Source: Baekduia soli
Lineage (GTDB): Bacteria; Actinomycetota; Thermoleophilia; Solirubrobacterales; Solirubrobacteraceae
Reading direction: 5' to 3'
DNA: 64,000 nt
NCBI RefSeq assembly: GCF_007970665.1
Contig: NZ_CP042430.1
Coordinates: forward strand, 186,001-250,000
Below, piece by piece: positions 1-64,000 of the stretch. A program made the position numbers and the translations under genes. The first letter of the stretch is position 1, and the number at the start of each line of letters is the position of its first letter. The notes beneath the pieces are model-generated. The model did no database searches, was not told the origin of the DNA, and saw only the letters and a list, made by a program, of their open reading frames with translations.

Positions 1-141
1 CCGCAGCGTGATCGAGGACGTGTCCCAGCCGTTGGCCGCCGTGCGCAGCCACGCGACGTCGAAGCGCGGGGGCAGCGCCTCCCACTGGTGCAGGTCCCAC
101 GGCGTGGCCTGGTGGCCGCGGACGACGAGGATGCGCGGCAC
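1..141 (-). CDS. Glycosyltransferase, N-terminal fragment (cut by window edge)
   Basis: Only the first 47 codons are present, reading from a GTG at 141 off the left edge. The peptide opens with a beta-strand and glycine turn (PRILVVRGHQATPW), as in the GT-B fold N-terminal domain of GT4-type glycosyltransferases. It starts 6 bp after the stop of the methyltransferase upstream in the same operon, so it is probably the next sugar transferase of the polysaccharide locus. The nucleotide-sugar-binding half is outside the window, so donor and linkage cannot be judged. Family call is by N-terminal resemblance and context only. Confidence 0.55.
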   Translation of the reverse strand, partial: MPRILVVRGHQATPWDLHQWEALPPRFDVAWLRTAANGWDTSSITLR

Positions 142-147
142 GGCGCC

Positions 148-1035
148 TCAGGCCGGGCGGTGGAACGCCAGGAACGCCGAGGTCCACGGCGCCCCGTGGC
201 CCTTGAGCAGGATGTGCGGGTAGTCGCGCCCCGTGGCCGGCCGCATCGGCGCCGGGGCGATCCAGGTGATGACGTTCTCGAACGTCGACGGCGACAGCGT
301 CGTGTCCAGGGGCTGCACGAGGGGCAGGCCGGTCGGGGCGATGACGTCGCGGCGCAGCTCGCGTGGGCGGAACGTGTCCGACAGTCGCTGGCGCACGGTC
401 GCGTTCTCGCAGCGCCGCCCGCCGCTGAGGACCTTGATCGCGGCCTGCAGCGGCGGCCAGTCCAGCGGGTGGGGCTTGATGAGGTACTCGGTCACGATGA
501 CCAGGTGGCCGCCGGGCTTCAGGACCCGCGCCATCTCGCGGGCGGCCTGCTGGATGCTCTCCGGGGGCCCGAAGTGCTCGATCGACGAGAGGCTGAAGAC
601 CACGTCGAAGCTGTCGTCGGGGAAGTCGAGGTGCAGCGCGTCCATCGAGCGCACCTCGAGGCGGTCCTCGCGGTAGGGGTAGGGCGCCCAGTGGCCGGGA
701 TCGGTGAGCATCGACCCGTCGGCCTCGCGCCCGTCGACCGCGAAGGATCCCTCACCGTAGATGTCGGTGGCCACGACGCGACCGACGCGGTTGGCCAGCC
801 AGTACAGCGGCTCCTCGTGGCCCGCGGCGACCGAGAGGACCTGCGCGTCCTCGCGGATCGCGCCCACCTCCTCGAGGTACAGGCCGAGCTGCGCGTACTC
901 CCAGAACTTGCGGCGCAGCTCCTCCTCGGGGGTGTAGCCCGGGGCGACCATCTCGCGCAGCTTGGCGCGCAGCGCCGGATCGTCGAAGTCCGGCAGGTCG
1001 CAGAGCTTGTTGTACTGGCGGGACAGGGCGGCCAT
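148..1035 (-). CDS. Class I SAM-dependent methyltransferase
   Basis: About 295 residues. A Rossmann-type methyltransferase core is visible: motif I-like SVAAGHEE at residues 68-75, an acidic strand end at DIYG (91-94), the motif FDVVFSLSSIEHFG, and LKPGGHLVIVTEY as the post-motif strand. It probably methylates a sugar or glycan in the surrounding locus; the acceptor is not predictable. ATG at 1035 is used here. A GTG at 1050 overlaps the upstream stop as GTGA and would add five residues; it is an equally reasonable translationally coupled start. It lies inside a minus-strand operon of two methyltransferases, glycosyltransferases and a flippase. Confidence 0.85.
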   Translation of the reverse strand: MAALSRQYNKLCDLPDFDDPALRAKLREMVAPGYTPEEELRRKFWEYAQLGLYLEEVGAIREDAQVLSVAAGHEEPLYWLANRVGRVVATDIYGEGSFAVDGREADGSMLTDPGHWAPYPYREDRLEVRSMDALHLDFPDDSFDVVFSLSSIEHFGPPESIQQAAREMARVLKPGGHLVIVTEYLIKPHPLDWPPLQAAIKVLSGGRRCENATVRQRLSDTFRPRELRRDVIAPTGLPLVQPLDTTLSPSTFENVITWIAPAPMRPATGRDYPHILLKGHGAPWTSAFLAFHRPA

Positions 1036-1046
1036 CGGCGGCAGTA

Positions 1047-2189
1047 TCACGACCGGGCCGCGTGCAGCGCCCGCCGGTAGCTCTCCACGGTGGCCTGCGC
1101 GGTGGCCTCCCACGTGAACTCCGACGCCCGGGCCGGACCGCGCCGGCCGAGGTCGTCGCGCAGCGCCTCGTCGTCCAACAGCCGGCCCATCGCGGCGGCG
1201 ATCGAGCCGACGTCGTCGGGGTCGACGAGCAGCGCGGCGTCGCCGACGACCTCGCCCAGCGCCGAGCGGCCGCTGCAGGCCAGCGGGCGCCCGCGCTGCA
1301 TGGCCTCCAGCGCCGGGAGGCCGAAGCCCTCCATGCGCGACGGCTGCAGCACGGCGGTGGCCACCGCGAACAGGCCCTCGACGTCCGCGTCGCTGACGAA
1401 GCCCAGCAGCCGCACGCGATCGCCCACCCCCAGCCCGGCGGCCAGCCGGGCGAGCTCGCCGCCGTAGTCCGTGGGCGGCCCGGGCAGGGCGAGGACGACG
1501 TCGCGGCGGCCCAGCTGGGCCAGCGCGCGGATGAGCTGGTCCTGGGCCTTGTAGGGCTGCTGCTGGCCCACGCTGAGCAGCACGGGGCCGGCGCCGAGGG
1601 CCAGGCGGTCGCGCAGCTCGGGCTCGGGCGTCGGGGCGGCCAGGGCGACGGCCCGCACACCCAGCGGCGTCACGTCGATGCGCTCGGGCGCGATGCCGTA
1701 GCTGCGGGCGATGTCGGCGGCGCCCGCGTGCGAGATCGCGATGACGCGCGTCGCGCGCTGCGTCGCGAAGCGCGTCCAGCGAATCCAGGACGCGCGCTCC
1801 GCGGCGCTCATGCTGACCTGGTCGGGCAGCAGCAGCCAGATGAGGTCCAGCAGCGTCACGACGCTGGCCATGGCGCCCGGCACGCGCGGCGGCCCCACGC
1901 CCGCCAGCGAGTGCATGACCCCCACGCGGTGCGCGAGCGCCAAGGGCAGCATCCCGCCCGCCTGCAGCAGCGCGTTGGGCGCGCCGTGGGCCGCGACGGG
2001 CAGCTGCACCCAGCGCACCGCGCTGGCCCACACGGCGTCGCGCAGCTCGGCGGGGGCGTCGCGGCTGATGAACATCGTGATGTCCAGGCCGTGGTCGGCC
2101 TCGCAGATCGCGCGCAGCAGCTCGGAGGCGTAGCGCACGGCGCCGCCGCCGCCCTCCGTCAGGTGCAGGCCGTTGACGCCGATGCGCAT
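1047..2189 (-). CDS. GT4-family glycosyltransferase
   Basis: 380 residues, GT-B fold. Residues 1-190 form the acceptor domain (IGVNGLHLTEGGGGAVRYAS, an N-terminal glycine turn typical of the family). The C-terminal half has LLSVGQQQPYK and the GT4 signature EGFGLPALEA at about 287-296, where the paired glutamates contact the nucleotide sugar. It should add a sugar to a lipid-linked oligosaccharide on the cytoplasmic face. Its ATG overlaps the stop of the flippase gene by one base (TGATG), and its own stop overlaps the possible GTG of the next gene, so the genes are translationally coupled. Closely similar in layout to the gene at 3729-4853, probably an old duplicate. Confidence 0.9.
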   Translation of the reverse strand: MRIGVNGLHLTEGGGGAVRYASELLRAICEADHGLDITMFISRDAPAELRDAVWASAVRWVQLPVAAHGAPNALLQAGGMLPLALAHRVGVMHSLAGVGPPRVPGAMASVVTLLDLIWLLLPDQVSMSAAERASWIRWTRFATQRATRVIAISHAGAADIARSYGIAPERIDVTPLGVRAVALAAPTPEPELRDRLALGAGPVLLSVGQQQPYKAQDQLIRALAQLGRRDVVLALPGPPTDYGGELARLAAGLGVGDRVRLLGFVSDADVEGLFAVATAVLQPSRMEGFGLPALEAMQRGRPLACSGRSALGEVVGDAALLVDPDDVGSIAAAMGRLLDDEALRDDLGRRGPARASEFTWEATAQATVESYRRALHAARS

Positions 2190-3703
2190 CAATCGTCGCC
2201 GCCGATGTCGCGCGGGCCCAGCCGCCGCAGCGGCCCCGGAAGGTGCTCGCGGACCTCCTCGGGCAGCGCGCCGAACACCAGCAGGCCGGCGGCGTAGACG
2301 AGCAGCCCGACGATCGTGTTGGCCGCGTCGGGCAGGGGGAGGAACCAGGCCGCCAGGCCGAGCGCGACGGCGGGCAGCAGGCGGCGCACGCGCCGCGTGC
2401 GCGGGCGCATCCGCGGGTCGCCGCCGACGATGCCCCACAGGTAGCCGCACGCCAGCCAGGTCTCGCCGAGCAGCGTGCCGAACGCGGCGCCGACCGCGCC
2501 ATGGGCGTGGGCGAGCAGCAGCACCGTCACCGCGCTGATGACCAGGGCCACGGCGTTGGCGCGCACCATCGCGCGGTGGCGGTGCATCGCCAGCAGCGTG
2601 AAGCCCCATGTCGAGATCACGAACGTCATCGCCAGCGCCGTGCCCTGGATGCGCAGCACGTCGACCGCGCCGGCGTACTTCGGCCCGGCGACGACGGCGA
2701 TGATCGGGACGGCGCCGAGCACGCAGGCGATGAGCGCGCCGCCGCCGAGCACGGCCGTGCCCTCGAAGAGCCGCTGGGTCGCGTAGCGCAGGCGCTCGCG
2801 GTCGTCGCGGGCGGCGCGCGAGAGCAGCGGGAAGGCCGTCGTCACGAGCACGCCCGGGATCGCCGCGGCGATGATGTACACGCGAAACGAGGCCGCGAAG
2901 AGGCCCGTCTGCTCCTGGCTCGCGACCAGCGAGGTCAGCACGAGCGCGGTGTAGACGTACAGGCTGCCCACCGCGGTGGCCAGCGCGAAGGTGATCGTCG
3001 GGCGCACGAGGGCCAGCCATTCGTGCCAGTCGAAGCTCGGGCGCAGCGGCACCGCCCCGCGCACGAGCACGTACGTCGCGACGGCCAGCAGCAGGTGCAC
3101 GGGGATCGTCGCCGCCAGGAACGCGGGCACCCCGGCGCCCACGACGACGAGCACGACGAACAGCGCGGCCGTGGCGACCTGGCGGCCGACGTCCAGCCCG
3201 GTGACCGCGCCCATGCGGATCTCGGCCGACAGCGGGATGCCCAGCGTTCCCGCGGTCACCATGAACAGCAGCCCGATGCTCATGAAGCCCGCGCCGAAGA
3301 CCATCTGGCTGTCGTAGCCCAGCGCGACGGAGGCCAGCATGGCGGCGCCGCCGCCCAGGGCCGTCAGCGCCAGGCGCATCCCGAGCAGGACGCGCATGAA
3401 GCGGGCGCGGTCGGCGCCGGTGCGCTGGGCGTACTCGCGCAGGCCCAGCGTCGACATCCCCAGGTCGGTCACCGCCTGCACGATCGTCACGAGCGCGACG
3501 ACGGTCTGGTAGCGGCCGTAGTCGACGGGGCCGAGGTGGCGGGTGACGAGCGCGGCGCCGATGAGCGAGGCGCCGAGCCCGGCGACGAACCCGACGACGC
3601 GCAGCGCGCCGCCGCGCACGACGCGGCGCCCGGCCTCGGCCGTGTCCAGGACGTCGCCGGCGACGGGGCCGGGGACGTCGGGCTCGGAGATCGCGCCGCT
3701 CAC
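2189..3703 (-). CDS. Polysaccharide/oligosaccharide flippase (Wzx/MOP superfamily)
   Basis: About 504 residues with some 12-14 hydrophobic segments and short charged loops, as in MOP-superfamily flippases. The N-terminal region LRVVGFVAGLGASLIGAALV followed by RHLGPVDYGRYQTV is the usual opening of Wzx/RfbX-type proteins. It is expected to move undecaprenyl-linked glycan units to the outer face. GTG at 3703 is preferred because a TACGCT promoter hexamer (3712-3717) lies 8 nt upstream; the longer TTG start at 3712 would overlap that hexamer. The gene ends in a TGATG junction with the next glycosyltransferase. Confidence 0.88.
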   Translation of the reverse strand: MSGAISEPDVPGPVAGDVLDTAEAGRRVVRGGALRVVGFVAGLGASLIGAALVTRHLGPVDYGRYQTVVALVTIVQAVTDLGMSTLGLREYAQRTGADRARFMRVLLGMRLALTALGGGAAMLASVALGYDSQMVFGAGFMSIGLLFMVTAGTLGIPLSAEIRMGAVTGLDVGRQVATAALFVVLVVVGAGVPAFLAATIPVHLLLAVATYVLVRGAVPLRPSFDWHEWLALVRPTITFALATAVGSLYVYTALVLTSLVASQEQTGLFAASFRVYIIAAAIPGVLVTTAFPLLSRAARDDRERLRYATQRLFEGTAVLGGGALIACVLGAVPIIAVVAGPKYAGAVDVLRIQGTALAMTFVISTWGFTLLAMHRHRAMVRANAVALVISAVTVLLLAHAHGAVGAAFGTLLGETWLACGYLWGIVGGDPRMRPRTRRVRRLLPAVALGLAAWFLPLPDAANTIVGLLVYAAGLLVFGALPEEVREHLPGPLRRLGPRDIGGDD

Positions 3704-3711
3704 GTCGCCCA

Positions 3712-3717
3712 AGCGTA
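3712..3717 (-). promoter_or_regulatory. -10-like element for the flippase gene
   Basis: TACGCT on the minus strand, 8 nt before GTG 3703; consistent with a leaderless transcript and decides the start. Confidence 0.45.
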
Positions 3718-3728
3718 GGGAGCGGCGC

Positions 3729-4853
3729 TCATCGCGCGGCGGCGCGGCGGTAGACGTCCAGCGTCTGCGCCGCGCAGCGCTCCCAGGTGAAGCTCGCGGC
3801 CCGGGCGCGGCCGGCGGCGGCCAGGCGGGCGTGCAGCGCCGGGTCGGTCAGCAGGCGCACGGTGGCGTCGCGGATCTCGTCCTGGGAGGTGGGGTCCAGG
3901 AGCAGCCCGGCGTCGCCGGCCACCTCGCCGGGAGCGGAGCCGCGCGAGCAGGCGACGGGCAGCCCGCGCGCCATGGCCTCGAGGACCGGCAGGCCGAAGC
4001 CCTCGACGAGCGAGGGCAGCACGAACGCGGCGGCGGCCGCGTAGAGGCCCTCGAGGTCGGCCTGCGACAGGAACCCGGGGACGACCACCGCGCCGCCGAC
4101 GCCCTCGCGCGCCGCCAGCGCGCGCAGCGCCGCCTCGGCCTCGGCGTTGGGCGGGCCCGGGAGCACGAGCTGGGCGCCGGGGACGGCCGCGCGCACGCCG
4201 GCCATGGCCGCCACGAGCCGCTCGAGGTTGCGGTGGGGCTTCTTCTGGCCGACGTTGAGGACGATCGGGCCGGGGCCCAGGCCCAGGCCGGCCCGCAGGT
4301 CGGCCTCCCGCGTCGGGTCCACGACCGCCGGGCTGCCGAAGCCCAGCGGGATGACGTCCAGGCGCCGCGCGGGGACGCCGAGGTGCGTGCGCAGCTCCTC
4401 GCCGGCCGCATGGGAGATCGCGACGACGCGGTCGGCGCGGCGCGCCACCCAGGGCACGACGGTGCGCCACAGGCGGTGGGTCAGCACGTCCTCGGGGTGG
4501 GTGATCCACACCGTGTCGGGGATCGTCACGACGCGGGCGGCGCGGGAGACCAGCGGGCCGGTCATCGCCACGGAGTGCACGACGTCGGCGCGCCGGCGAT
4601 CGGCCACCGCGCCGATCGCCGTCAGCTCGCTCAGCGCCCGCAGGCCGCCGCGGCCCAGCTGCTCGCAGCGCACGAGCTCGGCGCCTGCGGCCCAGTCCTC
4701 GGCGGTCAGCTTGTCGTGGCCGGCCGGGTTGAGCAGGACGGTCAGCTGCGGCGCGTCGGGGCCGGCGAGCAGGGCACGGCACAGCTCGCGCAGGTAGGTC
4801 TCCACGCCGCCCATGGGGGGCGCCAGGAACAGGGCGTTGATCGCGACGCGCAT
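3729..4853 (-). CDS. GT4-family glycosyltransferase
   Basis: 374 residues, GT-B fold. Features in order: MRVAINALFLAPPMGGVETY, where the GG turn binds the nucleotide sugar; VVAISHAAGEEL at about 143-154; VLNVGQKKPHRNLERLV opening the C-terminal Rossmann domain at about 198; EGFGLPVLEA at 284-293. The kanosamine/mannose-type EGFGLP signature suggests a retaining mannosyl- or rhamnosyl-type transferase, but specificity cannot be read. It is the second gene of the minus-strand operon, 10 bp after the methyltransferase and 25 bp before the flippase. Confidence 0.9.
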   Translation of the reverse strand: MRVAINALFLAPPMGGVETYLRELCRALLAGPDAPQLTVLLNPAGHDKLTAEDWAAGAELVRCEQLGRGGLRALSELTAIGAVADRRRADVVHSVAMTGPLVSRAARVVTIPDTVWITHPEDVLTHRLWRTVVPWVARRADRVVAISHAAGEELRTHLGVPARRLDVIPLGFGSPAVVDPTREADLRAGLGLGPGPIVLNVGQKKPHRNLERLVAAMAGVRAAVPGAQLVLPGPPNAEAEAALRALAAREGVGGAVVVPGFLSQADLEGLYAAAAAFVLPSLVEGFGLPVLEAMARGLPVACSRGSAPGEVAGDAGLLLDPTSQDEIRDATVRLLTDPALHARLAAAGRARAASFTWERCAAQTLDVYRRAAAR

Positions 4854-4863
4854 CGGGGCGGCG

Positions 4864-6463
<1,600 letters not shown>

Positions 6464-6472
6464 GGGGTCCCC

Positions 6473-6486
6473 GGGGGCCCGCCCCC
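6473..6486 (+). terminator. GC hairpin after gmd
   Basis: GGGGG-CCCG-CCCCC immediately downstream of the gmd stop, without a U-tract; a plausible terminator stem in a GC-rich genome. Confidence 0.3.
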
Positions 6487-6492
6487 GCGCGC

Positions 6493-6537
6493 CGGATGTC
6501 GCGTTTGTGGGGTATGTCCTCACCTCCGCGACATCCG
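6493..6537. repeat. 45-bp palindrome E1, left bracket of the DUF559 gene
   Basis: Perfect 11-bp arms CGGATGTCGCG / CGCGACATCCG, a 3x3 internal loop, then a 6-bp inner stem GTGGGG/CCTCAC (one G-T wobble) and a 5-nt loop. It begins 30 bp after gmd and ends 6 bp from the DUF559 stop codon. The same 45-bp design recurs at 7527-7571 with 33/45 identity. Base pairs 7/39 and 11/35 differ in compensatory fashion between the copies, which indicates that the fold is maintained. REP-like in structure, but its partner gene is not a RAYT transposase. Confidence 0.85.
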
Positions 6538-6543
6538 TGCGGC

Positions 6544-7461
6544 TCAGGCCCGGGCGGCGCGCAGCGCGGCCGTCACGCGGAGCGCGACCGTCGCCGGCGT
6601 GCGCACGAGCTGCCGGTCGCTGACCCGCAGCAGGGTCCAGCCACGGGCGGCGAGGACCTGTGAGCGGGCGCGATCGGCCTCGAACGCTCGCCGGGAGCGG
6701 TGCCAGCGGTAGCCGTCGAGCTCGACGGCCACCCGGCGGTCCGGCCAGCGGAAGTCGACCTCGCCCGCACCGTCGCGCCCGTTGACCACCGGCCGCGGGA
6801 TGTCGCGGTCGAGGCACAGCTGCAGGAAGAGCGCCTCGAGGTCGCTGCGGGTGTGCGCGAGGCCGTGGTCGGCCGCGTCGGCCAGGACGGCCTCGAGCGT
6901 GGCGACGCCCGGACGGCCGCGGAGCACGTCGAGGATCCGGCGCACGTCGCGCAGGTCGAAGAGCTCGGCCTCGTCGGCCCGCTCGACGGCGCGCCGCACC
7001 TCGTGCGGGCGCACGACGGCCGCGAGGTCGACGAGGGTCCGGGCCACCGAGGTCACCGGGATCGCCTCCGAGGCGGTGACCTCGGTGGGCGCCAACGTCC
7101 GGGTGCGATGGACGACGACGCCGGCCCTCGCCTGCCGGCCCGCGTGCGACGGGCACGTGACGTCGACACGGCTCGCCCCGCCCGGACGCAGTCCCCACAG
7201 CGCCGCGGCGCTGCGATGGCTGAGCACCACGCGGGGCCCCATCACGAGCACGATCTGCATCCACCGGGTGTGGACCGACGACGGCCGGTGGCCGAGCGCG
7301 TAGACGCCGCGGTCGACGGCCACGAGCCGCCCGGTGCGCCGTCGGTGCACGATGGCCTCGGCGCCCAGGCCGAGCGCGAGGAGCTGGCGGCGGGCGACGA
7401 GGCCGTGCTGGCGCTCGGCAAGCAGCCGGATGTGGCGGTCGATGGCGCGAAGCTGGGGCAT
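6544..7461 (-). CDS. AbiEi-type winged-helix + DUF559 (Vsr-like nuclease) protein
   Basis: 305 residues. Residues 1-55 (HGLVARRQLLALGLGAEAI, then RLVAVDRGVYALG) match the AbiEi_4-type winged-helix N-domain; 60-170 is the AbiEi-like middle. Residues 205-300 are DUF559, a PD-(D/E)XK/Vsr-like nuclease fold: GEVDFRW with D236, VAVELDG with E247, H254, and WTLLRVSDRQL as the last core strand. Known: this family is common in actinobacteria and of unknown function. Seen: no AbiEii-type toxin gene lies beside it, so a classic AbiE system is not supported. It is flanked on both sides by related 45-bp palindromes and lies between two convergent sugar genes. Inference: a palindrome-associated, possibly mobile single-gene unit. 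Confidence 0.85.
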   Translation of the reverse strand: MPQLRAIDRHIRLLAERQHGLVARRQLLALGLGAEAIVHRRRTGRLVAVDRGVYALGHRPSSVHTRWMQIVLVMGPRVVLSHRSAAALWGLRPGGASRVDVTCPSHAGRQARAGVVVHRTRTLAPTEVTASEAIPVTSVARTLVDLAAVVRPHEVRRAVERADEAELFDLRDVRRILDVLRGRPGVATLEAVLADAADHGLAHTRSDLEALFLQLCLDRDIPRPVVNGRDGAGEVDFRWPDRRVAVELDGYRWHRSRRAFEADRARSQVLAARGWTLLRVSDRQLVRTPATVALRVTAALRAARA

Positions 7462-7526
7462 CGCCCCACATAGGCGCCGCCGGCTCGGAGTTCACCCCCC
7501 GGGGGCACGACGTCCCTCGGGCCCGA

Positions 7527-7571
7527 CGGATGGCGCAGAGGTGGTGCATGACCCCACGTCTGCGCCATCCG
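7527..7571. repeat. 45-bp palindrome E2, right bracket of the DUF559 gene
   Basis: Perfect 13-bp arms CGGATGGCGCAGA / TCTGCGCCATCCG, one mismatch, then an inner GTGG/CCAC stem around the centre TGCATGACC. It lies 65 bp upstream of the DUF559 ATG. Shared with E1 at the same spacing: CGGATG, CGC, GTGG, the central ATG, CAC and GCG-CATCCG. Both copies are exactly 45 bp. Confidence 0.85.
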
Positions 7572-7597
7572 GCCTCCGACGACCTCGATCCCGACGC

Positions 7598-7613
7598 GGT
7601 CCGCCTGCGGACC
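7598..7613. terminator. Hairpin at the end of the Gmd-like gene
   Basis: Perfect inverted repeat GGTCCGC-CT-GCGGACC touching the minus-strand stop codon (7613-7615). No U-tract. Likely 3' end structure of the leftward gene. Confidence 0.4.
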
Positions 7614-8578
7614 TACGCCTGCGCCCGCAGCTCGGCCAGGTCCGCGGACACCATCTCGGCGATCATCGCCTCGAACGTGATCGCGGGCTCCCAGCCCAGA
7701 GCGGACCGGGCGTGCGAGGGGTCGCCCACCGGCGGCGTGGCCTCCGGGGCCCGCACGAAGGCCGGGTCGACGCGCACGCGGCCCTCGGGGTCCACCCCGG
7801 CGGCCGCGAACGCCGCGTCGACCAGCTCGCCGACCGTGCGCCCCCGTCCCGAGGCCAGCACGTAGTCGCCGGCCTGCGGTGCCTGCAGCGCCAGCCAGGC
7901 GCCGCGCATGACGTCGGCCGCGTGCGACCAGTCGCGCACGGCGCGCAGGTCGCCCAACACCAGCTCCTCCTGGAGGCCGAGCGCGATCGCGGCCGCCCCG
8001 CGGGTCACCTTGCGCGGCAGGAAGTGCGCCGGTCGGCGCGGGGACTCGTGGTTGAAGAGGATCCCGGAGACCACGTGGGTGCCGAAGTGCGCGCGCAGCG
8101 CCCCCACCAGGCCGTGGGCGGCGAGCTTGGCCACCCCGTACGGCGACCGCGGGCGCATCGGCGAGCGCTCGTGCTGGGGCGACTCGCCGCTGTCGCCGAA
8201 GATCTCGCTCGACGTCGCCACGAAGACCCGCATCTCGGGATCCAGGCGCCGTGCGGCGCCCAGCAGCTCGGCGGTCGCACCCGCGATCGCGGCCAGGATG
8301 AGGCCCGGGTCCTCCCACGAGGTGGGCACGAACGTGGGCGCGGCGAGGTGGTAGAGCTCGTGCGGGCGAACCGCGCCGAGCGCATCGCGCAGCGTCCCCG
8401 GCTCCAGCAGATCGCCGTGCAGGAGCGTGAGCCGGTCGCGGACATGACCCAGATGGGGGAGGTCCTGATCGACCGGTTGCCGGACGATGCCCGCGACGTC
8501 GTAGCCTTCTGCGAGCAACAGCTCGGCCAGATACGAGCCGTCCTGGCCGCTGATCCCGGTGATGAGCGCCCGTCGCAC
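7613..8578 (-). CDS. GDP-mannose 4,6-dehydratase-family NAD-dependent sugar dehydratase/epimerase
   Basis: 321 residues, colinear with the Gmd at 5492 but clearly diverged. [12 protein letters not shown] (8-19), TSSEIFG (122-128), YGVAK (Tyr147, Lys151) and FNHESPRR are all kept, including the Glu needed for 4,6-dehydration. It could therefore be a second dehydratase for another nucleotide sugar, or a reductase/epimerase acting on the Gmd product (Rmd-like). GTG at 8578 is chosen because TAGTCT lies 8 nt upstream. Convergent with gmd across the DUF559 cassette. Confidence 0.85.
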   Translation of the reverse strand: MRRALITGISGQDGSYLAELLLAEGYDVAGIVRQPVDQDLPHLGHVRDRLTLLHGDLLEPGTLRDALGAVRPHELYHLAAPTFVPTSWEDPGLILAAIAGATAELLGAARRLDPEMRVFVATSSEIFGDSGESPQHERSPMRPRSPYGVAKLAAHGLVGALRAHFGTHVVSGILFNHESPRRPAHFLPRKVTRGAAAIALGLQEELVLGDLRAVRDWSHAADVMRGAWLALQAPQAGDYVLASGRGRTVGELVDAAFAAAGVDPEGRVRVDPAFVRAPEATPPVGDPSHARSALGWEPAITFEAMIAEMVSADLAELRAQA

Positions 8579-8586
8579 TCCGCGGC

Positions 8587-8592
8587 AGACTA
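8587..8592 (-). promoter_or_regulatory. -10-like element, Gmd-like gene
   Basis: TAGTCT on the minus strand, 8 nt before GTG 8578. Confidence 0.45.
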
Positions 8593-8700
8593 ATCACCGC
8601 GCCCGCCATCCGGGTTACGCTGGTGGCCACGCCAGGTGCCCCGACGCCGGGCCGGCCGGATCGCGAAACCTCGGCGCCGCTGACACGTTGGACTCCCTGC

Positions 8701-9552
8701 ATGCCCTTCTCGAGCCCCGCCCCGACCGACCGCACCGGCGCCGCCGCCGGCGCGGCTGAGCTCGCCGTGCCGCCGCCCACGACCAGCGTCCTCGGGGTCC
8801 CGCTCGCGCTCACCGACTACGAGCGGACGATGGACTGGATGGACGCCGCCGTCGAGACCGCGCGCAAGGGCTACATCTGCGTCGCGGCCACGCACACCGT
8901 CGTCGCCTGCCAGGACGACCCCGAGCTGGCCGCCGCCGTCCACGGCGCGGCGCTCGTCGTGCCCGACGGCCAGCCCGTCGTGTGGGCCATGAACGCGCTC
9001 GGCCACGACCTCCCCAGCCGCGTGTACGGGCCCGACCTCATGGCCCGCTACTGCGAGCGCAGCGCGCAGACCGGGCGGCGGATGTTCCTCTACGGCGGGC
9101 GCAACCAGGGCGCGCTGGTCCAGCTCGCGCTGAACCTGCGCCGCCGCTTCCCCGGCGTGCAGATCGTCGGCGGCTACTCGCCGCCGTTCCGCACGCTCTC
9201 CGACGAGGAGCGCAAGGCGGTCGTGGCCGAGATCAACCACGCCCGGCCCGACGTCGTCTGGGTGGGCATCGGGGTGCCCAAGCAGGAGAAGTGGATGGCC
9301 ACGATGCACGAGCACCTGGACGCCCCGGTGCTCGTCGGCGTCGGCGCGGCCTTCGACTTCCACGCCGGCCTCGTCCCCCAGGCCCCGTCCTGGATGCAGG
9401 GCGCCGGCCTGGAGTGGCTCTACCGCCTGGCCCAGGAGCCGCGCCGGCTGTGGCGGCGCTACCTGACCTACAATCCGCGCTTCGTGCTCGGGTTCGCGCG
9501 CCAGTACGCGCGCCACCGCCGGGCGCTGCGCCGCGACGGCGGCGCTCGCTAG
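8701..9552 (+). CDS. WecB/TagA/CpsF-family glycosyltransferase (GT26)
   Basis: 283 residues. The GT26 core is clear: VLGVPLALTDYERTMDWM, AATHTVVACQDDPEL (the family's Thr and downstream Asp region), VVPDGQPVVWA, GPDLMARYC, LYGGRNQGALVQLAL, and VWVGIGVPKQEKWM. Members transfer N-acetylmannosamine or a related sugar from a UDP donor onto a lipid-linked acceptor, as in enterobacterial common antigen or teichoic-acid linkage units. ATG at 8701 is used; an upstream start at 8623 would add a low-complexity tail. Followed 12 bp later by a UDP-sugar dehydrogenase, an arrangement reminiscent of wecC/wecG. Confidence 0.9.
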   Translation: MPFSSPAPTDRTGAAAGAAELAVPPPTTSVLGVPLALTDYERTMDWMDAAVETARKGYICVAATHTVVACQDDPELAAAVHGAALVVPDGQPVVWAMNALGHDLPSRVYGPDLMARYCERSAQTGRRMFLYGGRNQGALVQLALNLRRRFPGVQIVGGYSPPFRTLSDEERKAVVAEINHARPDVVWVGIGVPKQEKWMATMHEHLDAPVLVGVGAAFDFHAGLVPQAPSWMQGAGLEWLYRLAQEPRRLWRRYLTYNPRFVLGFARQYARHRRALRRDGGAR

Positions 9553-9555
9553 CCT
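9550..9555 (+). promoter_or_regulatory. -10-like element overlapping a stop codon
   Basis: TAGCCT, 9 nt before ATG 9565; its TAG is the stop codon of the GT26 gene. Confidence 0.35.
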
Positions 9556-9564
9556 CCCGGAGCG

Positions 9565-10872
9565 ATGAGCCCGTCACCCGACGTCGCCGTCATCGGCCTC
9601 GGCCGGGTCGGTCTCCCCCTCGCGCTGGCCTTCGCCGACGCGGGCCTGTCGGTCATCGGGGTCGACAACGCCACGGAGCACCTCGCCGCGATCCGCGCCG
9701 GGCGCATGCCGTTCGACGAACCCGGCGCCCAGGCCGTCCTGGACCGCGTGGGCGGCCGGCTCGAGCTCTCCGAGCGCGCCGCCGACGCCCACCGCGCCCG
9801 CCACATCGTGCTCACGCTCGGCACCCCGGCGATGTCGCACATCGAGATCGACCTGCGCGACATCCGGTCGGTCCTCGACGACCTCCTGCCCCACCTGCAC
9901 GAGGGCCACGCGATCCACCTGCGCTCGACGATCGCACCGGGCACGACCGACTTCGTCGCCGGCTACCTGGCCAAGCACCGCGGGTTCGCCGTGGGCTCCG
10001 ACGTGTTCGTCGCCCACGTGCCCGAGCGCATCGCGGCCGGCCGCTTCTTCGAGGAGATCTCGACGCTGCCGTGCATCGTCGGCGGCGTCGGCGAGCGCTC
10101 CGGCGAGGAGGCCGGCGCGCTGTTCGCCCACCTGCGCGCCCCCATCGTGCAGACCACGCCCGTGCAGGCCGAGCTGGCCAAGATCTGGACCAACATCCTC
10201 CGCTACGCCACGTTCGCGCTGCCCAACCTGATGATGATGGACTGCGAGCAGTACGACGCGAACGTCTTCGAGGTGGTCGACCTCATCAACCGCGACTACC
10301 CCCGCGGCGGGATGCGCCTGCCGGGCTTCACCGCCGGGACCTGCCTGCGCAAGGACTTCGCCTTCAGCGAGGAGCGCTCCAACGCCCCCGGCATGCTGCT
10401 GGCCGTCAGCCGGGTCAACGAGAGCGTCCCGCTGTTCCTCGTGCAGGGCCTCAAGCGCCGCCTCGGCGCGCTGGACGGCCGCAAGGTCGCCGTCCTGGGG
10501 CTGGCCTTCAAGGCGGGCACCGACGACGAGCGCGACTCGCTGTCGCACAAGCTCATCCGCCTGCTCGAGCGCGAGCTGGCCGACGTCGCCGTGCACGACC
10601 CGCACGTCACGTCGCCGAACCAGTCGCTGGCGGAGGCGGTGCAGGACGCCGACGCCGTCCTGATGGCCACCAACCACCCCGAGTTCTGCACCCCGGCCGC
10701 GCTGGAGCTCATCGCGCAGGGCGCACGGCCCGGCGCGCTGGTGGTCGACCCGTGGAACTGCTGGGGCGCCGCCCAGGTCTTCGCGCACGTCGACGAGGTG
10801 CAGGCCCTCGCCGGCGGCGCGCCCGGCGCGCCCGCCGCGGCCGCGCCCGCGGGCGAGCCCGAGGCGCGCTAG
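9565..10872 (+). CDS. Nucleotide-sugar dehydrogenase (UDP-glucose/GDP-mannose dehydrogenase family)
   Basis: 435 residues. N-terminal NAD domain VAVIGLGRVGLPLALAFADA; STIAPGTTDFV and AHVPERIAAGRFFEE are the conserved middle segments (the VPER motif is typical of UDP-ManNAc dehydrogenases); catalytic Cys260 sits in GTCLRKDFAF; the C-terminal UDP-binding domain has AVLGLAFKAGTDDERDS and VHDPHV. It oxidises a UDP-hexose or HexNAc to the uronic acid in two NAD-dependent steps. The VPERI pattern and the GT26 neighbour favour UDP-N-acetylmannosamine, though this is an inference. The C-terminal 25 residues are an Ala/Pro/Gly tail. Confidence 0.9.
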   Translation: MSPSPDVAVIGLGRVGLPLALAFADAGLSVIGVDNATEHLAAIRAGRMPFDEPGAQAVLDRVGGRLELSERAADAHRARHIVLTLGTPAMSHIEIDLRDIRSVLDDLLPHLHEGHAIHLRSTIAPGTTDFVAGYLAKHRGFAVGSDVFVAHVPERIAAGRFFEEISTLPCIVGGVGERSGEEAGALFAHLRAPIVQTTPVQAELAKIWTNILRYATFALPNLMMMDCEQYDANVFEVVDLINRDYPRGGMRLPGFTAGTCLRKDFAFSEERSNAPGMLLAVSRVNESVPLFLVQGLKRRLGALDGRKVAVLGLAFKAGTDDERDSLSHKLIRLLERELADVAVHDPHVTSPNQSLAEAVQDADAVLMATNHPEFCTPAALELIAQGARPGALVVDPWNCWGAAQVFAHVDEVQALAGGAPGAPAAAAPAGEPEAR

Positions 10873-10875
10873 CGT
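10870..10875 (+). promoter_or_regulatory. -10-like element overlapping a stop codon
   Basis: TAGCGT, 9 nt before ATG 10885; its TAG is the stop codon of the dehydrogenase gene. Confidence 0.35.
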
Positions 10876-10884
10876 GCCGCCGCG

Positions 10885-11850
10885 ATGAACCGAGTTCTCG
10901 TCACCGGCGGCGCCGGGACCATCGGCGCGGCCGTGGTCCGGCGCCTGCTCGCCGACCCCGCCTACGAGGTGCGCGTCTCCGACCAGCGCGAGGCGCCGCA
11001 GTGGATGCGCGAGGGCTGTGAGGTCCACTGCGGCGACCTGCGGGAGCTCGCCGAGGCGCGCACGGCGACCAAGGGCTGCACGCACGTCATCCACCTGGCC
11101 GCGATCGTCGGCGGCATCGGCAACTTCCACAAGCTGCCCCACACCCTCACCGAGGTCAACAACGCGCTGTACAACGCGGTCGTCCGCGCGGCGCTGGACC
11201 TCGACGTGCAGCGGTTCGTGTACGTGTCGAGCTCGATGGTCTTCGAGCGCGCGACGGAGTACCCGACCACCGAGGAGCACATCCACGACACGCCGATCCC
11301 GGCGAGCGCCTACGGGTTCTCCAAGCTCACCGGCGAGGTCTACGTCCGTGCCGCCCACGACGAGCACGGCTTCCCCTACACGATCTGCCGCCCGTTCAAC
11401 GCCTACGGGCCGGGCGAGATGCCCGAGGACGAGCCCGGGATCGCCCACATGGTCCCCGACGTCATCAAGAAGTGCCTGGCGCTGCCGGAGGGCGCACCGC
11501 TGCCGATCTTCGGCGACGGGACCCAGACCCGCACGCTGACTCACATCGACGACATCGCCGACGGCATCGTCGCGGCGATGTCCTCCGACGCGGGCCTGCA
11601 CGAGGACTTCAACATCTCCGCCGGCGACGAGCTGACGGTCGCCGAGATCGCCCGGATCATCTGGGAGGTCTGCGGCCGGGACCCCGAGGCCTTCGCGCTC
11701 GAGCACCTGCCGACCTACCCGGTCGACGTCGTGCGCCGCTGGCCCAGCGTGGAGAAGGCCGAGCGCCTGCTGGGCTGGAAGGCCCGCATCGGCGTGCGCG
11801 ACGGCATCGCGCGGACCGCGGACTGGCTCCGCACCGTCGTCGCGGCGTAA
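10885..11850 (+). CDS. NAD-dependent nucleotide-sugar epimerase/dehydratase
   Basis: 321 residues, extended SDR. VLVTGGAGTIGAAVVRRLL is the NAD-binding Rossmann start; VYVSSSMVFE provides the catalytic Ser; YGFSKLTGE gives the YxxxK pair; RPFNAYGPGE and GDGTQTRTLTHIDDIADGI are substrate-domain signatures. The HLAAIVGGIGNFHK segment resembles GDP-mannose 3,5-epimerase/UDP-glucuronate epimerase relatives. Exact substrate unresolved. Last nucleotide-sugar gene of a three-gene rightward run starting at 8701. Confidence 0.88.
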   Translation: MNRVLVTGGAGTIGAAVVRRLLADPAYEVRVSDQREAPQWMREGCEVHCGDLRELAEARTATKGCTHVIHLAAIVGGIGNFHKLPHTLTEVNNALYNAVVRAALDLDVQRFVYVSSSMVFERATEYPTTEEHIHDTPIPASAYGFSKLTGEVYVRAAHDEHGFPYTICRPFNAYGPGEMPEDEPGIAHMVPDVIKKCLALPEGAPLPIFGDGTQTRTLTHIDDIADGIVAAMSSDAGLHEDFNISAGDELTVAEIARIIWEVCGRDPEAFALEHLPTYPVDVVRRWPSVEKAERLLGWKARIGVRDGIARTADWLRTVVAA

Positions 11851-11895
11851 CCCCACCATCACGCGAACTCCCTGTTACGCCGCCGGTGGGTCGGG

Positions 11896-11901
11896 TAGCG
11901 T
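11896..11901 (+). promoter_or_regulatory. -10-like element, small basic protein
   Basis: TAGCGT, 6 nt before ATG 11908. Confidence 0.45.
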
Positions 11902-11907
11902 CGGACC

Positions 11908-12177
11908 ATGGCCAATCTCACCATCCGCCGCCGCCAGACCCCGCAGCAGCGCGCGTTGCGCGCCGCGAGCAAGGCCGGCTCCGCGGCCCTCACCTACGCC
12001 AAGGCCCGCATCGCGTGGCTCGCCGGCAAGAAGGCCGCCCGCGTCGCCGCCCCCGCCGTCGTGGTGGGCACCGCCGCCGTCGTCGTCAAGAAGCGCAGCG
12101 GCGGCCACGAGGAGCATGACCACGCCGCCACGAACGGCAGCGCCCCGACGCCGGTCTCGGTCGCCCCGGCCGGCTAG
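11908..12177 (+). CDS. Small basic hypothetical protein with one hydrophobic segment
   Basis: 89 residues. The first 50 are strongly basic (RRRQTPQQRALRAASK, then GKKAARVAA), followed by one short hydrophobic stretch AAPAVVVGTAAVVV and a His/Asp-rich polar tail. This suggests membrane association with a cationic arm, but no family is recognised. A promoter hexamer lies directly upstream and hairpins follow, so it looks like a single-gene unit. Function unknown. Confidence 0.6.
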   Translation: MANLTIRRRQTPQQRALRAASKAGSAALTYAKARIAWLAGKKAARVAAPAVVVGTAAVVVKKRSGGHEEHDHAATNGSAPTPVSVAPAG

Positions 12178-12383
12178 GACGCCCCGCGCTCAGGCGGGCC
12201 AGGGCAGGCTCGCCTGCAGCAGTGGGCTGCCGTCGGAGCGATGGCCGAACGCCATGGCCGGGCGGGCGCGTGCGCCCGCGGCGTGCACCGCCCGCCGCTG
12301 CAGTGCATGCCACGCCTGCGTCGCCTTCGCCCTCCGATGGCGCCGGAAGGGCGAAGGCGACGTGGCGGTCTGCGCGCGGTCCC
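12178..12383. other. Hairpin-rich gap between convergent genes
   Basis: No gene seen. It holds several inverted repeats: GCAGGC-TC-GCCTGC, ATGGC-CGAAC-GCCAT, GCGGGCGC-GT-GCGCCCGC (12262-12279) and the 14-bp stem annotated separately. Probably a bidirectional termination region. Confidence 0.5.
12320..12361. terminator. 14-bp perfect inverted repeat between convergent genes
   Basis: GTCGCCTTCGCCCT / AGGGCGAAGGCGAC with a 14-nt loop, located 23 bp from the end of the leftward epimerase gene. The longest perfect stem in this gap; likely shared terminator, without a U-tract. Confidence 0.5.
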
Positions 12384-13322
12384 CTACGGCATGGAGTCCA
12401 GCGTCGCCCGCAGCCCGTCGAAGAGCGTGGTCTGCGCGACGAAGCCGAGCTCCTCGCGGGCCCGCGTCACGTCCAGGCAGGAGCGCTGGATCTCGCCGAG
12501 GCGCGCGTCGGCGAACTCGGGGTCGAAGCCCGCGGCCGCCTCGGGCGCGAGCTCCTTCAGCGCGGCGACGATGTCGAGCACGGTCGACTCGCGGCCCGTG
12601 CCGATGTTGATCTCGCCCGTCGCCTGGGCCTGGGCGGCGGCCAGCTGGGCCCGCACGACGTCGCCGACGAACACGTAGTCGCGGGTCTGCGACCCGTCGC
12701 CGTAGATCACCGGGCGCCCGCCGTGGCGCACCTTGCCGCAGAAGATCGCGATGACGCCGGCCTCGCCGAGCGGGTCCTGGCGCGGGCCGTACACGTTGCC
12801 CAGGCGCAGCGTCACGTTGCTCTGGCCGTACAGGCGCCCGTACCAGCCGAGGTAGCGCTCGGCGCAGTACTTGCTCTGGCCGTAGGCGGCCATCGGCAGC
12901 GCAGGCGTCTCCTCCGGCGCCGGGATCCGGTCGGCGTCGCCGTAGATCGCGCCGCCCGTCGACGTGTTCACGACGCGGCCGACGCCCGCCAGCCGCGCGG
13001 CCTCGAGCACGTTGACCGTGCCGGTGACGTTGACGCCGGCGTCGAACGCGGGGTCCTCGATCGACTTGCGCACGTCGATCTGCGCCGCCAGGTGGAAGAT
13101 CACGTCGGGCTGGATGTCGCCGACGAGGTCGGTGAGCGTCGCCTTGTCGGTGATGTCGACCTCGTGCAGGGTCGCGCCGCGGTCCAGGGCGCCCTCCTCG
13201 AGGTTGCTCCGCCGCCCCGTCACGAGCGTGTCGACGATGTCGACCTCGGCGCCCTGGTCCAGCAGGGCGTCGACGAGGTTGGATCCGATGAAGCCGGCGC
13301 CGCCGGTCACGATTGCACGCAT
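12384..13322 (-). CDS. UDP-glucose 4-epimerase-like NAD-dependent epimerase
   Basis: 312 residues, extended SDR. MRAIVTGGAGFIGSNLVDAL binds NAD; VDIVDTLVTGRR, HLAAQIDVRKS, TSTGGAIYG (catalytic Ser/Thr) and YGQSKYCAER (Tyr/Lys pair) follow; LRLGNVYGPRQ is the usual GalE-like substrate loop. It probably interconverts UDP-Glc/UDP-Gal or their N-acetyl or uronic forms. TAGCCT lies 10 nt upstream of the ATG. It is followed leftward by a hairpin-rich convergent gap. Confidence 0.9.
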   Translation of the reverse strand: MRAIVTGGAGFIGSNLVDALLDQGAEVDIVDTLVTGRRSNLEEGALDRGATLHEVDITDKATLTDLVGDIQPDVIFHLAAQIDVRKSIEDPAFDAGVNVTGTVNVLEAARLAGVGRVVNTSTGGAIYGDADRIPAPEETPALPMAAYGQSKYCAERYLGWYGRLYGQSNVTLRLGNVYGPRQDPLGEAGVIAIFCGKVRHGGRPVIYGDGSQTRDYVFVGDVVRAQLAAAQAQATGEINIGTGRESTVLDIVAALKELAPEAAAGFDPEFADARLGEIQRSCLDVTRAREELGFVAQTTLFDGLRATLDSMP

Positions 13323-13332
13323 GGAGCGCGGA

Positions 13333-13338
13333 AGGCTA
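13333..13338 (-). promoter_or_regulatory. -10-like element, epimerase
   Basis: TAGCCT on the minus strand, 10 nt before ATG 13322. Confidence 0.4.
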
Positions 13339-13366
13339 CAAGTCCGTCCCGCCGACCCAGGGACTC

Positions 13367-14500
13367 TCAGCCGGCGCGGCCGCGGCCGGCGGCCGCGTAG
13401 ACCTCGGCCAGGCGCGGCGCGACGACCTCGGGCGCGGCCCGCCGGCCGGCCGCCGCCAGCGCCCGCGCCCCGGCCCCGGGGTCGGCCGCCAGCCGGCGTG
13501 CGGCGTCGGCCAGCCCGGAGACGTCGCCGGGCGCGACGAGCTCGACGTCGCCCTCCAGCTCGGCGAGCGCGCCGGCCCGCGAGGCGGCTACGGGCAGGCC
13601 CGCGGCCATCGCCTCCAGCGCGGCCAGGCCGAACGTCTCGGCCGCCCGCGACGGCACGAGCGCTACGCGCGCGTGCGCGCGCACGCGCGCGAGCTCCTCG
13701 TCGCCGATGCGGCCCGTGAACGTCACGTCGCCGCCCGCCGCCCGGGCCTCGAGCTCGGGCCGCATGGGCCCGTCGCCGCAGATCGTCAGCGGCAGACCCG
13801 CCGCGCGGCACGCGTCGATCGCCACCTCGACGCCCTTCTCGGGCGCCAGCCGGGAGACGACCACGGCCCCGGTGCCCGCGGCCGCCGACGACCGCTCGGC
13901 GTGGCGGCGCACGACGTGCCCCAGGACCACCGCGCCGCGCACCGCCGCGGGCGCGCCGAGCCCGGCGAGCCGGTCGCGCGCCGCCGTGCTGGGGACGACG
14001 ATGACGTCGGCCTGGGCCACCGTCCGGCGCTGCCAGAGGGCCAGGGCGGCGCCGTAGGCGACCGCCTCGGCCGCGCTGCCGCGGCAGCCCAGGCGCACGC
14101 CCGGCAGCGTGTCGCGGCCGTGGCAGCGCGTGCAGTCGGCGCCCCCGGGATCGACGCAGGTGCCCACCGCGCACACGAGCCGGTAGTTGTGCAGGTGCAG
14201 CACGACCCGGGCGCCCGCGGCCCGCCCGGCGGCCAGCGCGCGCCACCCCAGGCCGGGCAGCAGGTTGTGGGCGTGGACGATCCGCGCGCCGGTGCGCGCG
14301 ACCGCCGCGCCTACCTCGCCCGGCTCCAGGCCGCCGGCGATCAGGCCCGCCGCGGCACGCCCGCGGCCGATGGTCGTGCTGTCGCGCTCCAGACGCTCCA
14401 CGTCCTCGCCCAGGTGCTCGGCCGCGAGCCACATGAGGTCGTCGACCACCCGCTCCTCCCCGCCGGGCGTGCGATAGCGGTTGTGGAGGAAGAGGATCAC
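13367..14500 (-). CDS. GT4-family glycosyltransferase with four-cysteine insert
   Basis: 377 residues. GT-B N-domain starts ILFLHNRYRTPGGEERVV; HLHNYRLVCAVGTCVDPG then C-x2-C and a later C form a cysteine cluster at about 115-140, a feature of a GT4 subfamily (NYRL...C...CxxC) that may bind metal. The C-domain shows VVVSRLAPEKGVEVAI, ICGDGPMRPELEA and the signature AETFGLAALEAMAAG. GTG at 14500 has TAGCGT 10 nt upstream. Divergent from the two-domain transferase at 14537 across only 36 bp. Donor and acceptor unknown. Confidence 0.88.
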   Translation of the reverse strand: MILFLHNRYRTPGGEERVVDDLMWLAAEHLGEDVERLERDSTTIGRGRAAAGLIAGGLEPGEVGAAVARTGARIVHAHNLLPGLGWRALAAGRAAGARVVLHLHNYRLVCAVGTCVDPGGADCTRCHGRDTLPGVRLGCRGSAAEAVAYGAALALWQRRTVAQADVIVVPSTAARDRLAGLGAPAAVRGAVVLGHVVRRHAERSSAAAGTGAVVVSRLAPEKGVEVAIDACRAAGLPLTICGDGPMRPELEARAAGGDVTFTGRIGDEELARVRAHARVALVPSRAAETFGLAALEAMAAGLPVAASRAGALAELEGDVELVAPGDVSGLADAARRLAADPGAGARALAAAGRRAAPEVVAPRLAEVYAAAGRGRAG

Positions 14501-14510
14501 GGCGCGCGCG

Positions 14511-14516
14511 CCACGC
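14511..14516 (-). promoter_or_regulatory. -10-like element, leftward glycosyltransferase
   Basis: TAGCGT on the minus strand, 10 nt before GTG 14500; only 3 bp from the rightward -10, so the two promoters are back to back. Confidence 0.4.
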
Positions 14517-14519
14517 TAC

Positions 14520-14525
14520 TAACGT
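14520..14525 (+). promoter_or_regulatory. -10-like element, rightward glycosyltransferase operon
   Basis: TAACGT, 11 nt before GTG 14537; back to back with the divergent promoter. Confidence 0.4.
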
Positions 14526-14536
14526 CCTCGCCTCCC

Positions 14537-16207
14537 GTGACCGCCTCCGTCGCCGTCGTCATCCCCACCGCCGCGCGCCCCGACTACCTCGAGGTGGCGC
14601 TGGCGTCCATCGCCCCGCAGGCCGCGCGGGCGGGGGCCGACGTGCTGGTCGTCGACGACGGCCCCTCGACGGCGACCCGCGACGTCGCGCGGCGCCACGG
14701 CGCCCGCTACGTCGCCCACGAGCAGGGCGGCGGCCTCAACGCGGCGCGCAACACCGGCGCGCGCGAGACGACCGCGCCGCTGCTGGCCTACGTCGACGAC
14801 GACGTGGAGGTGCGCCCGGGCTGGCTCGACGCGCTGGTCGCCGCCGCCGCGGCCTGCCCGGACGAGGTCGGGGTGTTCACCGGGCCGATCCTGGCCCGCA
14901 TCGAGGACCACCCGCTGCGGCTGTGCGGGCGCGAGGACCCGCCGGTCACCCACCTGGACCTCGGACCGCAGGACCGCGACTGCGAGCACGCGTGGGGGGC
15001 GAACATGGCGGTCCGGCGCAGCGCGCTGGAGCGCGTCGGCCCGTTCGACGAGGCGCGCGAGCTCTACGGCGACGAGCAGGAGTGGCAGGCACGGCTGAAG
15101 GCCGGCGGCGGGCGCCTGCGCTACGTCGCCGCCGCGGCCCTGGACCACCGCCGCGCCGGCGACGACGCCCGCCTGGGCGCGCTGTGCCGCGCCGCCTACC
15201 GCCGCGGTCGGGCCAGCCGCCGCTTCGACGTGTTCAAGCAGACGGCGCCGAGCACCGCCCACGAGCTGCGGATCCTGGCCGGCTGCCTGGCCCACGGCCC
15301 GCGCTTCCGGTGCGCCAACGGGCCGATCCTCGCCGCGCACTCGCTCGGGCGCCTGCGCGCGCTGGCCGCCGAGCGCGTCGCGGTCCCGCCGCCCCCGCCC
15401 GCCCGGCCCGGCGTCGACGACTTCCTCTCGGGCCGCAGCGGCCTGGTCGCCGGGCGACGCGGCCGCCTGCTGCGCGCCGACGACCTGCGCCACGACGTCG
15501 CCGCCCTGGCCGCGCGCCGGCGCGTGCGCCGGGCCGCGGCACGGCTTCCGCGCCGCCGGGTGCTCGTCGTGGGCGTGGAGCGACGCGACGTCCCCAACCT
15601 CATGGCCGCCGCGCGCGCCGAGCTGCTGGCCTCCCGCCACGACGTGACGATCGAGGTCGGCGAGGCGGGCGCGCTGGGCAAGTTCGAGAACCTCGACCGC
15701 CTGCTCGGCGCCCACGACCTCGCGGCGTTCGACTGGGTGCTGGTCCTCGACGACGACGTCGCGCTGCCGCGCGGCTTCCTCGACGCGTTCCTGGCCTGCG
15801 CGGAGGCCGGCGGGCTCGTCCTCGCCCAGCCCGCGCACCGCCGCCACTCGCACGCCGCCTGGGAGGTCACGCGGCGCCAGGGCGGCGCGGACTGGCGCGA
15901 GACGACGTTCGTGGAGATCGGCCCGGTGACCGCGTTCGCGCGCGAGGCGGCGACCGTGCTGCTGCCGTTCCCGGCCACCCGCATGGGCTGGGGGCTGGAC
16001 GTCCACTGGAGCGCCGTGGCCCAGCAGCGCGGCTGGCGCATCGGCGTCGTGGACGCCACGCCGATCGGCCACACGATCCGGCCGACGGCCGAGGGCTACC
16101 CCCGCGACGCCGCCGCGGCCGAGGCCCGGCGCTTCCTCGACGGCCGCCCGTATCTGCGCCGCGAGGAGGCCCGGACGCTGCGGGCGCGAAGACTGCCCGT
16201 GGCATGA
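14537..16207 (+). CDS. Two-domain GT2-type glycosyltransferase (tandem GT-A modules)
   Basis: 556 residues. Residues 1-290 are a GT2 module: VAVVIPTAARPDYLEVALAS, VLVVDDGPS, NAARNTGARE, YVDDDVEVRPGW (DxD), then a GANMAVRRSALERVGPFDE acceptor segment. Residues 340-556 form a second GT-A-like unit: VLVVGVERRDVPNLM, KFENLDRLL, VLVLDDDVALPRGF (a second DDD), and FPATRMGWGLDVHWS. Two potential active sites suggest addition of two sugars or one degenerate module. GTG start; the end overlaps the next ATG as ATGA. First gene of a coupled three-transferase operon. Confidence 0.85.
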   Translation: MTASVAVVIPTAARPDYLEVALASIAPQAARAGADVLVVDDGPSTATRDVARRHGARYVAHEQGGGLNAARNTGARETTAPLLAYVDDDVEVRPGWLDALVAAAAACPDEVGVFTGPILARIEDHPLRLCGREDPPVTHLDLGPQDRDCEHAWGANMAVRRSALERVGPFDEARELYGDEQEWQARLKAGGGRLRYVAAAALDHRRAGDDARLGALCRAAYRRGRASRRFDVFKQTAPSTAHELRILAGCLAHGPRFRCANGPILAAHSLGRLRALAAERVAVPPPPPARPGVDDFLSGRSGLVAGRRGRLLRADDLRHDVAALAARRRVRRAAARLPRRRVLVVGVERRDVPNLMAAARAELLASRHDVTIEVGEAGALGKFENLDRLLGAHDLAAFDWVLVLDDDVALPRGFLDAFLACAEAGGLVLAQPAHRRHSHAAWEVTRRQGGADWRETTFVEIGPVTAFAREAATVLLPFPATRMGWGLDVHWSAVAQQRGWRIGVVDATPIGHTIRPTAEGYPRDAAAAEARRFLDGRPYLRREEARTLRARRLPVA

Positions 16208-17364
16208 AGGTCGTCGTCGTCGCCGAGTTCTACCCCCGGGCCGCGGACCCGACCCTCGGCGTGTGGGCGCACCGCCAGGCGCTCGCGGCGCGCGACGCCG
16301 GCGCCGAGGTCCGCGTCGTCGTGCTGCACCGCCCCATCGCCCCGGCCGCGCGGGCCCGGCAGCCCGCGGCGTGGCGCGAGGCGATCGCCCAGCCCACGCG
16401 CGCGGTGCTCGACGGGCTCGACGTGCGCTACCTGCGCTACGTCTCGCCGCCGCGCGGGCGCGGCTACGCGCACTGGGGGGCCTTCGCCGCCCCCGCCCTG
16501 GCCCTGGAGCTGCGCCGCCTGCGCCGCAAGTTCCCCTATGACCTGATCCACGCCCACTACGCCGTGCCCGCGGCCGACGCGGTGCTGCGCACCCGCCCGC
16601 GGGTCCCGCTGGTGATCTCCGAGCACGGCGGCGACGTCTTCCACACCGTGCACCTGCCCGGCGGCGAGGCACGCGTGCGCGGGGCGTTCGGCGCGGCCGC
16701 CATCGTGCTGGCCAACTCGCAGGGGATCGCCGGCGCCGTGCGCGACCTGGGCGCCACGACCGCCCGCGTCGTGCACCTGGGGACCGACCTGACGCCGATC
16801 GCCCGGCTGCCGCCGACGCCCGCGATGCTCGTGACGGTGGGCCAGCTCATCGCCCGCAAGCGCCAGGCCGACGTGCTGCGTGCGATGTGGATCCTGCGCG
16901 AGCGGCGCCCCGACCTGCGCTACCGGATCATCGGCGACGGTCCCGAGCGCGACGTGCTCGGCCGGCTGGCCGCCGAGCTGGGGCTCAGCGACCGCGTGCA
17001 GCTCACGGGCCGCCTGCCCCACGAGGAGGCGATGCGCCAGGCGCGGGAGGCCTCCGTGTTCGTCATGCCGTCGACCGACGAGGCCTTCGGCGTGGCCTAC
17101 GTCGAGGCGATGGCGGCGGGCCTGCCGGCCATCGGCGCCCGCGGCGAGCCCGGCCCCGAGGACATCGCGGCGCTCGGCCACGGGCTGCGGCTCGTCCCGC
17201 CCGCCGACCCCGAGGCCCTGGCCGCGGAGATCGACACGCTCCTGGACGGCGACTGGGGCGCGCGGATCGGCGCGGCCGCCCAGCAGACCGTCACCGCGAA
17301 CTTCACGTGGGAGGCCTGCGGCCGGGCCACGGTCGCCGCCTACCGCGACGCCCTGGCGTCATGA
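16204..17364 (+). CDS. GT4-family glycosyltransferase
   Basis: 386 residues. KVVVVAEFYPRAADPTLGVWAHRQ and LIHAHYAVPAADAVL are N-domain features, ISEHGGDVFHT follows; the C-domain has VTVGQLIARKRQADVLRAM, IIGDGPERDVLGRLA and the signature DEAFGVAYVEAMAAG. Resembles teichuronic-acid/capsule GT4 enzymes. Overlaps its neighbours by ATGA on both sides, so it is translated with them. Specificity unknown. Confidence 0.9.
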   Translation: MKVVVVAEFYPRAADPTLGVWAHRQALAARDAGAEVRVVVLHRPIAPAARARQPAAWREAIAQPTRAVLDGLDVRYLRYVSPPRGRGYAHWGAFAAPALALELRRLRRKFPYDLIHAHYAVPAADAVLRTRPRVPLVISEHGGDVFHTVHLPGGEARVRGAFGAAAIVLANSQGIAGAVRDLGATTARVVHLGTDLTPIARLPPTPAMLVTVGQLIARKRQADVLRAMWILRERRPDLRYRIIGDGPERDVLGRLAAELGLSDRVQLTGRLPHEEAMRQAREASVFVMPSTDEAFGVAYVEAMAAGLPAIGARGEPGPEDIAALGHGLRLVPPADPEALAAEIDTLLDGDWGARIGAAAQQTVTANFTWEACGRATVAAYRDALAS

Positions 17365-18440
17365 GCGACGACCGCCCGGTCCTGGTGGTCACCAACCTCG
17401 TGCCGCCCGACCGCGCCGGGGCGTTCGCCGCCCTGCACGCCCGCGAGGGGATCGTGCTCGCGCTCTTCGGCGGCCGCGAGCACCACGCGACCGCCGCGGC
17501 CGAGGACCTGCGCGGCGTGCCCGCCCGGCACGTCACGCAGCGCGAGGTCCTGCGCCTGGCCGCCTCCGGCGCCCACCGCGCGGTCATCGCCGGGACGATC
17601 GGGCGCGTGGCCCTGCCCGCCGCCTGGCGCGGCGCGCGCCGGGCGGGCGTCCCCTTCCTGCTGTGGTCGGCGATGTGGGCCCATCCCCGCACGGCGGCGC
17701 ACCTGCTGGCCGGTGCGCCGCTGCTGCGCGCGATCTACCGCGACGCCGATGCGGTCATCACCTACGGCCCGCACGTCAGCGCGTTCGTCGCCGCCCGCGG
17801 CGCGCGCAACGTCCACGTCGCCCCCCAGGCCGTCGACGCCGCGTTCTGGGGCGCCCGGGCGCCGGCGCCCCGGCGCCCCGCCGGCGCGACGTTCGTGGCG
17901 CTCAGCGTCGGCCGCGCCGCGCGCTACAAGGGCGAGCCCGAGCTGCTGGAGGCCTGGGGGCTGTCCGGACTCGGACCACCGGACGACGCGCTGACGCTCG
18001 TCGGGGAACGCGGGGAGAGCGAGGCGCTGCCCGCGGGGGTGCACGCCGCCGGGAGGCTGGATCCCGCCGGGCTGCGCAACTTCTACGCCGGCTCCGACGT
18101 CCTCGTCATGTCCGCCGTCGCCGCCCGCGAGACCCGCGAGCCGTGGGGACTGGTGGCCAACGAAGCCATGCACCAACGACTGCCCGTCATCGCCACCACC
18201 GCCGTCGGCGCCGCCGCCGGCGGGCTCGTGCGCCACGAGCGCAACGGCCTGGTCGTCCCCGCCGGGGACACCGCCGCGCTCGCCGGCGCGCTGCGCACGC
18301 TGCGCGACGACCCCGCCCTGCGGGCCCGCCTCGGCGCGGCCGCCGCGCAGGACGTCGCCGCCTACACGCAGGGCGCGTGGGCGGCCGGGGTCGCCGCGGC
18401 GCTGGTGAGCGTGGGCGCGGGCCGGGAAGGGGATCGCTAA
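17361..18440 (+). CDS. Glycosyltransferase (GT4-like, divergent N-domain)
   Basis: 359 residues. The N-terminal half is atypical (VLVVTNLVPPDRAGAFAALH), but the C-terminal Rossmann domain is standard: ALSVGRAARYKGEPELLEAW, LVGERGESEALP, FYAGSDVLVMSA, and REPWGLVANEAMHQRLPVI as the sugar-nucleotide signature. Overlaps the previous gene (ATGA). Third gene of the coupled operon from 14537. Probably cytoplasmic and peripheral to the membrane. Confidence 0.85.
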   Translation: MSDDRPVLVVTNLVPPDRAGAFAALHAREGIVLALFGGREHHATAAAEDLRGVPARHVTQREVLRLAASGAHRAVIAGTIGRVALPAAWRGARRAGVPFLLWSAMWAHPRTAAHLLAGAPLLRAIYRDADAVITYGPHVSAFVAARGARNVHVAPQAVDAAFWGARAPAPRRPAGATFVALSVGRAARYKGEPELLEAWGLSGLGPPDDALTLVGERGESEALPAGVHAAGRLDPAGLRNFYAGSDVLVMSAVAARETREPWGLVANEAMHQRLPVIATTAVGAAAGGLVRHERNGLVVPAGDTAALAGALRTLRDDPALRARLGAAAAQDVAAYTQGAWAAGVAAALVSVGAGREGDR

Positions 18441-18501
18441 CGTGTCCAGCCAGCAGGGACTCCATCATCACGCCCGTCGGCACGGAGGCCCGCCGTCGCC
18501 C

Positions 18502-19116
18502 ATGCGCCTCCGCCTCCGGATCGCCACCACGCTCGCGCTCCTCGTCGCGCTCGTCGTCCCCGCCCTCGCGCAGGCCAGCGGCTCGGCCGTCATCCGCGAC
18601 TGCACCGACGACGGCCAGCTCTCCAGGAGCTACTCGCAGAGCGACTACGCCCAGGCGCTCGCGCACCTGCCCGCCGACATCGACGAGTACTCCGACTGCC
18701 GTGACGTGATCCGCCGCGCCCAGCTCGGCGGCGCCGGCGGTGGCTCCTCGAGCAACGGCGGCGGCGGGAGCGGCACCGGCGGCGGCACGACGTCGTCGGG
18801 CGGCGGCGGGACGTCCTCGGGCGCGCCGGCCGCGACCGGCGACGGCACCGGCAGCGCCGCCGCGGCGGCCGACCCCCTCGCCGGGGCCACCGCCGACGAG
18901 CGCTCGGCCTACCAGCGCGCCGTCGCGGCCGGATCCGCGCCGGTCAAGCTCGACGGGCGCCCCATCACCCCGGGCACGCTCGGCGGCGCGACCCACACCG
19001 GGCTGTCGGACCTGCCCACCCCGCTGATCGTCATCCTCGCCCTCCTGGCCCTGGGCGGGCTGGGGGCGGCCGGTCTCGGCACCCGACGCCTTGTCCTCGG
19101 TCGCCGCACCGCCTGA
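18502..19116 (+). CDS. Secreted/anchored Gly-Ser-rich protein
   Basis: 204 residues. Signal peptide MRLRLRIATTLALLVALVVP ending near ALAQA; a short conserved-looking head with two cysteines (RDCTDDG and YSDCRD); a Gly/Ser/Thr-rich linker of about 50 residues; then a C-terminal hydrophobic helix LIVILALLALGGLGAAGLG with a basic tail, giving an LPXTG-like topology without a sortase motif. ATG at 18502 is preferred over GTG 18442 because the signal peptide begins there; GGAGG lies 13 nt upstream. Placed between transferases and the polymerase, so it may be a surface component of the export machinery. No family recognised. Confidence 0.7.
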   Translation: MRLRLRIATTLALLVALVVPALAQASGSAVIRDCTDDGQLSRSYSQSDYAQALAHLPADIDEYSDCRDVIRRAQLGGAGGGSSSNGGGGSGTGGGTTSSGGGGTSSGAPAATGDGTGSAAAAADPLAGATADERSAYQRAVAAGSAPVKLDGRPITPGTLGGATHTGLSDLPTPLIVILALLALGGLGAAGLGTRRLVLGRRTA

Positions 19117-21301
19117 GACCCGTGTGCTCGGCCCGGCGCGCGCGCTGCGCGCGCCGCGGCCCGAGCTGCTGTTCGGCGCGGCGCTGGCCGTCGCCCTGGC
19201 CGCGGTCGGCCTGCGGGCCGGCGGCGGCCTGGCCGTCGGCCCGACCGCCAAGGTCGAGATCGGCCTCGACGTCCTCGGTGGCCTGCTCGGCGCCATCGCG
19301 GCGCTGGCCGCCCTGCGGCGCCGCTGGTGGGGCGCCGCGAGCGTCGTCCTCTTCGCGGTCCTGGCGATCGTCACCGCCCTGTCGATCACCTGGGCGCTGC
19401 AGCCCTCCGACGCCTGGCTGGAGGCCAACCGCACGGTCGCCTGGATGGCGGTGTTCGCCTCCGGCGTCGTCCTGGCCCGCCTCGGCGGCGCCTGGTGGGG
19501 CGCGGCGATCGGCGCGATCTGCACGGCGACCGCGGTGATCTGCGCGTGGGCCATCCTCACGAAGGTCTTCCCCGGCGCGCTGGCCTCCGACGAGATCTAC
19601 GCGCGGCTGCGCGAGCCCTACGGCTACTGGAACGCCGTCGGCCTGACCGCCGCGCTCGGCGTCCCGCCGGCGCTGTGGCTCGGCGCACGGCGCTCGGGCC
19701 ACGCCGCCGTCAACGCGCTGGCCTACCCCGCGATGGGGCTGCTCCTGCTCACGGTGCTGCTGGCCTACTCGCGCGGCGCGCTGCTGGCGGTCCTGATCGG
19801 CTGCGCGTTCTGGTTCACGATCGTGCCGCTGCGCCTGCGCGGCGCCACGGTGCTGGCCGTGGGCGCGGCCGGCGCGCTGATCGTCTCGGCGTGGGTGTTC
19901 AGCCAGGACACGCTGACCAAGGACAACGTCCCGCTCGGCGAGCGCGCGACGTCGGGCCACGAGCTCGGCATCGCCGTGGTGGCGATGTTCGTGGTCCTGA
20001 CGCTGCTCGGCCTGGCCATCGGCTTCACGGCGGCCCGGCGCGCGCCGTCGGCCGGGGCGCGGCGGCGGGCGGGCGCGGCCATCGTCGTGGCGCTCGCGCT
20101 CGTGCCGGTCGCGCTGGTCCTCGCGCTCGCCCTCTCGTCGAAGGGCCTGGGCGGCTCGATCTCCAGCGGCTGGAAGTCGCTCACCGACCCCAACGACCAG
20201 ACGAAGGTGGCCAACCGCCCCGATCGCCTGACCTCGGTCGGCAGCGTGCGCGCCCGCTACTGGGACGAGTCGCTGAAGATCTTCAAGGCCCACAAGCTCA
20301 AGGGCGTCGGGGCCGGTGGCTACGCGACCGCCCGCCTGCGCTACCGGACCAACGGGCAGCTGGCCGTTCGCCACTCCCACGGCTACGTCGTGCAGACCGC
20401 CGCCGACCTGGGGATCGTCGGCCTGGCCGCGAGCCTCGCGCTGCTGATCGCCTGGGCGGCGGCCACGGGCCGCACGCTGGGCTGGCGCCTGCCGCTGCCC
20501 GTCGGCGCCCGCCGGGCGCTCACGCGGCCGCCGCCGGCGCCCACCCACGGCGCCGGGCCCGAGTACGTCGGCATGGCGACGCTGGCCACCGTCGTGCTCG
20601 TCTTCGGCGTGCACTCCTTCGTGGACTGGACCTGGTTCGTCCCCGGCACGGCCGTCATCGCGCTGCTGGCCGCGGGTTGGGTCGCGGGCCGCGGGCCGCT
20701 CGGCGAGCGCCCCGTGGCGGTGCGCGCGCTGGGCCCGGCGCTGCGCGCGGGCGTGCGCTCGCCGGTCCGCGTGGGGACCGCGGCGCTCGTGCTCGCGCTC
20801 GGCGTGCTGGCGGCCTGGACGGCCTGGGAGCCCCAGCGCTCCGTGGAGGCCGGCAACGCCGCCCTGCTGGCCGCCGGGCCCGACGCCAAGGCCTACACCA
20901 AGGCCCGCGCGCTGGCCGATACCGCGCGGTCGCGCAACCCGCTGTCGCCCGACCCGCTGTTCGAGCTGGCCGTCATCGAGAACGTCGCGGGCCACAAGGC
21001 CGCGGCCCGCCAGGCGCTGGTCGACGCGGTGCGCCTGCAGCCGTCCAACGCCGCCACGTGGGAGCAGCTGTCGCGCTTCGCGCTCGACCAGCAGGACGAC
21101 CCCACGCAGGCCCTGCGGCTCCTCGGCCCCGCGCTCTACCTCGACCCGCTGTCGCCGACCGGGGTGCGCGACTACCTCGACGCGCTGCGCCGGGCCACGA
21201 CCAAGGCCCAGGAGAAGGCCAGGCGCAGGGCGGCCGCCAAGGCGAAGCGGCAGGCCGCGGTGCGGCGCAAGGCCGACCGCGCCAGGCGCCGGACGGGCTA
21301 G
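19091..21301 (+). CDS. O-antigen ligase/polymerase-like membrane protein with TPR-like tail
   Basis: 736 residues. About 12 hydrophobic segments; the Wzy_C/O-antigen ligase region is around VGSVRARYWDESLKIFKAHK, GVGAGGYATAR and RHSHGYVVQTAADLGIVGLA. After the last membrane segments, a soluble helical tail of about 130 residues (KARALADTARSRNPLSPDPL, AVRLQPSNAATWEQLSRFAL) looks like TPR repeats, ending in a strongly basic Ala/Lys/Arg stretch. It likely polymerises or ligates the glycan outside the membrane. The start is uncertain: TTG at 19091 overlaps the previous gene by 26 bp, while in-frame GTG 19124 avoids the overlap. Confidence 0.85.
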   Translation: MSSVAAPPETRVLGPARALRAPRPELLFGAALAVALAAVGLRAGGGLAVGPTAKVEIGLDVLGGLLGAIAALAALRRRWWGAASVVLFAVLAIVTALSITWALQPSDAWLEANRTVAWMAVFASGVVLARLGGAWWGAAIGAICTATAVICAWAILTKVFPGALASDEIYARLREPYGYWNAVGLTAALGVPPALWLGARRSGHAAVNALAYPAMGLLLLTVLLAYSRGALLAVLIGCAFWFTIVPLRLRGATVLAVGAAGALIVSAWVFSQDTLTKDNVPLGERATSGHELGIAVVAMFVVLTLLGLAIGFTAARRAPSAGARRRAGAAIVVALALVPVALVLALALSSKGLGGSISSGWKSLTDPNDQTKVANRPDRLTSVGSVRARYWDESLKIFKAHKLKGVGAGGYATARLRYRTNGQLAVRHSHGYVVQTAADLGIVGLAASLALLIAWAAATGRTLGWRLPLPVGARRALTRPPPAPTHGAGPEYVGMATLATVVLVFGVHSFVDWTWFVPGTAVIALLAAGWVAGRGPLGERPVAVRALGPALRAGVRSPVRVGTAALVLALGVLAAWTAWEPQRSVEAGNAALLAAGPDAKAYTKARALADTARSRNPLSPDPLFELAVIENVAGHKAAARQALVDAVRLQPSNAATWEQLSRFALDQQDDPTQALRLLGPALYLDPLSPTGVRDYLDALRRATTKAQEKARRRAAAKAKRQAAVRRKADRARRRTG

Positions 21302-21342
21302 CCGCGTCGGGCACGAGGCGCCGGACGGGCTAGCCTCGTCGG
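21284..21342 (+). repeat. 32-bp tandem duplication across a stop codon
   Basis: AGGCGCCGGACGGGCTAGCC followed by CGTCGG-type sequence occurs at 21284 and again at 21316 (period 32; one mismatch over the first 27 bp). The first copy holds the polymerase stop codon. The second holds TAGCCT, the likely -10 of the next gene, so the duplication separates stop from promoter. Confidence 0.8.
21331..21336 (+). promoter_or_regulatory. -10-like element in the duplicated copy
   Basis: TAGCCT, 8 nt before ATG 21345. The matching hexamer in the first copy is TAGCCG, so the promoter exists only in copy two. Confidence 0.4.
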
Positions 21343-21344
21343 CG

Positions 21345-22415
21345 ATGAGGCTGCTCGCCGTCTGCCAGGTCGACCGTCCAGGCGGCCCGGAGATCGGGTT
21401 GCTGCGCCTGCTGCGGCGCCTGGAGGCACGCGGCTGGGAGATCGCGCTGACGTCGCCGGGCGAGGAGCCGACCCCGCTGTCGGAGCAGGGCTGGCCCTGG
21501 GAGGCCCTGGAGGTCGGGGGGCTGGCGCACGGCGCCGGCGCCCGCGCGGTGGCGTCCTGGCCGCGGGCGCGCCGCCTCTCGCGCGACGCCGACATCACCT
21601 ACCTCAACGGCACGGTCGCGGGCCGGCTGCTGCCGTCGCTGCGCGGCCACGCCACCGTCCTGCACGTCCACGACATCGTCTCCCGCGTGCCGCGCCACTG
21701 GAACGGCGCCGACCTCGTGCTCGCCGACTCGCGGGCGGTGGGCGGGCGGCTGGACCCGCTCGACGTGCACGTCATCGGCTGCCCGGTGGAGCTCGACCCG
21801 CCGCAGGCGCCCGCGCCCTGGCCGGCGGTCGGCGACGGCGTGCCCGTCGTCGGGTTCGTCGGGCGCCTCGTGCCCCGCAAGGGGCCGCTGGAGCTCGTGC
21901 GCGCCGCGCCGGCGATCCGCGCGGCCCGACCCGACGTGCGCATCGTCATCGTCGGCGACGACCCCTACGAGGACGAGGACCCCGAGTACGCGGCGGCGGT
22001 GCGCGCCGCGCCCGGCGTCGACCACGTCGGCCGGGTCCAGGAGGCCGCGACGATCCTCAGCCGGCTCGACGTGCTCGTCCTGCCGTCGCTGGAGGAGCCG
22101 TTCGGGACCGTCGTGGCCGAGGCGATGGCGGCGGGGACGCCGGTCGTCGCCACCCGCGTCGACGGCCTGCCCGAGCTCGTGGCCGACGGCGTGACGGGCG
22201 CGCTCGTCGAGCCCGGCGACACGGCCGCGCTGGCCGTCGCGGTCCTGCGCGTGCTCGACGACCGCGAGGCGATGGGCGCTGCGGCGCGGGAGGCGGCCGG
22301 CCGCTTCGGCGCCGACGCCTACGCCGACCGCGTCGAGGACCTGCTGCTGGAGCTCCTGCCGGGCCGGCGCGCGATCGAGCGCCGCCGCGGCCTGCACGAC
22401 GGCACCGCGACCTGA
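21345..22415 (+). CDS. GT4-family glycosyltransferase
   Basis: 356 residues. N-domain LLAVCQVDRPGGPEIGLLRL; TVLHVHDIVSRVPRHW; C-domain VVGFVGRLVPRKGPLELVRA, IVIVGDDPYEDEDPEY, and the signature EEPFGTVVAEAMAAGTPVV. The protein ends in a basic tail. Its TGA and the stop of the convergent TetR gene form a palindrome (TGAGGC-G-GCCTCA). Last glycosyltransferase of the rightward run. Confidence 0.9.
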   Translation: MRLLAVCQVDRPGGPEIGLLRLLRRLEARGWEIALTSPGEEPTPLSEQGWPWEALEVGGLAHGAGARAVASWPRARRLSRDADITYLNGTVAGRLLPSLRGHATVLHVHDIVSRVPRHWNGADLVLADSRAVGGRLDPLDVHVIGCPVELDPPQAPAPWPAVGDGVPVVGFVGRLVPRKGPLELVRAAPAIRAARPDVRIVIVGDDPYEDEDPEYAAAVRAAPGVDHVGRVQEAATILSRLDVLVLPSLEEPFGTVVAEAMAAGTPVVATRVDGLPELVADGVTGALVEPGDTAALAVAVLRVLDDREAMGAAAREAAGRFGADAYADRVEDLLLELLPGRRAIERRRGLHDGTAT

Positions 22416-22422
22416 GGCGGCC

Positions 22423-23013
22423 TCAGAGCGCCGCGGCGACCGAGCCGGCGGCCAGCGCGCCGGCGACGGCCAGCGGCTCCGTGCTGCGCAGCGAGCGCGA
22501 CAGCACGAACGCGCCCTCCAGGGCGCAGAGCATCGCGACGGCCTGCTCGCGGGCGCGGCCGTCGTCCATGCCCGCCGCGGCGAAGCGCTCGGCGAGCATC
22601 GTGAGCCAGCTCTCGAAGACGTCGGCGGTCGCCCGGCGCAGCGGCTCGCTCGTGCTGGCGACCTCCAGCGCGACGGTGGCGATCGGGCAGGCGTCGGCGT
22701 AGTCGGACTCCACGAGGTGCGCCGCGGCGCCGGCGAAGAAGTCGCGCACGCCCGTGACGACGTCGGGGGCCGGATCGAAGACCGCGGGGCCCAGGAGCGC
22801 GTAGAGGGCGCCGGCGTGGCGGATGACCTCCTCGCCGAGCTGCTCCTTGCCGCCGGGGAAGTGGTGGTACAGGGAGCCGAACGGCGCCTGCGCGGCGGCC
22901 ACGATCTCCTTGACGCCGGTGCCGGCGTAGCCCTTGCGGCGCAGGAGCTCGGCGCCCGCGGTGACGATGCGCTCGCGCGTGGGCGCCGGCGCGGTGACGT
23001 CGGGATCCCCCAT
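22423..23013 (-). CDS. TetR-family transcriptional regulator (LmrA/YxaF type)
   Basis: 196 residues. HTH at about 12-57: RERIVTAGAELLRRKGYAGT, then VKEIVAAAQAPFGSLYHHFPGGKEQL; the FPGGKE ending of the recognition region is characteristic of the LmrA/YxaF branch. The remaining helical domain (TetR_C_33-like, with ACPIATVALE) binds an unknown ligand. Transcribed divergently from the DyP gene but separated by 193 bp. TATCCT sits 7 nt before the ATG, and TAGA-GCGA-TCTA (23038-23049) just upstream is a possible autoregulatory operator. Confidence 0.88.
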   Translation of the reverse strand: MGDPDVTAPAPTRERIVTAGAELLRRKGYAGTGVKEIVAAAQAPFGSLYHHFPGGKEQLGEEVIRHAGALYALLGPAVFDPAPDVVTGVRDFFAGAAAHLVESDYADACPIATVALEVASTSEPLRRATADVFESWLTMLAERFAAAGMDDGRAREQAVAMLCALEGAFVLSRSLRSTEPLAVAGALAAGSVAAAL

Positions 23014-23020
23014 GCCCGAC

Positions 23021-23026
23021 AGGATA
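23021..23026 (-). promoter_or_regulatory. -10-like element, TetR gene
   Basis: TATCCT on the minus strand, 7 nt before ATG 23013; fits a leaderless transcript. Confidence 0.5.
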
Positions 23027-23162
23027 GTCGCGTGCGCTAGAGCGATCTACCTAATCCTCGAAGGCCCGGAGCGTCGCCGGCGACCTCCGGGTCCTCGTGC
23101 TCGTGTCGATCTCCTTCATGGTCACCACGCCGTGGCCCGCCGCGCGCGGGGCGCGGCTACAG

Positions 23163-23181
23163 TTAGGGTCGCCTAACCCGA
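23163..23181 (+). promoter_or_regulatory. IdeR/DtxR-like iron box
   Basis: TTAGGGTCGCCTAACCCGA matches the DtxR/IdeR consensus (TWAGGTTAGSCTAACCTWA) at 15 of 19 positions. Its core is a perfect inverted repeat GTTAGG-GTCG-CCTAAC (23162-23177). TAGGGT within it could be the -10, which would let iron-loaded repressor block the DyP promoter. The nearest start downstream is the peroxidase GTG at 23207. Confidence 0.75.
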
Positions 23182-23206
23182 TGCGACCGCACTCCCCCGC
23201 CCTCCC

Positions 23207-24415
23207 GTGACCCTCACCCGCCGCGCCCTGCTGCGCACCGGCGGCGCCGCCGGCCTGGCCGCGGCCACGGCGGGCGCCGGCTTCGTCCTCGGACGCGAGA
23301 CCGACGCCGGCGGCGGGCCCGACCACGTCGTCGCCTTCCACGGCCCGCACCAGGCCGGGATCGCCACCGCGGCCCAGGACCGCCTGCACTTCGCGGCGCT
23401 CGACGTCGAGCCGGGCGTCACGCGGGCCGACCTGCGCGACCTCATGGCGCGGTGGACCGCGGCCTCCGAGCGCCTCACGCGCGGCCTGGACGTCGGCGCG
23501 GGGGCGAGCTCCGCGGCGCTGGCGCCGCCCGACGACACCGGCGAGGCCGTCGGCCTCTCGGCCGCGAACCTGACCGTCACCTTCGGCGTGGGTCCGAGCC
23601 TGTTCGACGACCGCTTCGGGCTGGCCGGCCGCCGCCCCGCCGCGCTGGGCCCGCTGCCCGCCCTGCCCGGGGACGCCCTGGACCGCTCCCGCAGCGACGG
23701 CGACCTGTGCGTGCAGGCCTGCGCCGACGACCCCCAGGTCGCCTTCCACGCGGTGCGCAACCTCGCGCGCCTGGGCCGCGGCGTCGTGACCGTGCGGTGG
23801 TCGCAGCTGGGGTTCGGGCGCACCTCGTCCACGAGCACCGCACAGGCCACGCCGCGCAACCTCATGGGCTTCAAGGACGGCACGGCCAACGTCAAGGCCG
23901 AGGACGCCCGCGCCATGGACGAGGCGGTGTGGGTCGGCGGCCGCCCGGACGAGCCCGCGTGGCTGCGTGGCGGCAGCTACCTCGTGGCGCGCCGGATCCG
24001 CATGCTCATCGAGGTCTGGGACCGCGCCTCGCTCGGCGACCAGGAGCAGACGATCGGGCGCCACAAGCGCTCGGGCGCCCCGCTGGGAGCCTCGGACGAG
24101 TTCGCGACCCTGCGGCCGGCGTCGCTGCCGCCCGACAGCCACGTGCGGCTCGCGCACCCCGACACCAACCGCGGCGCCCGTCTCCTGCGCCGCGGCTACT
24201 CGTTCACCGACGGCCTCGAGGCCCTCGGCCAGCTCGACGCCGGGCTGTTCTTCCTGGCCTACATGCGCGACCCGTCGGCGTTCATCACGCTGCAGAACCG
24301 CCTCGGCACGAGCGACAAGCTCAACGAGTACATCAAGCACGTCGGCTCCGGCCTGTGGGCCGTGCTGCCCGGTGTCCGCCCGGGCGCCGTGCTCGGCTCC
24401 GCCCTGCTGGCCTAG
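23207..24415 (+). CDS. efeB: DyP-type heme peroxidase, Tat-exported (EfeB-like)
   Basis: 402 residues. N-terminal TRRALLRTGGAAGLAAATAG is a Tat-type signal. The DyP signature is GFKDG at 221-225 (Asp224), within NLMGFKDGTAN; IGRHKRSGAPLG provides the likely proximal heme His, and the HPDTNRGARLLRRGYSF stretch the distal Arg region. EfeB/DyP enzymes act outside the membrane, oxidising substrates or assisting iron handling (deferrochelatase activity is reported for EfeB). The IdeR-like box upstream supports iron regulation. EfeU and EfeO are not in the window. GTG start. Confidence 0.92.
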   Translation: MTLTRRALLRTGGAAGLAAATAGAGFVLGRETDAGGGPDHVVAFHGPHQAGIATAAQDRLHFAALDVEPGVTRADLRDLMARWTAASERLTRGLDVGAGASSAALAPPDDTGEAVGLSAANLTVTFGVGPSLFDDRFGLAGRRPAALGPLPALPGDALDRSRSDGDLCVQACADDPQVAFHAVRNLARLGRGVVTVRWSQLGFGRTSSTSTAQATPRNLMGFKDGTANVKAEDARAMDEAVWVGGRPDEPAWLRGGSYLVARRIRMLIEVWDRASLGDQEQTIGRHKRSGAPLGASDEFATLRPASLPPDSHVRLAHPDTNRGARLLRRGYSFTDGLEALGQLDAGLFFLAYMRDPSAFITLQNRLGTSDKLNEYIKHVGSGLWAVLPGVRPGAVLGSALLA

Positions 24416-24418
24416 CCC

Positions 24419-24424
24419 TACGAT
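24419..24424 (+). promoter_or_regulatory. -10-like element, secreted protein gene
   Basis: TACGAT, 6 nt before GTG 24431. Confidence 0.4.
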
Positions 24425-24430
24425 GGCGGG

Positions 24431-25231
24431 GTGCGCCCCCGCGCCGCGCCGCTCGCCCTCCTCCTGGCCCTGGCGATCGCCCTGGCCGGGGCCTCCACGG
24501 CGGGCGCGGCCGTCGTCGTCCTGCAGGACCTGACCCACCCCGCCTCCGTGCTCGAGCTGCCGGTGGCCGGCGCCTGCGACCACGCCATCACCGACGAGGA
24601 GAGCGCGGGCGTCGTGCCGCTGCCGTGCCCGTGGCCCGCCCCCGGCGGCGACTGGGGCCCGCCGCTGACCGTCCGACCGGGCGACACGCTGCAGCTCTCC
24701 CTCGGCGCGCCGCCGGCCGTCGCGCCCCAGGCGTCGTTGGTGGCGTTCGGCGCGGTGCGCCGGCTCGTCCTCGGCCCCGGCGAGCTCACCCCCACGAGTC
24801 CCGACGGGCTGACCTGGACCGTGACGCTGCCCGTGACGCTCGATCCGCTGGGCGGCGGCCTGGGCTTCGCGCTCGTCGTCGACGGCAGCGCGCTCATGGC
24901 CACGCTCGTCCCCCCGCGCCAGCCCGTCGCCCGGCCGCCGCTGCCGCCGCCCCTGGCGTTCGCCGGCGCCGCGCTGAACCGCGCCCGCCGGACGATCGAC
25001 GTGCGGCTGCGGTCCATCGCCGACGTCGCGGTCAGCGTCGTGCTGACCCGGGCCGGGACGCGCATCGGGCACGGCAGCGCCGCGGTGCACCCCGGCCGCA
25101 GCCTCGTGCACGTCCCCATCGGCCCCCGGACCTGGCACCGGCTGTCGCCCGGCCTGCACGTCGACGTGCGGCTGTTCTACGGCTCGCCGGACCCCGCCAC
25201 GACCCTCGGCGCGCTCCTGCACAGGGCATGA
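24431..25231 (+). CDS. Secreted hypothetical protein
   Basis: 266 residues. Signal peptide APLALLLALAIALAGASTAG-A; the mature part has a Cys pair (GACDHAI and LPCPWP) and beta-rich sequence, then a C-terminal module beginning PPLAFAGAALNRARRTIDVR and ending VDVRLFYGSPDP. That C-terminal module is shared with the broken gene immediately downstream, so the two are tandem paralogues. Starts 15 bp after the DyP gene, so it may belong to the iron operon although it has its own promoter-like hexamer. No family recognised. Confidence 0.7.
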   Translation: MRPRAAPLALLLALAIALAGASTAGAAVVVLQDLTHPASVLELPVAGACDHAITDEESAGVVPLPCPWPAPGGDWGPPLTVRPGDTLQLSLGAPPAVAPQASLVAFGAVRRLVLGPGELTPTSPDGLTWTVTLPVTLDPLGGGLGFALVVDGSALMATLVPPRQPVARPPLPPPLAFAGAALNRARRTIDVRLRSIADVAVSVVLTRAGTRIGHGSAAVHPGRSLVHVPIGPRTWHRLSPGLHVDVRLFYGSPDPATTLGALLHRA

Positions 25232-25644
25232 GGGTGATGCCCGTGCGTCCCCGGACGGCCGTCCTGCCGGTCCTCCGCCGCCGCCCTCGCCGAGCCGGCG
25301 GCCGCGGACGACCTGGCCCGCCGCGCCGCGCCGCCGGGTCCCCCGCCGCTGGCCTTCCGCAGCACCACGCTGGACCGCACGGTCGACTCCGTGGCGGTCC
25401 GGGTGCAGGCCATGACCGAGGTCCAGGCACGCGTCGTCCTGCGCCGCCGCGGGCACGAGCTCGGGCACGCCATCGCCGTCATCCACACGGGTCAGACGAC
25501 CGTCGAGGTCCCCGTCCCCCACCGCACCCTGCGCCACCTGCACGTGGGCCAGCACGTCGAGGTCGACATCTTCTACGGCCGGCCCGACCCGGTCCACGTG
25601 GCCGGGGCCGAGCTGCTGCGCGGCCCGCCGCGCTCGCGCTCTGA
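25228..25644 (+). pseudogene. Frameshifted paralogue of the secreted protein at 24431
   Basis: An ATG at 25228 overlaps the previous stop (ATGA) and begins a signal peptide (MRVMPVRPRTAVLPVL). The hydrophobic/AxA part that should follow (AAALAEPAAADD) is in the next frame, as if one extra C stands at 25275-25276. From there the second frame encodes PPLAFRSTTLDRT...VEVDIFYGRPDP, clearly homologous to the end of the 24431 protein. That frame has no stop nearby; the stop at 25642 is back in the first frame, so a second one-base lesion is needed near 25630. Either a decayed gene or sequence errors. Confidence 0.65.
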
Positions 25645-25651
25645 CGTCTGC

Positions 25652-27169
25652 TCAGAACGCGCCGCGGCGCGTGAACACGGCGGGCACGGTCTTGACGAGG
25701 ATCGTCAGGTCCAGGAAGACCGACCAGCGCTCGAGGTAGAGGAAGTCCAGTCGCACGAGGTCGTCGAAGTCCAGGTCCGAGCGCCCGGAGACCTGCCACA
25801 GCCCCGTGATGCCCGGCAGGACCAGGTAGCGCTTCTTGTGCCAGTCCTCGAGGCGGTCGAAGTCGCGCTGGGGCAGAGGACGCGGCCCGACGAGCGACAT
25901 GTCGCCGCGCAGGACGTTCATGAGCTGGGGCAGCTCGTCGACCGAGAAGCGCCGCAGCAGCCGGCCGACGCGCGTGATGCGCGGGTCGCGGCGCATCTTG
26001 AACAGCGCCCCGGTGGCCTCGTTGCTGGCCTCGAGGTCGGCCTGGCGCTCGTCGGCGTCCTGGTACATCGTGCGGAACTTCAGGCACGCGAACGGCACGC
26101 CGCCGATCCCGGGCCGCCACGAGCGGTAGAGCACGGGGCCGCGCGACGTGAGGCGCACGGCCAGCGCGCTGGCGGCCAGCAGCGGGCTGAACACCAGCAA
26201 CAGCACCGACGAGACCGCCACGTCGAACGTCCGCTTGAGCGCGAAGTCGATGCCGTCGAAGACCGGCGGCTTGAGCTCGAACAGCGGCACCGACTGGCCG
26301 GGCACGAACTCGGCGCGGTGGATGAGGATCTCCATCGTCGACGGCGCGATGCGCACCACGACGCCGCGCTGGTGGCAGGTGTCGACGAGCTCGACCGCGG
26401 TCTGCTGCGGGAACGCGGGGTCGGCGATGATGACCTCGTCGACCTTGTTGGCCTCGACGATGGCGCCGATGTCCTCCAGCCCACCGAGCGAGCGCAGCCC
26501 GTTGTCGGGCCGGAAGGTCTGCGAGACGAACCCCACGACCTGCACGGGGCTGTGGCCGCCGGAGGCCTGCAGCGCGTGGGCGACGGCCTCGATCTGCTCG
26601 CCCGTGCCGACGAGCACCGCGCGGCGCTGGTAGCCCGCGGCGCGCAGGATCGCCCCCGTGGCGTACTCGTAGACGAAGCGCGCGGTCGACACGTAGGCCA
26701 CGGCGAAGAACAGCGTGCCGTAGAAGATGTAGTAGCTCGAGAACGACTCGCCGTTGACGACGGCGAAGAGCAGCGCGACCACCGTCGTCTGGAACAGCGA
26801 CGCGACGATCCGCGTGAGCCCCGGGCGCACGGCGCGCTCGGCGTACAGGCCCGACCGCGCGAACAGCAGCGAGGCGACCAGGAACGCGAACGGCGTGTAG
26901 TCCTTGGCCTGCTGCCAGGAGACCTCGGCGTCGAAGCCGCCGCGCACGAGCGCCTTGAGCGCCAGCGCGGTGAAGATGGCGCCGACGATCGACGCGAGGT
27001 CGAGCGCCAACAGCGAGAGGACACGCGCGGCCCGCCGGAGGGTGGCCCAGCGCAACAGGAAGCTCAGCATCGGCGGGCGCTTGGCGCGCACGTCGCGCTC
27101 GGGCAGCGACTCGACGGGCAGTCGCGTCGCCCGCAGCTCCGCCTGGTCGGCCGTGGTCGCCTTCGGCAT
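25652..27169 (-). CDS. Polyprenyl-phosphate sugar-1-phosphate transferase (WbaP/CpsE-like)
   Basis: 505 residues. An N-terminal membrane region of about four segments, a CoA-binding-like Rossmann domain (RRAVLVGTGEQIEAVAHAL, about 185-300), one further membrane segment (SSVLLLVFSPLLA), then the bacterial sugar transferase domain: FACLKFRTM, RRFSVDELPQLMNVLRGDMS, LVGPRPLPQ, PGITGLWQVSGRSD. It starts glycan assembly by loading a sugar phosphate onto undecaprenyl phosphate. ATG 27169 is chosen over ATG 27217 because AGGAGAGGGAG stands immediately before it, one of the few clear ribosome sites here. Minus strand, alone or in a pair with the UXS-like gene. Confidence 0.92.
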   Translation of the reverse strand: MPKATTADQAELRATRLPVESLPERDVRAKRPPMLSFLLRWATLRRAARVLSLLALDLASIVGAIFTALALKALVRGGFDAEVSWQQAKDYTPFAFLVASLLFARSGLYAERAVRPGLTRIVASLFQTTVVALLFAVVNGESFSSYYIFYGTLFFAVAYVSTARFVYEYATGAILRAAGYQRRAVLVGTGEQIEAVAHALQASGGHSPVQVVGFVSQTFRPDNGLRSLGGLEDIGAIVEANKVDEVIIADPAFPQQTAVELVDTCHQRGVVVRIAPSTMEILIHRAEFVPGQSVPLFELKPPVFDGIDFALKRTFDVAVSSVLLLVFSPLLAASALAVRLTSRGPVLYRSWRPGIGGVPFACLKFRTMYQDADERQADLEASNEATGALFKMRRDPRITRVGRLLRRFSVDELPQLMNVLRGDMSLVGPRPLPQRDFDRLEDWHKKRYLVLPGITGLWQVSGRSDLDFDDLVRLDFLYLERWSVFLDLTILVKTVPAVFTRRGAF

Positions 27170-27268
27170 CTCCCTCTCCTCAACGGGCGAGGGTGGCAGA
27201 TGTCGCGGGTTCGTCATGCGAGATGTGGTGCAGACGCGGCCCCTGACCGGGGCCGCGACCGCTCCACG

Positions 27269-28216
27269 CTACCGCGAAGCGCCGACGAGCATCTCGACGC
27301 CCGACTCGTCGAGCGTGCGCTGCAGGCCCTCACGCAGGCCCACGGTGGGCGCCCAGCCCAGGATCTCCTTGGCCAGGTCGATGTTCGGCTGGCGGACCTG
27401 CGGGTCGTCGGTCGGCAGCGCCTCGAAGACGATCTCGGACTCGCTGCCGGTGAGCTCGATGACCGTCTGAGCGAGCTCGAGGAGCGTGAACTCATCGGGG
27501 TTGCCGATGTTGACGGGCTGGTGGTATCCCGACTCGGCCAGGGCGATCATGCCCGCGATGAGGTCGTCGACGTAGGTGAACGACCGCGTCTGCTTGCCCT
27601 CGCCGAACACGGTGATCGGCTTGCGCGACAGCGCCTGGCGCAGGAAGGTCGGGATGGCGCGGCCGTCGTTGGGGCGCATGCGCGTGCCGTAGGTGTTGAA
27701 GATGCGGATGATCGCCGTGTCCACGCCCTGCTGGCGGTGGTAGGCCATCGTCAGCGCCTCGGCGTAGCGCTTGGCCTCGTCGTAGACGCCGCGCGGGCCG
27801 ATGGGGTTGACGTGGCCCCAATAGCTCTCGGGCTGCGGGTGGACCTGGGGGTCTCCGTAGACCTCGCTCGTGGAGGCGATGAGGAACCGTGCGCGGTGGG
27901 CCTTGGCCAGGCCGAGCGTGTGGTGCGTGCCGTGCGAGCCGACCTTCAGCGTGTGCAGCGGCAGGCGCAGGTAGTCGATGGGCGAGGCCGGCGACGCGAG
28001 GTGGTAGACCATGTCCACCGGCTCGTCGACGAAGTAGGGCTCCACGATGTCGGCCTGCAGGAACCGGAACTCCGGCACGCGGATGTGGTGGATGTTGGCG
28101 AGCGAGCCCGTCTCGAGGTTGTCCACGCAGATGACGCGGTTGCCGCGACGCAGGAGCTCGTCGCACAGGTGCGACCCGAGGAACCCGGCGCCGCCGGTGA
28201 CGAGGCAGGTGGCCAT
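27269..28216 (-). CDS. UDP-glucuronate decarboxylase-like (UXS) SDR enzyme
   Basis: 315 residues. [19 protein letters not shown], then [18 protein letters not shown] and [17 protein letters not shown] are UXS hallmarks; [12 protein letters not shown] gives the Tyr/Lys pair; [16 protein letters not shown] and [14 protein letters not shown] complete the family pattern. It would convert UDP-glucuronate to UDP-xylose, feeding xylose into the glycan. TACGCT lies 6 nt upstream of the ATG. Confidence 0.92.
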
Positions 28217-28222
28217 GCGTGA

Positions 28223-28228
28223 AGCGTA
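28223..28228 (-). promoter_or_regulatory. -10-like element, UXS-like gene
   Basis: TACGCT on the minus strand, 6 nt before ATG 28216. Confidence 0.45.
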
Positions 28229-28278
28229 GCCCCCCGGCCGTGACCGGGCCCTAACCCGTCGGCGAGGTCGGCCTCCGG

Positions 28279-29460
28279 TCAGGCGGGCGCGAAGTCCACG
28301 TGCACGTGGCGCCCGCGCCGCAGCCGCACGACCCGGCCGGCCTCCCGCAGCGCGAAGAGCGCGGCGCGCTCGTCGGTCGTCAGCTCGGCGTCGGGCAGCG
28401 CCCCGGCCCCGGCCGAGGCGTAGCGGCGCTCGAGCGCCAGCGCGGCGGCGTCCAGCGGCGGCGGCGCGACGGGCCGGTCGCGCTCGCGCACGGCATCGGC
28501 CGGCGCGGGCAGGTCCTCGCCGCGGGCCAGCCGGCTCAGGCGCACGAGGCTGTCGTTCGTCGGGCCGTGCTGCCGGGCCTGCGGGTCGAGCACGACGCCC
28601 TCGGCCAGCAGCTCGTCGTCTCCGGGCCGGCGGACCTCGATGCGGTCGTTGCGCCGCACGGCCAGCGGCTCCTCGCAGCGCAGCTGGTGGAACGGCCCGC
28701 CGAGCCAGCCGACGCGCGCGGCGGCCTCCGCGGTGCCCCAGACCACCACGACCTGGGTGCCGTGCTCCAGCCGGCCCTCCAGGCGCACGTCGAGCACGCC
28801 CGGCGCCGCGCCGGCGTCGGCCCCGGCGTCGGCGCCGGCGTCGGCCCCGGTGACCTCGGGCACCGTGCCGGCCACCCAGGCGCCCTCCTCCTTCTTCCAG
28901 ATCGGCGCCTCGGCCTTGATGCGGTCGATGATCTCGCGGGCGCCCGCGAACGCCTCGGGCCGGTGCGGCGCGCTGGCGGCCACGACGACGGAGGCCTCCC
29001 CCAGGGCGACCCGGCCGACGCGGTGGTCGGCGGCGGCGGCGCAGAGGCCGTGGCGGGCGATCGCCTCGGCGACGATCTGCTCGATGCGCTGCGCGGCCAT
29101 CTCGGCGTAGGCCTCGTAGTCCAGGAACGCGACGTCGCGCGTCGTGCCGCTGAACGTCACCACGGCGCCGGCGCGGGCGTCCTGCACGCGCGCCGCGACC
29201 GCGTCGAGCGACAGCGGCCCGTCGAGGACGGCGCCCCCGCTGACGGGCGGGACGACCGCCAGCTCATCGCCGGGCGCGAGCACGACGTCGGGCGACGCAT
29301 ACTCGCGGTTGACCGCCAGGACGAGGGCGACACCCGGGGCCAGGTGCTCCACGCGGGCCAGCGCGTCGGCGACGCGGGCGCCGTCGGGCAGCTCGAGCTC
29401 CAGCTCGTCGCGCCCCGCACGCTCCCTCAACCCGGCGAACAGCCGCACCCTGACCTTCAC
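28279..29460 (-). CDS. MoaD-MoaE-SelB-like C-domain fusion protein
   Basis: 393 residues in three parts. Residues 1-76: MoaD, a ubiquitin-like sulfur carrier ending PPVSGG (Gly75-Gly76). Residues 77-198: MoaE, the large subunit of molybdopterin synthase, with [12 protein letters not shown] (Lys182, Lys189, Lys190) forming the active-site pattern. After an (AGAD)n linker at 200-218, residues 220-393 resemble the C-terminal region of the selenocysteine factor Sel[41 protein letters not shown], and a winged-helix-like end. MoaD needs a free C-terminal GG, so cleavage after Gly76, as described for mycobacterial MoaX, is expected. TACTGT is 7 nt upstream of the GTG. Confidence 0.85.
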
Positions 29461-29467
29461 AGCGCCA

Positions 29468-29473
29468 ACAGTA
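29468..29473 (-). promoter_or_regulatory. -10-like element, MoaD-MoaE fusion
   Basis: TACTGT on the minus strand, 7 nt before GTG 29460; divergent from the mutase promoter. Confidence 0.45.
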
Positions 29474-29513
29474 GGCGAGTGCGGGGGACGAGGCCCACAG
29501 GGCGTACACCCCG

Positions 29514-29519
29514 TACCCT
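29514..29519 (+). promoter_or_regulatory. -10-like element, mutase gene
   Basis: TACCCT, 7 nt before ATG 29527. Confidence 0.5.
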
Positions 29520-29526
29520 TCCGGCC

Positions 29527-31146
29527 ATGGCGACGTCTCCTGCAGAGGAGCGCCTCACCGTCGCGCCCATCGTGGGCCCGGACGACCCGAGGCGCTTCAC
29601 CGACTCCGGCATCGAGATCAAGGCGCTCTACACCGCCGACGACCTCCCGCCCAAGCTCGAGCTCGGCGAGCCCGGCGAGTTCCCCTACATCCGCGGACCC
29701 CACCGCGACATGTACCGCAAGCAGGTCTGGACGATGCGGCAGTACGCGGGCTACGCGTCGGCCAAGGAGTCCAACGAGCGCTACCGCTACCTGCTCTCCA
29801 AGGGCGGCACCGGCCTCTCGATGGCCTTCGACCTGCCGACCCAGCTCGGCCTGGACTCGGACAACCCGCGCTGCCTCGGCGAGGTCGGGCGCACGGGTGT
29901 CGCGATCGACACGATCGACGACATGCGCACGGCCTTCGACGGGATCCCGCTGGACCAGGTCTCCACGTCGATGACGATCAACGCGCCCGCCGCCTGCCTG
30001 CTGCTGCTCTACGAGCTCGTCGGCGAGGAGCAGGGCGTCCCGAGCGAGCAGCTGCGCGGCACGACGCAGAACGACGTGCTCAAGGAGTACATCGCCCGCG
30101 GCAACTACATCTACCCGCCCGTGCCCACGATGCGGCTGACGACCGACCTGTTCGGCTACTGCGCCGAGCACGTGCCGAAGTGGAACACGGTCTCCATCTC
30201 GGGCTACCACTTCCGGGAGAAGGGCTGCTCGGCGGTGCAGGAGGTCGCGTTCACGCTGTGCAGCGGCATCGCCTACGTCCAGGCGGCCATCGACGCCGGC
30301 CTGGAGGTCGACCAGTTCGCGCCGCGCCTGGCCTTCTTCTTCAACGGCCACAACAACGTCTTCCAGGAGGTCGCGAAGTTCCGCGCCGCCCGGCGGATGT
30401 GGGCGCACATCATGCGCGACCGGTTCGGGGCCACCAACCCCAAGGCCATGATGCTGCGGTTCCACACGCAGACCGGCGGCGTGACGCTGACCGCCCAGCA
30501 GCCCGAGAACAACATCGCCCGCGTGGCCCTGCAGGGCTTCGCGGCAGTCTGCGGCGGCACGCAGTCGCTGCACACCAACGGCTATGACGAGGCGCTCGCG
30601 CTGCCCACGGAGCGCGCCGCGAAGATCGCCGTGCGCACCCAGCAGGTCATCGCGCACGAGTCCGGCGCCGCCGACACCGTCGACCCGTTCGCCGGGTCGT
30701 ACTTCATCGAATCGCTGACCGACGAGATCGAGAGCCGCGCGCAGGAGCTCATCACCAAGGTCGACGAGCTCGGCGGCTCGGTCAACGCGATCGAGTTCAT
30801 CACGGGCGAGATCGACGAGTCGGCCTGGGGCTACCAGGAGCGCTACCGGCTGGGCCAGGACATCGTCGTCGGCGTCAACAAGTACGAGGAGGACGAGATC
30901 GAGGTCCCTGACCTCCTGCGCGTCGACCCCGACTCCGAGCGCCAGCAGCTCGAGCGCCTCGCCGCGTTCAAGGCCGACCGCGACCAGGAGCTCGTCCAGC
31001 GCCGTCTCGAGGAGGTCCGCGAGGCCGCGCGCGGCACCGCCAACATGCTGCCCGCCATCAAGGAGGCGCTGCGCGACCGGGCGTCGCTCGGCGAGGTCTG
31101 CGGTGCGATGCAGGACGTCTTCGGCAAATACGCTCCGACGTTCTGA
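29527..31146 (+). CDS. Methylmalonyl-CoA mutase, catalytic (large-subunit-like) chain
   Basis: 539 residues: the TIM-barrel catalytic domain without the C-terminal B12-binding domain, so a separate small chain must supply cobalamin. WTMRQYAGY keeps the Tyr and VPTMRLTTDLF the Arg that contact the carboxylate in methylmalonyl-CoA mutase; isobutyryl-CoA mutase has Phe and Gln there, so a dicarboxylate-type substrate is favoured. Other matches: FDLPTQLGLDSDNPR, GTTQNDVLKEYIARG, ISISGYH, TQSLHTNGYDEALALPT. Interconverts (R)-methylmalonyl-CoA and succinyl-CoA. One base overlap (TGATG) with the next gene. Confidence 0.92.
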   Translation: MATSPAEERLTVAPIVGPDDPRRFTDSGIEIKALYTADDLPPKLELGEPGEFPYIRGPHRDMYRKQVWTMRQYAGYASAKESNERYRYLLSKGGTGLSMAFDLPTQLGLDSDNPRCLGEVGRTGVAIDTIDDMRTAFDGIPLDQVSTSMTINAPAACLLLLYELVGEEQGVPSEQLRGTTQNDVLKEYIARGNYIYPPVPTMRLTTDLFGYCAEHVPKWNTVSISGYHFREKGCSAVQEVAFTLCSGIAYVQAAIDAGLEVDQFAPRLAFFFNGHNNVFQEVAKFRAARRMWAHIMRDRFGATNPKAMMLRFHTQTGGVTLTAQQPENNIARVALQGFAAVCGGTQSLHTNGYDEALALPTERAAKIAVRTQQVIAHESGAADTVDPFAGSYFIESLTDEIESRAQELITKVDELGGSVNAIEFITGEIDESAWGYQERYRLGQDIVVGVNKYEEDEIEVPDLLRVDPDSERQQLERLAAFKADRDQELVQRRLEEVREAARGTANMLPAIKEALRDRASLGEVCGAMQDVFGKYAPTF

Positions 31147-31616
31147 TGCTCGCCCTCGCGTTCTACGACGTCGTCCTGGCCGTCCACATCATGGCCGTCG
31201 TGGTCGCCTTCGGGGTGATCTTCGCCTATCCGGTGATCGTGCCGTGGATGCGCCGGACCCACCCGGCGGCGATGCCCTCGCTGCACGGCGCCCAGGTGCG
31301 GGTCGGCCGCATGGTCATCTCGCCGGGGATGGTGCTCGTCCTCGCGGCCGGGATCTACCTGGCCAGCAAGGCCGACGTCTGGTCGGAGGCCTGGGTCAGC
31401 GTCCCGCTCGTGATCCTGGTGATCATCGGCGGCCTGGGTGGGGCGTTCTTCACACCCACCGAGAAGCGCCTGGCCGAGCTCTCCGAGCGCGACCTCGCCG
31501 GCGGGGGCACCCTCGGCGCCGAGTACGACGCGCTGCTGGCCCGCTGGCGCGTCGTCGCCTCGGTCGCCGCCCTGCTCGTGCTGGTGGCCATCTTCTTCAT
31601 GGCCGCCAAGCCCTAG
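31146..31616 (+). CDS. DUF2269-family integral membrane protein
   Basis: 156 residues with four hydrophobic segments (about 5-30, 52-72, 84-104, 135-153) and one charged loop. The opening VVLAVHIMAVVVAFGVIFAY with its central His, and the GRMVISPG segment, fit DUF2269 membrane proteins, whose function is unknown. Translationally coupled to the mutase gene by TGATG, but no functional link is evident. Confidence 0.75.
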   Translation: MLALAFYDVVLAVHIMAVVVAFGVIFAYPVIVPWMRRTHPAAMPSLHGAQVRVGRMVISPGMVLVLAAGIYLASKADVWSEAWVSVPLVILVIIGGLGGAFFTPTEKRLAELSERDLAGGGTLGAEYDALLARWRVVASVAALLVLVAIFFMAAKP

Positions 31617-32507
31617 TCAGCCGGAGGCGCGCCGGCGTGGCGCGCCGACGTGCACCGTGCGGCTGCGGGCCAGCTCCGTGGCGCCGTCGGGGAGCGTGAG
31701 CACCACCCGCGCGGGCACCACGCCGCGCCGGGCGACCGTGAAGCGCGCGGACGAGCTCGCGTCGAGCCGGGCCCGCAGCGTCGGCCACCAGCCGAAGCGC
31801 TCGCGCAGCAGGAGCTGCAGCACGACGGGCTGGCCGGGCGCGGCCGGCGTCACGTGCACCGACAGCGTCGTCCGGGCCCCGCGGGTGCTGCGGGTCACCG
31901 TGACGGCGTGGTCGAGCACGAGCACCTGCACGGGCGGGCTCGTCCCGTCCTCGGTCACGGCTCGGTAGGTCGTCGTCGTGCGGGGCACCACGGTCGCGCG
32001 GAACGTGCCGTCGATGGCCGGCACCGCGGTGCCGGCGGGCGCGAAGCCCGTGCCGTCGTCGCCCTCGATGGCCACCGAGCCCGTCGCGCCGGCGGCCACG
32101 CGGCCCGTGAGCACGAACGGCCTGCCCGTCGCCCCGCGCGCGGCCGGCGTGTCGAGCAGGACGTTCTCGACGTCGATCTCGCCCGTCATGAACGGGTGCA
32201 GCGAGCAGTAGTACGGCACGACGCCGGGCCGGTCGAAGCGGTGGTCGAACATCCCGCCCACCACGAGCCGGCCGGAGTCGAAGGAGCCGTCGGCGGCCAC
32301 GACGTCGTGCGCCCGCGAGCTGTCGTTGGACCACTGCACGGTGTCGCCGGCGACGACGGCGATCTGCGGCGCCTGGAAGGCGGCGTAGAGCACCGAGACC
32401 TTCGCGGCGCCGGGCTCGCCGCCCATGCCGTCCATCGCGGGCGCCGCGACCGCCCCGACGGCCAGCGCCGCGGCGGCGAGCACGGCGATCGGCAGGGCGC
32501 GCCTCAT
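31617..32507 (-). CDS. Secreted cupredoxin with Ig-like C-terminal part
   Basis: 296 residues. Signal peptide MRRALPIAVLAAAALAVGAV; plastocyanin-type domain at about 35-118 with copper ligands His in SRAHDVVA and Cys/His/Met in YYCSLHPFMTG. The C-terminal 160 residues are beta-rich (ATGRPFVLTGRVAAGATGS, and VTVTRSTRGARTTLSVHV), resembling bacterial Ig-like repeats. Probably an exported electron carrier or copper-binding surface protein working with the multicopper oxidase upstream, with which it overlaps by ATGA. Third gene of the copper operon. Confidence 0.85.
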   Translation of the reverse strand: MRRALPIAVLAAAALAVGAVAAPAMDGMGGEPGAAKVSVLYAAFQAPQIAVVAGDTVQWSNDSSRAHDVVAADGSFDSGRLVVGGMFDHRFDRPGVVPYYCSLHPFMTGEIDVENVLLDTPAARGATGRPFVLTGRVAAGATGSVAIEGDDGTGFAPAGTAVPAIDGTFRATVVPRTTTTYRAVTEDGTSPPVQVLVLDHAVTVTRSTRGARTTLSVHVTPAAPGQPVVLQLLLRERFGWWPTLRARLDASSSARFTVARRGVVPARVVLTLPDGATELARSRTVHVGAPRRRASG

Positions 32508-33406
32508 GGGCGCGACACCCGGTAGATGCCGATCATCCCGGCCATCATGTGCTGCTCGACGTGGCAGTGGTAGAGCCATGTTCCGGGGTCCTGCTCGCGC
32601 CAGCGGATGCGGAAGCTCTCGGCCGGGCCGACGGTCTGGGTGTCGCGCGGGGTGCCGTCGGGCGCGATCCAGCGGTGGCCGTGGACGTGGAAGGTGTGGT
32701 GCTCGGACCCCATCGCCATGACGTCCCACTGGACGAGGTCGCCGACCTGGGAGGTGAACACGGGCGTGTTGCCGACGAAGGCGCGGCCGTCGATGGTCTG
32801 CAGCGCGCCCATCTCGGCGAAGACGACGGTGAACTCGCGGTCGGGCAGGCGCTCGTGGGGGCCCAGGATGGAGAGCATCCCGTACATGCCGCCGGCGATG
32901 GAGGCGTCCATGGACGGCGAGTGGTCGTGGTAGGGCCAGACCCCGGCCGAGTCGCGGCCGGCACGCAGGCGGTAGGTCCAGGTGTGGCGGTAGCCCACGT
33001 CCGCGTCGCCGCCGGAGAAGCCGGGCAGGTAGGCGCCGTCGGAGCTGGGCTTGTAGTGCACGCCGTGGAAGTGCATGGAGTGCGGGCGCCGGAACGCCGA
33101 GTCGAGGTTCTTGAAGTGGATGACGAAGCGGTCGCCGACGCGGCCCCGCAGCAGCGGGCCGGGGATCAGGTCCTGGTTGCCCGAGCCCAGCGGCGCGTTG
33201 AACAGCGGGTGCTTCCAGCCCTTGGTGTAGCGGCGGTAGACCGTCGTGGGGAACACGGTCTGCGCGGTGTCGTACTGCGTGCCGGTGATCGCGTCGCGGC
33301 CGTTGGGGACCATGTTCCACGTCACCGGCACGGCGGCGACCCAGGACTCCCGGACCGCCGCCGGCGCGACGGGGGCGGCGGCCAGCGCCGCCGCCCCCAG
33401 ACGCAC
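32504..33406 (-). CDS. Two-domain multicopper oxidase (small-laccase type)
   Basis: 300 residues. Copper motifs in order: MHFHGVH, WPYHDHS, HTFHVHGH and YHCHVEQHMMAGM, the last with the Cys, two His and Met of the type 1 site. Two cupredoxin domains imply a trimer with trinuclear sites at subunit interfaces, as in small laccases. The readable frame starts at GTG 33406 with a weak signal peptide. A GTG at 33435 overlapping the upstream stop (GTGA) begins MRRAAALAAMCVWG; it would join this frame if the GGGGG run near 33395 had one more G, giving a much better signal peptide. So a one-base indel at the 5' end is likely. Confidence 0.85.
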   Translation of the reverse strand: MRLGAAALAAAPVAPAAVRESWVAAVPVTWNMVPNGRDAITGTQYDTAQTVFPTTVYRRYTKGWKHPLFNAPLGSGNQDLIPGPLLRGRVGDRFVIHFKNLDSAFRRPHSMHFHGVHYKPSSDGAYLPGFSGGDADVGYRHTWTYRLRAGRDSAGVWPYHDHSPSMDASIAGGMYGMLSILGPHERLPDREFTVVFAEMGALQTIDGRAFVGNTPVFTSQVGDLVQWDVMAMGSEHHTFHVHGHRWIAPDGTPRDTQTVGPAESFRIRWREQDPGTWLYHCHVEQHMMAGMIGIYRVSRP

Positions 33407-33431
33407 ATGGCCGCGAGCGCGGCCGCACGCC

Positions 33432-34526
33432 TCACTGGACGGTGACCGTCCCGTGCATGAACGTGTGGATGGAGCAGATGTAGGAGTAGGTCCCCGGCGC
33501 GGTGAACGTGACGGTGAACTTGTCCGGGAACGGCGTCGACGAGATGCCGTCCAGCACCCCCGAGTTCAGGAAGCCGTCACCGTGGTTGTTGCCGTCGTAG
33601 GTCACCGTGCCCCCGGCCTCGCTCGGGTAGGCGTACTTCGGCGAGATGGCCAGGGTCGGCGGCCCCGGAGGCCCGCCGGGCAGCGGCGCCACGAACGTCG
33701 CGTCGGCGTCCTTGGCGAGCGCCTTGGTGTCCTTGGCGAACGTGAACGTGTGGTCCTCGGGCGTGCCCGGGGTCATCTCGAACGTCACCGGCGTGCCGAC
33801 CGTCGTGGTCAGGTTGCCCGGCGTGAAGCGCAGCAGGACCGGGCCCTTGGTCGTGTCGGGCCCCGTGGTCACGGTGTTCGGCGACGCCGGGCCCGCGGCC
33901 TTGTCGAGCTTCTTGACGCCCGCGATCGCGGCCGCCAGCTGCTTCTTGACGCGGGCGGCGTCGGACTTCGCGCTCGGGACCGGCTTGCGCTTGCCCACGA
34001 CCGTCACGGTGCCCTTCATCCCGAAGTGCACCGAGCAGTAGAACGTGTAGGTCCCGGCCTTGGGGAACTTCACGAGCCACGGCTTGGGCTTGCCCGGGCC
34101 CGTCGGCAGGCCGGAGCCGATCGCGGCCGCGCCCGTGTAGGGCTTGCCGCTCTTGGTCCCGATGCTGACGATCGACGGGATGATCGGGGTCGGCAGGCCG
34201 TTGAACCAGAACGGCGCGCCGAGGCTGTCGACGACGCCCGCGGCGGGATGAGTGGGGTCCAGCATCGCCAACGGCGCGGGCTTGGCGCCGCGCTTCGGGA
34301 ACCCGATGTTGTGGAAGCCGAACCGCTCGAACTTCACGGTGTCCCCGACGTGGATCTTCACCGAGCCCGGGAAGAAGCTGTCGACGTCGGCGTCCTGCGG
34401 GACGCCGGCGGGCGGCTTGGCCAGCGGCGGCCCGGCGGTCACGATCTTCGTGGCCGCCTGCGACGCCGCGGGCAACGCAAGGCAACAGAGGGCCGCCGCA
34501 AGGGCGGCGGTGGAGGTTCGCTTCAC
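33432..34526 (-). CDS. Secreted double-cupredoxin protein
   Basis: 364 residues. Signal peptide STAALAAALCCLALPAASQA. Two plastocyanin-like domains: the first with FGFHNIGF and YCSVHFGMKG, the second with PEDHTFTF and YICSIHTFMHG, each keeping one His plus Cys-His-Met. A Lys-rich helical linker (about 180-205) joins them. Two type 1-like sites suggest multi-electron transfer or copper storage. GTG start, with GGGAG 7 nt upstream. First gene of the copper operon. Confidence 0.85.
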   Translation of the reverse strand: MKRTSTAALAAALCCLALPAASQAATKIVTAGPPLAKPPAGVPQDADVDSFFPGSVKIHVGDTVKFERFGFHNIGFPKRGAKPAPLAMLDPTHPAAGVVDSLGAPFWFNGLPTPIIPSIVSIGTKSGKPYTGAAAIGSGLPTGPGKPKPWLVKFPKAGTYTFYCSVHFGMKGTVTVVGKRKPVPSAKSDAARVKKQLAAAIAGVKKLDKAAGPASPNTVTTGPDTTKGPVLLRFTPGNLTTTVGTPVTFEMTPGTPEDHTFTFAKDTKALAKDADATFVAPLPGGPPGPPTLAISPKYAYPSEAGGTVTYDGNNHGDGFLNSGVLDGISSTPFPDKFTVTFTAPGTYSYICSIHTFMHGTVTVQ

Positions 34527-34742
34527 TTCGGGACTCCCAACGACTGTGGTTTTTTGGACCGGCTCCGCCCCCGCTGAGAGCCAACGGCGCGACGCTACGT
34601 CGGCGCAAAAGCGGTGTGTAGGGGGCAGGCCGTACGTGCGCCAACCCTGGACTTTCGTCTAGGACTGGTGGTCTGGAGCCTGACATCTGCATGGGCGGCG
34701 CCAGGGAAGGGATCCGCGAGGCCCGAGGCGAACCCCGACGCA

Positions 34743-35360
34743 ATGCCCGAGCCTCGAGCGCAGCGCACCCTCGTCAAGTCCCCGCCCGAGCTGTGGGCCG
34801 AGATCAGCGACGCCGGCACGCTGGCGCGCCATCTCGGCGAGTTCGGCGAGATCCACATCACCCGGCTGGAGGCCGAGACCACCGTCGTCTGGGAGGGCGA
34901 CCGCGCGCGCGGCACGGTGGAGCTCGAGCCCTCGGGCTGGGGGACGCGGGTCACGATCACCGCCGCGGCGGTGGCGCCCGAGGCGCCCGCCGAGCCGGAG
35001 CCCGTCGCCGCGGCCGAGCCCGAGGCCGTCGCCGAGCAGCCCACGACGGAGGCCGAGGTGCCGGTGCCCGCGCCCGAGCCGGAGGTCCCGCCGCGGACAG
35101 GCCTGCTGGCCCGGCTCTTCCGCCGCCGGCGCCGCGCCCCCGCGGTGGCACCGGTCGCCGAGCCCGGCCCCGAGCCCGTGCTCGTCACCGAGCCGCCCGG
35201 GGCCGACCCGGAGCCCGCGGCCGAGCCCGAGCCCGTGGCCGCCGAGCCCGAGGCGCCCGAGGCCCCGCAGGCCCTCGACGACGAGCGCGTGGAGGCCGTG
35301 CTGGCCGGCGTCCTGGACGACCTCGGCGCCGCGCACCACCGCCCGTTCTCACGCGGGTAG
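34743..35360 (+). CDS. Hypothetical protein: SRPBCC-like head and Glu/Pro/Ala-rich body
   Basis: 205 residues. The first 75 ([20 protein letters not shown], then [22 protein letters not shown]) look like a small ligand-binding START/SRPBCC-type or polyketide-cyclase-like domain. The rest is low-complexity Glu/Pro/Ala/Val with one basic island [10 protein letters not shown] in the middle, and a short helical end ([16 protein letters not shown]). ATG 34743 is preferred; the frame extends upstream but with non-coding-like composition. No clear role. Confidence 0.55.
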
Positions 35361-35407
35361 CGGCCCCGCCGGGCGGGTCGCGCCGCCGATCCCGGGCCCG
35401 TCGAACT

Positions 35408-35413
35408 ATCGTT
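35408..35413 (+). promoter_or_regulatory. -10-like element, carboxylase beta gene
   Basis: TATCGT, 11 nt before ATG 35425. Confidence 0.4.
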
Positions 35414-35424
35414 CGCCGCCGCCC

Positions 35425-36996
<1,572 letters not shown>

Positions 36997-37029
36997 CGCG
37001 AAGTGCACATCGGCATCGGCGCCGGGAGG

Positions 37030-37035
37030 TAGGTT
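37030..37035 (+). promoter_or_regulatory. -10-like element, phoD
   Basis: TAGGTT, 7 nt before ATG 37043. A GGGAGGT just upstream could alternatively be a ribosome site at longer than usual spacing. Confidence 0.35.
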
Positions 37036-37042
37036 GGCGCCC

Positions 37043-38677
37043 ATGCAGACCCGTCGTCAGTTCGTGGCCCGCGCAGGCGGGACCGTCGCCTCCGTTCTCG
37101 TGCCCGCCGCCATCGCCGCACCCCTGGCGCAGGCGCGCACGCGGCCGTACAAGGGGGGCCGCTTCCCCGACGGCGTGATCGCCGGCGACCCGACGCCGAA
37201 GGGCGTCAGCCTCTGGACGCGGTTCGACCCGTCGGGCGGCCCGTCGACGGGCTCGGTGACGCTCGAGGTCGCGACCGACAAGGCCTTCCGCAAGGTCGTC
37301 GCGCGGCGCGACGTGGCCACGAGCGCCAGGACCAACCACGCCGTCAAGGCACGCGTCACGGGCCTGAAGGCCCACGAGGAGTACTACTACCGCTTCGCCT
37401 CCAAGGGCGCCGACTCGGCCGTCGGGCGCTTCCGCACCGCGCTGCCCGCCGGCTCCAGGGAGACCGTGCGCTTCGCGTTCTTCTCCTGCCAGGACTACAC
37501 CCACGGCTACTACAACGCCCTGGACGCCATGGCCGACGGCGACTACGACTTCGTCGTGTGCCTCGGCGACTACATCTACGCCGAGACCTACCACTCGCGC
37601 AAGGGCGGCACCGGCGTGCGCGACGACAAGATCGGCCGCGAGAACCCGCAGAACCCGGACATCGTCCGCGAGGCGGTCACGCTGGCCGACTACCGCGCCA
37701 AGTACGAGCTGTACCGCTCCGACCCCCTGCTGCGCGCGGTCCACGCCAAGTTCCCGATGGTCATGCTCTGGGACGACCACGAGGTCCAGGACAACTACGC
37801 CGGCCAGCCCGCCGACGGCGGCCTGCCGCCCGGCAAGCACTTCAGCCTGCAGCGCAAGAAGGCCGCCCGCCGGGCGTTCTTCGAGTCCATGCCGGCCTTC
37901 CCGGGCGGCGAGCGGCTGTACCGGACGCTGCAGTTCGGCTCGACCGTCGAGCTCTTGGTCATGGACCAGCGCTCCTATCGCGCCAACCAGCCGTGCGACG
38001 ACGCGGTCGTCGCGCCCTGCGCCGACTACGACCAGCCGCGCGACTTCCTCGGCCGCCGGCAGATGAACTACATCAAGGACCGCCTCAAGGCCTCGACGGC
38101 CGCATGGAAGATCATGGCCAACGAGGTCACGATCATGCCGACCCGGGTCCTGGGCGGCGCGAACTTCACCTACGACAACTGGATCGGCTACCCGCAGGAG
38201 CGCGAGGAGCTGCTGACCCACATCCGCGACCAGCAGATCAAGGACGTCGTCTTCGTGACGGGTGACATCCACACGTTCATCGCCGGCGACGTGCGCACGG
38301 GCGACGGCGCGACGGGCGACACGGTGGCCACCGAGCTCGTCGGCGGCTCCATCACCTCCCAGTCGCTGGGCGAGACGACGCTGGACGCCGGCGGCGGGGT
38401 CACGATCAAGGGCAACGACGCCGACCCGTCCACGTCGCCCGACCTCATCAACGCGCTGCGCGACATCAACCCGCAGGTCGACAACGCCGACTTCGACCAC
38501 CACGGGTTCGGCGCGGTGACCGCCACGCAGGAGGGGCTGACCTGCGAGCTCGTGCGGATGCAGACGATCAAGAAGCGCTCGTCGGCCCGCCTGCCCTCGG
38601 CGGACTGGACCTACCACGTCGCGCGCGGCGCGCCGTCGGTCAAGGGCCAGCACGGCCCGCCGGCGACGCCCGCCTAG
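37043..38677 (+). CDS. phoD: PhoD-type alkaline phosphatase/phosphodiesterase, Tat-exported
   Basis: 544 residues. Tat signal TRRQFVARAGGTVASVLVPA; an N-terminal Fn3-like PhoD_N domain (VIAGDPTPKGVSLWTRFDP); the metallophosphatase domain with FFSCQDY, VCLGDYIYAE, WDDHEVQDNY and FVTGDIHTF as Ca/Fe ligand motifs; the DQRSYR segment is also conserved. It releases phosphate from esters outside the cell. The stop TAG (38675-38677) lies in the CTAG target of the IS481-family insertion; the coding sequence itself is intact. ATG 37043 is used, not the TTG at 37034. Confidence 0.92.
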   Translation: MQTRRQFVARAGGTVASVLVPAAIAAPLAQARTRPYKGGRFPDGVIAGDPTPKGVSLWTRFDPSGGPSTGSVTLEVATDKAFRKVVARRDVATSARTNHAVKARVTGLKAHEEYYYRFASKGADSAVGRFRTALPAGSRETVRFAFFSCQDYTHGYYNALDAMADGDYDFVVCLGDYIYAETYHSRKGGTGVRDDKIGRENPQNPDIVREAVTLADYRAKYELYRSDPLLRAVHAKFPMVMLWDDHEVQDNYAGQPADGGLPPGKHFSLQRKKAARRAFFESMPAFPGGERLYRTLQFGSTVELLVMDQRSYRANQPCDDAVVAPCADYDQPRDFLGRRQMNYIKDRLKASTAAWKIMANEVTIMPTRVLGGANFTYDNWIGYPQEREELLTHIRDQQIKDVVFVTGDIHTFIAGDVRTGDGATGDTVATELVGGSITSQSLGETTLDAGGGVTIKGNDADPSTSPDLINALRDINPQVDNADFDHHGFGAVTATQEGLTCELVRMQTIKKRSSARLPSADWTYHVARGAPSVKGQHGPPATPA

Positions 38678-38678
38678 G
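38673..38678 (+). repeat. Left target-site copy (NCTAGN) of the IS
   Basis: CCTAGG; pairs with CCTAGA at 39757-39762 (5 of 6 identical). IS481 is known to duplicate 6-bp NCTAGN targets. Confidence 0.75.
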
Positions 38679-38704
38679 TGACGTGCCTCGGGACGTTCCG
38701 AACG
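38679..38704 (+). repeat. IS left terminal inverted repeat
   Basis: 26 bp, 21 matching the right end; both ends share TGCCTC and CGTTCCGAACG at identical positions. Confidence 0.8.
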
Positions 38705-38723
38705 TCTGAGGGCTGAAGTTGAG

Positions 38724-38796
38724 GCATCCGGGCTGAGACAGAGGCTGTGGGTCTTCTCAAGGATCCAACGGCCTCGGAGGTCATCAGCCCGGATGC
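38724..38796 (+). promoter_or_regulatory. Hairpin hiding the transposase start codon
   Basis: Perfect 13-bp arms GCATCCGGGCTGA (38724-38736) and TCAGCCCGGATGC (38784-38796), with an inner GAGGC/GCCTC pair. The transposase ATG (38793-38795) is inside the right arm, and GGAGG (38776-38780) is in the loop. Transcripts reading in from phoD would carry both arms and should be poorly translated, a fold-back inhibition logic known from IS10/IS50. Confidence 0.65.
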
Positions 38797-39761
38797 AGTG
38801 CAAGCGTAGGTGGCTGCCCAGCTGGCAGCGTGTCGAGCTGGTTGATTGGTGTCTTGGCGAGGGACTTCCTCGACGCCAGGCAGCGGCCCGTCGGCGGGTG
38901 AGCGTGTCGACGGTGCAGTACTGGATCGACCGGTACCGCAACGCCTCAGACGCCGAGCGAGCGTCGGGCGCGTGGGCGCAGGATCGACCCTCGACGCCGC
39001 ATCGCCAGCCGACGCGGTCCAGCGACGAGCTGCACGACCGTGTCTGCCAGGCGCGGACGCGGACGGGCTGGGGGCCGCGCCTGATCGCCTCCGAGCTCGG
39101 CATCGCGCACGCGACGGTCTCGCGCTGTCTGAAGCGGCGCGGCATGTCGCGCCAGCCGCCGGCGCCCCGAGAGGCGGTGCAGCGCTTTGAGTGGCCGTGC
39201 CCTGGGGCGTTGATCCAAAACGACGTCAAGCGTTTCGCGCGGTTCTCCTCACCCGGCCATGCCGTCACCGGCAACCGTCACCGCACGGGCGCCGAGAAGC
39301 GCCAGCGTGTCGGCTACGAGTTCGCCCACAGCGCGATCGACGACCACAGCCGCCTGGCCTACACCGAGCTGCACCGCGACGAGAAGGCCGCCACCGTCAT
39401 CGGCTTCACCGAGCGGGCGATCGCGTTCTTCGCTGCGCACGGCATCATCATCGAGCGCTGGCAGACCGACAACGCCTGGACCTACACCCACAACAAGGCG
39501 CTGGCCGCCCTGTTTGACAGCCACGGCATCCGGCATCGCACGATCGCGCCCCGCACGCCGCGCCACAACGGCAAGGTCGAGCGCTACCAGCAGACCCTCA
39601 AACGCGAATGGGGCCTGGGACAGCGCTACCGCTCAAGCGACGCCAGAGCCGCAGCGCTGCCACACTGGCTGCACCACTACAACAACGAGCGGAACCACAG
39701 CTCGCTCGGCAACCGGCCGCCCATCACCCGCGTTCGGAACGACCTGAGGCAGAACACCTAG
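38793..39761 (+). CDS. IS481-family DDE transposase
   Basis: 322 residues. N-terminal HTH (WQRVELVDWCLGEGLPRRQA, then RVSVSTVQYWIDRY) and a second HTH-like segment at 92-117; the rve/DDE core has Asp144 in IQNDVKRF, Asp226 in WQTDNAWTY and Glu263 in HNGKVERYQQTLKREWG; HYNNERNHSSLGNRPP is the usual IS481 C-terminus. The stop TAG (39759-39761) lies in the right CTAG target copy, so the element itself carries no stop. Full length; probably active or recently active. Confidence 0.92.
   Translation: MQCKRRWLPSWQRVELVDWCLGEGLPRRQAAARRRVSVSTVQYWIDRYRNASDAERASGAWAQDRPSTPHRQPTRSSDELHDRVCQARTRTGWGPRLIASELGIAHATVSRCLKRRGMSRQPPAPREAVQRFEWPCPGALIQNDVKRFARFSSPGHAVTGNRHRTGAEKRQRVGYEFAHSAIDDHSRLAYTELHRDEKAATVIGFTERAIAFFAAHGIIIERWQTDNAWTYTHNKALAALFDSHGIRHRTIAPRTPRHNGKVERYQQTLKREWGLGQRYRSSDARAAALPHWLHHYNNERNHSSLGNRPPITRVRNDLRQNT
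39731..39756 (-). repeat. IS right terminal inverted repeat
   Basis: Reverse complement begins TGTTCTGCCTCAGGTCGTTC; it overlaps the last codons of the transposase. Confidence 0.8.
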
Positions 39762-39762
39762 A
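39757..39762 (+). repeat. Right target-site copy (NCTAGN) of the IS
   Basis: CCTAGA; supplies the stop of the transposase on the plus strand and of the PKD gene on the minus strand. Confidence 0.75.
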
Positions 39763-41995
39763 GCCGGCGCGTCACGCGGTGCGCCGGGCCGGTGCCGTCG
39801 ACGTGCGCGCCGCCGTCGCGCGGCCGGGCCACGAGGCGCAGGACCCGGCCGGCCGCGGCCCGCACGCGGGCCGCGAAGCGCCCGTGGCGCTGCACGGCCA
39901 GGCGCCGCACCCGGACCCAGCGGCCGGACGCCGTGCGGCGCTGGACGTCGACGATGCCGTCGCGGGTGTACGGGGCGACCGTGCCGCGAACCGCGACGGT
40001 GCGCGTGCCGCGCCGGCGCAGCATCGTCAGCACCGGTCGCGCGGCGCTGCGCAGCGTCAACGGGGCGCTCAGCGCGCCCGCGCCGACCGCCAGCACCCGG
40101 GTCGTCACCCGCAGCGCGGGGATCGTGAAGCGCGTCGTGCCGGTGGCGTCGGCGGGCACGTCGGTCTCGAGGTCGGCGAACGGCGCGCGGAACGGGTAGG
40201 CCGTGGCCCGCAGCGTCAGGGGCGTCCCCGCGCCGGCGCGGGCGACCGTCGCGCGCACGGTGACCGGGCGCCCGTAGGGCACCGTGGCGCCCTGTGTCCC
40301 CAACGTGATGGCCGGTGCGCCCGTCCCGCCGGCGTCCTGGCCGGCCGCCGTGCCCGCGCGCGTGCCCGCACCGCCGCCCGCGGGGCCGGCGCCGCCGCCC
40401 CCGCCGCCGCCGCCCCCGCCGGCGCCGGCGCCGGCGCCGGCGCTCCTGACGGTCACCGTCTCGGTCACGGCGCGCTGCTGCCCGCTCGTATCGGCCACCG
40501 AGAGCGTCGCGGCGTAGGTGCCCGGGGCGGCGTAGCGGTGCTGCGGGTTGCGCTGCGCCGAGGCCGTGCCGTCGCCGAACGTCCACCACCATTGCGACGG
40601 GGCGCCCGCCGTCGTGTCGGCGAAGCCCACCTGCTGCGCGTCGCCCCCGGCGCCCGGCGTGGCCGTGAACGCGGGCTGGGGCGCCGCCGGAGGCGGGGCC
40701 GACACCGGGACGTCGGCGTGCCAGTACTCGCGGCGCGAGGTGATGGAGGCCAGCACGACCATGCCCGTGGCCGACGACAGGCTCTGCTTCGTCGAGCTGG
40801 CGTCGTTGAGGTCGCCCGTGTCGGAGGTGAGGTCGCGCAGGATCGCGGTGCCCGGGTCGGCGGGCGGGCCGAAGGCGGGGCTGTCCATCGACGTGTGCTT
40901 CGTGCAGATGTCGCCGCCGGACTGCCCGTCGCCGCCGGCCGTGCGCGCGCACGTGGCGACCATGTCCAGCGTCCCCGCGCCCTCCTCGAGCAGCACGATC
41001 GGCCGCGTGTGCACCGGCCGCGAGCCGTAGACGGCCGACGTCCAGGTCCCGGCCACGCTGCGGCGCAGGAGCAGCAACAGCGGCTGGCCGTTGATCGTCG
41101 CGCTCGTCTTCGTGGCGGCGTACACGCGCCCGGCGCCGTCGGCCTTGAGGTTGATGTGGTCGTCGGCGGTCGGGCTGCCGGTGTCGATGGCCGTCGAGGA
41201 CCAGGAGGCGGCTCCGTCGCCCGCGCCGTCGGCGTGCACGGCGAAGTTCATGGTGTCGTCGGTCTGGTCGCTCCACAGCACGCCGATGCGGTCGCCGCCG
41301 AAGTGGATGACCGAGGAGATGTCGTCGCTGGTCAGCACGCCCGAGCCGGGCAGCACGTAGGGCGTGCCCCAGGCCGCGTCGTCGCCGTCGGTGTGGTTGA
41401 CGTAGACGCGGCCCTGCTGGGTCCAGGTCGCCCAGAGCCGTCCCGTGGAGTCCTTGTCGATGACCAGCGTCTCGGTCTGGGCCGCGTTGACGTCGGCCGG
41501 GAAGCCGGGGTCCAGCGTGTAGGCCTGCGAGGCGGGGTCGTAGGAGTAGCGCCAGAGCTTGCCGGCGAACATGCTGCTCGCCGGGATCCCGCCGCCGCTG
41601 TCGCGCAGGACGTGTGAGGCCACGTAGAGCTTGCCCGACGCCGCGTCCCACAGGGCGTCGTCGCGGGAGTCCAGCCGCGGGTCGATCGTGGGCCCCGTGT
41701 CGATCCAGCGCTCCGTCGTGCGGTCCAGCCGCGCGATGCGGTGGCCCGCGGCGGTCGTGCCCAGGCTCGCCCACCACGTGCCGTCGTTGAACCAGAGCTT
41801 GCTCTCGGGCTTGGAGGCGCTGGCGCCCGCGCCCCTCAGGGCGTAGGGGCCGTCGTCGACCCCGAGGTCGCCGGGCGCCGCCTGCGCCGCGGCCGGGGCG
41901 GTGGCGGCGATCGCCGCCACCGCGCACATCACCGCGACAGGGGTCCCTCCCCGTCGGCGCCATGGGCGCGCCGAAGTCCGCCCTGCCGTGAGCAT
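39758..41995 (-). CDS. Secreted PKD-domain surface protein
   Basis: 745 residues. Signal region PVAVMCAVAAIAATAPAAAQ after a basic start; residues 40-425 resemble a beta-propeller or sialidase-like repeat region (SKLWFNDGTWWASLGTTAAG, KLWRYSYDPASQAY, DRIGVLWSDQTDDTMNF); a PKD domain at about 435-520 (SQWWWTFGDGTASAQRNPQH, then RYAAPGTYAATLSV); a Gly/Ala linker with a run of ten Gly; then a beta-rich end. Probably cell-surface, glycan- or protein-binding. Its minus-strand TAG stop (39760-39758) is in the right IS target copy. TAATCT is 6 nt upstream of the ATG. Confidence 0.82.
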   Translation of the reverse strand: MLTAGRTSARPWRRRGGTPVAVMCAVAAIAATAPAAAQAAPGDLGVDDGPYALRGAGASASKPESKLWFNDGTWWASLGTTAAGHRIARLDRTTERWIDTGPTIDPRLDSRDDALWDAASGKLYVASHVLRDSGGGIPASSMFAGKLWRYSYDPASQAYTLDPGFPADVNAAQTETLVIDKDSTGRLWATWTQQGRVYVNHTDGDDAAWGTPYVLPGSGVLTSDDISSVIHFGGDRIGVLWSDQTDDTMNFAVHADGAGDGAASWSSTAIDTGSPTADDHINLKADGAGRVYAATKTSATINGQPLLLLLRRSVAGTWTSAVYGSRPVHTRPIVLLEEGAGTLDMVATCARTAGGDGQSGGDICTKHTSMDSPAFGPPADPGTAILRDLTSDTGDLNDASSTKQSLSSATGMVVLASITSRREYWHADVPVSAPPPAAPQPAFTATPGAGGDAQQVGFADTTAGAPSQWWWTFGDGTASAQRNPQHRYAAPGTYAATLSVADTSGQQRAVTETVTVRSAGAGAGAGGGGGGGGGGAGPAGGGAGTRAGTAAGQDAGGTGAPAITLGTQGATVPYGRPVTVRATVARAGAGTPLTLRATAYPFRAPFADLETDVPADATGTTRFTIPALRVTTRVLAVGAGALSAPLTLRSAARPVLTMLRRRGTRTVAVRGTVAPYTRDGIVDVQRRTASGRWVRVRRLAVQRHGRFAARVRAAAGRVLRLVARPRDGGAHVDGTGPAHRVTRRL

Positions 41996-42001
41996 CCACC
42001 C

Positions 42002-42007
42002 AGATTA
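42002..42007 (-). promoter_or_regulatory. -10-like element, PKD gene
   Basis: TAATCT on the minus strand, 6 nt before ATG 41995. Confidence 0.5.
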
Positions 42008-42035
42008 GTGAGGTTTGGGCAGCCTTGCGAAGGAT

Positions 42036-42060
42036 GAGCGCCGACGCGCCAGCCGTCGGC
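42036..42060. repeat. Hairpin with loop CGCCAGC, copy 1
   Basis: GCCGACG-CGCCAGC-CGTCGGC, perfect 7-bp stem, 19 bp past the end of the cyclodeaminase-family gene. GAGCGCC-ACGCGCCAGCC recurs at 43836. Likely a 3' end hairpin. Confidence 0.5.
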
Positions 42061-42078
42061 CCGCCGCCGGACACCGCC

Positions 42079-43026
42079 TCAGAGCGTGATCGTGGGCCCG
42101 CTCACGCGGCCGGCGCGCCAGGCGGCCAGGGCGGCGGAGGCGATCGCGAGGTCCTGGATGGCCAGGCCCGTGGAGTCGAACATCGTGGTCTGCGCGTCGT
42201 CGGTGCGCCCGGGCCGCTCGCCCGCGAGCACCGCGCCGAGATCGGTGACCTGGTCGCGCGTGACGAGGCCCTCCTCGACCGCACCGGTCAGCTCCCCGCC
42301 GTGCGAGGCCTGGGCCCACTCGTCGCAGAACAGGCGACAGGCCGCCACGGCGTCGACGCTGGCCTCGGCCTTGCCGGGCCCGTCGGCGCCGAGCATGTTG
42401 AAGTGGGTGCCGGGCCGCAGGTCGCCCGCGTCGACGACGACCTCGGACCCCGGGGTCACGCAGCAGATGACGTCGGCCTGCAGCGCCTCCTCACGCGTCC
42501 CCGTGCGCCACCCCAGCTCGTCGGCCAGCCCCTGCGCCGCCTCGGGCCGCGGGTCGGAGCAGATCCCCGGCCCGTAGCCGTCGGCGGCCAGGCAGCGCGC
42601 GGCCCAGGCGCCGTGCAGCCCGCAGCCGACGATGCCGACGCTCGACGCGTCCGCGCGGGCCAGCGCCCGCGCCGCGACCGCGGCGACGGCCCCCGTGCGC
42701 AGCGCGGTGACCGACCGCGCGTCGATGACGGCCAGGGGCTCGGAGGTCGTCGCGTCGCTGACCAGCAGCACGCCGAGCACCGTGGGCAGCGAGCGCGCGG
42801 GGTTGTCCGGGAAGGATGAGATCCACTTCAGGATGGCCAGCCCGTCGCCGAGCGCGGGCATCGCGCGGAAGTCGCCGTGCGGCGGGGACTGGAGGTAGAC
42901 CTTGGCGGGCATCGACCACTCCCCCGCGCGGTGGCGGGTGAACGCCTCGCGCGTGCGGTCGATCGCCTCGCGGGGGGAGACGGCCGCCAGAACGGTGGCG
43001 TGGTCCAGGACGCAGACGTCGGGCAT
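42079..43026 (-). CDS. Ornithine cyclodeaminase/mu-crystallin family protein
   Basis: 315 residues. N-terminal substrate domain (MPAKVYLQSP with its Lys, DFRAMPALGDGLAILKW) and NAD-binding Rossmann domain (SVGIVGCGLHGAWAARCL; VICCVTPGSEVVV; GTHFNMLGADGPGKAE). The RTGAVAAVAARALAR helix is the family's Arg-containing dimer segment. Members include ornithine cyclodeaminase, alanine dehydrogenase and pyrroline/ketimine reductases; the substrate here is not predictable. ATG 43026 is chosen because the frame upstream of it overlaps the divergent gene. Divergent from the FCD-only protein by 68 bp. Confidence 0.88.
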   Translation of the reverse strand: MPDVCVLDHATVLAAVSPREAIDRTREAFTRHRAGEWSMPAKVYLQSPPHGDFRAMPALGDGLAILKWISSFPDNPARSLPTVLGVLLVSDATTSEPLAVIDARSVTALRTGAVAAVAARALARADASSVGIVGCGLHGAWAARCLAADGYGPGICSDPRPEAAQGLADELGWRTGTREEALQADVICCVTPGSEVVVDAGDLRPGTHFNMLGADGPGKAEASVDAVAACRLFCDEWAQASHGGELTGAVEEGLVTRDQVTDLGAVLAGERPGRTDDAQTTMFDSTGLAIQDLAIASAALAAWRAGRVSGPTITL

Positions 43027-43079
43027 CCGGGCTTCGTACCACGTCAGGGGATCCGGGACCCGCCGCACGAACGGATGGG

Positions 43080-43085
43080 TACGTT
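43080..43085 (+). promoter_or_regulatory. -10-like element, FCD-only gene
   Basis: TACGTT, 9 nt before ATG 43095. Confidence 0.45.
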
Positions 43086-43094
43086 TGGCGCGGG

Positions 43095-43583
43095 ATGCCG
43101 ACCGAACCACCGCCCTACGACCTGACGCTGGCCCGCGAGGCCTTCACCAACGCGGCCGCGCTGCACGCCGAGGCCACCCGGCGCGGCGCCGGCCGCCTCG
43201 TCCCGGCCGACCTCGACCGGCTGCGCGCCGCCGACGCCGCGTTCTGCGCGGCGGTCGCCGAGGGGCGCGTCGGGGACGCGATCGCCGCCGACGACGCGTT
43301 CCACCAGGTCCTCCTGGACGCGGCCGGCGACCCCGACCTGCTCGTGAGCAACGAGCTGCTGCGCCCACGCCTGCGCCGAATGGACCTCTGGCTCTTCAGC
43401 CGCAAGACGTTCGCGCCGGGGCCGAGCTCGCACCCGGAGATCATCGCGGCCCTGGAGGCCGGCGACGCCGAGCGCGCCGCCGTGCTCGTGCAGCGCAGCT
43501 TCACCGAGGCCGGCGAGGCGCTGGCCGCGGTGCTCGCGCGCCGGGGCACCGGCGGGGGCGGCGGGAACGCCGGGGGCCGGTAG
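43095..43583 (+). CDS. FCD (FadR C-terminal) domain protein without DNA-binding domain
   Basis: 162 residues. Most of the protein is a GntR/FadR-type FCD ligand domain: DAAFCAAVAEGRVGDAIAAD, DAFHQVLLDAAGDP with the metal-binding Asp/His, HPEIIAALEAGDAERAAVLV with a further His. The N-terminal winged helix that normally precedes FCD is absent, and only 68 bp separate this gene from its divergent neighbour. It may be a ligand-sensing protein lacking direct DNA contact, or a truncated regulator. Divergent pairing with the cyclodeaminase-family gene suggests a shared metabolite. Confidence 0.75.
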   Translation: MPTEPPPYDLTLAREAFTNAAALHAEATRRGAGRLVPADLDRLRAADAAFCAAVAEGRVGDAIAADDAFHQVLLDAAGDPDLLVSNELLRPRLRRMDLWLFSRKTFAPGPSSHPEIIAALEAGDAERAAVLVQRSFTEAGEALAAVLARRGTGGGGGNAGGR

Positions 43584-43586
43584 GCT
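43581..43586 (+). promoter_or_regulatory. -10-like element overlapping a stop codon
   Basis: TAGGCT, 6 nt before GTG 43593; its TAG is the stop of the FCD gene. Confidence 0.35.
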
Positions 43587-43592
43587 CACGCC

Positions 43593-43817
43593 GTGCCCAA
43601 CCGCCGCCCCAAGCTCGAGATCGTCGCCCCGTCGGCCTCGCCGGAGGAGGCGGCCGCCGTCGTCGCCGCCGTCGAGCGGTTCCTGCGCGACCACGCGCCG
43701 GTCATCGTGGCCGAGCCCCCGCGCCCGAGCCCGTGGCAGCGCGCGGCGCTGCTGGAGGGCACGGGCCGCGAGCCCGACGCCCCGTCGCCCTGGGGCGACC
43801 CCGTCCGCTGGGGCTAG
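43593..43817 (+). CDS. Acyl-CoA carboxylase epsilon-like subunit
   Basis: 74 residues. The pattern KLEIVAPSASPEEAAAVVAA, then VERFLRD, and a Trp-rich end SPWQRAALLEG...SPWGDPVRWG resembles actinobacterial AccE/PccE subunits (a PTPEE-AA helix and a conserved WxxAARLE). Those small subunits stabilise the alpha-beta carboxylase. Here it is encoded away from both larger subunits (35425 and 54694). Family assignment rests on the short motif only. GTG start. Confidence 0.6.
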   Translation: MPNRRPKLEIVAPSASPEEAAAVVAAVERFLRDHAPVIVAEPPRPSPWQRAALLEGTGREPDAPSPWGDPVRWG

Positions 43818-43835
43818 GCCACGGGCCGCCGAGGC

Positions 43836-43860
43836 GAGCGCCAACGCGCCAGCCTTGCGC
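43836..43860. repeat. Hairpin with loop CGCCAGC, copy 2
   Basis: GAGCGCCAACGCGCCAGCCT, 19 of 21 bp identical to 42036-42056; folds as a bulged stem around the same CGCCAGC loop, 19 bp after the epsilon-like gene. Confidence 0.45.
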
Positions 43861-43958
43861 CGCCGGCCCCGAGGGTGTCGAATCGGGCGCGGTCCGGCCG
43901 TCGGGTCACCGAGCGGCCGGGGACACCGGCCGAGACGACCAGCCCACGGAGGCCACCC

Positions 43959-44312
43959 ATGAAGTACATGCTGCTGCTCTACGTCCCGCCCGAGGGCCGC
44001 GACCATCCCGACGCCGCCGGCATGGAGGCGTGGTTCGGCTACACCCGCGCCCTGCAGGAGGCGGGCGTGCTCGTCGCCGGCGACGCGCTCCAGGGCCTGG
44101 AGGCCGCGACGACGGTGCGCGTCCGCGGGGGCGAGACCCTCGTCGCCGACGGGCCGTTCGCCGAGACCAAGGAGATGCTCGGCGGCTACTACCTCATCGA
44201 CGTGCCCGACCTCGACGCCGCCCTCGCGTGGGCCGCGAAGGTCCCCAACGCGCCCTACGGCAGCGTCGAGGTGCGCCCGCTCATGGAGCTGCCGGCCGAG
44301 GTGCCGGCCTGA
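43959..44312 (+). CDS. YCII/DGPF-domain protein (ECF42 partner)
   Basis: 117 residues. MKYMLLLYVPPEG, GVLVAGDALQG, then VADGPFAETKEMLGGYYLID contains the DGPF motif, and AKVPNAPYGSVEVRPL closes the ferredoxin-like fold. DGPF proteins are the standard genomic partners of ECF42 sigma factors, and one follows 57 bp downstream. They are thought to be part of that stress or detoxification regulon; biochemical role unknown. GGAGG 6 nt before the ATG is a good ribosome site. Confidence 0.88.
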   Translation: MKYMLLLYVPPEGRDHPDAAGMEAWFGYTRALQEAGVLVAGDALQGLEAATTVRVRGGETLVADGPFAETKEMLGGYYLIDVPDLDAALAWAAKVPNAPYGSVEVRPLMELPAEVPA

Positions 44313-44369
44313 GGCGGTGAGCGCCGCCGCGACCGGGGCGTCCGAGCCCCTGGGCGAGGACCCGCCGCC

Positions 44370-45623
44370 GTGTCCGGGCCCCTAGGCGAGGACACGGCCG
44401 TGGCCCGGGCCTTCCGCGAGGAGGGCCCGGGCATCCTGGCCACGCTCATCGGCCAGGTCGGTGACTTCCAGCTCGCCGAGGACGCCCTGCAGGACGCGTT
44501 CGCCGCCGCGGTCGCGACGTGGCCGCGCGATGGCGTCCCGGACCGTCCCGGCGCGTGGATCACGACGACGGCGCGCCGCCGGGCGATCGACCGGCTGCGC
44601 CGGGAGCGGGGCCTGGCCGACCGGATCGTGCGGCTGGCGCACGCCGCCGCGCTGGAGGCCGCCGGCGACGAGGAGGATCCCGGCGAGCCCCCGCCGATCG
44701 GCGACGACCGGCTGCGGCTCATGTTCACCTGCTGCCACCCGGCGCTGGCCCTCGAGGCCCGCGTCGCGCTCACGCTCAAGAGCCTCGGCGGCCTGACCAC
44801 GGCCGAGGTCGCGCGGGCCCTGCTGACCAGCGAGCCGGCGATGGCCCAGCGGCTCGTGCGCGCCAAGCGCAGGATCGCGGCCGCCGGCATCCCCTACCGC
44901 GTGCCGCCCGCGCACCTGCTGCCCGAGCGCCTCTCGGGAGTGCTGGCCGTCGTCTACCTCGTCTTCAACGAGGGCTACGCGCCCGGCGACGGCGACCGGC
45001 TCGTGCGCGGCGAGCTGTGCGCGGAGGCGATCCGCCTGGGACGGCTGCTCGTCCGGCTCATGGGCGATGACCCCGAGACGCTCGGCCTCCTGGCGCTCAT
45101 GCTCCTGCAGGACGCCCGCCGCGGCGCGCGCGTCGACGGCGACGGGGCGGCGGTCCCGCTCGACCGCCAGGACCGCGAGCAGTGGGACCGCGGGCGCATC
45201 GCCGAGGGCGTGCGCGCGCTGGACGAGGCGCTCGTGCTGCGCGCCCCGGGCCCCTACCAGCTGCAGGCCGCGATCGCCGCGCTGCACGCCACCGCGCCGG
45301 AGGCCGCGGCGACCGACTGGGCGCAGATCGCCGCGCTGTACGCCGAGCTCGACCGGCGCGCGCCGTCGCCCGTCGTGCGCATCAACCGGGCGGCGGCCCT
45401 GGCCTTCGCCGGCAGCCCGGAGGCCGGGCTGTCGCTCCTGCAGCCGCTGGTCTCCGACCCGCGCCTGGCGGCCTACGCGCCGCTGCACGCCGCCCACGCC
45501 GAGCTGCTGCGCCGCGTCGACGCGCCCGAGGCGGCGCGCGCGGCCTACGACCGGGCCATCGCCGCCACGGCCAACGCCGTCCAGCGGGCGGAGCTGACCC
45601 GCCGCCGCGCGCTCGTCGCCTGA
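44370..45623 (+). CDS. ECF42-group RNA polymerase sigma factor with long C-terminal extension
   Basis: 417 residues. Sigma region 2 (ILATLIGQVGDFQLAEDALQ, DAFAAAVATWPRDGVPDRPG, AWITTTARRRAIDRLRRER) and region 4 (RVALTLKSLGGLTTAEVARA, AMAQRLVRAKRRI) are followed by about 220 residues of TPR-like helices (ELTRRRALVA at the end). The FTCCHPAL and YLVFNEGYAPG motifs are ECF42 signatures. The extension is thought to modulate activity in place of an anti-sigma factor. The start is uncertain: GTG 44370 and GTG 44400 stand in a degenerate direct repeat (GGCGAGGACCCG / GGCGAGGACACG). Confidence 0.9.
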   Translation: MSGPLGEDTAVARAFREEGPGILATLIGQVGDFQLAEDALQDAFAAAVATWPRDGVPDRPGAWITTTARRRAIDRLRRERGLADRIVRLAHAAALEAAGDEEDPGEPPPIGDDRLRLMFTCCHPALALEARVALTLKSLGGLTTAEVARALLTSEPAMAQRLVRAKRRIAAAGIPYRVPPAHLLPERLSGVLAVVYLVFNEGYAPGDGDRLVRGELCAEAIRLGRLLVRLMGDDPETLGLLALMLLQDARRGARVDGDGAAVPLDRQDREQWDRGRIAEGVRALDEALVLRAPGPYQLQAAIAALHATAPEAAATDWAQIAALYAELDRRAPSPVVRINRAAALAFAGSPEAGLSLLQPLVSDPRLAAYAPLHAAHAELLRRVDAPEAARAAYDRAIAATANAVQRAELTRRRALVA

Positions 45624-45675
45624 GGTCGCATCCTCTCCACCCGCTCCAGGCGGAAATCCGCGCCGGGGCGGCCGT

Positions 45676-45720
45676 TTCTTGAATAGGTAGATTTGCGATC
45701 GGGTTTTGATAGGTTGACCG
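45676..45720 (+). promoter_or_regulatory. AT-rich control region of the sulfate-assimilation operon
   Basis: A 45-bp stretch far richer in A/T than its surroundings. It contains TTGAATAGGTAGA (45679-45691) and TTGATAGGTTGA (45706-45717), a direct repeat 27 bp apart. It probably binds a regulator (an Rrf2- or LysR-type cys regulator is one guess) and includes a promoter; TAGGTT at 45712 could be the -10, leaving a leader of about 40 nt before ATG 45756. Confidence 0.5.
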
Positions 45721-45755
45721 TCCGCCCGCACCCGACCGGAGATCGAACGCACCTC

Positions 45756-47573
45756 ATGGAGCCCAGCACCGCCGGCCGCAAGGGGAGCCTCACCGACCCC
45801 GAGGTCTACGAGAACGTCCCCGGCCAGATCATCCCCGCGATCGCCCGGGAGTTCGACGACTTCGACAACGAGGCCGAGAAGTACCTCTCCGGCCAGACGC
45901 CCGAGAACGAGTTCATCGGCTTCCGCCTGAAGCAGGGCGTCTACGGCCAGCGCCAGCCCGACGTCCAGATGATCAGGATCAAGCTGCCCTTCGGCGGCAT
46001 CACGCCGGACCAGATGGACAACTTCGCCGACGTCATCGAGCGCTACGCGCCGCTGAACAAGGGCCACATCACCACGCGGCAGAACATCCAGATCCACCAC
46101 GTGCCGCTGCGCGACGCCGCCGCCCTGATCCGCGACCTCTCCGAGACGGGCCTCTCCAGCCGCGAGGGCTGCGGCAACACGGTGCGCAACGTCACGGGCG
46201 ACCCGTGGGCGGGCATCCGCGAGGACGAGGTCTTCGACCCGACGCCCTATGTCGGCGCCTACGTCCGCTACTTCGTGCGCCACCCCACGACGCAGCTCAT
46301 GCCGCGCAAGGTCAAGACGGCCTTCGAGGGCACGCCCTCGGAGGACCGCTCGATCACCGGCATCCACGACATCGCGTTCATCGCCAGGTACGGCGAGGAC
46401 GGGACGAAGGGCTTCGAGGTCCGGGTCGGCGGCGGCACGGCGATCATGCCGCGCATCGCCCCGACGCTCTACGACTTCGTCGAGGCCGACAACGGCGACT
46501 ACCTCAAGGTGGCCGAGGCCGTCTTCCGCATCTTCGACGCGCAGGACTGGCTGCGCGTCAACCGCGCCCGCGCCCGCCTGAAGGTCTTCGTCGACAAGTT
46601 CGGCATCGACGAGCTGCGCGCGCAGGTCGACGAGCAGCTCAAGGGCGACTGGGTGCACGAGCGCGACTTCTCCGTGGCCCCGCGGCGCTTCGACTACGAC
46701 GAGGAGGCCGGCGCCCCCGAGGTGCCGGCGTCCTACGGCTCGCCCAACGGCGACCTGTCGGAGTTCGAGCGCTTCTGCGGCTCCAACGTCGTGGCCCAGC
46801 GCCAGGCCGGCTTCAGCGCCGTCGAGGTCAAGGTCTACCGCGGCGACCTCACGCCGGAGCAGTTCCGCGGGCTCGGCCAGCTCATGCGCGACTTCTCGGG
46901 CGGCAACGCCCGCATGACCGTCGGGCAGAACATCGTCCTGCGCTGGGTGCGCGACGAGGCCGTCTACGACGTCTGGCAGCGCCTGGTCGAGCTCGGCCTC
47001 GGCGAGGCCGGCGCCCAGGAGATCACCGACAACGTCTCCTGCCCCGGCACCGACAGCTGCAAGCTGGGCATCACGAGCTCGATGGGCCTCAACGCGGCCA
47101 TCAACCAGAAGCTGCGCGAGATGGACATCACCGACCCGCTGTCGCGCCGCATCCACATCAAGAACTCCGGCTGCCCCAACGGCTGCAGCCAGCACCACAT
47201 CGCCGACCTCGGGTTCTACGGCGCGTCGATCAAGGTCGGGGAGCACACGATCCCGGCCTACGTCGCGCACGTCGGCGGGGTCTACGAGGAGGGCCGGGTC
47301 GCCTACGGCACCCGCCTCAAGGTCCGCCTGCCCGCCAAGCGCGTCCCCGACGCGGTCGAGCGCTGGGTGCGCATGTACGAGGCCGAGCGCACCGAGGGCG
47401 AGACGTTCAAGGCCTACGCCGACCGCGTCGGCACGGCCCGCTTCGAGGACGAGGTCAAGGGCGACCTGGCCCTGCCCGTCGAGTTCGGGCTCGACACCAT
47501 GAACATGTTCCTGGACTGGGATCGCCACCAGCCCTTCGCCGTCCAGCGTGGCGAGGGCGAGTGCGCGGTCTAG
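45756..47573 (+). CDS. Ferredoxin-dependent sulfite (or nitrite) reductase
   Basis: 605 residues. Two ferredoxin-like half-domains and two siroheme/4Fe-4S halves: GHITTRQNIQIHHV, EGCGNTVRNVTGDPWAG (siroheme pocket), then Cys429-x5-Cys435 (CPGTDSCKLGI) and Cys473-x3-Cys477 (GCPNGCSQHH) ligating the cluster and siroheme. Six-electron reduction to sulfide is favoured over nitrite because the next genes are APS reductase and ATP sulfurylase. First gene of the sulfur operon; its end overlaps the next gene by 13 bp. Confidence 0.9.
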   Translation: MEPSTAGRKGSLTDPEVYENVPGQIIPAIAREFDDFDNEAEKYLSGQTPENEFIGFRLKQGVYGQRQPDVQMIRIKLPFGGITPDQMDNFADVIERYAPLNKGHITTRQNIQIHHVPLRDAAALIRDLSETGLSSREGCGNTVRNVTGDPWAGIREDEVFDPTPYVGAYVRYFVRHPTTQLMPRKVKTAFEGTPSEDRSITGIHDIAFIARYGEDGTKGFEVRVGGGTAIMPRIAPTLYDFVEADNGDYLKVAEAVFRIFDAQDWLRVNRARARLKVFVDKFGIDELRAQVDEQLKGDWVHERDFSVAPRRFDYDEEAGAPEVPASYGSPNGDLSEFERFCGSNVVAQRQAGFSAVEVKVYRGDLTPEQFRGLGQLMRDFSGGNARMTVGQNIVLRWVRDEAVYDVWQRLVELGLGEAGAQEITDNVSCPGTDSCKLGITSSMGLNAAINQKLREMDITDPLSRRIHIKNSGCPNGCSQHHIADLGFYGASIKVGEHTIPAYVAHVGGVYEEGRVAYGTRLKVRLPAKRVPDAVERWVRMYEAERTEGETFKAYADRVGTARFEDEVKGDLALPVEFGLDTMNMFLDWDRHQPFAVQRGEGECAV

Positions 47574-48178
47574 GCGAGCAGCTCACCGAGACCCTCCGGC
47601 AGGCCACCGGCCACGACCGGCTCGTCCTCCTGTGCTCCTTCCAGAAGGAGGAGTCGGTGATCCTCGACGAGCTGGCGGCCGTCGCCGGCGGCCTGGACGG
47701 CATTCGCGTGGTCACGATCGACACCGGGGTTCTCTTCGCGGAGACCCTGGCAACCTGGAAGCGATTCGAGGATCATTTCGGCGTGCGCATCGAGGTGCAG
47801 GACGCAGCCTCTCCGTCGGAGCCATGGACCGGGCCCGAGCACTGCTGCACGCCCCTGAAGGTCGCCGGCCTGGAGCGCGCGCTCGGCGACGCCGACGCGT
47901 GGGTCACCGGGGTGCGCCGTGAGCAGGCCGCGACGCGCGCGGACGCCGAGCTCGTGGAGGTCGACCCCAGGCGGGGGATCGCCAAGTACAACCCGCTCGC
48001 GTTCTGGACCGAGAAGGACATCTGGAACCGCATCCTGGAGCGCGGGCTGCCCTACCACCCGCTGCACGACCAGGGCTATGCCTCCATCGGGTGCGCGTGC
48101 TGCACCCAGCCCGGCGACGGCCGCGAGGGTCGCTGGGCCGGGACCGACAAGACCGAGTGCGGGCTGCACGTCGTATGA
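47561..48178 (+). CDS. cysH: Adenylylsulfate (APS) reductase, 4Fe-4S type
   Basis: 205 residues. PP-loop-type SFQKEESVILDEL; TIDTGVLFAETL; VTGVRREQAATR; KYNPLAFWTEKDIW; catalytic Cys200 in ECGLH. Cys95-Cys96 (HCCTPLK) and Cys178-x2-Cys181 (GCACC) form the iron-sulfur ligand set that separates APS reductases from PAPS reductases. It reduces APS to sulfite with thioredoxin. That fits the absence of an APS kinase here. GTG 47561 inside the end of the sulfite reductase gene is the best start. Confidence 0.92.
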   Translation: MRGLGEQLTETLRQATGHDRLVLLCSFQKEESVILDELAAVAGGLDGIRVVTIDTGVLFAETLATWKRFEDHFGVRIEVQDAASPSEPWTGPEHCCTPLKVAGLERALGDADAWVTGVRREQAATRADAELVEVDPRRGIAKYNPLAFWTEKDIWNRILERGLPYHPLHDQGYASIGCACCTQPGDGREGRWAGTDKTECGLHVV

Positions 48179-48192
48179 GCGAGCGCTGACCC

Positions 48193-49095
48193 TTGGATCC
48201 GCTCGTCATGGTCTTCGGCCTCGGGGTCGGCGTGCTCATCGGGATGACCGGCATCGGCGGCGGCTCGCTCATGACGCCGCTGCTCATCCTGTTCGCCGGC
48301 GTGCACCCGACGGTCGCCATCGGGACCGACCTGGCCTACGGCGCGCTCACCAAGACGGTCGGCGGCTGGCGCCACCTGCGCAAGGGCACCGTCGACCTCG
48401 GCGTCTCCAAGTGGCTGGCCTTCGGCAGCGTGCCGGGCTCGATCCTGGGCGTCGTCCTGCTCGACGCGGTCCTCAAGCGCAGGCCCGACATCCTGCTCAC
48501 CGGCGTCGCCGTCGCCCTGCTGGTCGTCGCGGTGTCCATCCTCTTCCGCGCCCTGTTCCTGCAGGCCGCGATCGCCCGCGAGCGCGACACGGTCGTGCTG
48601 ACCACCACGGTCAAGGCCTCCGCCGTCGGCCTCGGCGCCGTGCTCGGCCTGCTGCTGGGCCTCACCAGCGTGGGCTCCGGCGCGCTGATCGGCCTGGCCC
48701 TCATCCTGGTCTTCCGCCTGACCCCGCACCGCGTCGTGGGCACCGACGTCTTCCACGCCGCGATCGTGCTCTGGGCCGCGGGCCTGGCGCAGGGGGTCGC
48801 CGGCAACATCGACTTCGTCCTGATGGGCAACATCCTCATCGGGTCGCTGCCGGGCGTGCTCATCGGCACCGCGCTCATCGACCGGATCCCGTCCGTCGTC
48901 CTGCGCCCGCTGCTGGGCTGCGTCCTGCTCGGCTCGGCCCTGGGCGTCCTCACCAAGGCCGGGGTCGACCTGCCGACCTGGACCATCGTGGGCGTCCCCG
49001 CGCTCGTCGGGCTGGCCTTCACCCTGGTCCACCGCGGTCGCGCCCGCCATCGCGCCATGAACGAGAAGCCGACCCCGGAGGTCGTCCCCGTATGA
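48193..49095 (+). CDS. TSUP (TauE/SafE) family membrane transporter, probable sulfite exporter
   Basis: 300 residues, about eight hydrophobic segments. The duplicated TSUP motif is visible: GMTGIGGGSLMTPLLILFAG near the start, and GLTSVGSGALIGLALILVFR in the second half (about 155-175). Placed inside the assimilatory sulfate operon, it probably exports excess sulfite or moves sulfate/sulfur anions. TTG 48193 is the apparent start. Its end overlaps cysD by ATGA. Confidence 0.88.
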   Translation: MDPLVMVFGLGVGVLIGMTGIGGGSLMTPLLILFAGVHPTVAIGTDLAYGALTKTVGGWRHLRKGTVDLGVSKWLAFGSVPGSILGVVLLDAVLKRRPDILLTGVAVALLVVAVSILFRALFLQAAIARERDTVVLTTTVKASAVGLGAVLGLLLGLTSVGSGALIGLALILVFRLTPHRVVGTDVFHAAIVLWAAGLAQGVAGNIDFVLMGNILIGSLPGVLIGTALIDRIPSVVLRPLLGCVLLGSALGVLTKAGVDLPTWTIVGVPALVGLAFTLVHRGRARHRAMNEKPTPEVVPV

Positions 49096-50003
49096 GCTCG
49101 CACGCCCTGAGCCACCTGCAGGCCCTCGAGGCCGAGGCCATCCACGTGATGCGCGAGGTCGCCGCCGAGCGCGAGAGGCCCGTGCTGCTGTTCAGCGGCG
49201 GCAAGGACTCCATCGTGCTCGTACGCCTGGCCGAGAAGGCCTTCCGCCCCGGCCGCTTCCCGTTCCCGCTCATGCACGTCGACACGGGCCACAACTTCGC
49301 CGAGGTCATCGCGTTCCGCGACCGGATGGCCGACGAGCTCGGCGAGCGCCTGGTCGTCGCGTCGGTGCAGGAGTCGATCGACCGCGGCCGCGTCGTCGAG
49401 GAGACCGGGCCCCGCGCCTCGCGCAACCGCCTGCAGACCACGACGCTGCTCGACGCGCTGGCCGAGTACGGGTTCGACGCCGCCTTCGGGGGCGCGCGCC
49501 GCGACGAGGAGCGCGCGCGGGCCAAGGAGCGCATCCTCTCCTTCCGCGACGACTTCGGCGGCTGGGACCCCAAGGCCCAGCGGCCCGAGCTGTGGAACCT
49601 CTACAACACCCGCGTGCGCCGCGGCGAGAACGTCCGCGCGTTCCCGCTCAGCAACTGGACCGAGCTCGACGTGTGGCAGTACATCCTCCAGGAGCAGATC
49701 GAGGTGCCCTCGATCTACCTGGCCCACGAGCGGCGGGTCTTCCGCCGCGACGGGATGCTCTACGCCGACTCCGAGTTCATCGCCCGCGACGCCCGCGACT
49801 CCGATCCGTTCAGGGCCTCGGTGCGCTACCGCACCGTCGGCGACATGTCGTGCACCGGCGCCGTGGCGTCGGAGGCCTCGACGCTCGAGCAGGTCGTGGC
49901 CGAGATCGCCGCCACCGACGTGACCGAGCGCGGCGAGACCCGCGCCGACGACCGCGTGTCGGAGTCGGCGATGGAAGACCGCAAGGTCGCCGGGTACTTC
50001 TAG
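49092..50003 (+). CDS. cysD: Sulfate adenylyltransferase subunit 2 (small subunit)
   Basis: 303 residues. N-type ATP pyrophosphatase with LLFSGGKDSIVLVRLAEKAF (PP-loop at 35-40), HVDTGHNFAEVIAFRD, FGGARRDEERARAKERI, LWNLYN, and the ending GRVSESAMEDRKVAGYF-like VSESAMEDRKVAGYF. Forms ATP sulfurylase with CysN, making APS from sulfate and ATP. ATGA overlap with the transporter gene, 6 bp to cysN. Confidence 0.95.
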   Translation: MSSHALSHLQALEAEAIHVMREVAAERERPVLLFSGGKDSIVLVRLAEKAFRPGRFPFPLMHVDTGHNFAEVIAFRDRMADELGERLVVASVQESIDRGRVVEETGPRASRNRLQTTTLLDALAEYGFDAAFGGARRDEERARAKERILSFRDDFGGWDPKAQRPELWNLYNTRVRRGENVRAFPLSNWTELDVWQYILQEQIEVPSIYLAHERRVFRRDGMLYADSEFIARDARDSDPFRASVRYRTVGDMSCTGAVASEASTLEQVVAEIAATDVTERGETRADDRVSESAMEDRKVAGYF

Positions 50004-50009
50004 GCCTCC

Positions 50010-51236
50010 ATGAGCACCCTCCTGCGCCTCGCCACGGCGGGCTCCGTCGACGACGGCAAGTCCACGCTCATCGGACGGCTGCTGCACGACAGCAAGGCGA
50101 TCCTCGCCGACCAGTACGCCGACCTCAACGGCCGCGACGGCGAGCTGGACCTGTCGCGCCTGACCGACGGCCTGAAGGCCGAGCGCGAGCAGGGCATCAC
50201 GATCGACGTCGCCTACCGGTACTTCGCCACCCCCAACCGCGACTACATCCTGGCCGACACGCCGGGCCACGTGCAGTACACGCGCAACATGGTCACCGGT
50301 GCGTCGACGGCCGACGTGGCGATCGTCCTGGTCGACGCGCGCCACGGCGTGGTCGAGCAGACCAAGCGCCACGCGTTCATCGCGGCGCTGCTCGGCATCC
50401 CGCACCTGGTGGTCGCGGTCAACAAGATGGACCTCGTCGGGTTCTCCGAGGAGGTCTTCGACGGGATCGTCCGCGACTTCTGCGGCTTCCGCCGCCGCCT
50501 GAGCTCGCCCGACGTCGCGTTCATCCCGATCAGCGCCCTCAACGGCGACAACGTGGTCGACCGCTCCGAGGCCATGCCGTGGTACGGCGGCGCGCCGCTG
50601 CTGGCCCACCTCGAGGCCATCGACCCCGCCGACGACCGCAACCTCACCGACCTGCGCTTCCCGGTCCAGCTCGTCATCCGCAGCGAGGGCAACGACTTCC
50701 GCGGCTACGCCGGCCAGGTCGCCTCCGGCGTCGTGCGCCCCGGCGACCGGGTGCGCATCCTGCCCTCGGGCGTCGAGTCCGTGGTCGCGTCGGTCGAGAC
50801 GTTCGACGGCCCCCTGACCGAGGCCGTGCCGCCGCAGAGCGTCACGGTCCGCCTCGCCGACGACGTCGACGCCTCGCGCGGCGACGTGATCGTCCACGCC
50901 GACGGCGACGCGGCCGCCGTGCGCGAGCTCGAGGCCGACGTGTGCTGGTTCGCCGAGCGCCCGCTGCGCCCGGGCGCGCGCTACCTGCTCAAGCACCTGA
51001 CCCAGACCGTCGACGTCGTGGTCGACGAGATCCGCGACCTGCTCGACGTCCACACCCTGGACCGCCACGCCCCGCCGACAGAGCTCGGGCTCAACGACAT
51101 CGGGCGCGTGCGGCTGCGCACCCGCCGCCCGCTCGTCGCCGACCCCTACGCCTCCAACCGCGCGACCGGCGCCTTCATCCTCATCGACGAGACCTCCAAC
51201 GACACGGTCGCCGGAGGCATGGTCAGCAGCACGTAG
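50010..51236 (+). CDS. cysN: Sulfate adenylyltransferase subunit 1 (GTPase)
   Basis: 408 residues. EF-Tu-like GTPase: GSVDDGKSTLIGRLL (P-loop), EREQGITIDVAYRYF (switch I), LADTPGHVQYTRNM (G3), VNKMDLVGF (G4), ISALNGDN (G5), followed by two beta-barrel domains. It stops after these, with no fused CysC APS kinase. This agrees with a pathway through APS rather than PAPS. Last gene of the sulfur operon. Confidence 0.95.
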   Translation: MSTLLRLATAGSVDDGKSTLIGRLLHDSKAILADQYADLNGRDGELDLSRLTDGLKAEREQGITIDVAYRYFATPNRDYILADTPGHVQYTRNMVTGASTADVAIVLVDARHGVVEQTKRHAFIAALLGIPHLVVAVNKMDLVGFSEEVFDGIVRDFCGFRRRLSSPDVAFIPISALNGDNVVDRSEAMPWYGGAPLLAHLEAIDPADDRNLTDLRFPVQLVIRSEGNDFRGYAGQVASGVVRPGDRVRILPSGVESVVASVETFDGPLTEAVPPQSVTVRLADDVDASRGDVIVHADGDAAAVRELEADVCWFAERPLRPGARYLLKHLTQTVDVVVDEIRDLLDVHTLDRHAPPTELGLNDIGRVRLRTRRPLVADPYASNRATGAFILIDETSNDTVAGGMVSST

Positions 51237-51524
51237 GGCGGACCAAAGGTGATGCGCGCGGCCCCGGCGCCGGCGCCGTCGTGCTCGCCATCGTCCACGT
51301 GAACGGGTTGGAGCGGTAGGCGGCCGCCCGCCCAGGACCACCCGTGCGCGTCGCGTTCTGCGGCCGTCCCGGAGCCCCGCAGGGCCCATCCCCAGAACTG
51401 GCTGGACATCCGTCCGGTCCGATTCGGACAGTCGTCCAGTTCTGCTCCGGGCCTCGCGCGGGTGTCGATCCTGTGCTCATCGCCGGCGCCATGGACGGCC
51501 CGGCCGGACCCGAGGAAGTAGAAG
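51237..51524. other. Gap after cysN with a cruciform-like structure
   Basis: No convincing gene. It contains the nested inverted repeat at 51393-51444 and otherwise GC-rich unstructured sequence. Could hold the sulfur-operon terminator and the promoter for the small ORF at 51525. Confidence 0.5.
51393..51444. other. Nested inverted repeat
   Basis: Outer arms CAGAACTGG (51393-51401) / CCAGTTCTG (51436-51444), with an inner GTCCG-ATT-CGGAC hairpin (51417-51429). RNA or cruciform structure; no match to a riboswitch class that I recognise. Confidence 0.45.
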
Positions 51525-51620
51525 ATGCGGAACCCCAAGGCCAAGCTCATGCGTCTGGCCGGCGCGGTCGCGGTCATCGCGCTCGTCGTCGAGGCGCTCG
51601 GCGCCGGCTTCAAGTGGTAG
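51525..51620 (+). CDS. Very small single-pass membrane protein (31 aa)
   Basis: ATG preceded by GAGGAAGTAGAAG, a good ribosome site. The peptide is basic at the start (MRNPKAKLMR), then one hydrophobic helix LAGAVAVIALVVEALGAGF, ending in KW before TAG. Length, charge and ribosome site support a real small membrane protein. A second tiny GTG frame just after (51626-51682, 18 codons) also ends RKW-stop but has no clear ribosome site. Function unknown. Confidence 0.5.
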   Translation: MRNPKAKLMRLAGAVAVIALVVEALGAGFKW

Positions 51621-51761
51621 GCGCCGTGCGCGCCCCGCTGGCCACGATCCGGCCCCAGTGGGTCGAGATCAGGAAGTGGTAGCCACCGCACCGTGATCGT
51701 GCGCCCGGCGCGCCCCGGAGTCCAGGGCGCGCCGCGGCGCGCCGTCGTCCCCGCGACCGCC

Positions 51762-53779
51762 ATGTCCTCGCTGCTCCGCCCCTTCAGGCTCTACGTCGCC
51801 GCCGTCTGCGTGGCGGGCTCGGCCCTGGGCGGCCTGCTCCTGATGGCCGACCACGGGCGGCTGCAGCACACCTGGTCCCCCGCGGTGGCGATGCTGGTCC
51901 TGCTCGCGCTCGTCGGGGAGTTCGTCCCGATCCGCGTCTTCCGGCGCGGCGCCGAGGGCGACCTGACCGTCTCGACCGCCTTCGCGTTCGCCCTGCTGCT
52001 CGACGCCGGCCCGGCGGCCGCCGCGCTGACGCTGGTGCTGGCGACCGTGGCCTCCGACGCGCGGGCCCGCAAGCCGCTCGTGCGGATCTGGTTCAACGCC
52101 GCGCAGTACTGCATCGCCCTGGCCGCGGCGTGGGTCGTGCTCGACGCGTTGACCGACGTCCCGCACGCCACGGGCCCGGCGTTCCTGCCCGGCGACCTGC
52201 CGGCCATGATGGCCTCGGCGCTGGCGTTCTTCGTCACCAACGCCCTGCTGGTCGCCATCGTCGTCGCGCTCGCGCAGGGCTTCTCGGTCCGCGCCTATCT
52301 GCGCGAGGACCTCGTCTTCGTCGGCGCCGCGGCGGGCATGGCGCTCGCCCTGGCGCCGCTGGCCGTCCTGGCCACCGAGTTCAGCTTCCTGCTCGTCGCC
52401 ACGCTCGCGCTGCCCCTGCTGGGCGTCTACCGCGGCGCGCGCCAGGCGCTGGAGCTCGAGCACCACTCGCTGCACGACTCGCTCACCGGGCTGCCGAACC
52501 GCAGCATGCTGCGCACGCGGCTGGAGAACGCGCTGCGCGCCGCCGTCCGCGAGGACGACGCCGGCGCGACCGTGATGCTGCTCGACCTCGACCACTTCAA
52601 GGAGATCAACGACACGCTCGGGCACATGCACGGCGACCTGCTGCTCGGCGAGGTCGCCGAGCGCCTGCGCCGCGGCGTCCGGGCCGAGGACCTCGTCGCG
52701 CGGCTGGGCGGTGACGAGTTCGCCATCGTCCTCGGGGGCTCCGACGCCCCCGACCATGCCGTGGAGCTGGCGCGGCGGCTGCTCGTCGAGCTCGCCGCCC
52801 CCGTCGAGGTCGAGGGGATCACGCTCCGCGTCGAGGCCAGCATCGGCATCGCGTCCTGGCCCGACCACGGCGCCGACGTCGAGACGCTCATGCGCCGCGC
52901 CGACATCGCGATGTACGTGGCCAAGGGCGGGCGCACCGGCGTCGAGGTCTACGACGAGCGCCACGAGAGCAACACGCCCGCGCGCCTGAGCCTCGCCGGC
53001 GAGCTGCGCGACGGCCTGGACCTCGGCGAGCTCGAGGTCTTCTTCCAGCCGCAGGCCGAGCTGCGCACCGGCGACGTCCGCGGCGTCGAGGCGCTCGTGC
53101 GCTGGCACCACCCCGTCCACGGCCTGCTGGCCCCCGACGAGTTCATCCCCGTCGCCGAGAACACCGGCCTCATCGCGCCGCTGACGCTGACGGTGCTCGA
53201 CCAGTCCCTGGCCCAGCTCGACGCCTGGGACGGCGAGGGGCTGCACCTTGAGATGGCGGTCAACCTCTCCACGCGCAACCTGCTGGACCGCGACCTGCCC
53301 GCCCACATCTCGACGCTGCTGGCCAAGCACCGCATCGCGCCCGCGCGGCTGGAGATCGAGATCACCGAGAGCATGGTCTCCGAGGACCCCCAGCGGGTGT
53401 TCGCCGTCCTGGACGCCGTCGCCGCGCTCGGCGTGCGCATCACGCTCGACGACTTCGGGACCGGGTACTCGTCGCTGGCCAACCTGCGGGACCTGCCCGT
53501 GGGCCGGGTCAAGATCGACCGCTCGTTCATCTCCGGGATGGCCGAGCACTCCGCCGACGCCATCATCGTGGCCTCGACCATCGAGATGGCCCAGCGCCTG
53601 GGCCTCACGGTCGTGGCCGAGGGCGTCGAGAGCGCCGAGGCGCTGGAGCAGCTGCGCACGATGGGCTGCGACATCGCCCAGGGCCACGTGCTCAGCCGCG
53701 CCCTGCCCCCGCCCAGCTCACGGCCTGGCTGGCCGCCCGCCGCCGGGCGCTGCGCGGCATCCTGCCGGAGGCCGCCTAG
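51762..53779 (+). CDS. Membrane GGDEF-EAL cyclic-di-GMP protein (one-base frameshift near the 3' end)
   Basis: About 670 residues if repaired. An N-terminal region of about seven to eight membrane segments (1-220, MASE-like sensor), GGDEF domain with intact RLGGDEFAIV, and EAL domain with EALVRWHHP, NLSTRNLLDRDLP, EITESMV, DDFGTGYSSLANL and AEGVES. Both active sites are kept, so it could make or degrade cyclic-di-GMP. After VLSRALPP the frame is lost: the run CCCCC at 53706-53710 appears one C short; the next frame continues AQLTAWLAARRRALRGILPE to TAG 53777-53779. Catalytic parts precede the lesion. Confidence 0.85.
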
Positions 53780-53781
53780 CC

Positions 53782-54648
53782 ATGCTGCTCGGGGCGGTGC
53801 TCATCCTCGGCATCCTCAGCGTCCCGCTGACCGGCGGCAACCTGGTCCGCGCGGCCGACGTCCGCTTCCGCCGCCGCTGGGCGATCATCGCCGCGCTGCT
53901 CGGCCAGATCGTCGTCATCGAGATCCTCCCGGGCGGCAGCCCGGCGCTGCACCAGGGCGCGCACCTGGCGACCTACGCGCTGGCCGCCGTGTTCATCGTG
54001 AGCAACGTGCGGATCACCGGCGTCGGGCTCATGGGGCTCGGCGGCGGCCTGAACCTGCTGGCCATCGCGGCCAACCACGGCATCATGCCCGCGCGCGCCG
54101 GCGCGCTGCGCACGGCCGGCCTGGCGCCGCCTCCGGGGCACTTCGCCAACTCGGCGGTGGTCTCCGACGCGCACCTGCGGTGGCTGGGCGACGTCTTCGC
54201 CGTCCCGTCCTGGGTGCCGCTGGCCAATGTCTACAGCGTGGGCGACGTCCTGCTGCTCATCGGGGCCGTCGGCGGCCTGCACGCCGTATGCGGCAGCCGG
54301 CCGGCGACGTGGGTCCGCGCCCACCTGCGCCCGCGCGCGCTGCACGTGGAGGCCGTCGAGGTCGTCGCGGTGGGCTCGGGCCCGGCGCTGCTGCGGGTCC
54401 GCGGACGGGGCGCGGCCACCCCCGCGGCGCTCGTCCTCGTCGTCGAGGACGACCGCCGCGGGCCGTGGACGGTGGCGGCGCTCGCCTCGCCCGCGCCGCC
54501 CGGGACCCAGCTGTGGGCCGGCTTCGCGGTCCCCGGCGGCCCGGAGGCGCTCGACGGGTGCCGCCTGAGCCTGCGCAGCGGGCGCCGCACGATCCCGCTG
54601 CCCCCGGCACGCCCGCGCCGCCTGGGCCCCGTCGCGGCCGCCGCCTGA
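53782..54648 (+). CDS. DUF5317-like membrane protein
   Basis: 288 residues. Five or so hydrophobic segments in the first 180 residues (MLLGAVLILGILSVPLTGGN; QIVVIEILPGG; VGLMGLGGGLNLLAIAANHG; VYSVGDVLLLIGAVGGLHAV), a layout matching DUF5317 proteins; an unrelated soluble beta-rich tail of about 100 residues follows. Starts 2 bp after the (repaired) stop of the GGDEF-EAL gene, so likely co-transcribed. Function unknown. Confidence 0.7.
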   Translation: MLLGAVLILGILSVPLTGGNLVRAADVRFRRRWAIIAALLGQIVVIEILPGGSPALHQGAHLATYALAAVFIVSNVRITGVGLMGLGGGLNLLAIAANHGIMPARAGALRTAGLAPPPGHFANSAVVSDAHLRWLGDVFAVPSWVPLANVYSVGDVLLLIGAVGGLHAVCGSRPATWVRAHLRPRALHVEAVEVVAVGSGPALLRVRGRGAATPAALVLVVEDDRRGPWTVAALASPAPPGTQLWAGFAVPGGPEALDGCRLSLRSGRRTIPLPPARPRRLGPVAAAA

Positions 54649-54678
54649 GCCACGGGACCATGCGGGCGTGCTCTGAAG

Positions 54679-54684
54679 TAGCCT
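54679..54684 (+). promoter_or_regulatory. -10-like element, carboxylase alpha gene
   Basis: TAGCCT, 9 nt before ATG 54694. Confidence 0.45.
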
Positions 54685-54693
54685 CCGCGCCCC

Positions 54694-56487
54694 ATGTTCG
54701 CCAAGGTCCTGGTCGCCAACCGGGGCGAGATCGCCATCCGCGTCATGCGCACGCTGGAAGAGATGGGGATCGCGTCCGTCGCCGTCTACTCCGAGATCGA
54801 TCGCGACGCGCTGCACGTCCAGCGCGCCGACGAGGCGTATCTCCTCGGGCCCGCCGTGGCCGCCGAGAGCTACCTCAAGATCCCCAAGATCATCGAGGTG
54901 GCCAAGGAGTCCGGCGCCGAGGCCATCCACCCCGGCTACGGCTTCCTGGCCGAGAACGCGGACTTCGCACGCGCCTGTGACGAGGCCGGGATCGTCTTCA
55001 TCGGGCCGCCCGCCTCGGCGATCGACGCGATGGGCTCCAAGACGAAGGCCCGCGAACTCATGCAGGCCGCCGGCGTGCCGATCGTGCCGGGAACGACGGA
55101 GGCCGTGGCGACCTACGAGGACGCCGTGCGGATCGCCAACGACGAGATCGGCTTCCCCGTCGCGGTCAAGGCCGCCTCGGGCGGCGGCGGCAAGGGCTTC
55201 CGGGTCGCCCTGACCGAGGACAAGCTCAAGGACGCCTTCGAGGGCGCCTCCCGCGAGGGCGAGAAGTTCTTCTCCGACGGCACGGTCTACCTCGAGCGCT
55301 ACCTGCCCGACCCCCGCCACGTCGAGGTCCAGGTCCTCGCCGACCGCCACGGCAACGTGATCCACCTCGGCGAGCGCGACTGCTCGGTCCAGCGCCGCCA
55401 CCAGAAGCTCATCGAGGAGTCCCCGGCGCCCGCCGTCGACGAGGCGATGCGCGCGCGCATCGGCAAGATCGGCGTCGACGCCGCCCGCGCGGTCGACTAC
55501 GTCGGCGCCGGCACGATCGAGGGCATGCTCCAGGACGGCGAGTACTTCTTCCTGGAGATGAACACCCGCGTCCAGGTCGAGCACTGCGTGACCGAGATGA
55601 CCACGGGCATCGACATCGTCCGCGAGGGCATCCTGGCCGCCGCGGGCGAGCCGCTGACGGTGACCCAGGACGACGTCGTCCTGCGCGGCCACGCGATCGA
55701 GTGCCGCATCAACGCCGAGGATGCCAGCAAGAACTTCGCGCCCGCGCCGGGCGCGATCGGCGGCTACAAGGAGCCCAGCGGCCCCGGCGTGCGCGTCGAC
55801 TCCGGCGTCGGGCCCGGCGGCGTGGTCTCCCCGATGTACGACCCGATGGTCGCCAAGCTCATCGTGTGGGACAAGGACCGTGCGTCGGCCACGCGCCGCA
55901 TGCTGCGCGCGCTCGGCGAGTACGAGATCGGGGACCTGAAGACCCTCATCCCGTTCCACACGGCCCTGCTGGCCACCGACCAGTGGGCCAACGCCGAGAC
56001 CTGCCGCGACCTCGTCGAGGACAAGGACTGGCTCAAGGCCCTCGCCTTCCCGGCGCCGGCGGCGCCGTCCGACGACGACGCCGAGGAGAAGGTCGAGCAG
56101 GCCTACACCGTCGAGGTCTCCGGCCGGCGCTTCGACGTCACCGTCATCGGGCCGCCGCCCGTGGGCGGCGTCGTCGTGGGCGCGGGCGCGGCGGGCGCCA
56201 ACGGCGCGGGCCCCAAGAAGCGCGGCGAGCGCAAGAAGGGCGCCGGTGGCGGGGCCGACGAGCTGCTCAGCCCGCTGCAGGGCAACATGTGGAAGGTGCT
56301 CGTCGAGCAGGGCCAGACGGTCGAGGAGGGCCAGCTGCTCTGCATCATCGAGGCGATGAAGATGGAGAACGAGATCACCGCCCACAAGGCGGGGGTGATC
56401 GAGACGCTCTCGGTCAAGGAGGGCGAGCCGATCCAGTCCGGCGCGCCCATCGCCGTCATCAAGGCGCCCGCCGCGGCCGAGGAGTAG
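54694..56487 (+). CDS. Acyl-CoA (acetyl/propionyl-CoA) carboxylase alpha subunit: biotin carboxylase + BCCP
   Basis: 597 residues. Biotin carboxylase domain 1-450: KVLVANRGEIAIRVMRTLEE, HPGYGFLAENADFA, ASGGGGKGFRV (ATP loop), RDCSVQRRHQKLIEESPAP, FLEMNTRVQVEH. A Gly/Ala/Lys-rich hinge at about 490-525, then the BCCP domain with biotinylated Lys556 in EAMKMEN. It carboxylates its biotin for the beta subunit. The partner genes for beta (35425) and the epsilon-like chain (43593) are elsewhere in the window. Starts a cluster with MBL, thioesterase and acetyltransferase genes. Confidence 0.94.
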   Translation: MFAKVLVANRGEIAIRVMRTLEEMGIASVAVYSEIDRDALHVQRADEAYLLGPAVAAESYLKIPKIIEVAKESGAEAIHPGYGFLAENADFARACDEAGIVFIGPPASAIDAMGSKTKARELMQAAGVPIVPGTTEAVATYEDAVRIANDEIGFPVAVKAASGGGGKGFRVALTEDKLKDAFEGASREGEKFFSDGTVYLERYLPDPRHVEVQVLADRHGNVIHLGERDCSVQRRHQKLIEESPAPAVDEAMRARIGKIGVDAARAVDYVGAGTIEGMLQDGEYFFLEMNTRVQVEHCVTEMTTGIDIVREGILAAAGEPLTVTQDDVVLRGHAIECRINAEDASKNFAPAPGAIGGYKEPSGPGVRVDSGVGPGGVVSPMYDPMVAKLIVWDKDRASATRRMLRALGEYEIGDLKTLIPFHTALLATDQWANAETCRDLVEDKDWLKALAFPAPAAPSDDDAEEKVEQAYTVEVSGRRFDVTVIGPPPVGGVVVGAGAAGANGAGPKKRGERKKGAGGGADELLSPLQGNMWKVLVEQGQTVEEGQLLCIIEAMKMENEITAHKAGVIETLSVKEGEPIQSGAPIAVIKAPAAAEE

Positions 56488-56491
56488 CGAC

Positions 56492-57241
56492 GTGCCGGCC
56501 GCCGCCACGATCCTGGGCAGCGGCGGGTTCATCCCCACGGGGGCGCGCGAGACGTCGTCGCTGCTGCTGCTCGACGCCGCGGGCGACGGCGCGGTCGTCG
56601 TCGACGCGGGCACGGGCCTGCGCCGCCTCATCACCGACCGCGCGCTGCTGCGGGGCCGCACCCGCCTGGACGTGCTGCTCACGCACTTCCACATCGACCA
56701 CATCTGCGGGCTGGCCTATCTGACCGAGCTGCGCGGGGTCGAGGTCTGCGTCCACGGCCCGGGCGCGGCGCTGTACGGCACGCCGACCGCCGACGTCCTG
56801 CACCGCCTGTTCTCCGTGCCGATCATGCCCATCGACTTCGGCGTCATCGGCGTCGGCGTCGCGGAGATCGCGCCCGGCGGCGCCCGCTTCGGCGGGCTGG
56901 AGGTCGCCGTCCGCCGGCAGGACCTGCACACCAACCCGACGCTCGGCTTCCGCTTCGGCGACGACCTCGTCTGGTGCACCGACACCGAGGAGGACCCGGG
57001 GACGGTGGCCTTCGCGCGCGGCGCCCGCGTCCTGGCCCACGACGCGTGGGGACCGCCGGCCGCGCCCGGACACGCCGAGCCCGCCGGCGCCGCCCGACTG
57101 GCGACGCAGGCCGGGGTGCCGCGGCTCGTGCTCATCCACGTGCCGCCGAACGCCGACGAGGCCGACCTGCACGCGCGGGCGGCGGCCGAGCACGAGCACG
57201 TCACCGTCGCCACCGACGGCCTGGCGCTGCTCGACCTCTGA
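56492..57241 (+). CDS. MBL-fold metallohydrolase (RNase Z-like subgroup)
   Basis: 249 residues. ATILGSGGFIPTGARETSSL start typical of the AtsA/RNase Z-like branch; metal motif LLTHFHIDHICGL (65-70, H-x-H-x-D-H), CTDTEEDPG supplying the bridging Asp, and AHDAWGP. The substrate could be a cyclic nucleotide, phosphodiester or ester; not determinable. GTG start 4 bp after the carboxylase stop, so probably co-transcribed. Confidence 0.85.
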   Translation: MPAAATILGSGGFIPTGARETSSLLLLDAAGDGAVVVDAGTGLRRLITDRALLRGRTRLDVLLTHFHIDHICGLAYLTELRGVEVCVHGPGAALYGTPTADVLHRLFSVPIMPIDFGVIGVGVAEIAPGGARFGGLEVAVRRQDLHTNPTLGFRFGDDLVWCTDTEEDPGTVAFARGARVLAHDAWGPPAAPGHAEPAGAARLATQAGVPRLVLIHVPPNADEADLHARAAAEHEHVTVATDGLALLDL

Positions 57242-57260
57242 GGTCCTTTCCCGCCGCGGG

Positions 57261-57266
57261 TAGGGT
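57261..57266 (+). promoter_or_regulatory. -10-like element, thioesterase gene
   Basis: TAGGGT, 9 nt before ATG 57276. Confidence 0.45.
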
Positions 57267-57275
57267 GGGCCCGGC

Positions 57276-57722
57276 ATGGACTTCGAGCTGATGCGCGCGG
57301 GCCTCGAGCAGGCCGTGCCGTTCAACCGCCATCTCGGGCTGGAGATCGCCGAGCTCGGCTTCGGCCGCGGCGTCGTGCGGCTGCCCGACGACGACCGCCT
57401 GCGCAACCCGCTGGGCTCGCAGCACGCGGGCGCGCTGTTCGCCGCGGGCCACGCCGCGTCGGGCACGGCGTTCGTCGCGGTGTTCCTGGAGCAGCTGCAG
57501 GACCTGACACCCGTCGCCGAGGGCGCCGAGATCGCCTACCGCACGATCGCGCGGGGGCCGATCACCGCGACGGCCGTGCTCGGCGGCACCGCCGAGGAGC
57601 TGCTGGCCCAACTGGAGCGCGACGGGTCGGTGCGCTTCGCCGTCGACGTGTCGCTGACCGACGGCGCGGGCACCACGGTGGCCGAGATGACCGTCCGCTG
57701 GCTGCTGCCCGGGGGGAGCTGA
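57276..57722 (+). CDS. Hotdog-fold thioesterase (DUF4442/PaaI-like)
   Basis: 148 residues. Single hotdog domain: PFNRHLGLEIAELGFGRGVV, NPLGSQHAGALFAAGHAASG with the catalytic-type His/Gly turn, and FAVDVSLTDGAGTTVAEMTV. Likely hydrolyses an acyl-CoA. The stop overlaps the next start as TGATG. Confidence 0.85.
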   Translation: MDFELMRAGLEQAVPFNRHLGLEIAELGFGRGVVRLPDDDRLRNPLGSQHAGALFAAGHAASGTAFVAVFLEQLQDLTPVAEGAEIAYRTIARGPITATAVLGGTAEELLAQLERDGSVRFAVDVSLTDGAGTTVAEMTVRWLLPGGS

Positions 57723-58210
57723 TGCCCGTCCGCACGTGGGTGGCCGGCCCGCACGAGGCCGAGGTCGTCGCGGGCCTGCTCGTCCGCTTCCGCGACCACC
57801 TCGGCTACGACTGGCCGTCGGAGAACGCGTTCCTGGCCGGCGTCGAGCGGCTCATGGACGACCGCGACACGGAGTTCCTGCTCGCGGCGCCGGGCGACGA
57901 CGCGCGGCCCGCCGGCGTCGTGCAGCTGCGCTTCCGCTTCGGGATCTGGCGCGCCGGCGGCGACTGCCTCGTCGAGGACGTCTTCGTCGGCGACGAGGCC
58001 CGCGGGCAGGGCGTCGGCCGTGCCCTCATGGAGCTGGCGACCGAGCGGGCGCTGCAGCGCGGCTGCCGGCGCATGGAGCTCGACGTCAGTGAGGCCAACG
58101 CGGCCGGCCTGGCGCTCTACCGCGCGTTCGGGTTCCGCGAGAGCGCCGGCGACGGCGCGCCGCGCGACCTCTACCTCCGTCGCCACCTGGACGCCGGGCG
58201 CGACGCGTAG
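57722..58210 (+). CDS. GNAT-family N-acetyltransferase
   Basis: 162 residues. Core GNAT strands: AGVVQLRFRFGIWRAGGDCL, VEDVFVGDEARGQGVGRALM (acetyl-CoA loop RGQGVG), ELDVSEANAAGLALYRAFGF. Small-molecule or protein acetyltransferase of unknown substrate, coupled to the thioesterase gene by a one-base overlap. Confidence 0.88.
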   Translation: MPVRTWVAGPHEAEVVAGLLVRFRDHLGYDWPSENAFLAGVERLMDDRDTEFLLAAPGDDARPAGVVQLRFRFGIWRAGGDCLVEDVFVGDEARGQGVGRALMELATERALQRGCRRMELDVSEANAAGLALYRAFGFRESAGDGAPRDLYLRRHLDAGRDA

Positions 58211-58213
58211 GCG

Positions 58214-58996
58214 TCAGGCCCCGCCGCCCGCCCGCGCCACGTTCTCGGCGTGGATCGCGCGCATCGCCTTGCCGCGGCGCGCGATGGGCAGCGGCGCGTC
58301 GCCGGCGGCCAGCGCCTCGAGGTAGGCCGTGTCCTCGCGCAGGATGGCCGCGGCGCGCTGGGCGTCGATCGGCGCGCCGTGGCCCGGGACGACCCAGTCG
58401 GCCTGCGCGACATACGGCGCCAGCCGGCGCAGCGTGGCCAGATAGGCCTCGCGATCGCCGCCCGGCGACAGCATGGGGATCTCGACCGGCGAGAGGTAGT
58501 CGCCGCAGCACAGCACGCGGGCGAAGGGCGCCCACACCGCCATCCCGTCCGCGGTGTGGCCGTCGGCGGGGACCAGCTCGAGCTCGGCGTCGGCGCCCAG
58601 CTCGAGTCGTCCGGGCACCGGCAGGGCCTGGACCTGGCCGAGCGACAGCGCGCGCGGGCGCTGCACGTAGTCCTCGTCGTCGTGGTCGCGCAGCCGGCCC
58701 GCCGCGCGGCCGGGCTCGGCCCGCAGCCGCGCCGCCGTGGTCTCCGCGACGCCGAGCGACGCCTCGGGGAACACGAGCCGCGCCAGCAGGTGGTCCCAGT
58801 CGGCGTGGGTGGCCAGCAGGCCCGAGAGCGCCCAGCCCGCCTGGCCGAGGATGCCGGGCAGCGCGTCGAGCTCGTCGGGGTAGACGAGCGAGTCGACCAC
58901 GAAGGTCTCCTCGCCCCGGTGCAGCAGCGTGCACGTCGTCTGCCATTTCACGCTGCGGGCGACGATGACGCCCTCGTGCAGGGCGACGACCTGCAC
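58214..58996 (-). CDS. MBL-fold metallohydrolase (glyoxalase II-like)
   Basis: 260 residues. VVDSLVYPDELDALPGILGQ; metal motif LLATHADWDHLLA (His64, Asp68, His69; the first H-x-H position is T-H-A-D, giving a THADWDH variant); DGHTADGMAVW and VVPGHGAPID supply further ligands. The replacement of the usual HxHxDH first pair by HADWDH is found in a subset of MBL hydrolases. Substrate unknown. Convergent with the acetyltransferase gene, 3 bp between stops. GTG start. Confidence 0.8.
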   Translation of the reverse strand: MQVVALHEGVIVARSVKWQTTCTLLHRGEETFVVDSLVYPDELDALPGILGQAGWALSGLLATHADWDHLLARLVFPEASLGVAETTAARLRAEPGRAAGRLRDHDDEDYVQRPRALSLGQVQALPVPGRLELGADAELELVPADGHTADGMAVWAPFARVLCCGDYLSPVEIPMLSPGGDREAYLATLRRLAPYVAQADWVVPGHGAPIDAQRAAAILREDTAYLEALAAGDAPLPIARRGKAMRAIHAENVARAGGGA

Positions 58997-59087
58997 TAGG
59001 GGTGCCGCAGGCGGCCCGTCGACGGCCGCGTGACGAGGGTCGGAGAGGGCCGCCGGAGGTGGGTCCCCATGACCATCCCCCTCCGCC

Positions 59088-59765
59088 CTACAGGCCCAGG
59101 AGCTTGGCGGCCTCGAGCAGCGTCTTGACCTCGGCCGTCGGCTTCTTGGCCCCCGCGGGGACCTCCTCCTTGCGCCGGTTGACCCAGATCGTCGGGACCT
59201 TGAGCTTCATGGCCGGCTCGATGTCGGCGTCCAGGCCCGAGGCGATGTGCACCCAGCCCTTCTTGCCGCCGATGCGCCGGGCGAACTCGTTGAAGTGCGC
59301 GGGGTCGGGCTTGTAGGAGCGGACCTGCTGGGCGGTCACGACGAGGTCGACGTCGGCCGGGATGTGGCGACGCGTCAGCCCGAGCAGCTTGTCGTCGATG
59401 TTGGAGATCAGGCCCGTCTCGTACTTGCCCAGGAACTTCTTGAGCTGGGGCATCGTCTCCTTGAACGCCCCCCACCGGGCGACGGAGTCGGGCAGGAAGC
59501 CCGAGCGCGAAGGCTCCAGCGGCCAGCCGATCTCCTTGGCGATCCGGACCGCGGCCTGGCGCAGGACCTCGGCGTAGAGCTCGTAGGACCCGCTCTGGAT
59601 CTCGGCCGTCGCCTGGAGGAACAGATCGACGACCTGCTGGCGGTCGATGGTGAAGCCGTCGCGCTTGGCCTCACGCTCGAACGCGTCGGCCACTCCGCTC
59701 TCCCAGTCGATGAGCGTGCCGTAGACGTCGAAGGTGACCCACTGGATGTTCTTGGGGAGTGCCAT
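59088..59765 (-). CDS. HAD-superfamily hydrolase, haloacid dehalogenase type II-like
   Basis: 225 residues. VTFDVYGTLIDWESGVADAF carries nucleophile Asp13; LISNIDDKLLGL gives the second motif (Ser/Asn); SYKPDPAHFNEFARRI the conserved Lys; and ASGLDADIEPAMKLKVPTIW with NRR the last motif. Resembles L-2-haloacid dehalogenases, but many such proteins are phosphatases. ATG at 59765; no promoter hexamer seen. Confidence 0.85.
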   Translation of the reverse strand: MALPKNIQWVTFDVYGTLIDWESGVADAFEREAKRDGFTIDRQQVVDLFLQATAEIQSGSYELYAEVLRQAAVRIAKEIGWPLEPSRSGFLPDSVARWGAFKETMPQLKKFLGKYETGLISNIDDKLLGLTRRHIPADVDLVVTAQQVRSYKPDPAHFNEFARRIGGKKGWVHIASGLDADIEPAMKLKVPTIWVNRRKEEVPAGAKKPTAEVKTLLEAAKLLGL

Positions 59766-59847
59766 GCGGTCGGGGATTGTGCCATTTCCGGGCCTCTGCG
59801 CGGAGCGCGGTCCCCCGGGCGGGAAGCATCGAGGCGGACGTCTGCAC

Positions 59848-59853
59848 TACCGT
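59848..59853 (+). promoter_or_regulatory. -10-like element, sucCD
   Basis: TACCGT, 11 nt before the sucC ATG. Confidence 0.4.
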
Positions 59854-59864
59854 CCGGCCTTCCT

Positions 59865-61016
59865 ATGGACCTGCTCGAATACCAGGGCAAGCAGCTCTTC
59901 GCCCGACACGGAATCCCCGTCCCTGACGGACGCCCGGCGCGAACGGTCGACGAGGCCGTCTCCGCCGCGAAGGAGGTCGGCTTCCCCTGCGCCGTCAAGG
60001 CACAGGTGAAGATCGGCGGCCGCGGCAAGGCCGGCGGCATCAAGATCGCCTCCGACGAAGACGAGGCCCGGGAGCACGCGGACGCGATCCTGGGCATGGA
60101 CATCAAGGGCTTCACGGTCCACGAGATCTGGATCGAGGGCGCGTCGACCATCGAGGCCGAGTACTACGCCTCGATCGTGTTCGACCGCGGCGCCAAGGCT
60201 CCGCTCATCATGCTCTCCACGCAGGGCGGCATGGACATCGAGGAGGTCGCCGACTCCAACCCCGACGCGATCGCGACCCTGCACGTCGATCCGCTGCTGG
60301 GCTTCCAGGACTTCCACGGGCGCAAGCTGTGCTTCGCGGCCGGCGTCGACGCCGACCTCGTGCGCCCCATCGGCGCCTTCCTGCACCAGCTCTACGGGAC
60401 GTTCGTCGCCGAGGAGGCCGTGCTCGTCGAGGTCAACCCGCTCATCGTCACGCCCGAGCGCGGTGTGGCGGCGCTGGACGCCAAGGTCACGCTGGACGAC
60501 AACGCGCTCTTCCGCCACCCCGACAACGCCAACCTGCGCGACCCCTCCGATGAGGACCCGCAGGAGCAGATGGCCAAGGAGCGCGGGCTGACGTTCGTCA
60601 AGCTCGACGGCGACATCGGGATCCTGGGCAACGGCGCCGGGCTGGTCATGTCGACCCTGGACGTCGTGGCCCAGTACGGCGGCGCGCCGGCCAACTTCCT
60701 CGACGCCGGCGGCGGATCCAAGGCGGAGGCCATCACGAGCGCCGTCGAGGTCATCCTCTCCAACGACAGCGTCAAGGCCGTGTTGTTCAACATCTTCGGC
60801 GGGATCACGCGCTGCGACGAGGTCGCCAACGGCCTCATCGAGGCCTTCAAGCAGCTCAACCCCTCCGTCCCGTTCGTCGTCCGCCTGGACGGGACGAACG
60901 ACGTGGAGGGCCGGAAGATCCTGGCCGAGGCGAGCCTTCCCAACGTGCACACCGCGGCCACGATGGACGAGGCCGCCCAGAAGGTCGTGGAACTGGCCAA
61001 GGGGGAGGCAGCCTGA
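59865..61016 (+). CDS. sucC: Succinyl-CoA synthetase beta subunit
   Basis: 383 residues, full length. ATP-grasp domain MDLLEYQGKQLFARHGIPVP, KAQVKIGGRGKAGGIK, VEVNPLIVTPERGVAALDAK; then the CoA-ligase domain with GNGAGLVMSTLDV, FLDAGGGSKAE, NIFGGITRCDEVANG. Binds nucleotide and succinate, converting succinyl-CoA to succinate with ATP or GTP. Overlaps sucD by one base (TGATG). Confidence 0.96.
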   Translation: MDLLEYQGKQLFARHGIPVPDGRPARTVDEAVSAAKEVGFPCAVKAQVKIGGRGKAGGIKIASDEDEAREHADAILGMDIKGFTVHEIWIEGASTIEAEYYASIVFDRGAKAPLIMLSTQGGMDIEEVADSNPDAIATLHVDPLLGFQDFHGRKLCFAAGVDADLVRPIGAFLHQLYGTFVAEEAVLVEVNPLIVTPERGVAALDAKVTLDDNALFRHPDNANLRDPSDEDPQEQMAKERGLTFVKLDGDIGILGNGAGLVMSTLDVVAQYGGAPANFLDAGGGSKAEAITSAVEVILSNDSVKAVLFNIFGGITRCDEVANGLIEAFKQLNPSVPFVVRLDGTNDVEGRKILAEASLPNVHTAATMDEAAQKVVELAKGEAA

Positions 61017-61888
61017 TGGCCGTCCTGATCGACAACGACACCAAGCTGGTCGTCTCCGGCATCACCGGGCGCGAGGGCACGTTCCACGCGCTCAACAACA
61101 AGCGCTACGGGACGAACGTCGTCGCGGGCGTCACCCCCGGCAAGGCCGGGCAGGACGTCGAGGGCATCCCGGTGTTCAACACGTTCGGCGACGCCGTCAA
61201 GGAGACGGGCGCCAACGTCGCGATGGTCTTCGTGCCGCCGCGCTTCGCCGCCGACTCGATCCTCGAGGCCGCCGACGCCGAGATCCCGCTGGTCGTGGCG
61301 ATCACCGAGGGCATCCCGGCCCACGACGAGCTGCGCGTCTACACGCACCTGCAGCGCACCGGCACCCGCCTGGTGGGCCCCAACTGCCCGGGCATCCTGT
61401 CGCCGGGCAAGGCCAACGTCGGCATCATCCCGGCCTCCTTCTTCAAGGAGGGCAACGTCGGGGTCGTGTCGCGCTCGGGCACGCTGACCTACCAGATCGG
61501 CAACACGCTGGCCCAGGCCGGCTTCGGCAACTCCTCGATCGTCGGCATCGGCGGCGACCCGGTCCCGGGCTCGTCGTTCATCGACATCATCGAGCTGTTC
61601 CAGGCCGACGACCAGACCGAGCTCATCGTCCTCTCGGGCGAGATCGGCGGCGACGCCGAGGAGCGCGCGGCGGAGTACATCGCCGAGCACGTGACCAAGC
61701 CGGTCGTCGCGTACATCGCCGGGTTCACCGCGCCGGAGGGCAAGACGATGGGCCACGCGGGCGCGATCGTCTCGGGCTCCAAGGGCACCGCGGCCGCCAA
61801 GGCCGAGGCCCTGGAGTCCAAGGGCGTGCGCGTCGGCCGGACGCCCACGCAGGTCGCGGAGATCGCCGTGGAGATCCTCGGCGGCTGA
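61016..61888 (+). CDS. sucD: Succinyl-CoA synthetase alpha subunit
   Basis: 290 residues, full length. CoA-binding Rossmann domain with VVSGITGREGTFHA, GVTPGKAGQDVEGIPVF, ITEGIPAHDEL, GPNCPGILSPG; phosphohistidine His247 in KTMGHAGAIVSG. Forms the catalytic tetramer with SucC. It is the exit step for succinyl-CoA made by the mutase at 29527. Confidence 0.96.
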   Translation: MAVLIDNDTKLVVSGITGREGTFHALNNKRYGTNVVAGVTPGKAGQDVEGIPVFNTFGDAVKETGANVAMVFVPPRFAADSILEAADAEIPLVVAITEGIPAHDELRVYTHLQRTGTRLVGPNCPGILSPGKANVGIIPASFFKEGNVGVVSRSGTLTYQIGNTLAQAGFGNSSIVGIGGDPVPGSSFIDIIELFQADDQTELIVLSGEIGGDAEERAAEYIAEHVTKPVVAYIAGFTAPEGKTMGHAGAIVSGSKGTAAAKAEALESKGVRVGRTPTQVAEIAVEILGG

Positions 61889-61968
61889 CCGCCGCACCTC
61901 GTCCGCGGCCCGCCGGCGCCCGGCGTGGCCGCGGACGTGCAGCGGTGGCGCCTCTACCCGCGCGCGAG

Positions 61969-61974
61969 TACCCT
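61969..61974 (+). promoter_or_regulatory. -10-like element, Pro-rich protein gene
   Basis: TACCCT, 9 nt before ATG 61984. Confidence 0.45.
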
Positions 61975-61983
61975 CGCGAGCCC

Positions 61984-62883
61984 ATGGAGAGCGACGTCAC
62001 CGCCACGCTCACCGAGCTCGAGCGCAAGCTCAAGGAGCTCGAGCGCGAGCTGGAGAACGTGGGCCGCGGCGGCGAGACCGACGCCGAGCCCGCTCAGTCC
62101 GGCTGGCCGCACGCCGCCGATCCGGCCCTGTCCGCCGCACCGCCCGCGCCCGATCCGGGCCCGCCGCCCGCCGGCGTGACGCCGTTCACCGCCTCCTGGC
62201 ACGGCACCGCCGGCGCCGCACCCCCGCCGCCCGGGCCGCCCGGGCCGCCGCCGCCCGCCTACAACGGCGCCCCCGCGGCCGTGCCCGTCACGCCGCCACC
62301 GAGCCCGTGGCCGCCCGCCGCCCAGGCCGCGCCGGCCCCCGCGCCGGCACCGCCCGCCCCGCCGTGGGCGCCCGAGCCGGCCGCGGCGGCGTGGCCCACG
62401 GAGCCCCCGTCCGCCTGGCCGACCGAGCCCCCGCCCGCGCCGCAGGCCCCCGCCGCCGGCCTGCACCGCCAGCTCGACGACCTGTTGGCCTTCCGCGAGC
62501 GGCTCGTGGCCTCGACGAACGACCTCGTCGCCGAGCTGTCCCGCGTGCTCACCGACCTCAGCGCGGAGATGACGCCGCCCGCGCCGCCCGACCCGCACGA
62601 CACCGTCTTCGCCGGGCACGTCACGATCGAGGCCGCCCCATTCACCGAGTTCGCCGCCCTGGCGGCGTTCGAGCAGGCTCTCGTGCACGCCCCGGGCGTC
62701 GCCGACGTCAGCGTCCGCGCCCTGGACGCCGGGCGCGCCACGCTCGAGGCCACGCTGGCCCGGCCTGTCGCGCTGGCCGCCGCGCTGCGCGCCTCGTCGC
62801 CGGTGCCGTTCTCGATCCAGGTCGTCGCCGACGGCTTCCTGGGCCTGGCGATCGGCCCCGCCGCCGGGCCGCCTCCGGGCTGA
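61984..62883 (+). CDS. Coiled-coil, Pro/Ala-rich protein with ferredoxin-like C-terminal domain
   Basis: 299 residues. Residues 1-25 form a charged coiled coil (LTELERKLKELERELENVG); 30-160 are Pro/Ala/Trp-rich and probably disordered; 160-195 helical (QLDDLLAFRERLVASTNDLV); 210-290 a small alpha/beta domain (FTEFAALAAFEQALVHAPGV, then SVRALDAGRATLEATL) reminiscent of ferredoxin-like modules in bacterial secretion or signalling adaptors. No named family is certain. Precedes an MshEN-glycosyltransferase by 18 bp, so likely a partner in surface glycan export. Confidence 0.65.
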   Translation: MESDVTATLTELERKLKELERELENVGRGGETDAEPAQSGWPHAADPALSAAPPAPDPGPPPAGVTPFTASWHGTAGAAPPPPGPPGPPPPAYNGAPAAVPVTPPPSPWPPAAQAAPAPAPAPPAPPWAPEPAAAAWPTEPPSAWPTEPPPAPQAPAAGLHRQLDDLLAFRERLVASTNDLVAELSRVLTDLSAEMTPPAPPDPHDTVFAGHVTIEAAPFTEFAALAAFEQALVHAPGVADVSVRALDAGRATLEATLARPVALAAALRASSPVPFSIQVVADGFLGLAIGPAAGPPPG

Positions 62884-62901
62884 CCGCGGCACCGAGACGC
62901 G

Positions 62902-64000
62902 ATGGACGAGGCTGTGCGCATCGCGTTCGAGGCCGGGCTCCCCTACACCGCGCTGCGGGACTTCCGCCCCGACGAGCGGCTCTGGGGCCGCATCGCGCCC
63001 GAATGGGCGGTGCGCGAGCGCGTCGTGCCGCTGCTCGTGGTCGGCGACCGCCTGCAGCTCGCCGCGACCCGCCCCGATCCCGACCTCAGCGCGCTGCACG
63101 GCGACTGGGCCGGCGTGGACGTCGTCATCGCGCCCGCGGGGGAGATCGACGCCGCGCTCGCGCAGGTCGCCGCCGCGCCGACGCGCGAGGACCGCGCGCC
63201 GGTCACCGACCCGGGCGACCCCCACCGCCTCGGCGACCTGCTCGTCGCCCACGGTGCGACGACCGACGACGCCGTCGCCCAGGCGCTGGGCGAGCAGGAG
63301 CGCACCGGCGGGCTCATCGGCGACGTGCTCCTGTCCCGCGGCGCGGTCGGCGAGGACCGGCTGCGCAGCGTCCTGGCCGAGCAGCTCGGGCTGCCCGTCA
63401 TCGACCTCGGCGGCTACGAGGCCGACCCCGCGGCCGTCGCCCTGGTCCCCGAGCTGCTGCAGCGCCGGCTGCGCTGCGTGCCGATCGCCGTCGACGACGC
63501 CGCGGTCTTCCTCGCGGTCGCCGACCCGCTGGACGACGACGCGCTGACCGCGCTGCGCACGGCGCTTGGGGGCCTGCAGCCGCGCTGCTTCCTCGCCGGC
63601 CGCCACGACGTCGACGAGCTGCTGCAGGACCTGCACCAGGAGACGTGGACCGCGGCCGCGCTCGGGACGCTGCGCGACCGCTTCCCCGGCGAGACCTGCG
63701 CGACGCCGGTCCGGCCGGCGCTCGTGCTGGCCGGCATCCTGGTCCTCGCGGCGGCGATCGCCGGACTCGCCGTCGCGCCCGCCACCGCCGGGCTCGTGCT
63801 CGTGGCGCTCACCGCCGCGGCCTGCGCGGCGCCCGCCCTGCTCGCGCTGCCGCTGGCGGTGGCGGCCGCCGGGCCGCGCCGTGCGCCCGTCCGGGCCGCC
63901 GGCGGCGACGAGCTGCCGCTGACGACCCTGCTGATGCCGCTCGGCCGCGGGGCCGGCGCGTCGGTGCGCGCCGCCGGGACGCTCGCGGCGCTCGACCACC
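62902..64000 (+). CDS. MshEN-domain membrane glycosyltransferase (NfrB-like), truncated by window edge
   Basis: 366 codons visible, no stop before the edge. Residues 1-90 are a divergent NfrB/GspE-N-like module; 110-250 a second MshEN/T2SSE-N domain (LGDLLVAHGATTDDAVAQAL, LIGDVLLSRGAVGEDRLRSV, LAEQLGLPVIDL), the type that binds cyclic-di-GMP in MshE. Two membrane segments follow (LVLAGILVLAAAIAGLAV; LVLVALTAAACAAPALLALP), then DELPLTTLLMPLGRGAGASV, the first strand of a GT2 domain. Inference: a glycan synthase controlled by cyclic-di-GMP. The GGDEF-EAL gene 10 kb to the left could be relevant. Confidence 0.75.
   Translation, partial: MDEAVRIAFEAGLPYTALRDFRPDERLWGRIAPEWAVRERVVPLLVVGDRLQLAATRPDPDLSALHGDWAGVDVVIAPAGEIDAALAQVAAAPTREDRAPVTDPGDPHRLGDLLVAHGATTDDAVAQALGEQERTGGLIGDVLLSRGAVGEDRLRSVLAEQLGLPVIDLGGYEADPAAVALVPELLQRRLRCVPIAVDDAAVFLAVADPLDDDALTALRTALGGLQPRCFLAGRHDVDELLQDLHQETWTAAALGTLRDRFPGETCATPVRPALVLAGILVLAAAIAGLAVAPATAGLVLVALTAAACAAPALLALPLAVAAAGPRRAPVRAAGGDELPLTTLLMPLGRGAGASVRAAGTLAALDH

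What the first reader, a model, noticed from the sequence alone, without database searches (positions are those of the whole stretch)
6493..7571. Two related 45-bp palindromes bracket an AbiEi/DUF559 nuclease-like gene
E1 (6493-6537) and E2 (7527-7571) are both exactly 45 bp, 33/45 identical without gaps, and fold into the same two-part hairpin. Pairs 7/39 (T-A versus G-C) and 11/35 (G-C versus A-T) changed together, so structure is conserved rather than just sequence. They sit 6 bp after the stop and 65 bp before the start of one DUF559 gene, and the whole unit lies between two convergent Gmd-family genes. REP palindromes are known to travel with RAYT transposases; here a Vsr-like PD-(D/E)XK protein occupies that place. 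This could be a new class of palindrome-associated, possibly transposable or gene-drive-like unit, in which the winged helix binds the palindrome and DUF559 nicks it.
Basis: partly seen in the sequence, partly recalled or inferred. Interest (0 to 1): 0.88.

Follow-up and report, generated by a model that had tools for sequence, protein, structure and literature searches.

The report
Nuclease gene bracketed by dispersing palindromes
A small bacterial gene for a DNA-cutting protein is bracketed by long mirror-image DNA repeats that are also scattered as lone copies through the genome, and relatives of the gene in many other bacteria each carry their own private repeat, which points to an undescribed kind of selfish or mobile unit built on a different enzyme from the one known to pair with such repeats.

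Summary
E1 and E2 are real (33/45 identical), and a third copy, E3 (7439-7483), lies over the DUF559 start codon. The palindrome is a dispersed family: 36 places in the 5.2 Mb genome, essentially all intergenic, mostly at gene 3' ends. In four congeners the gmd-gmd junction is empty.

Those two genes carry their own, different palindromes. Across 110 DUF559/AbiEi loci of the order (Solirubrobacterales), 47% have a long palindrome over the start codon versus 1% of control windows. In 19/107 loci the upstream and downstream flanks are homologous (0.3% of mismatched pairs). These palindromes recur in all 29 genomes searched; 40 fetched dispersed copies had no DUF559 gene nearby. One Tsukamurella locus, in another class, shows the same anatomy.

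The protein is an AbiEi-like DNA-binding module fused to an intact EDxHD/Vsr nuclease (structural matches: AbiEi antitoxin, homing endonuclease I-Bth0305I). No RAYT is present. Best reading: a REP/RAYT-like or homing-like unit with an unrelated enzyme. The association is shown; binding, cutting and mobilisation are inferred.

The parts
6544..7461 (-). DUF559/AbiEi nuclease gene, 305 aa (MPQLRAIDRHIRLLAERQHG...)
   Evidence: ORF; Pfam MTES_1575, AbiEi_4 and DUF559 above cut-off; PADLOC AbiEi 1e-32; AlphaFold pLDDT 94
6898..7437 (-). AbiEi-like part with N-terminal winged helix (residues 9-188), presumed palindrome binder
   Evidence: PADLOC AbiEi match to residues 9-188; Foldseek best hit AbiEi antitoxin 6y8q, E 2.1e-6, TMt 0.73
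6562..6843 (-). EDxHD/Vsr-like nuclease part (residues 207-300), with E209, D236, E247, D249, H254 invariant in 62 sequences
   Evidence: Invariant columns; Foldseek I-Bth0305I catalytic domain TMt 0.83 and Vsr; profile hit 3r3p
6493..6537 (.). E1: 45-bp palindrome 6 bp beyond the DUF559 stop
   Evidence: (58.8 bits)
7439..7483 (.). E3: degenerate third palindrome; its centre holds the DUF559 start codon (7459-7461) and its arm encodes MPQLRAID
   Evidence: R1 33.8 bits, E 4e-7; same position as the start-codon palindromes of other DUF559 genes
7527..7571 (.). E2: 45-bp palindrome 65 bp upstream of the DUF559 start, forming an 88-bp-spaced doublet with E3
   Evidence: (68.3 bits)
5492..6463 (+). 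Left neighbour: GDP-mannose 4,6-dehydratase family gene; its stop bounds the insert
   Evidence: Pfam; orthologue next to gmd2 with a gap of about 10-66 bp in G001, G002, G003, G006
7613..8578 (-). Right neighbour: second GDP-mannose dehydratase family gene, convergent
   Evidence: Pfam

Best explanation
A two-part mobile or selfish unit. The gene encodes a fusion of an AbiEi-type DNA-binding module and a homing-endonuclease-type (EDxHD/Vsr-like) nuclease. The protein, probably as a dimer, recognises its own ~37-55 bp palindrome, two inverted half-sites about 5 bp apart. One copy lies over the gene's start codon (probably also an operator that limits expression), another at or beyond the stop. 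The nuclease nicks or cuts the palindrome, and repair or replication of the break spreads lone palindromes to tolerated sites (mainly at gene 3' ends, often between convergent genes) and occasionally carries the whole palindrome-gene-palindrome unit to a new site, as between the two gmd genes here. Shown: bracketing, start-codon position, gene- and genome-specific palindromes, dispersed solitary copies, one occupied site with empty orthologues, a predicted nuclease fold with intact active-site residues. Inferred: dimer binding, cutting, and that the nuclease is what spreads the palindrome.
For: Start-codon palindromes: 47% of 110 DUF559 loci at score >=12, against 0.95% of 2206 control windows and 0.5% of windows inside the genes; downstream 19%. 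Upstream palindrome centres cluster near -58 bp from the conserved QHG codon. Own up/down flanks are homologous in 19/107 loci against 0.28% of mismatched pairs. All three DUF559 genes of this genome have their own palindromes. All 29 genomes searched match palindromes taken from their own DUF559 loci at several places, with high copy number in many. 40 fetched dispersed copies from six genomes have no DUF559 gene within about 1 kb. Empty gmd junctions in four congeners. No Y1_Tnp in the genome. Structure: AbiEi antitoxin, then I-Bth0305I and Vsr, with active-site residues invariant. AbiEi binds two 23-bp inverted repeats 3 bp apart in its own promoter (PMC7319586), and I-Bth0305I dimerises on a ~60-bp target (PMC3943268), both close to this palindrome's geometry. 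Palindrome similarity tracks the wHTH segment best (permutation p 0.01). Same anatomy in Tsukamurella.
Against: No biochemical or mobility data exist. An empty-site test for five solitary copies was uninformative because synteny is not conserved in the congeners. No target-site duplication was identified. About half of the DUF559 loci show no detectable palindrome. The palindrome-protein correlation is weak (Spearman 0.09). A nuclease that cut all 36 chromosomal sites would harm its host, so cutting must be restrained or limited to a special DNA state. No relatives were found in phages or viral contigs, and only one full-length one among plasmid records.
Confidence: 0.58

Rival explanations
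1. Autoregulated DNA-binding nuclease: the start-codon palindrome is only its operator, and the dispersed palindromes are a regulon, decoys or structural binding sites rather than mobile DNA.
For: AbiEi proteins autorepress through inverted repeats in their promoters (PMC7319586); palindromes straddle start codons.
Against: An operator does not explain the related palindrome at the stop, near-exclusive intergenic copies with 19/34 between convergent genes and few in divergent promoters, or copy families private to one genome.
Confidence: 0.18
2. The palindromes are spread by another agent (a RAYT or other transposase in trans, or replication slippage and gene conversion), and the DUF559 gene is only a passenger that uses palindromes as landing sites.
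For: Some REP classes (CGTC) have no dedicated transposase (PMC3733652); many solitary copies here share extra flanking motifs, so the moved unit may be longer than the palindrome.
Against: No Y1_Tnp in the genome; each DUF559 gene has its own palindrome, placed at fixed distance over the start codon; all 29 genomes tested match palindromes taken from their own DUF559 loci.
Confidence: 0.12
3. Bidirectional transcription terminators or mRNA 3'-end hairpins; the DUF559 link is incidental.
For: Most copies lie a few to about 150 bp beyond stop codons and often between convergent genes; hairpins are very stable.
Against: No U-tract; in G038 the T and A stretches lie inside the stem in the wrong order for a terminator; the strongest DUF559 enrichment is at start codons; sequence differs from gene to gene.
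Confidence: 0.06
4. Defence system: an AbiEi/Vsr-like nuclease acting on invading DNA, with the genomic palindromes as self-recognition or storage sites.
For: PADLOC AbiEi models match.
Against: No nucleotidyltransferase toxin partner (AbiEii) next to the gene: both neighbours are gmd genes; palindromes differ per gene and are dispersed; no phage link.
Confidence: 0.06

Closest known systems
REP/REPIN repeats with RAYT (TnpA-REP) tyrosine transposases
   Same: Short palindromes, intergenic, lineage-private, flanking a dedicated gene and dispersed as solitary copies or doublets (PMC3116915, PMC3733652).
   Different: Enzyme is a wHTH + EDxHD/Vsr-like nuclease, not an HUH/Y1 transposase; palindromes are 37-55 bp and often centred on the start codon; no GTAG tag was seen in the palindromes listed (not scored formally).
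EDxHD homing endonucleases (I-Bth0305I) and free-standing homing endonuclease genes
   Same: Nuclease fold (TMt 0.83), intact EDxHD residues, long dimeric target site (PMC3943268), stand-alone gene present or absent at a site.
   Different: Not in an intron, intein or phage; flanked by two full palindromes rather than split halves of a target; many palindromes exist without the gene.
AbiEi antitoxins of AbiE type IV toxin-antitoxin systems
   Same: N-terminal ~190 residues share the AbiEi fold (6y8q) and probably binding to inverted repeats near its own start.
   Different: No AbiEii toxin gene; fused to a nuclease; palindromes on both sides of the gene and dispersed.
Vsr very-short-patch repair endonuclease / DUF559 proteins
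   Same: Catalytic domain.
   Different: No linked cytosine methyltransferase among the adjacent genes; extra DNA-binding module; associated palindromes.

Membership tests
REP/RAYT (REPtron) | RAYT gene with Y1_Tnp/HUH catalytic domain | tested here: not met
   PF01797: no match in the genome, while the search rings in 5 control genomes; the bracketed gene is AbiEi + DUF559
REP/RAYT (REPtron) | Dedicated gene flanked by the palindrome | tested here: met
   E1, E2, E3 around the gene; pairs in 19/107 loci
REP/RAYT (REPtron) | Same palindrome dispersed in intergenic DNA, private to the lineage | tested here: met
   36 places here, none in 6 congeners at E<=1e-6; 29 other genomes
REP/RAYT (REPtron) | GTAG or CGTC tag next to the palindrome | not tested
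   Not scored formally; no shared tag was seen in the palindromes listed
EDxHD homing endonuclease | EDxHD catalytic residues and fold | tested here: met
   E209, D236, E247, D249, H254 invariant in 62 sequences, D263 nearly so; fold match 3r3p
EDxHD homing endonuclease | Gene present/absent at a site in relatives | tested here: met
   Empty gmd junctions in G001, G002, G003, G006
EDxHD homing endonuclease | Cleaves the empty allele and is copied into it | not testable with these tools
   Needs biochemistry and crosses; no palindrome is seen in the empty gmd sites
AbiE type IV toxin-antitoxin | AbiEi-fold N-terminal module | tested here: met
AbiE type IV toxin-antitoxin | Adjacent AbiEii nucleotidyltransferase toxin | tested here: not met
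   Both neighbours are gmd-family genes
Intrinsic transcription terminator | GC hairpin followed by U-tract | tested here: not met
   No T-run after E1, E2 or the other copies, by inspection

The most novel reading that the evidence does not exclude
AbiEi-EDxHD (DUF559) genes are a large, previously unrecognised class of bacterial selfish elements: a homing-type nuclease whose own palindromic binding site spreads through the genome as a REP-like repeat, with fast co-evolution of protein and palindrome so that each gene has a private repeat, occurring in at least two actinobacterial classes.
Probability: 0.55. Interest if true: 0.93.

Novelty: categorically new. Interest (0 to 1): 0.86.

Why it matters
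REP palindromes have been explained by one enzyme class, the HUH RAYT transposases, and several palindrome families have no known mover. Here an unrelated enzyme, an AbiEi-type DNA binder fused to a homing-endonuclease-type nuclease, shows the same gene-repeat partnership in dozens of genomes. If the nuclease drives the spread, this is an independent origin of the arrangement, gives a function to a large DUF559/AbiEi family now annotated only by domain, and supplies many natural protein-palindrome pairs for studying recognition and homing. It is directly testable with purified protein and cultured species such as Conexibacter arvalis.

Tried and rejected
(1) Accidental link: considered first, because almost all of the 36 copies are far from DUF559 genes and the other two DUF559 genes lack this palindrome; rejected when those genes proved to have their own palindromes and the order-wide statistics came in.
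(2) RNA structure: no excess covariation within the genome and no credible Rfam match.
(3) RAYT: absent.
(4) Terminators: rejected for lack of U-tract and for the start-codon position.
(5) Exact-pattern scans of genome contigs and viral contigs with this genome's palindrome found nothing, as expected for a private repeat.
(6) Empty-site test for five solitary copies: synteny not kept, no verdict.
(7) G004's 966-bp and G005's ~2-kb gaps at the gmd site: G004 holds an unrelated ORF resembling a methyltransferase by eye; G005's gmd is interrupted by an intein-like stretch.
(8) A wide alignment was too diverse for the search for related loci; a narrower one worked but its 80 best loci are almost all from the same order.
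(9) No relatives in viral contigs, nor in phages or plasmids with the window protein.

Full report
WHAT IS THERE. A covariance model built from 17 copies also finds a third, degenerate copy, E3, at 7439-7483. Its centre is the start codon of the DUF559 gene and its arm encodes MPQLRAID. So the gene starts inside one palindrome, has another 65 bp upstream, and ends 6 bp from a third.

A DISPERSED FAMILY. The model finds 36 places in the 5.2-Mb chromosome at E<=1e-3. In the contexts I read, nearly all lie between genes: 19 of 34 between convergent genes, 13 between genes in the same direction (own gene prediction). Many copies share further flanking motifs, and doublets occur about 75-90 bp apart, as E3/E2 do. 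No copy reached E<=1e-6 in six congeners or, with one exception in family f3, in the rest of the 231 other genomes of the order. A looser model of the 37-nt core finds relatives only in families f1 and f3 of the same order, 14 of 399 genomes, for example at least 17 copies of a variant in G038. Within this genome the arms do not covary beyond chance; between genomes they do (with the caveat that a paired model collected them). That fits a DNA dyad rather than an RNA hairpin.

THE LINK TO DUF559. This genome has three DUF559 genes and only one carries this palindrome, which first suggested coincidence. But the other two carry their own. The gene at 258937 lies between GGTCACCTTGACGTGCATATGGCACGTCAAGGTGACC and a close relative of it; the gene at 649909 has a 47-bp palindrome at its stop and a partial match before its start. 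I then took 110 DUF559/AbiEi loci from the order. In the 105 bp over the start codon, 47% have a palindrome scoring at least 12, against 0.95% of 2206 control windows from the same loci and 0.5% of windows inside the genes; downstream the figure is 19%. Upstream palindrome centres cluster near -58 bp from the conserved QHG codon. In 19 of 107 loci the upstream and downstream flanks are homologous at a score reached by 0.28% of mismatched pairs.

COGNATE DISPERSAL. Thirty-eight DUF559 loci from 29 genomes gave 41 palindromes, which were searched together against those genomes. All 29 genomes had matches (3 to 25 hits each, both strands and the gene copies counted), and the listed matches are almost all to the genome's own palindromes. 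Forty dispersed copies fetched from six genomes had no DUF559 gene in the ~1 kb around them; 27 of 40 were called intergenic with genes on both sides, 3 lay at contig edges and 10 fell in a predicted ORF, some of which may be spurious. Palindrome similarity follows protein similarity only weakly, best for the winged-helix segment (p 0.01), so palindromes turn over fast.

MOBILITY. The gmd-gmd junction that holds the unit here is a gap of about 10-66 bp without gene or palindrome in G001, G002, G003 and G006. The same test for five solitary palindromes was uninformative because gene order is not kept.

THE PROTEIN. AlphaFold gives a confident model (pLDDT 94). Its best structural matches are the AbiEi antitoxin (6y8q, TMt 0.73), then the catalytic domain of homing endonuclease I-Bth0305I (TMt 0.83) and Vsr. 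The EDxHD residues E209, D236, E247, D249 and H254 are invariant in 62 sequences. AbiEi binds two 23-bp inverted repeats 3 bp apart in its own promoter (PMC7319586) and I-Bth0305I dimerises on a ~60-bp target (PMC3943268). Both resemble the palindrome's geometry.

TAXONOMY AND REACH. Outside it, the only full-length plasmid-collection hit, in Tsukamurella (class Actinomycetes), is also bracketed by two related 41-bp palindromes. Close copies stand alone elsewhere in the same strain, one of them 9 and 8 bp from two convergent stop codons. That is one case tested and one positive.

MECHANISM AND NOVELTY. The anatomy is that of REP/RAYT, but the enzyme is unrelated and no Y1 transposase is present. 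I think the protein binds and nicks or cuts its palindrome and so spreads it, and at times the whole unit. This step is inferred. Rivals are an autoregulator with decoy sites, a different mover, terminators and defence. I rate it categorically new because no known palindrome-repeat system uses this enzyme type, while its working may prove analogous to REP/RAYT. Literature searches in the open-access library found no report joining DUF559 or AbiEi nucleases to dispersed palindromes; subscription papers were not searched.

Noticed in passing
G000:C1 solitary copies, e.g. 141189, 528749, 1640079, 4950022: Many solitary palindromes share an upstream motif GGTCGTCCGCCGGCGCC (also inverted downstream) and a downstream motif GTGAGCGCCGACGCGCC plus a second palindrome, so the dispersed unit may be a 110-200 bp composite.
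   Followed up: partly
L274 (congener G005, gmd gene): The gmd orthologue is interrupted by an intein-like stretch (NHE-CLRANAPLMVRRNG ... [12 protein letters not shown]).
   Followed up: no
window 54421-54462: Another long near-perfect hairpin, CCCGCGGCGCTCGTCCTCGTCGTCGAGGACGACCGCCGCGGG, unrelated in sequence to E1/E2.
   Followed up: no
order-wide: DUF559/AbiEi genes are very numerous in Solirubrobacterales, with 10 or more matches in many genomes (only about 10 candidates were scored per genome) and none in others, such as most of genus g13.
   Followed up: partly
palindromes of many DUF559 loci: The palindrome centre holds CAT or ATG in 31 of 54 cases against 18% of arm windows, partly because the start codon sits there, but solitary copies in this genome keep it too.
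   Followed up: partly
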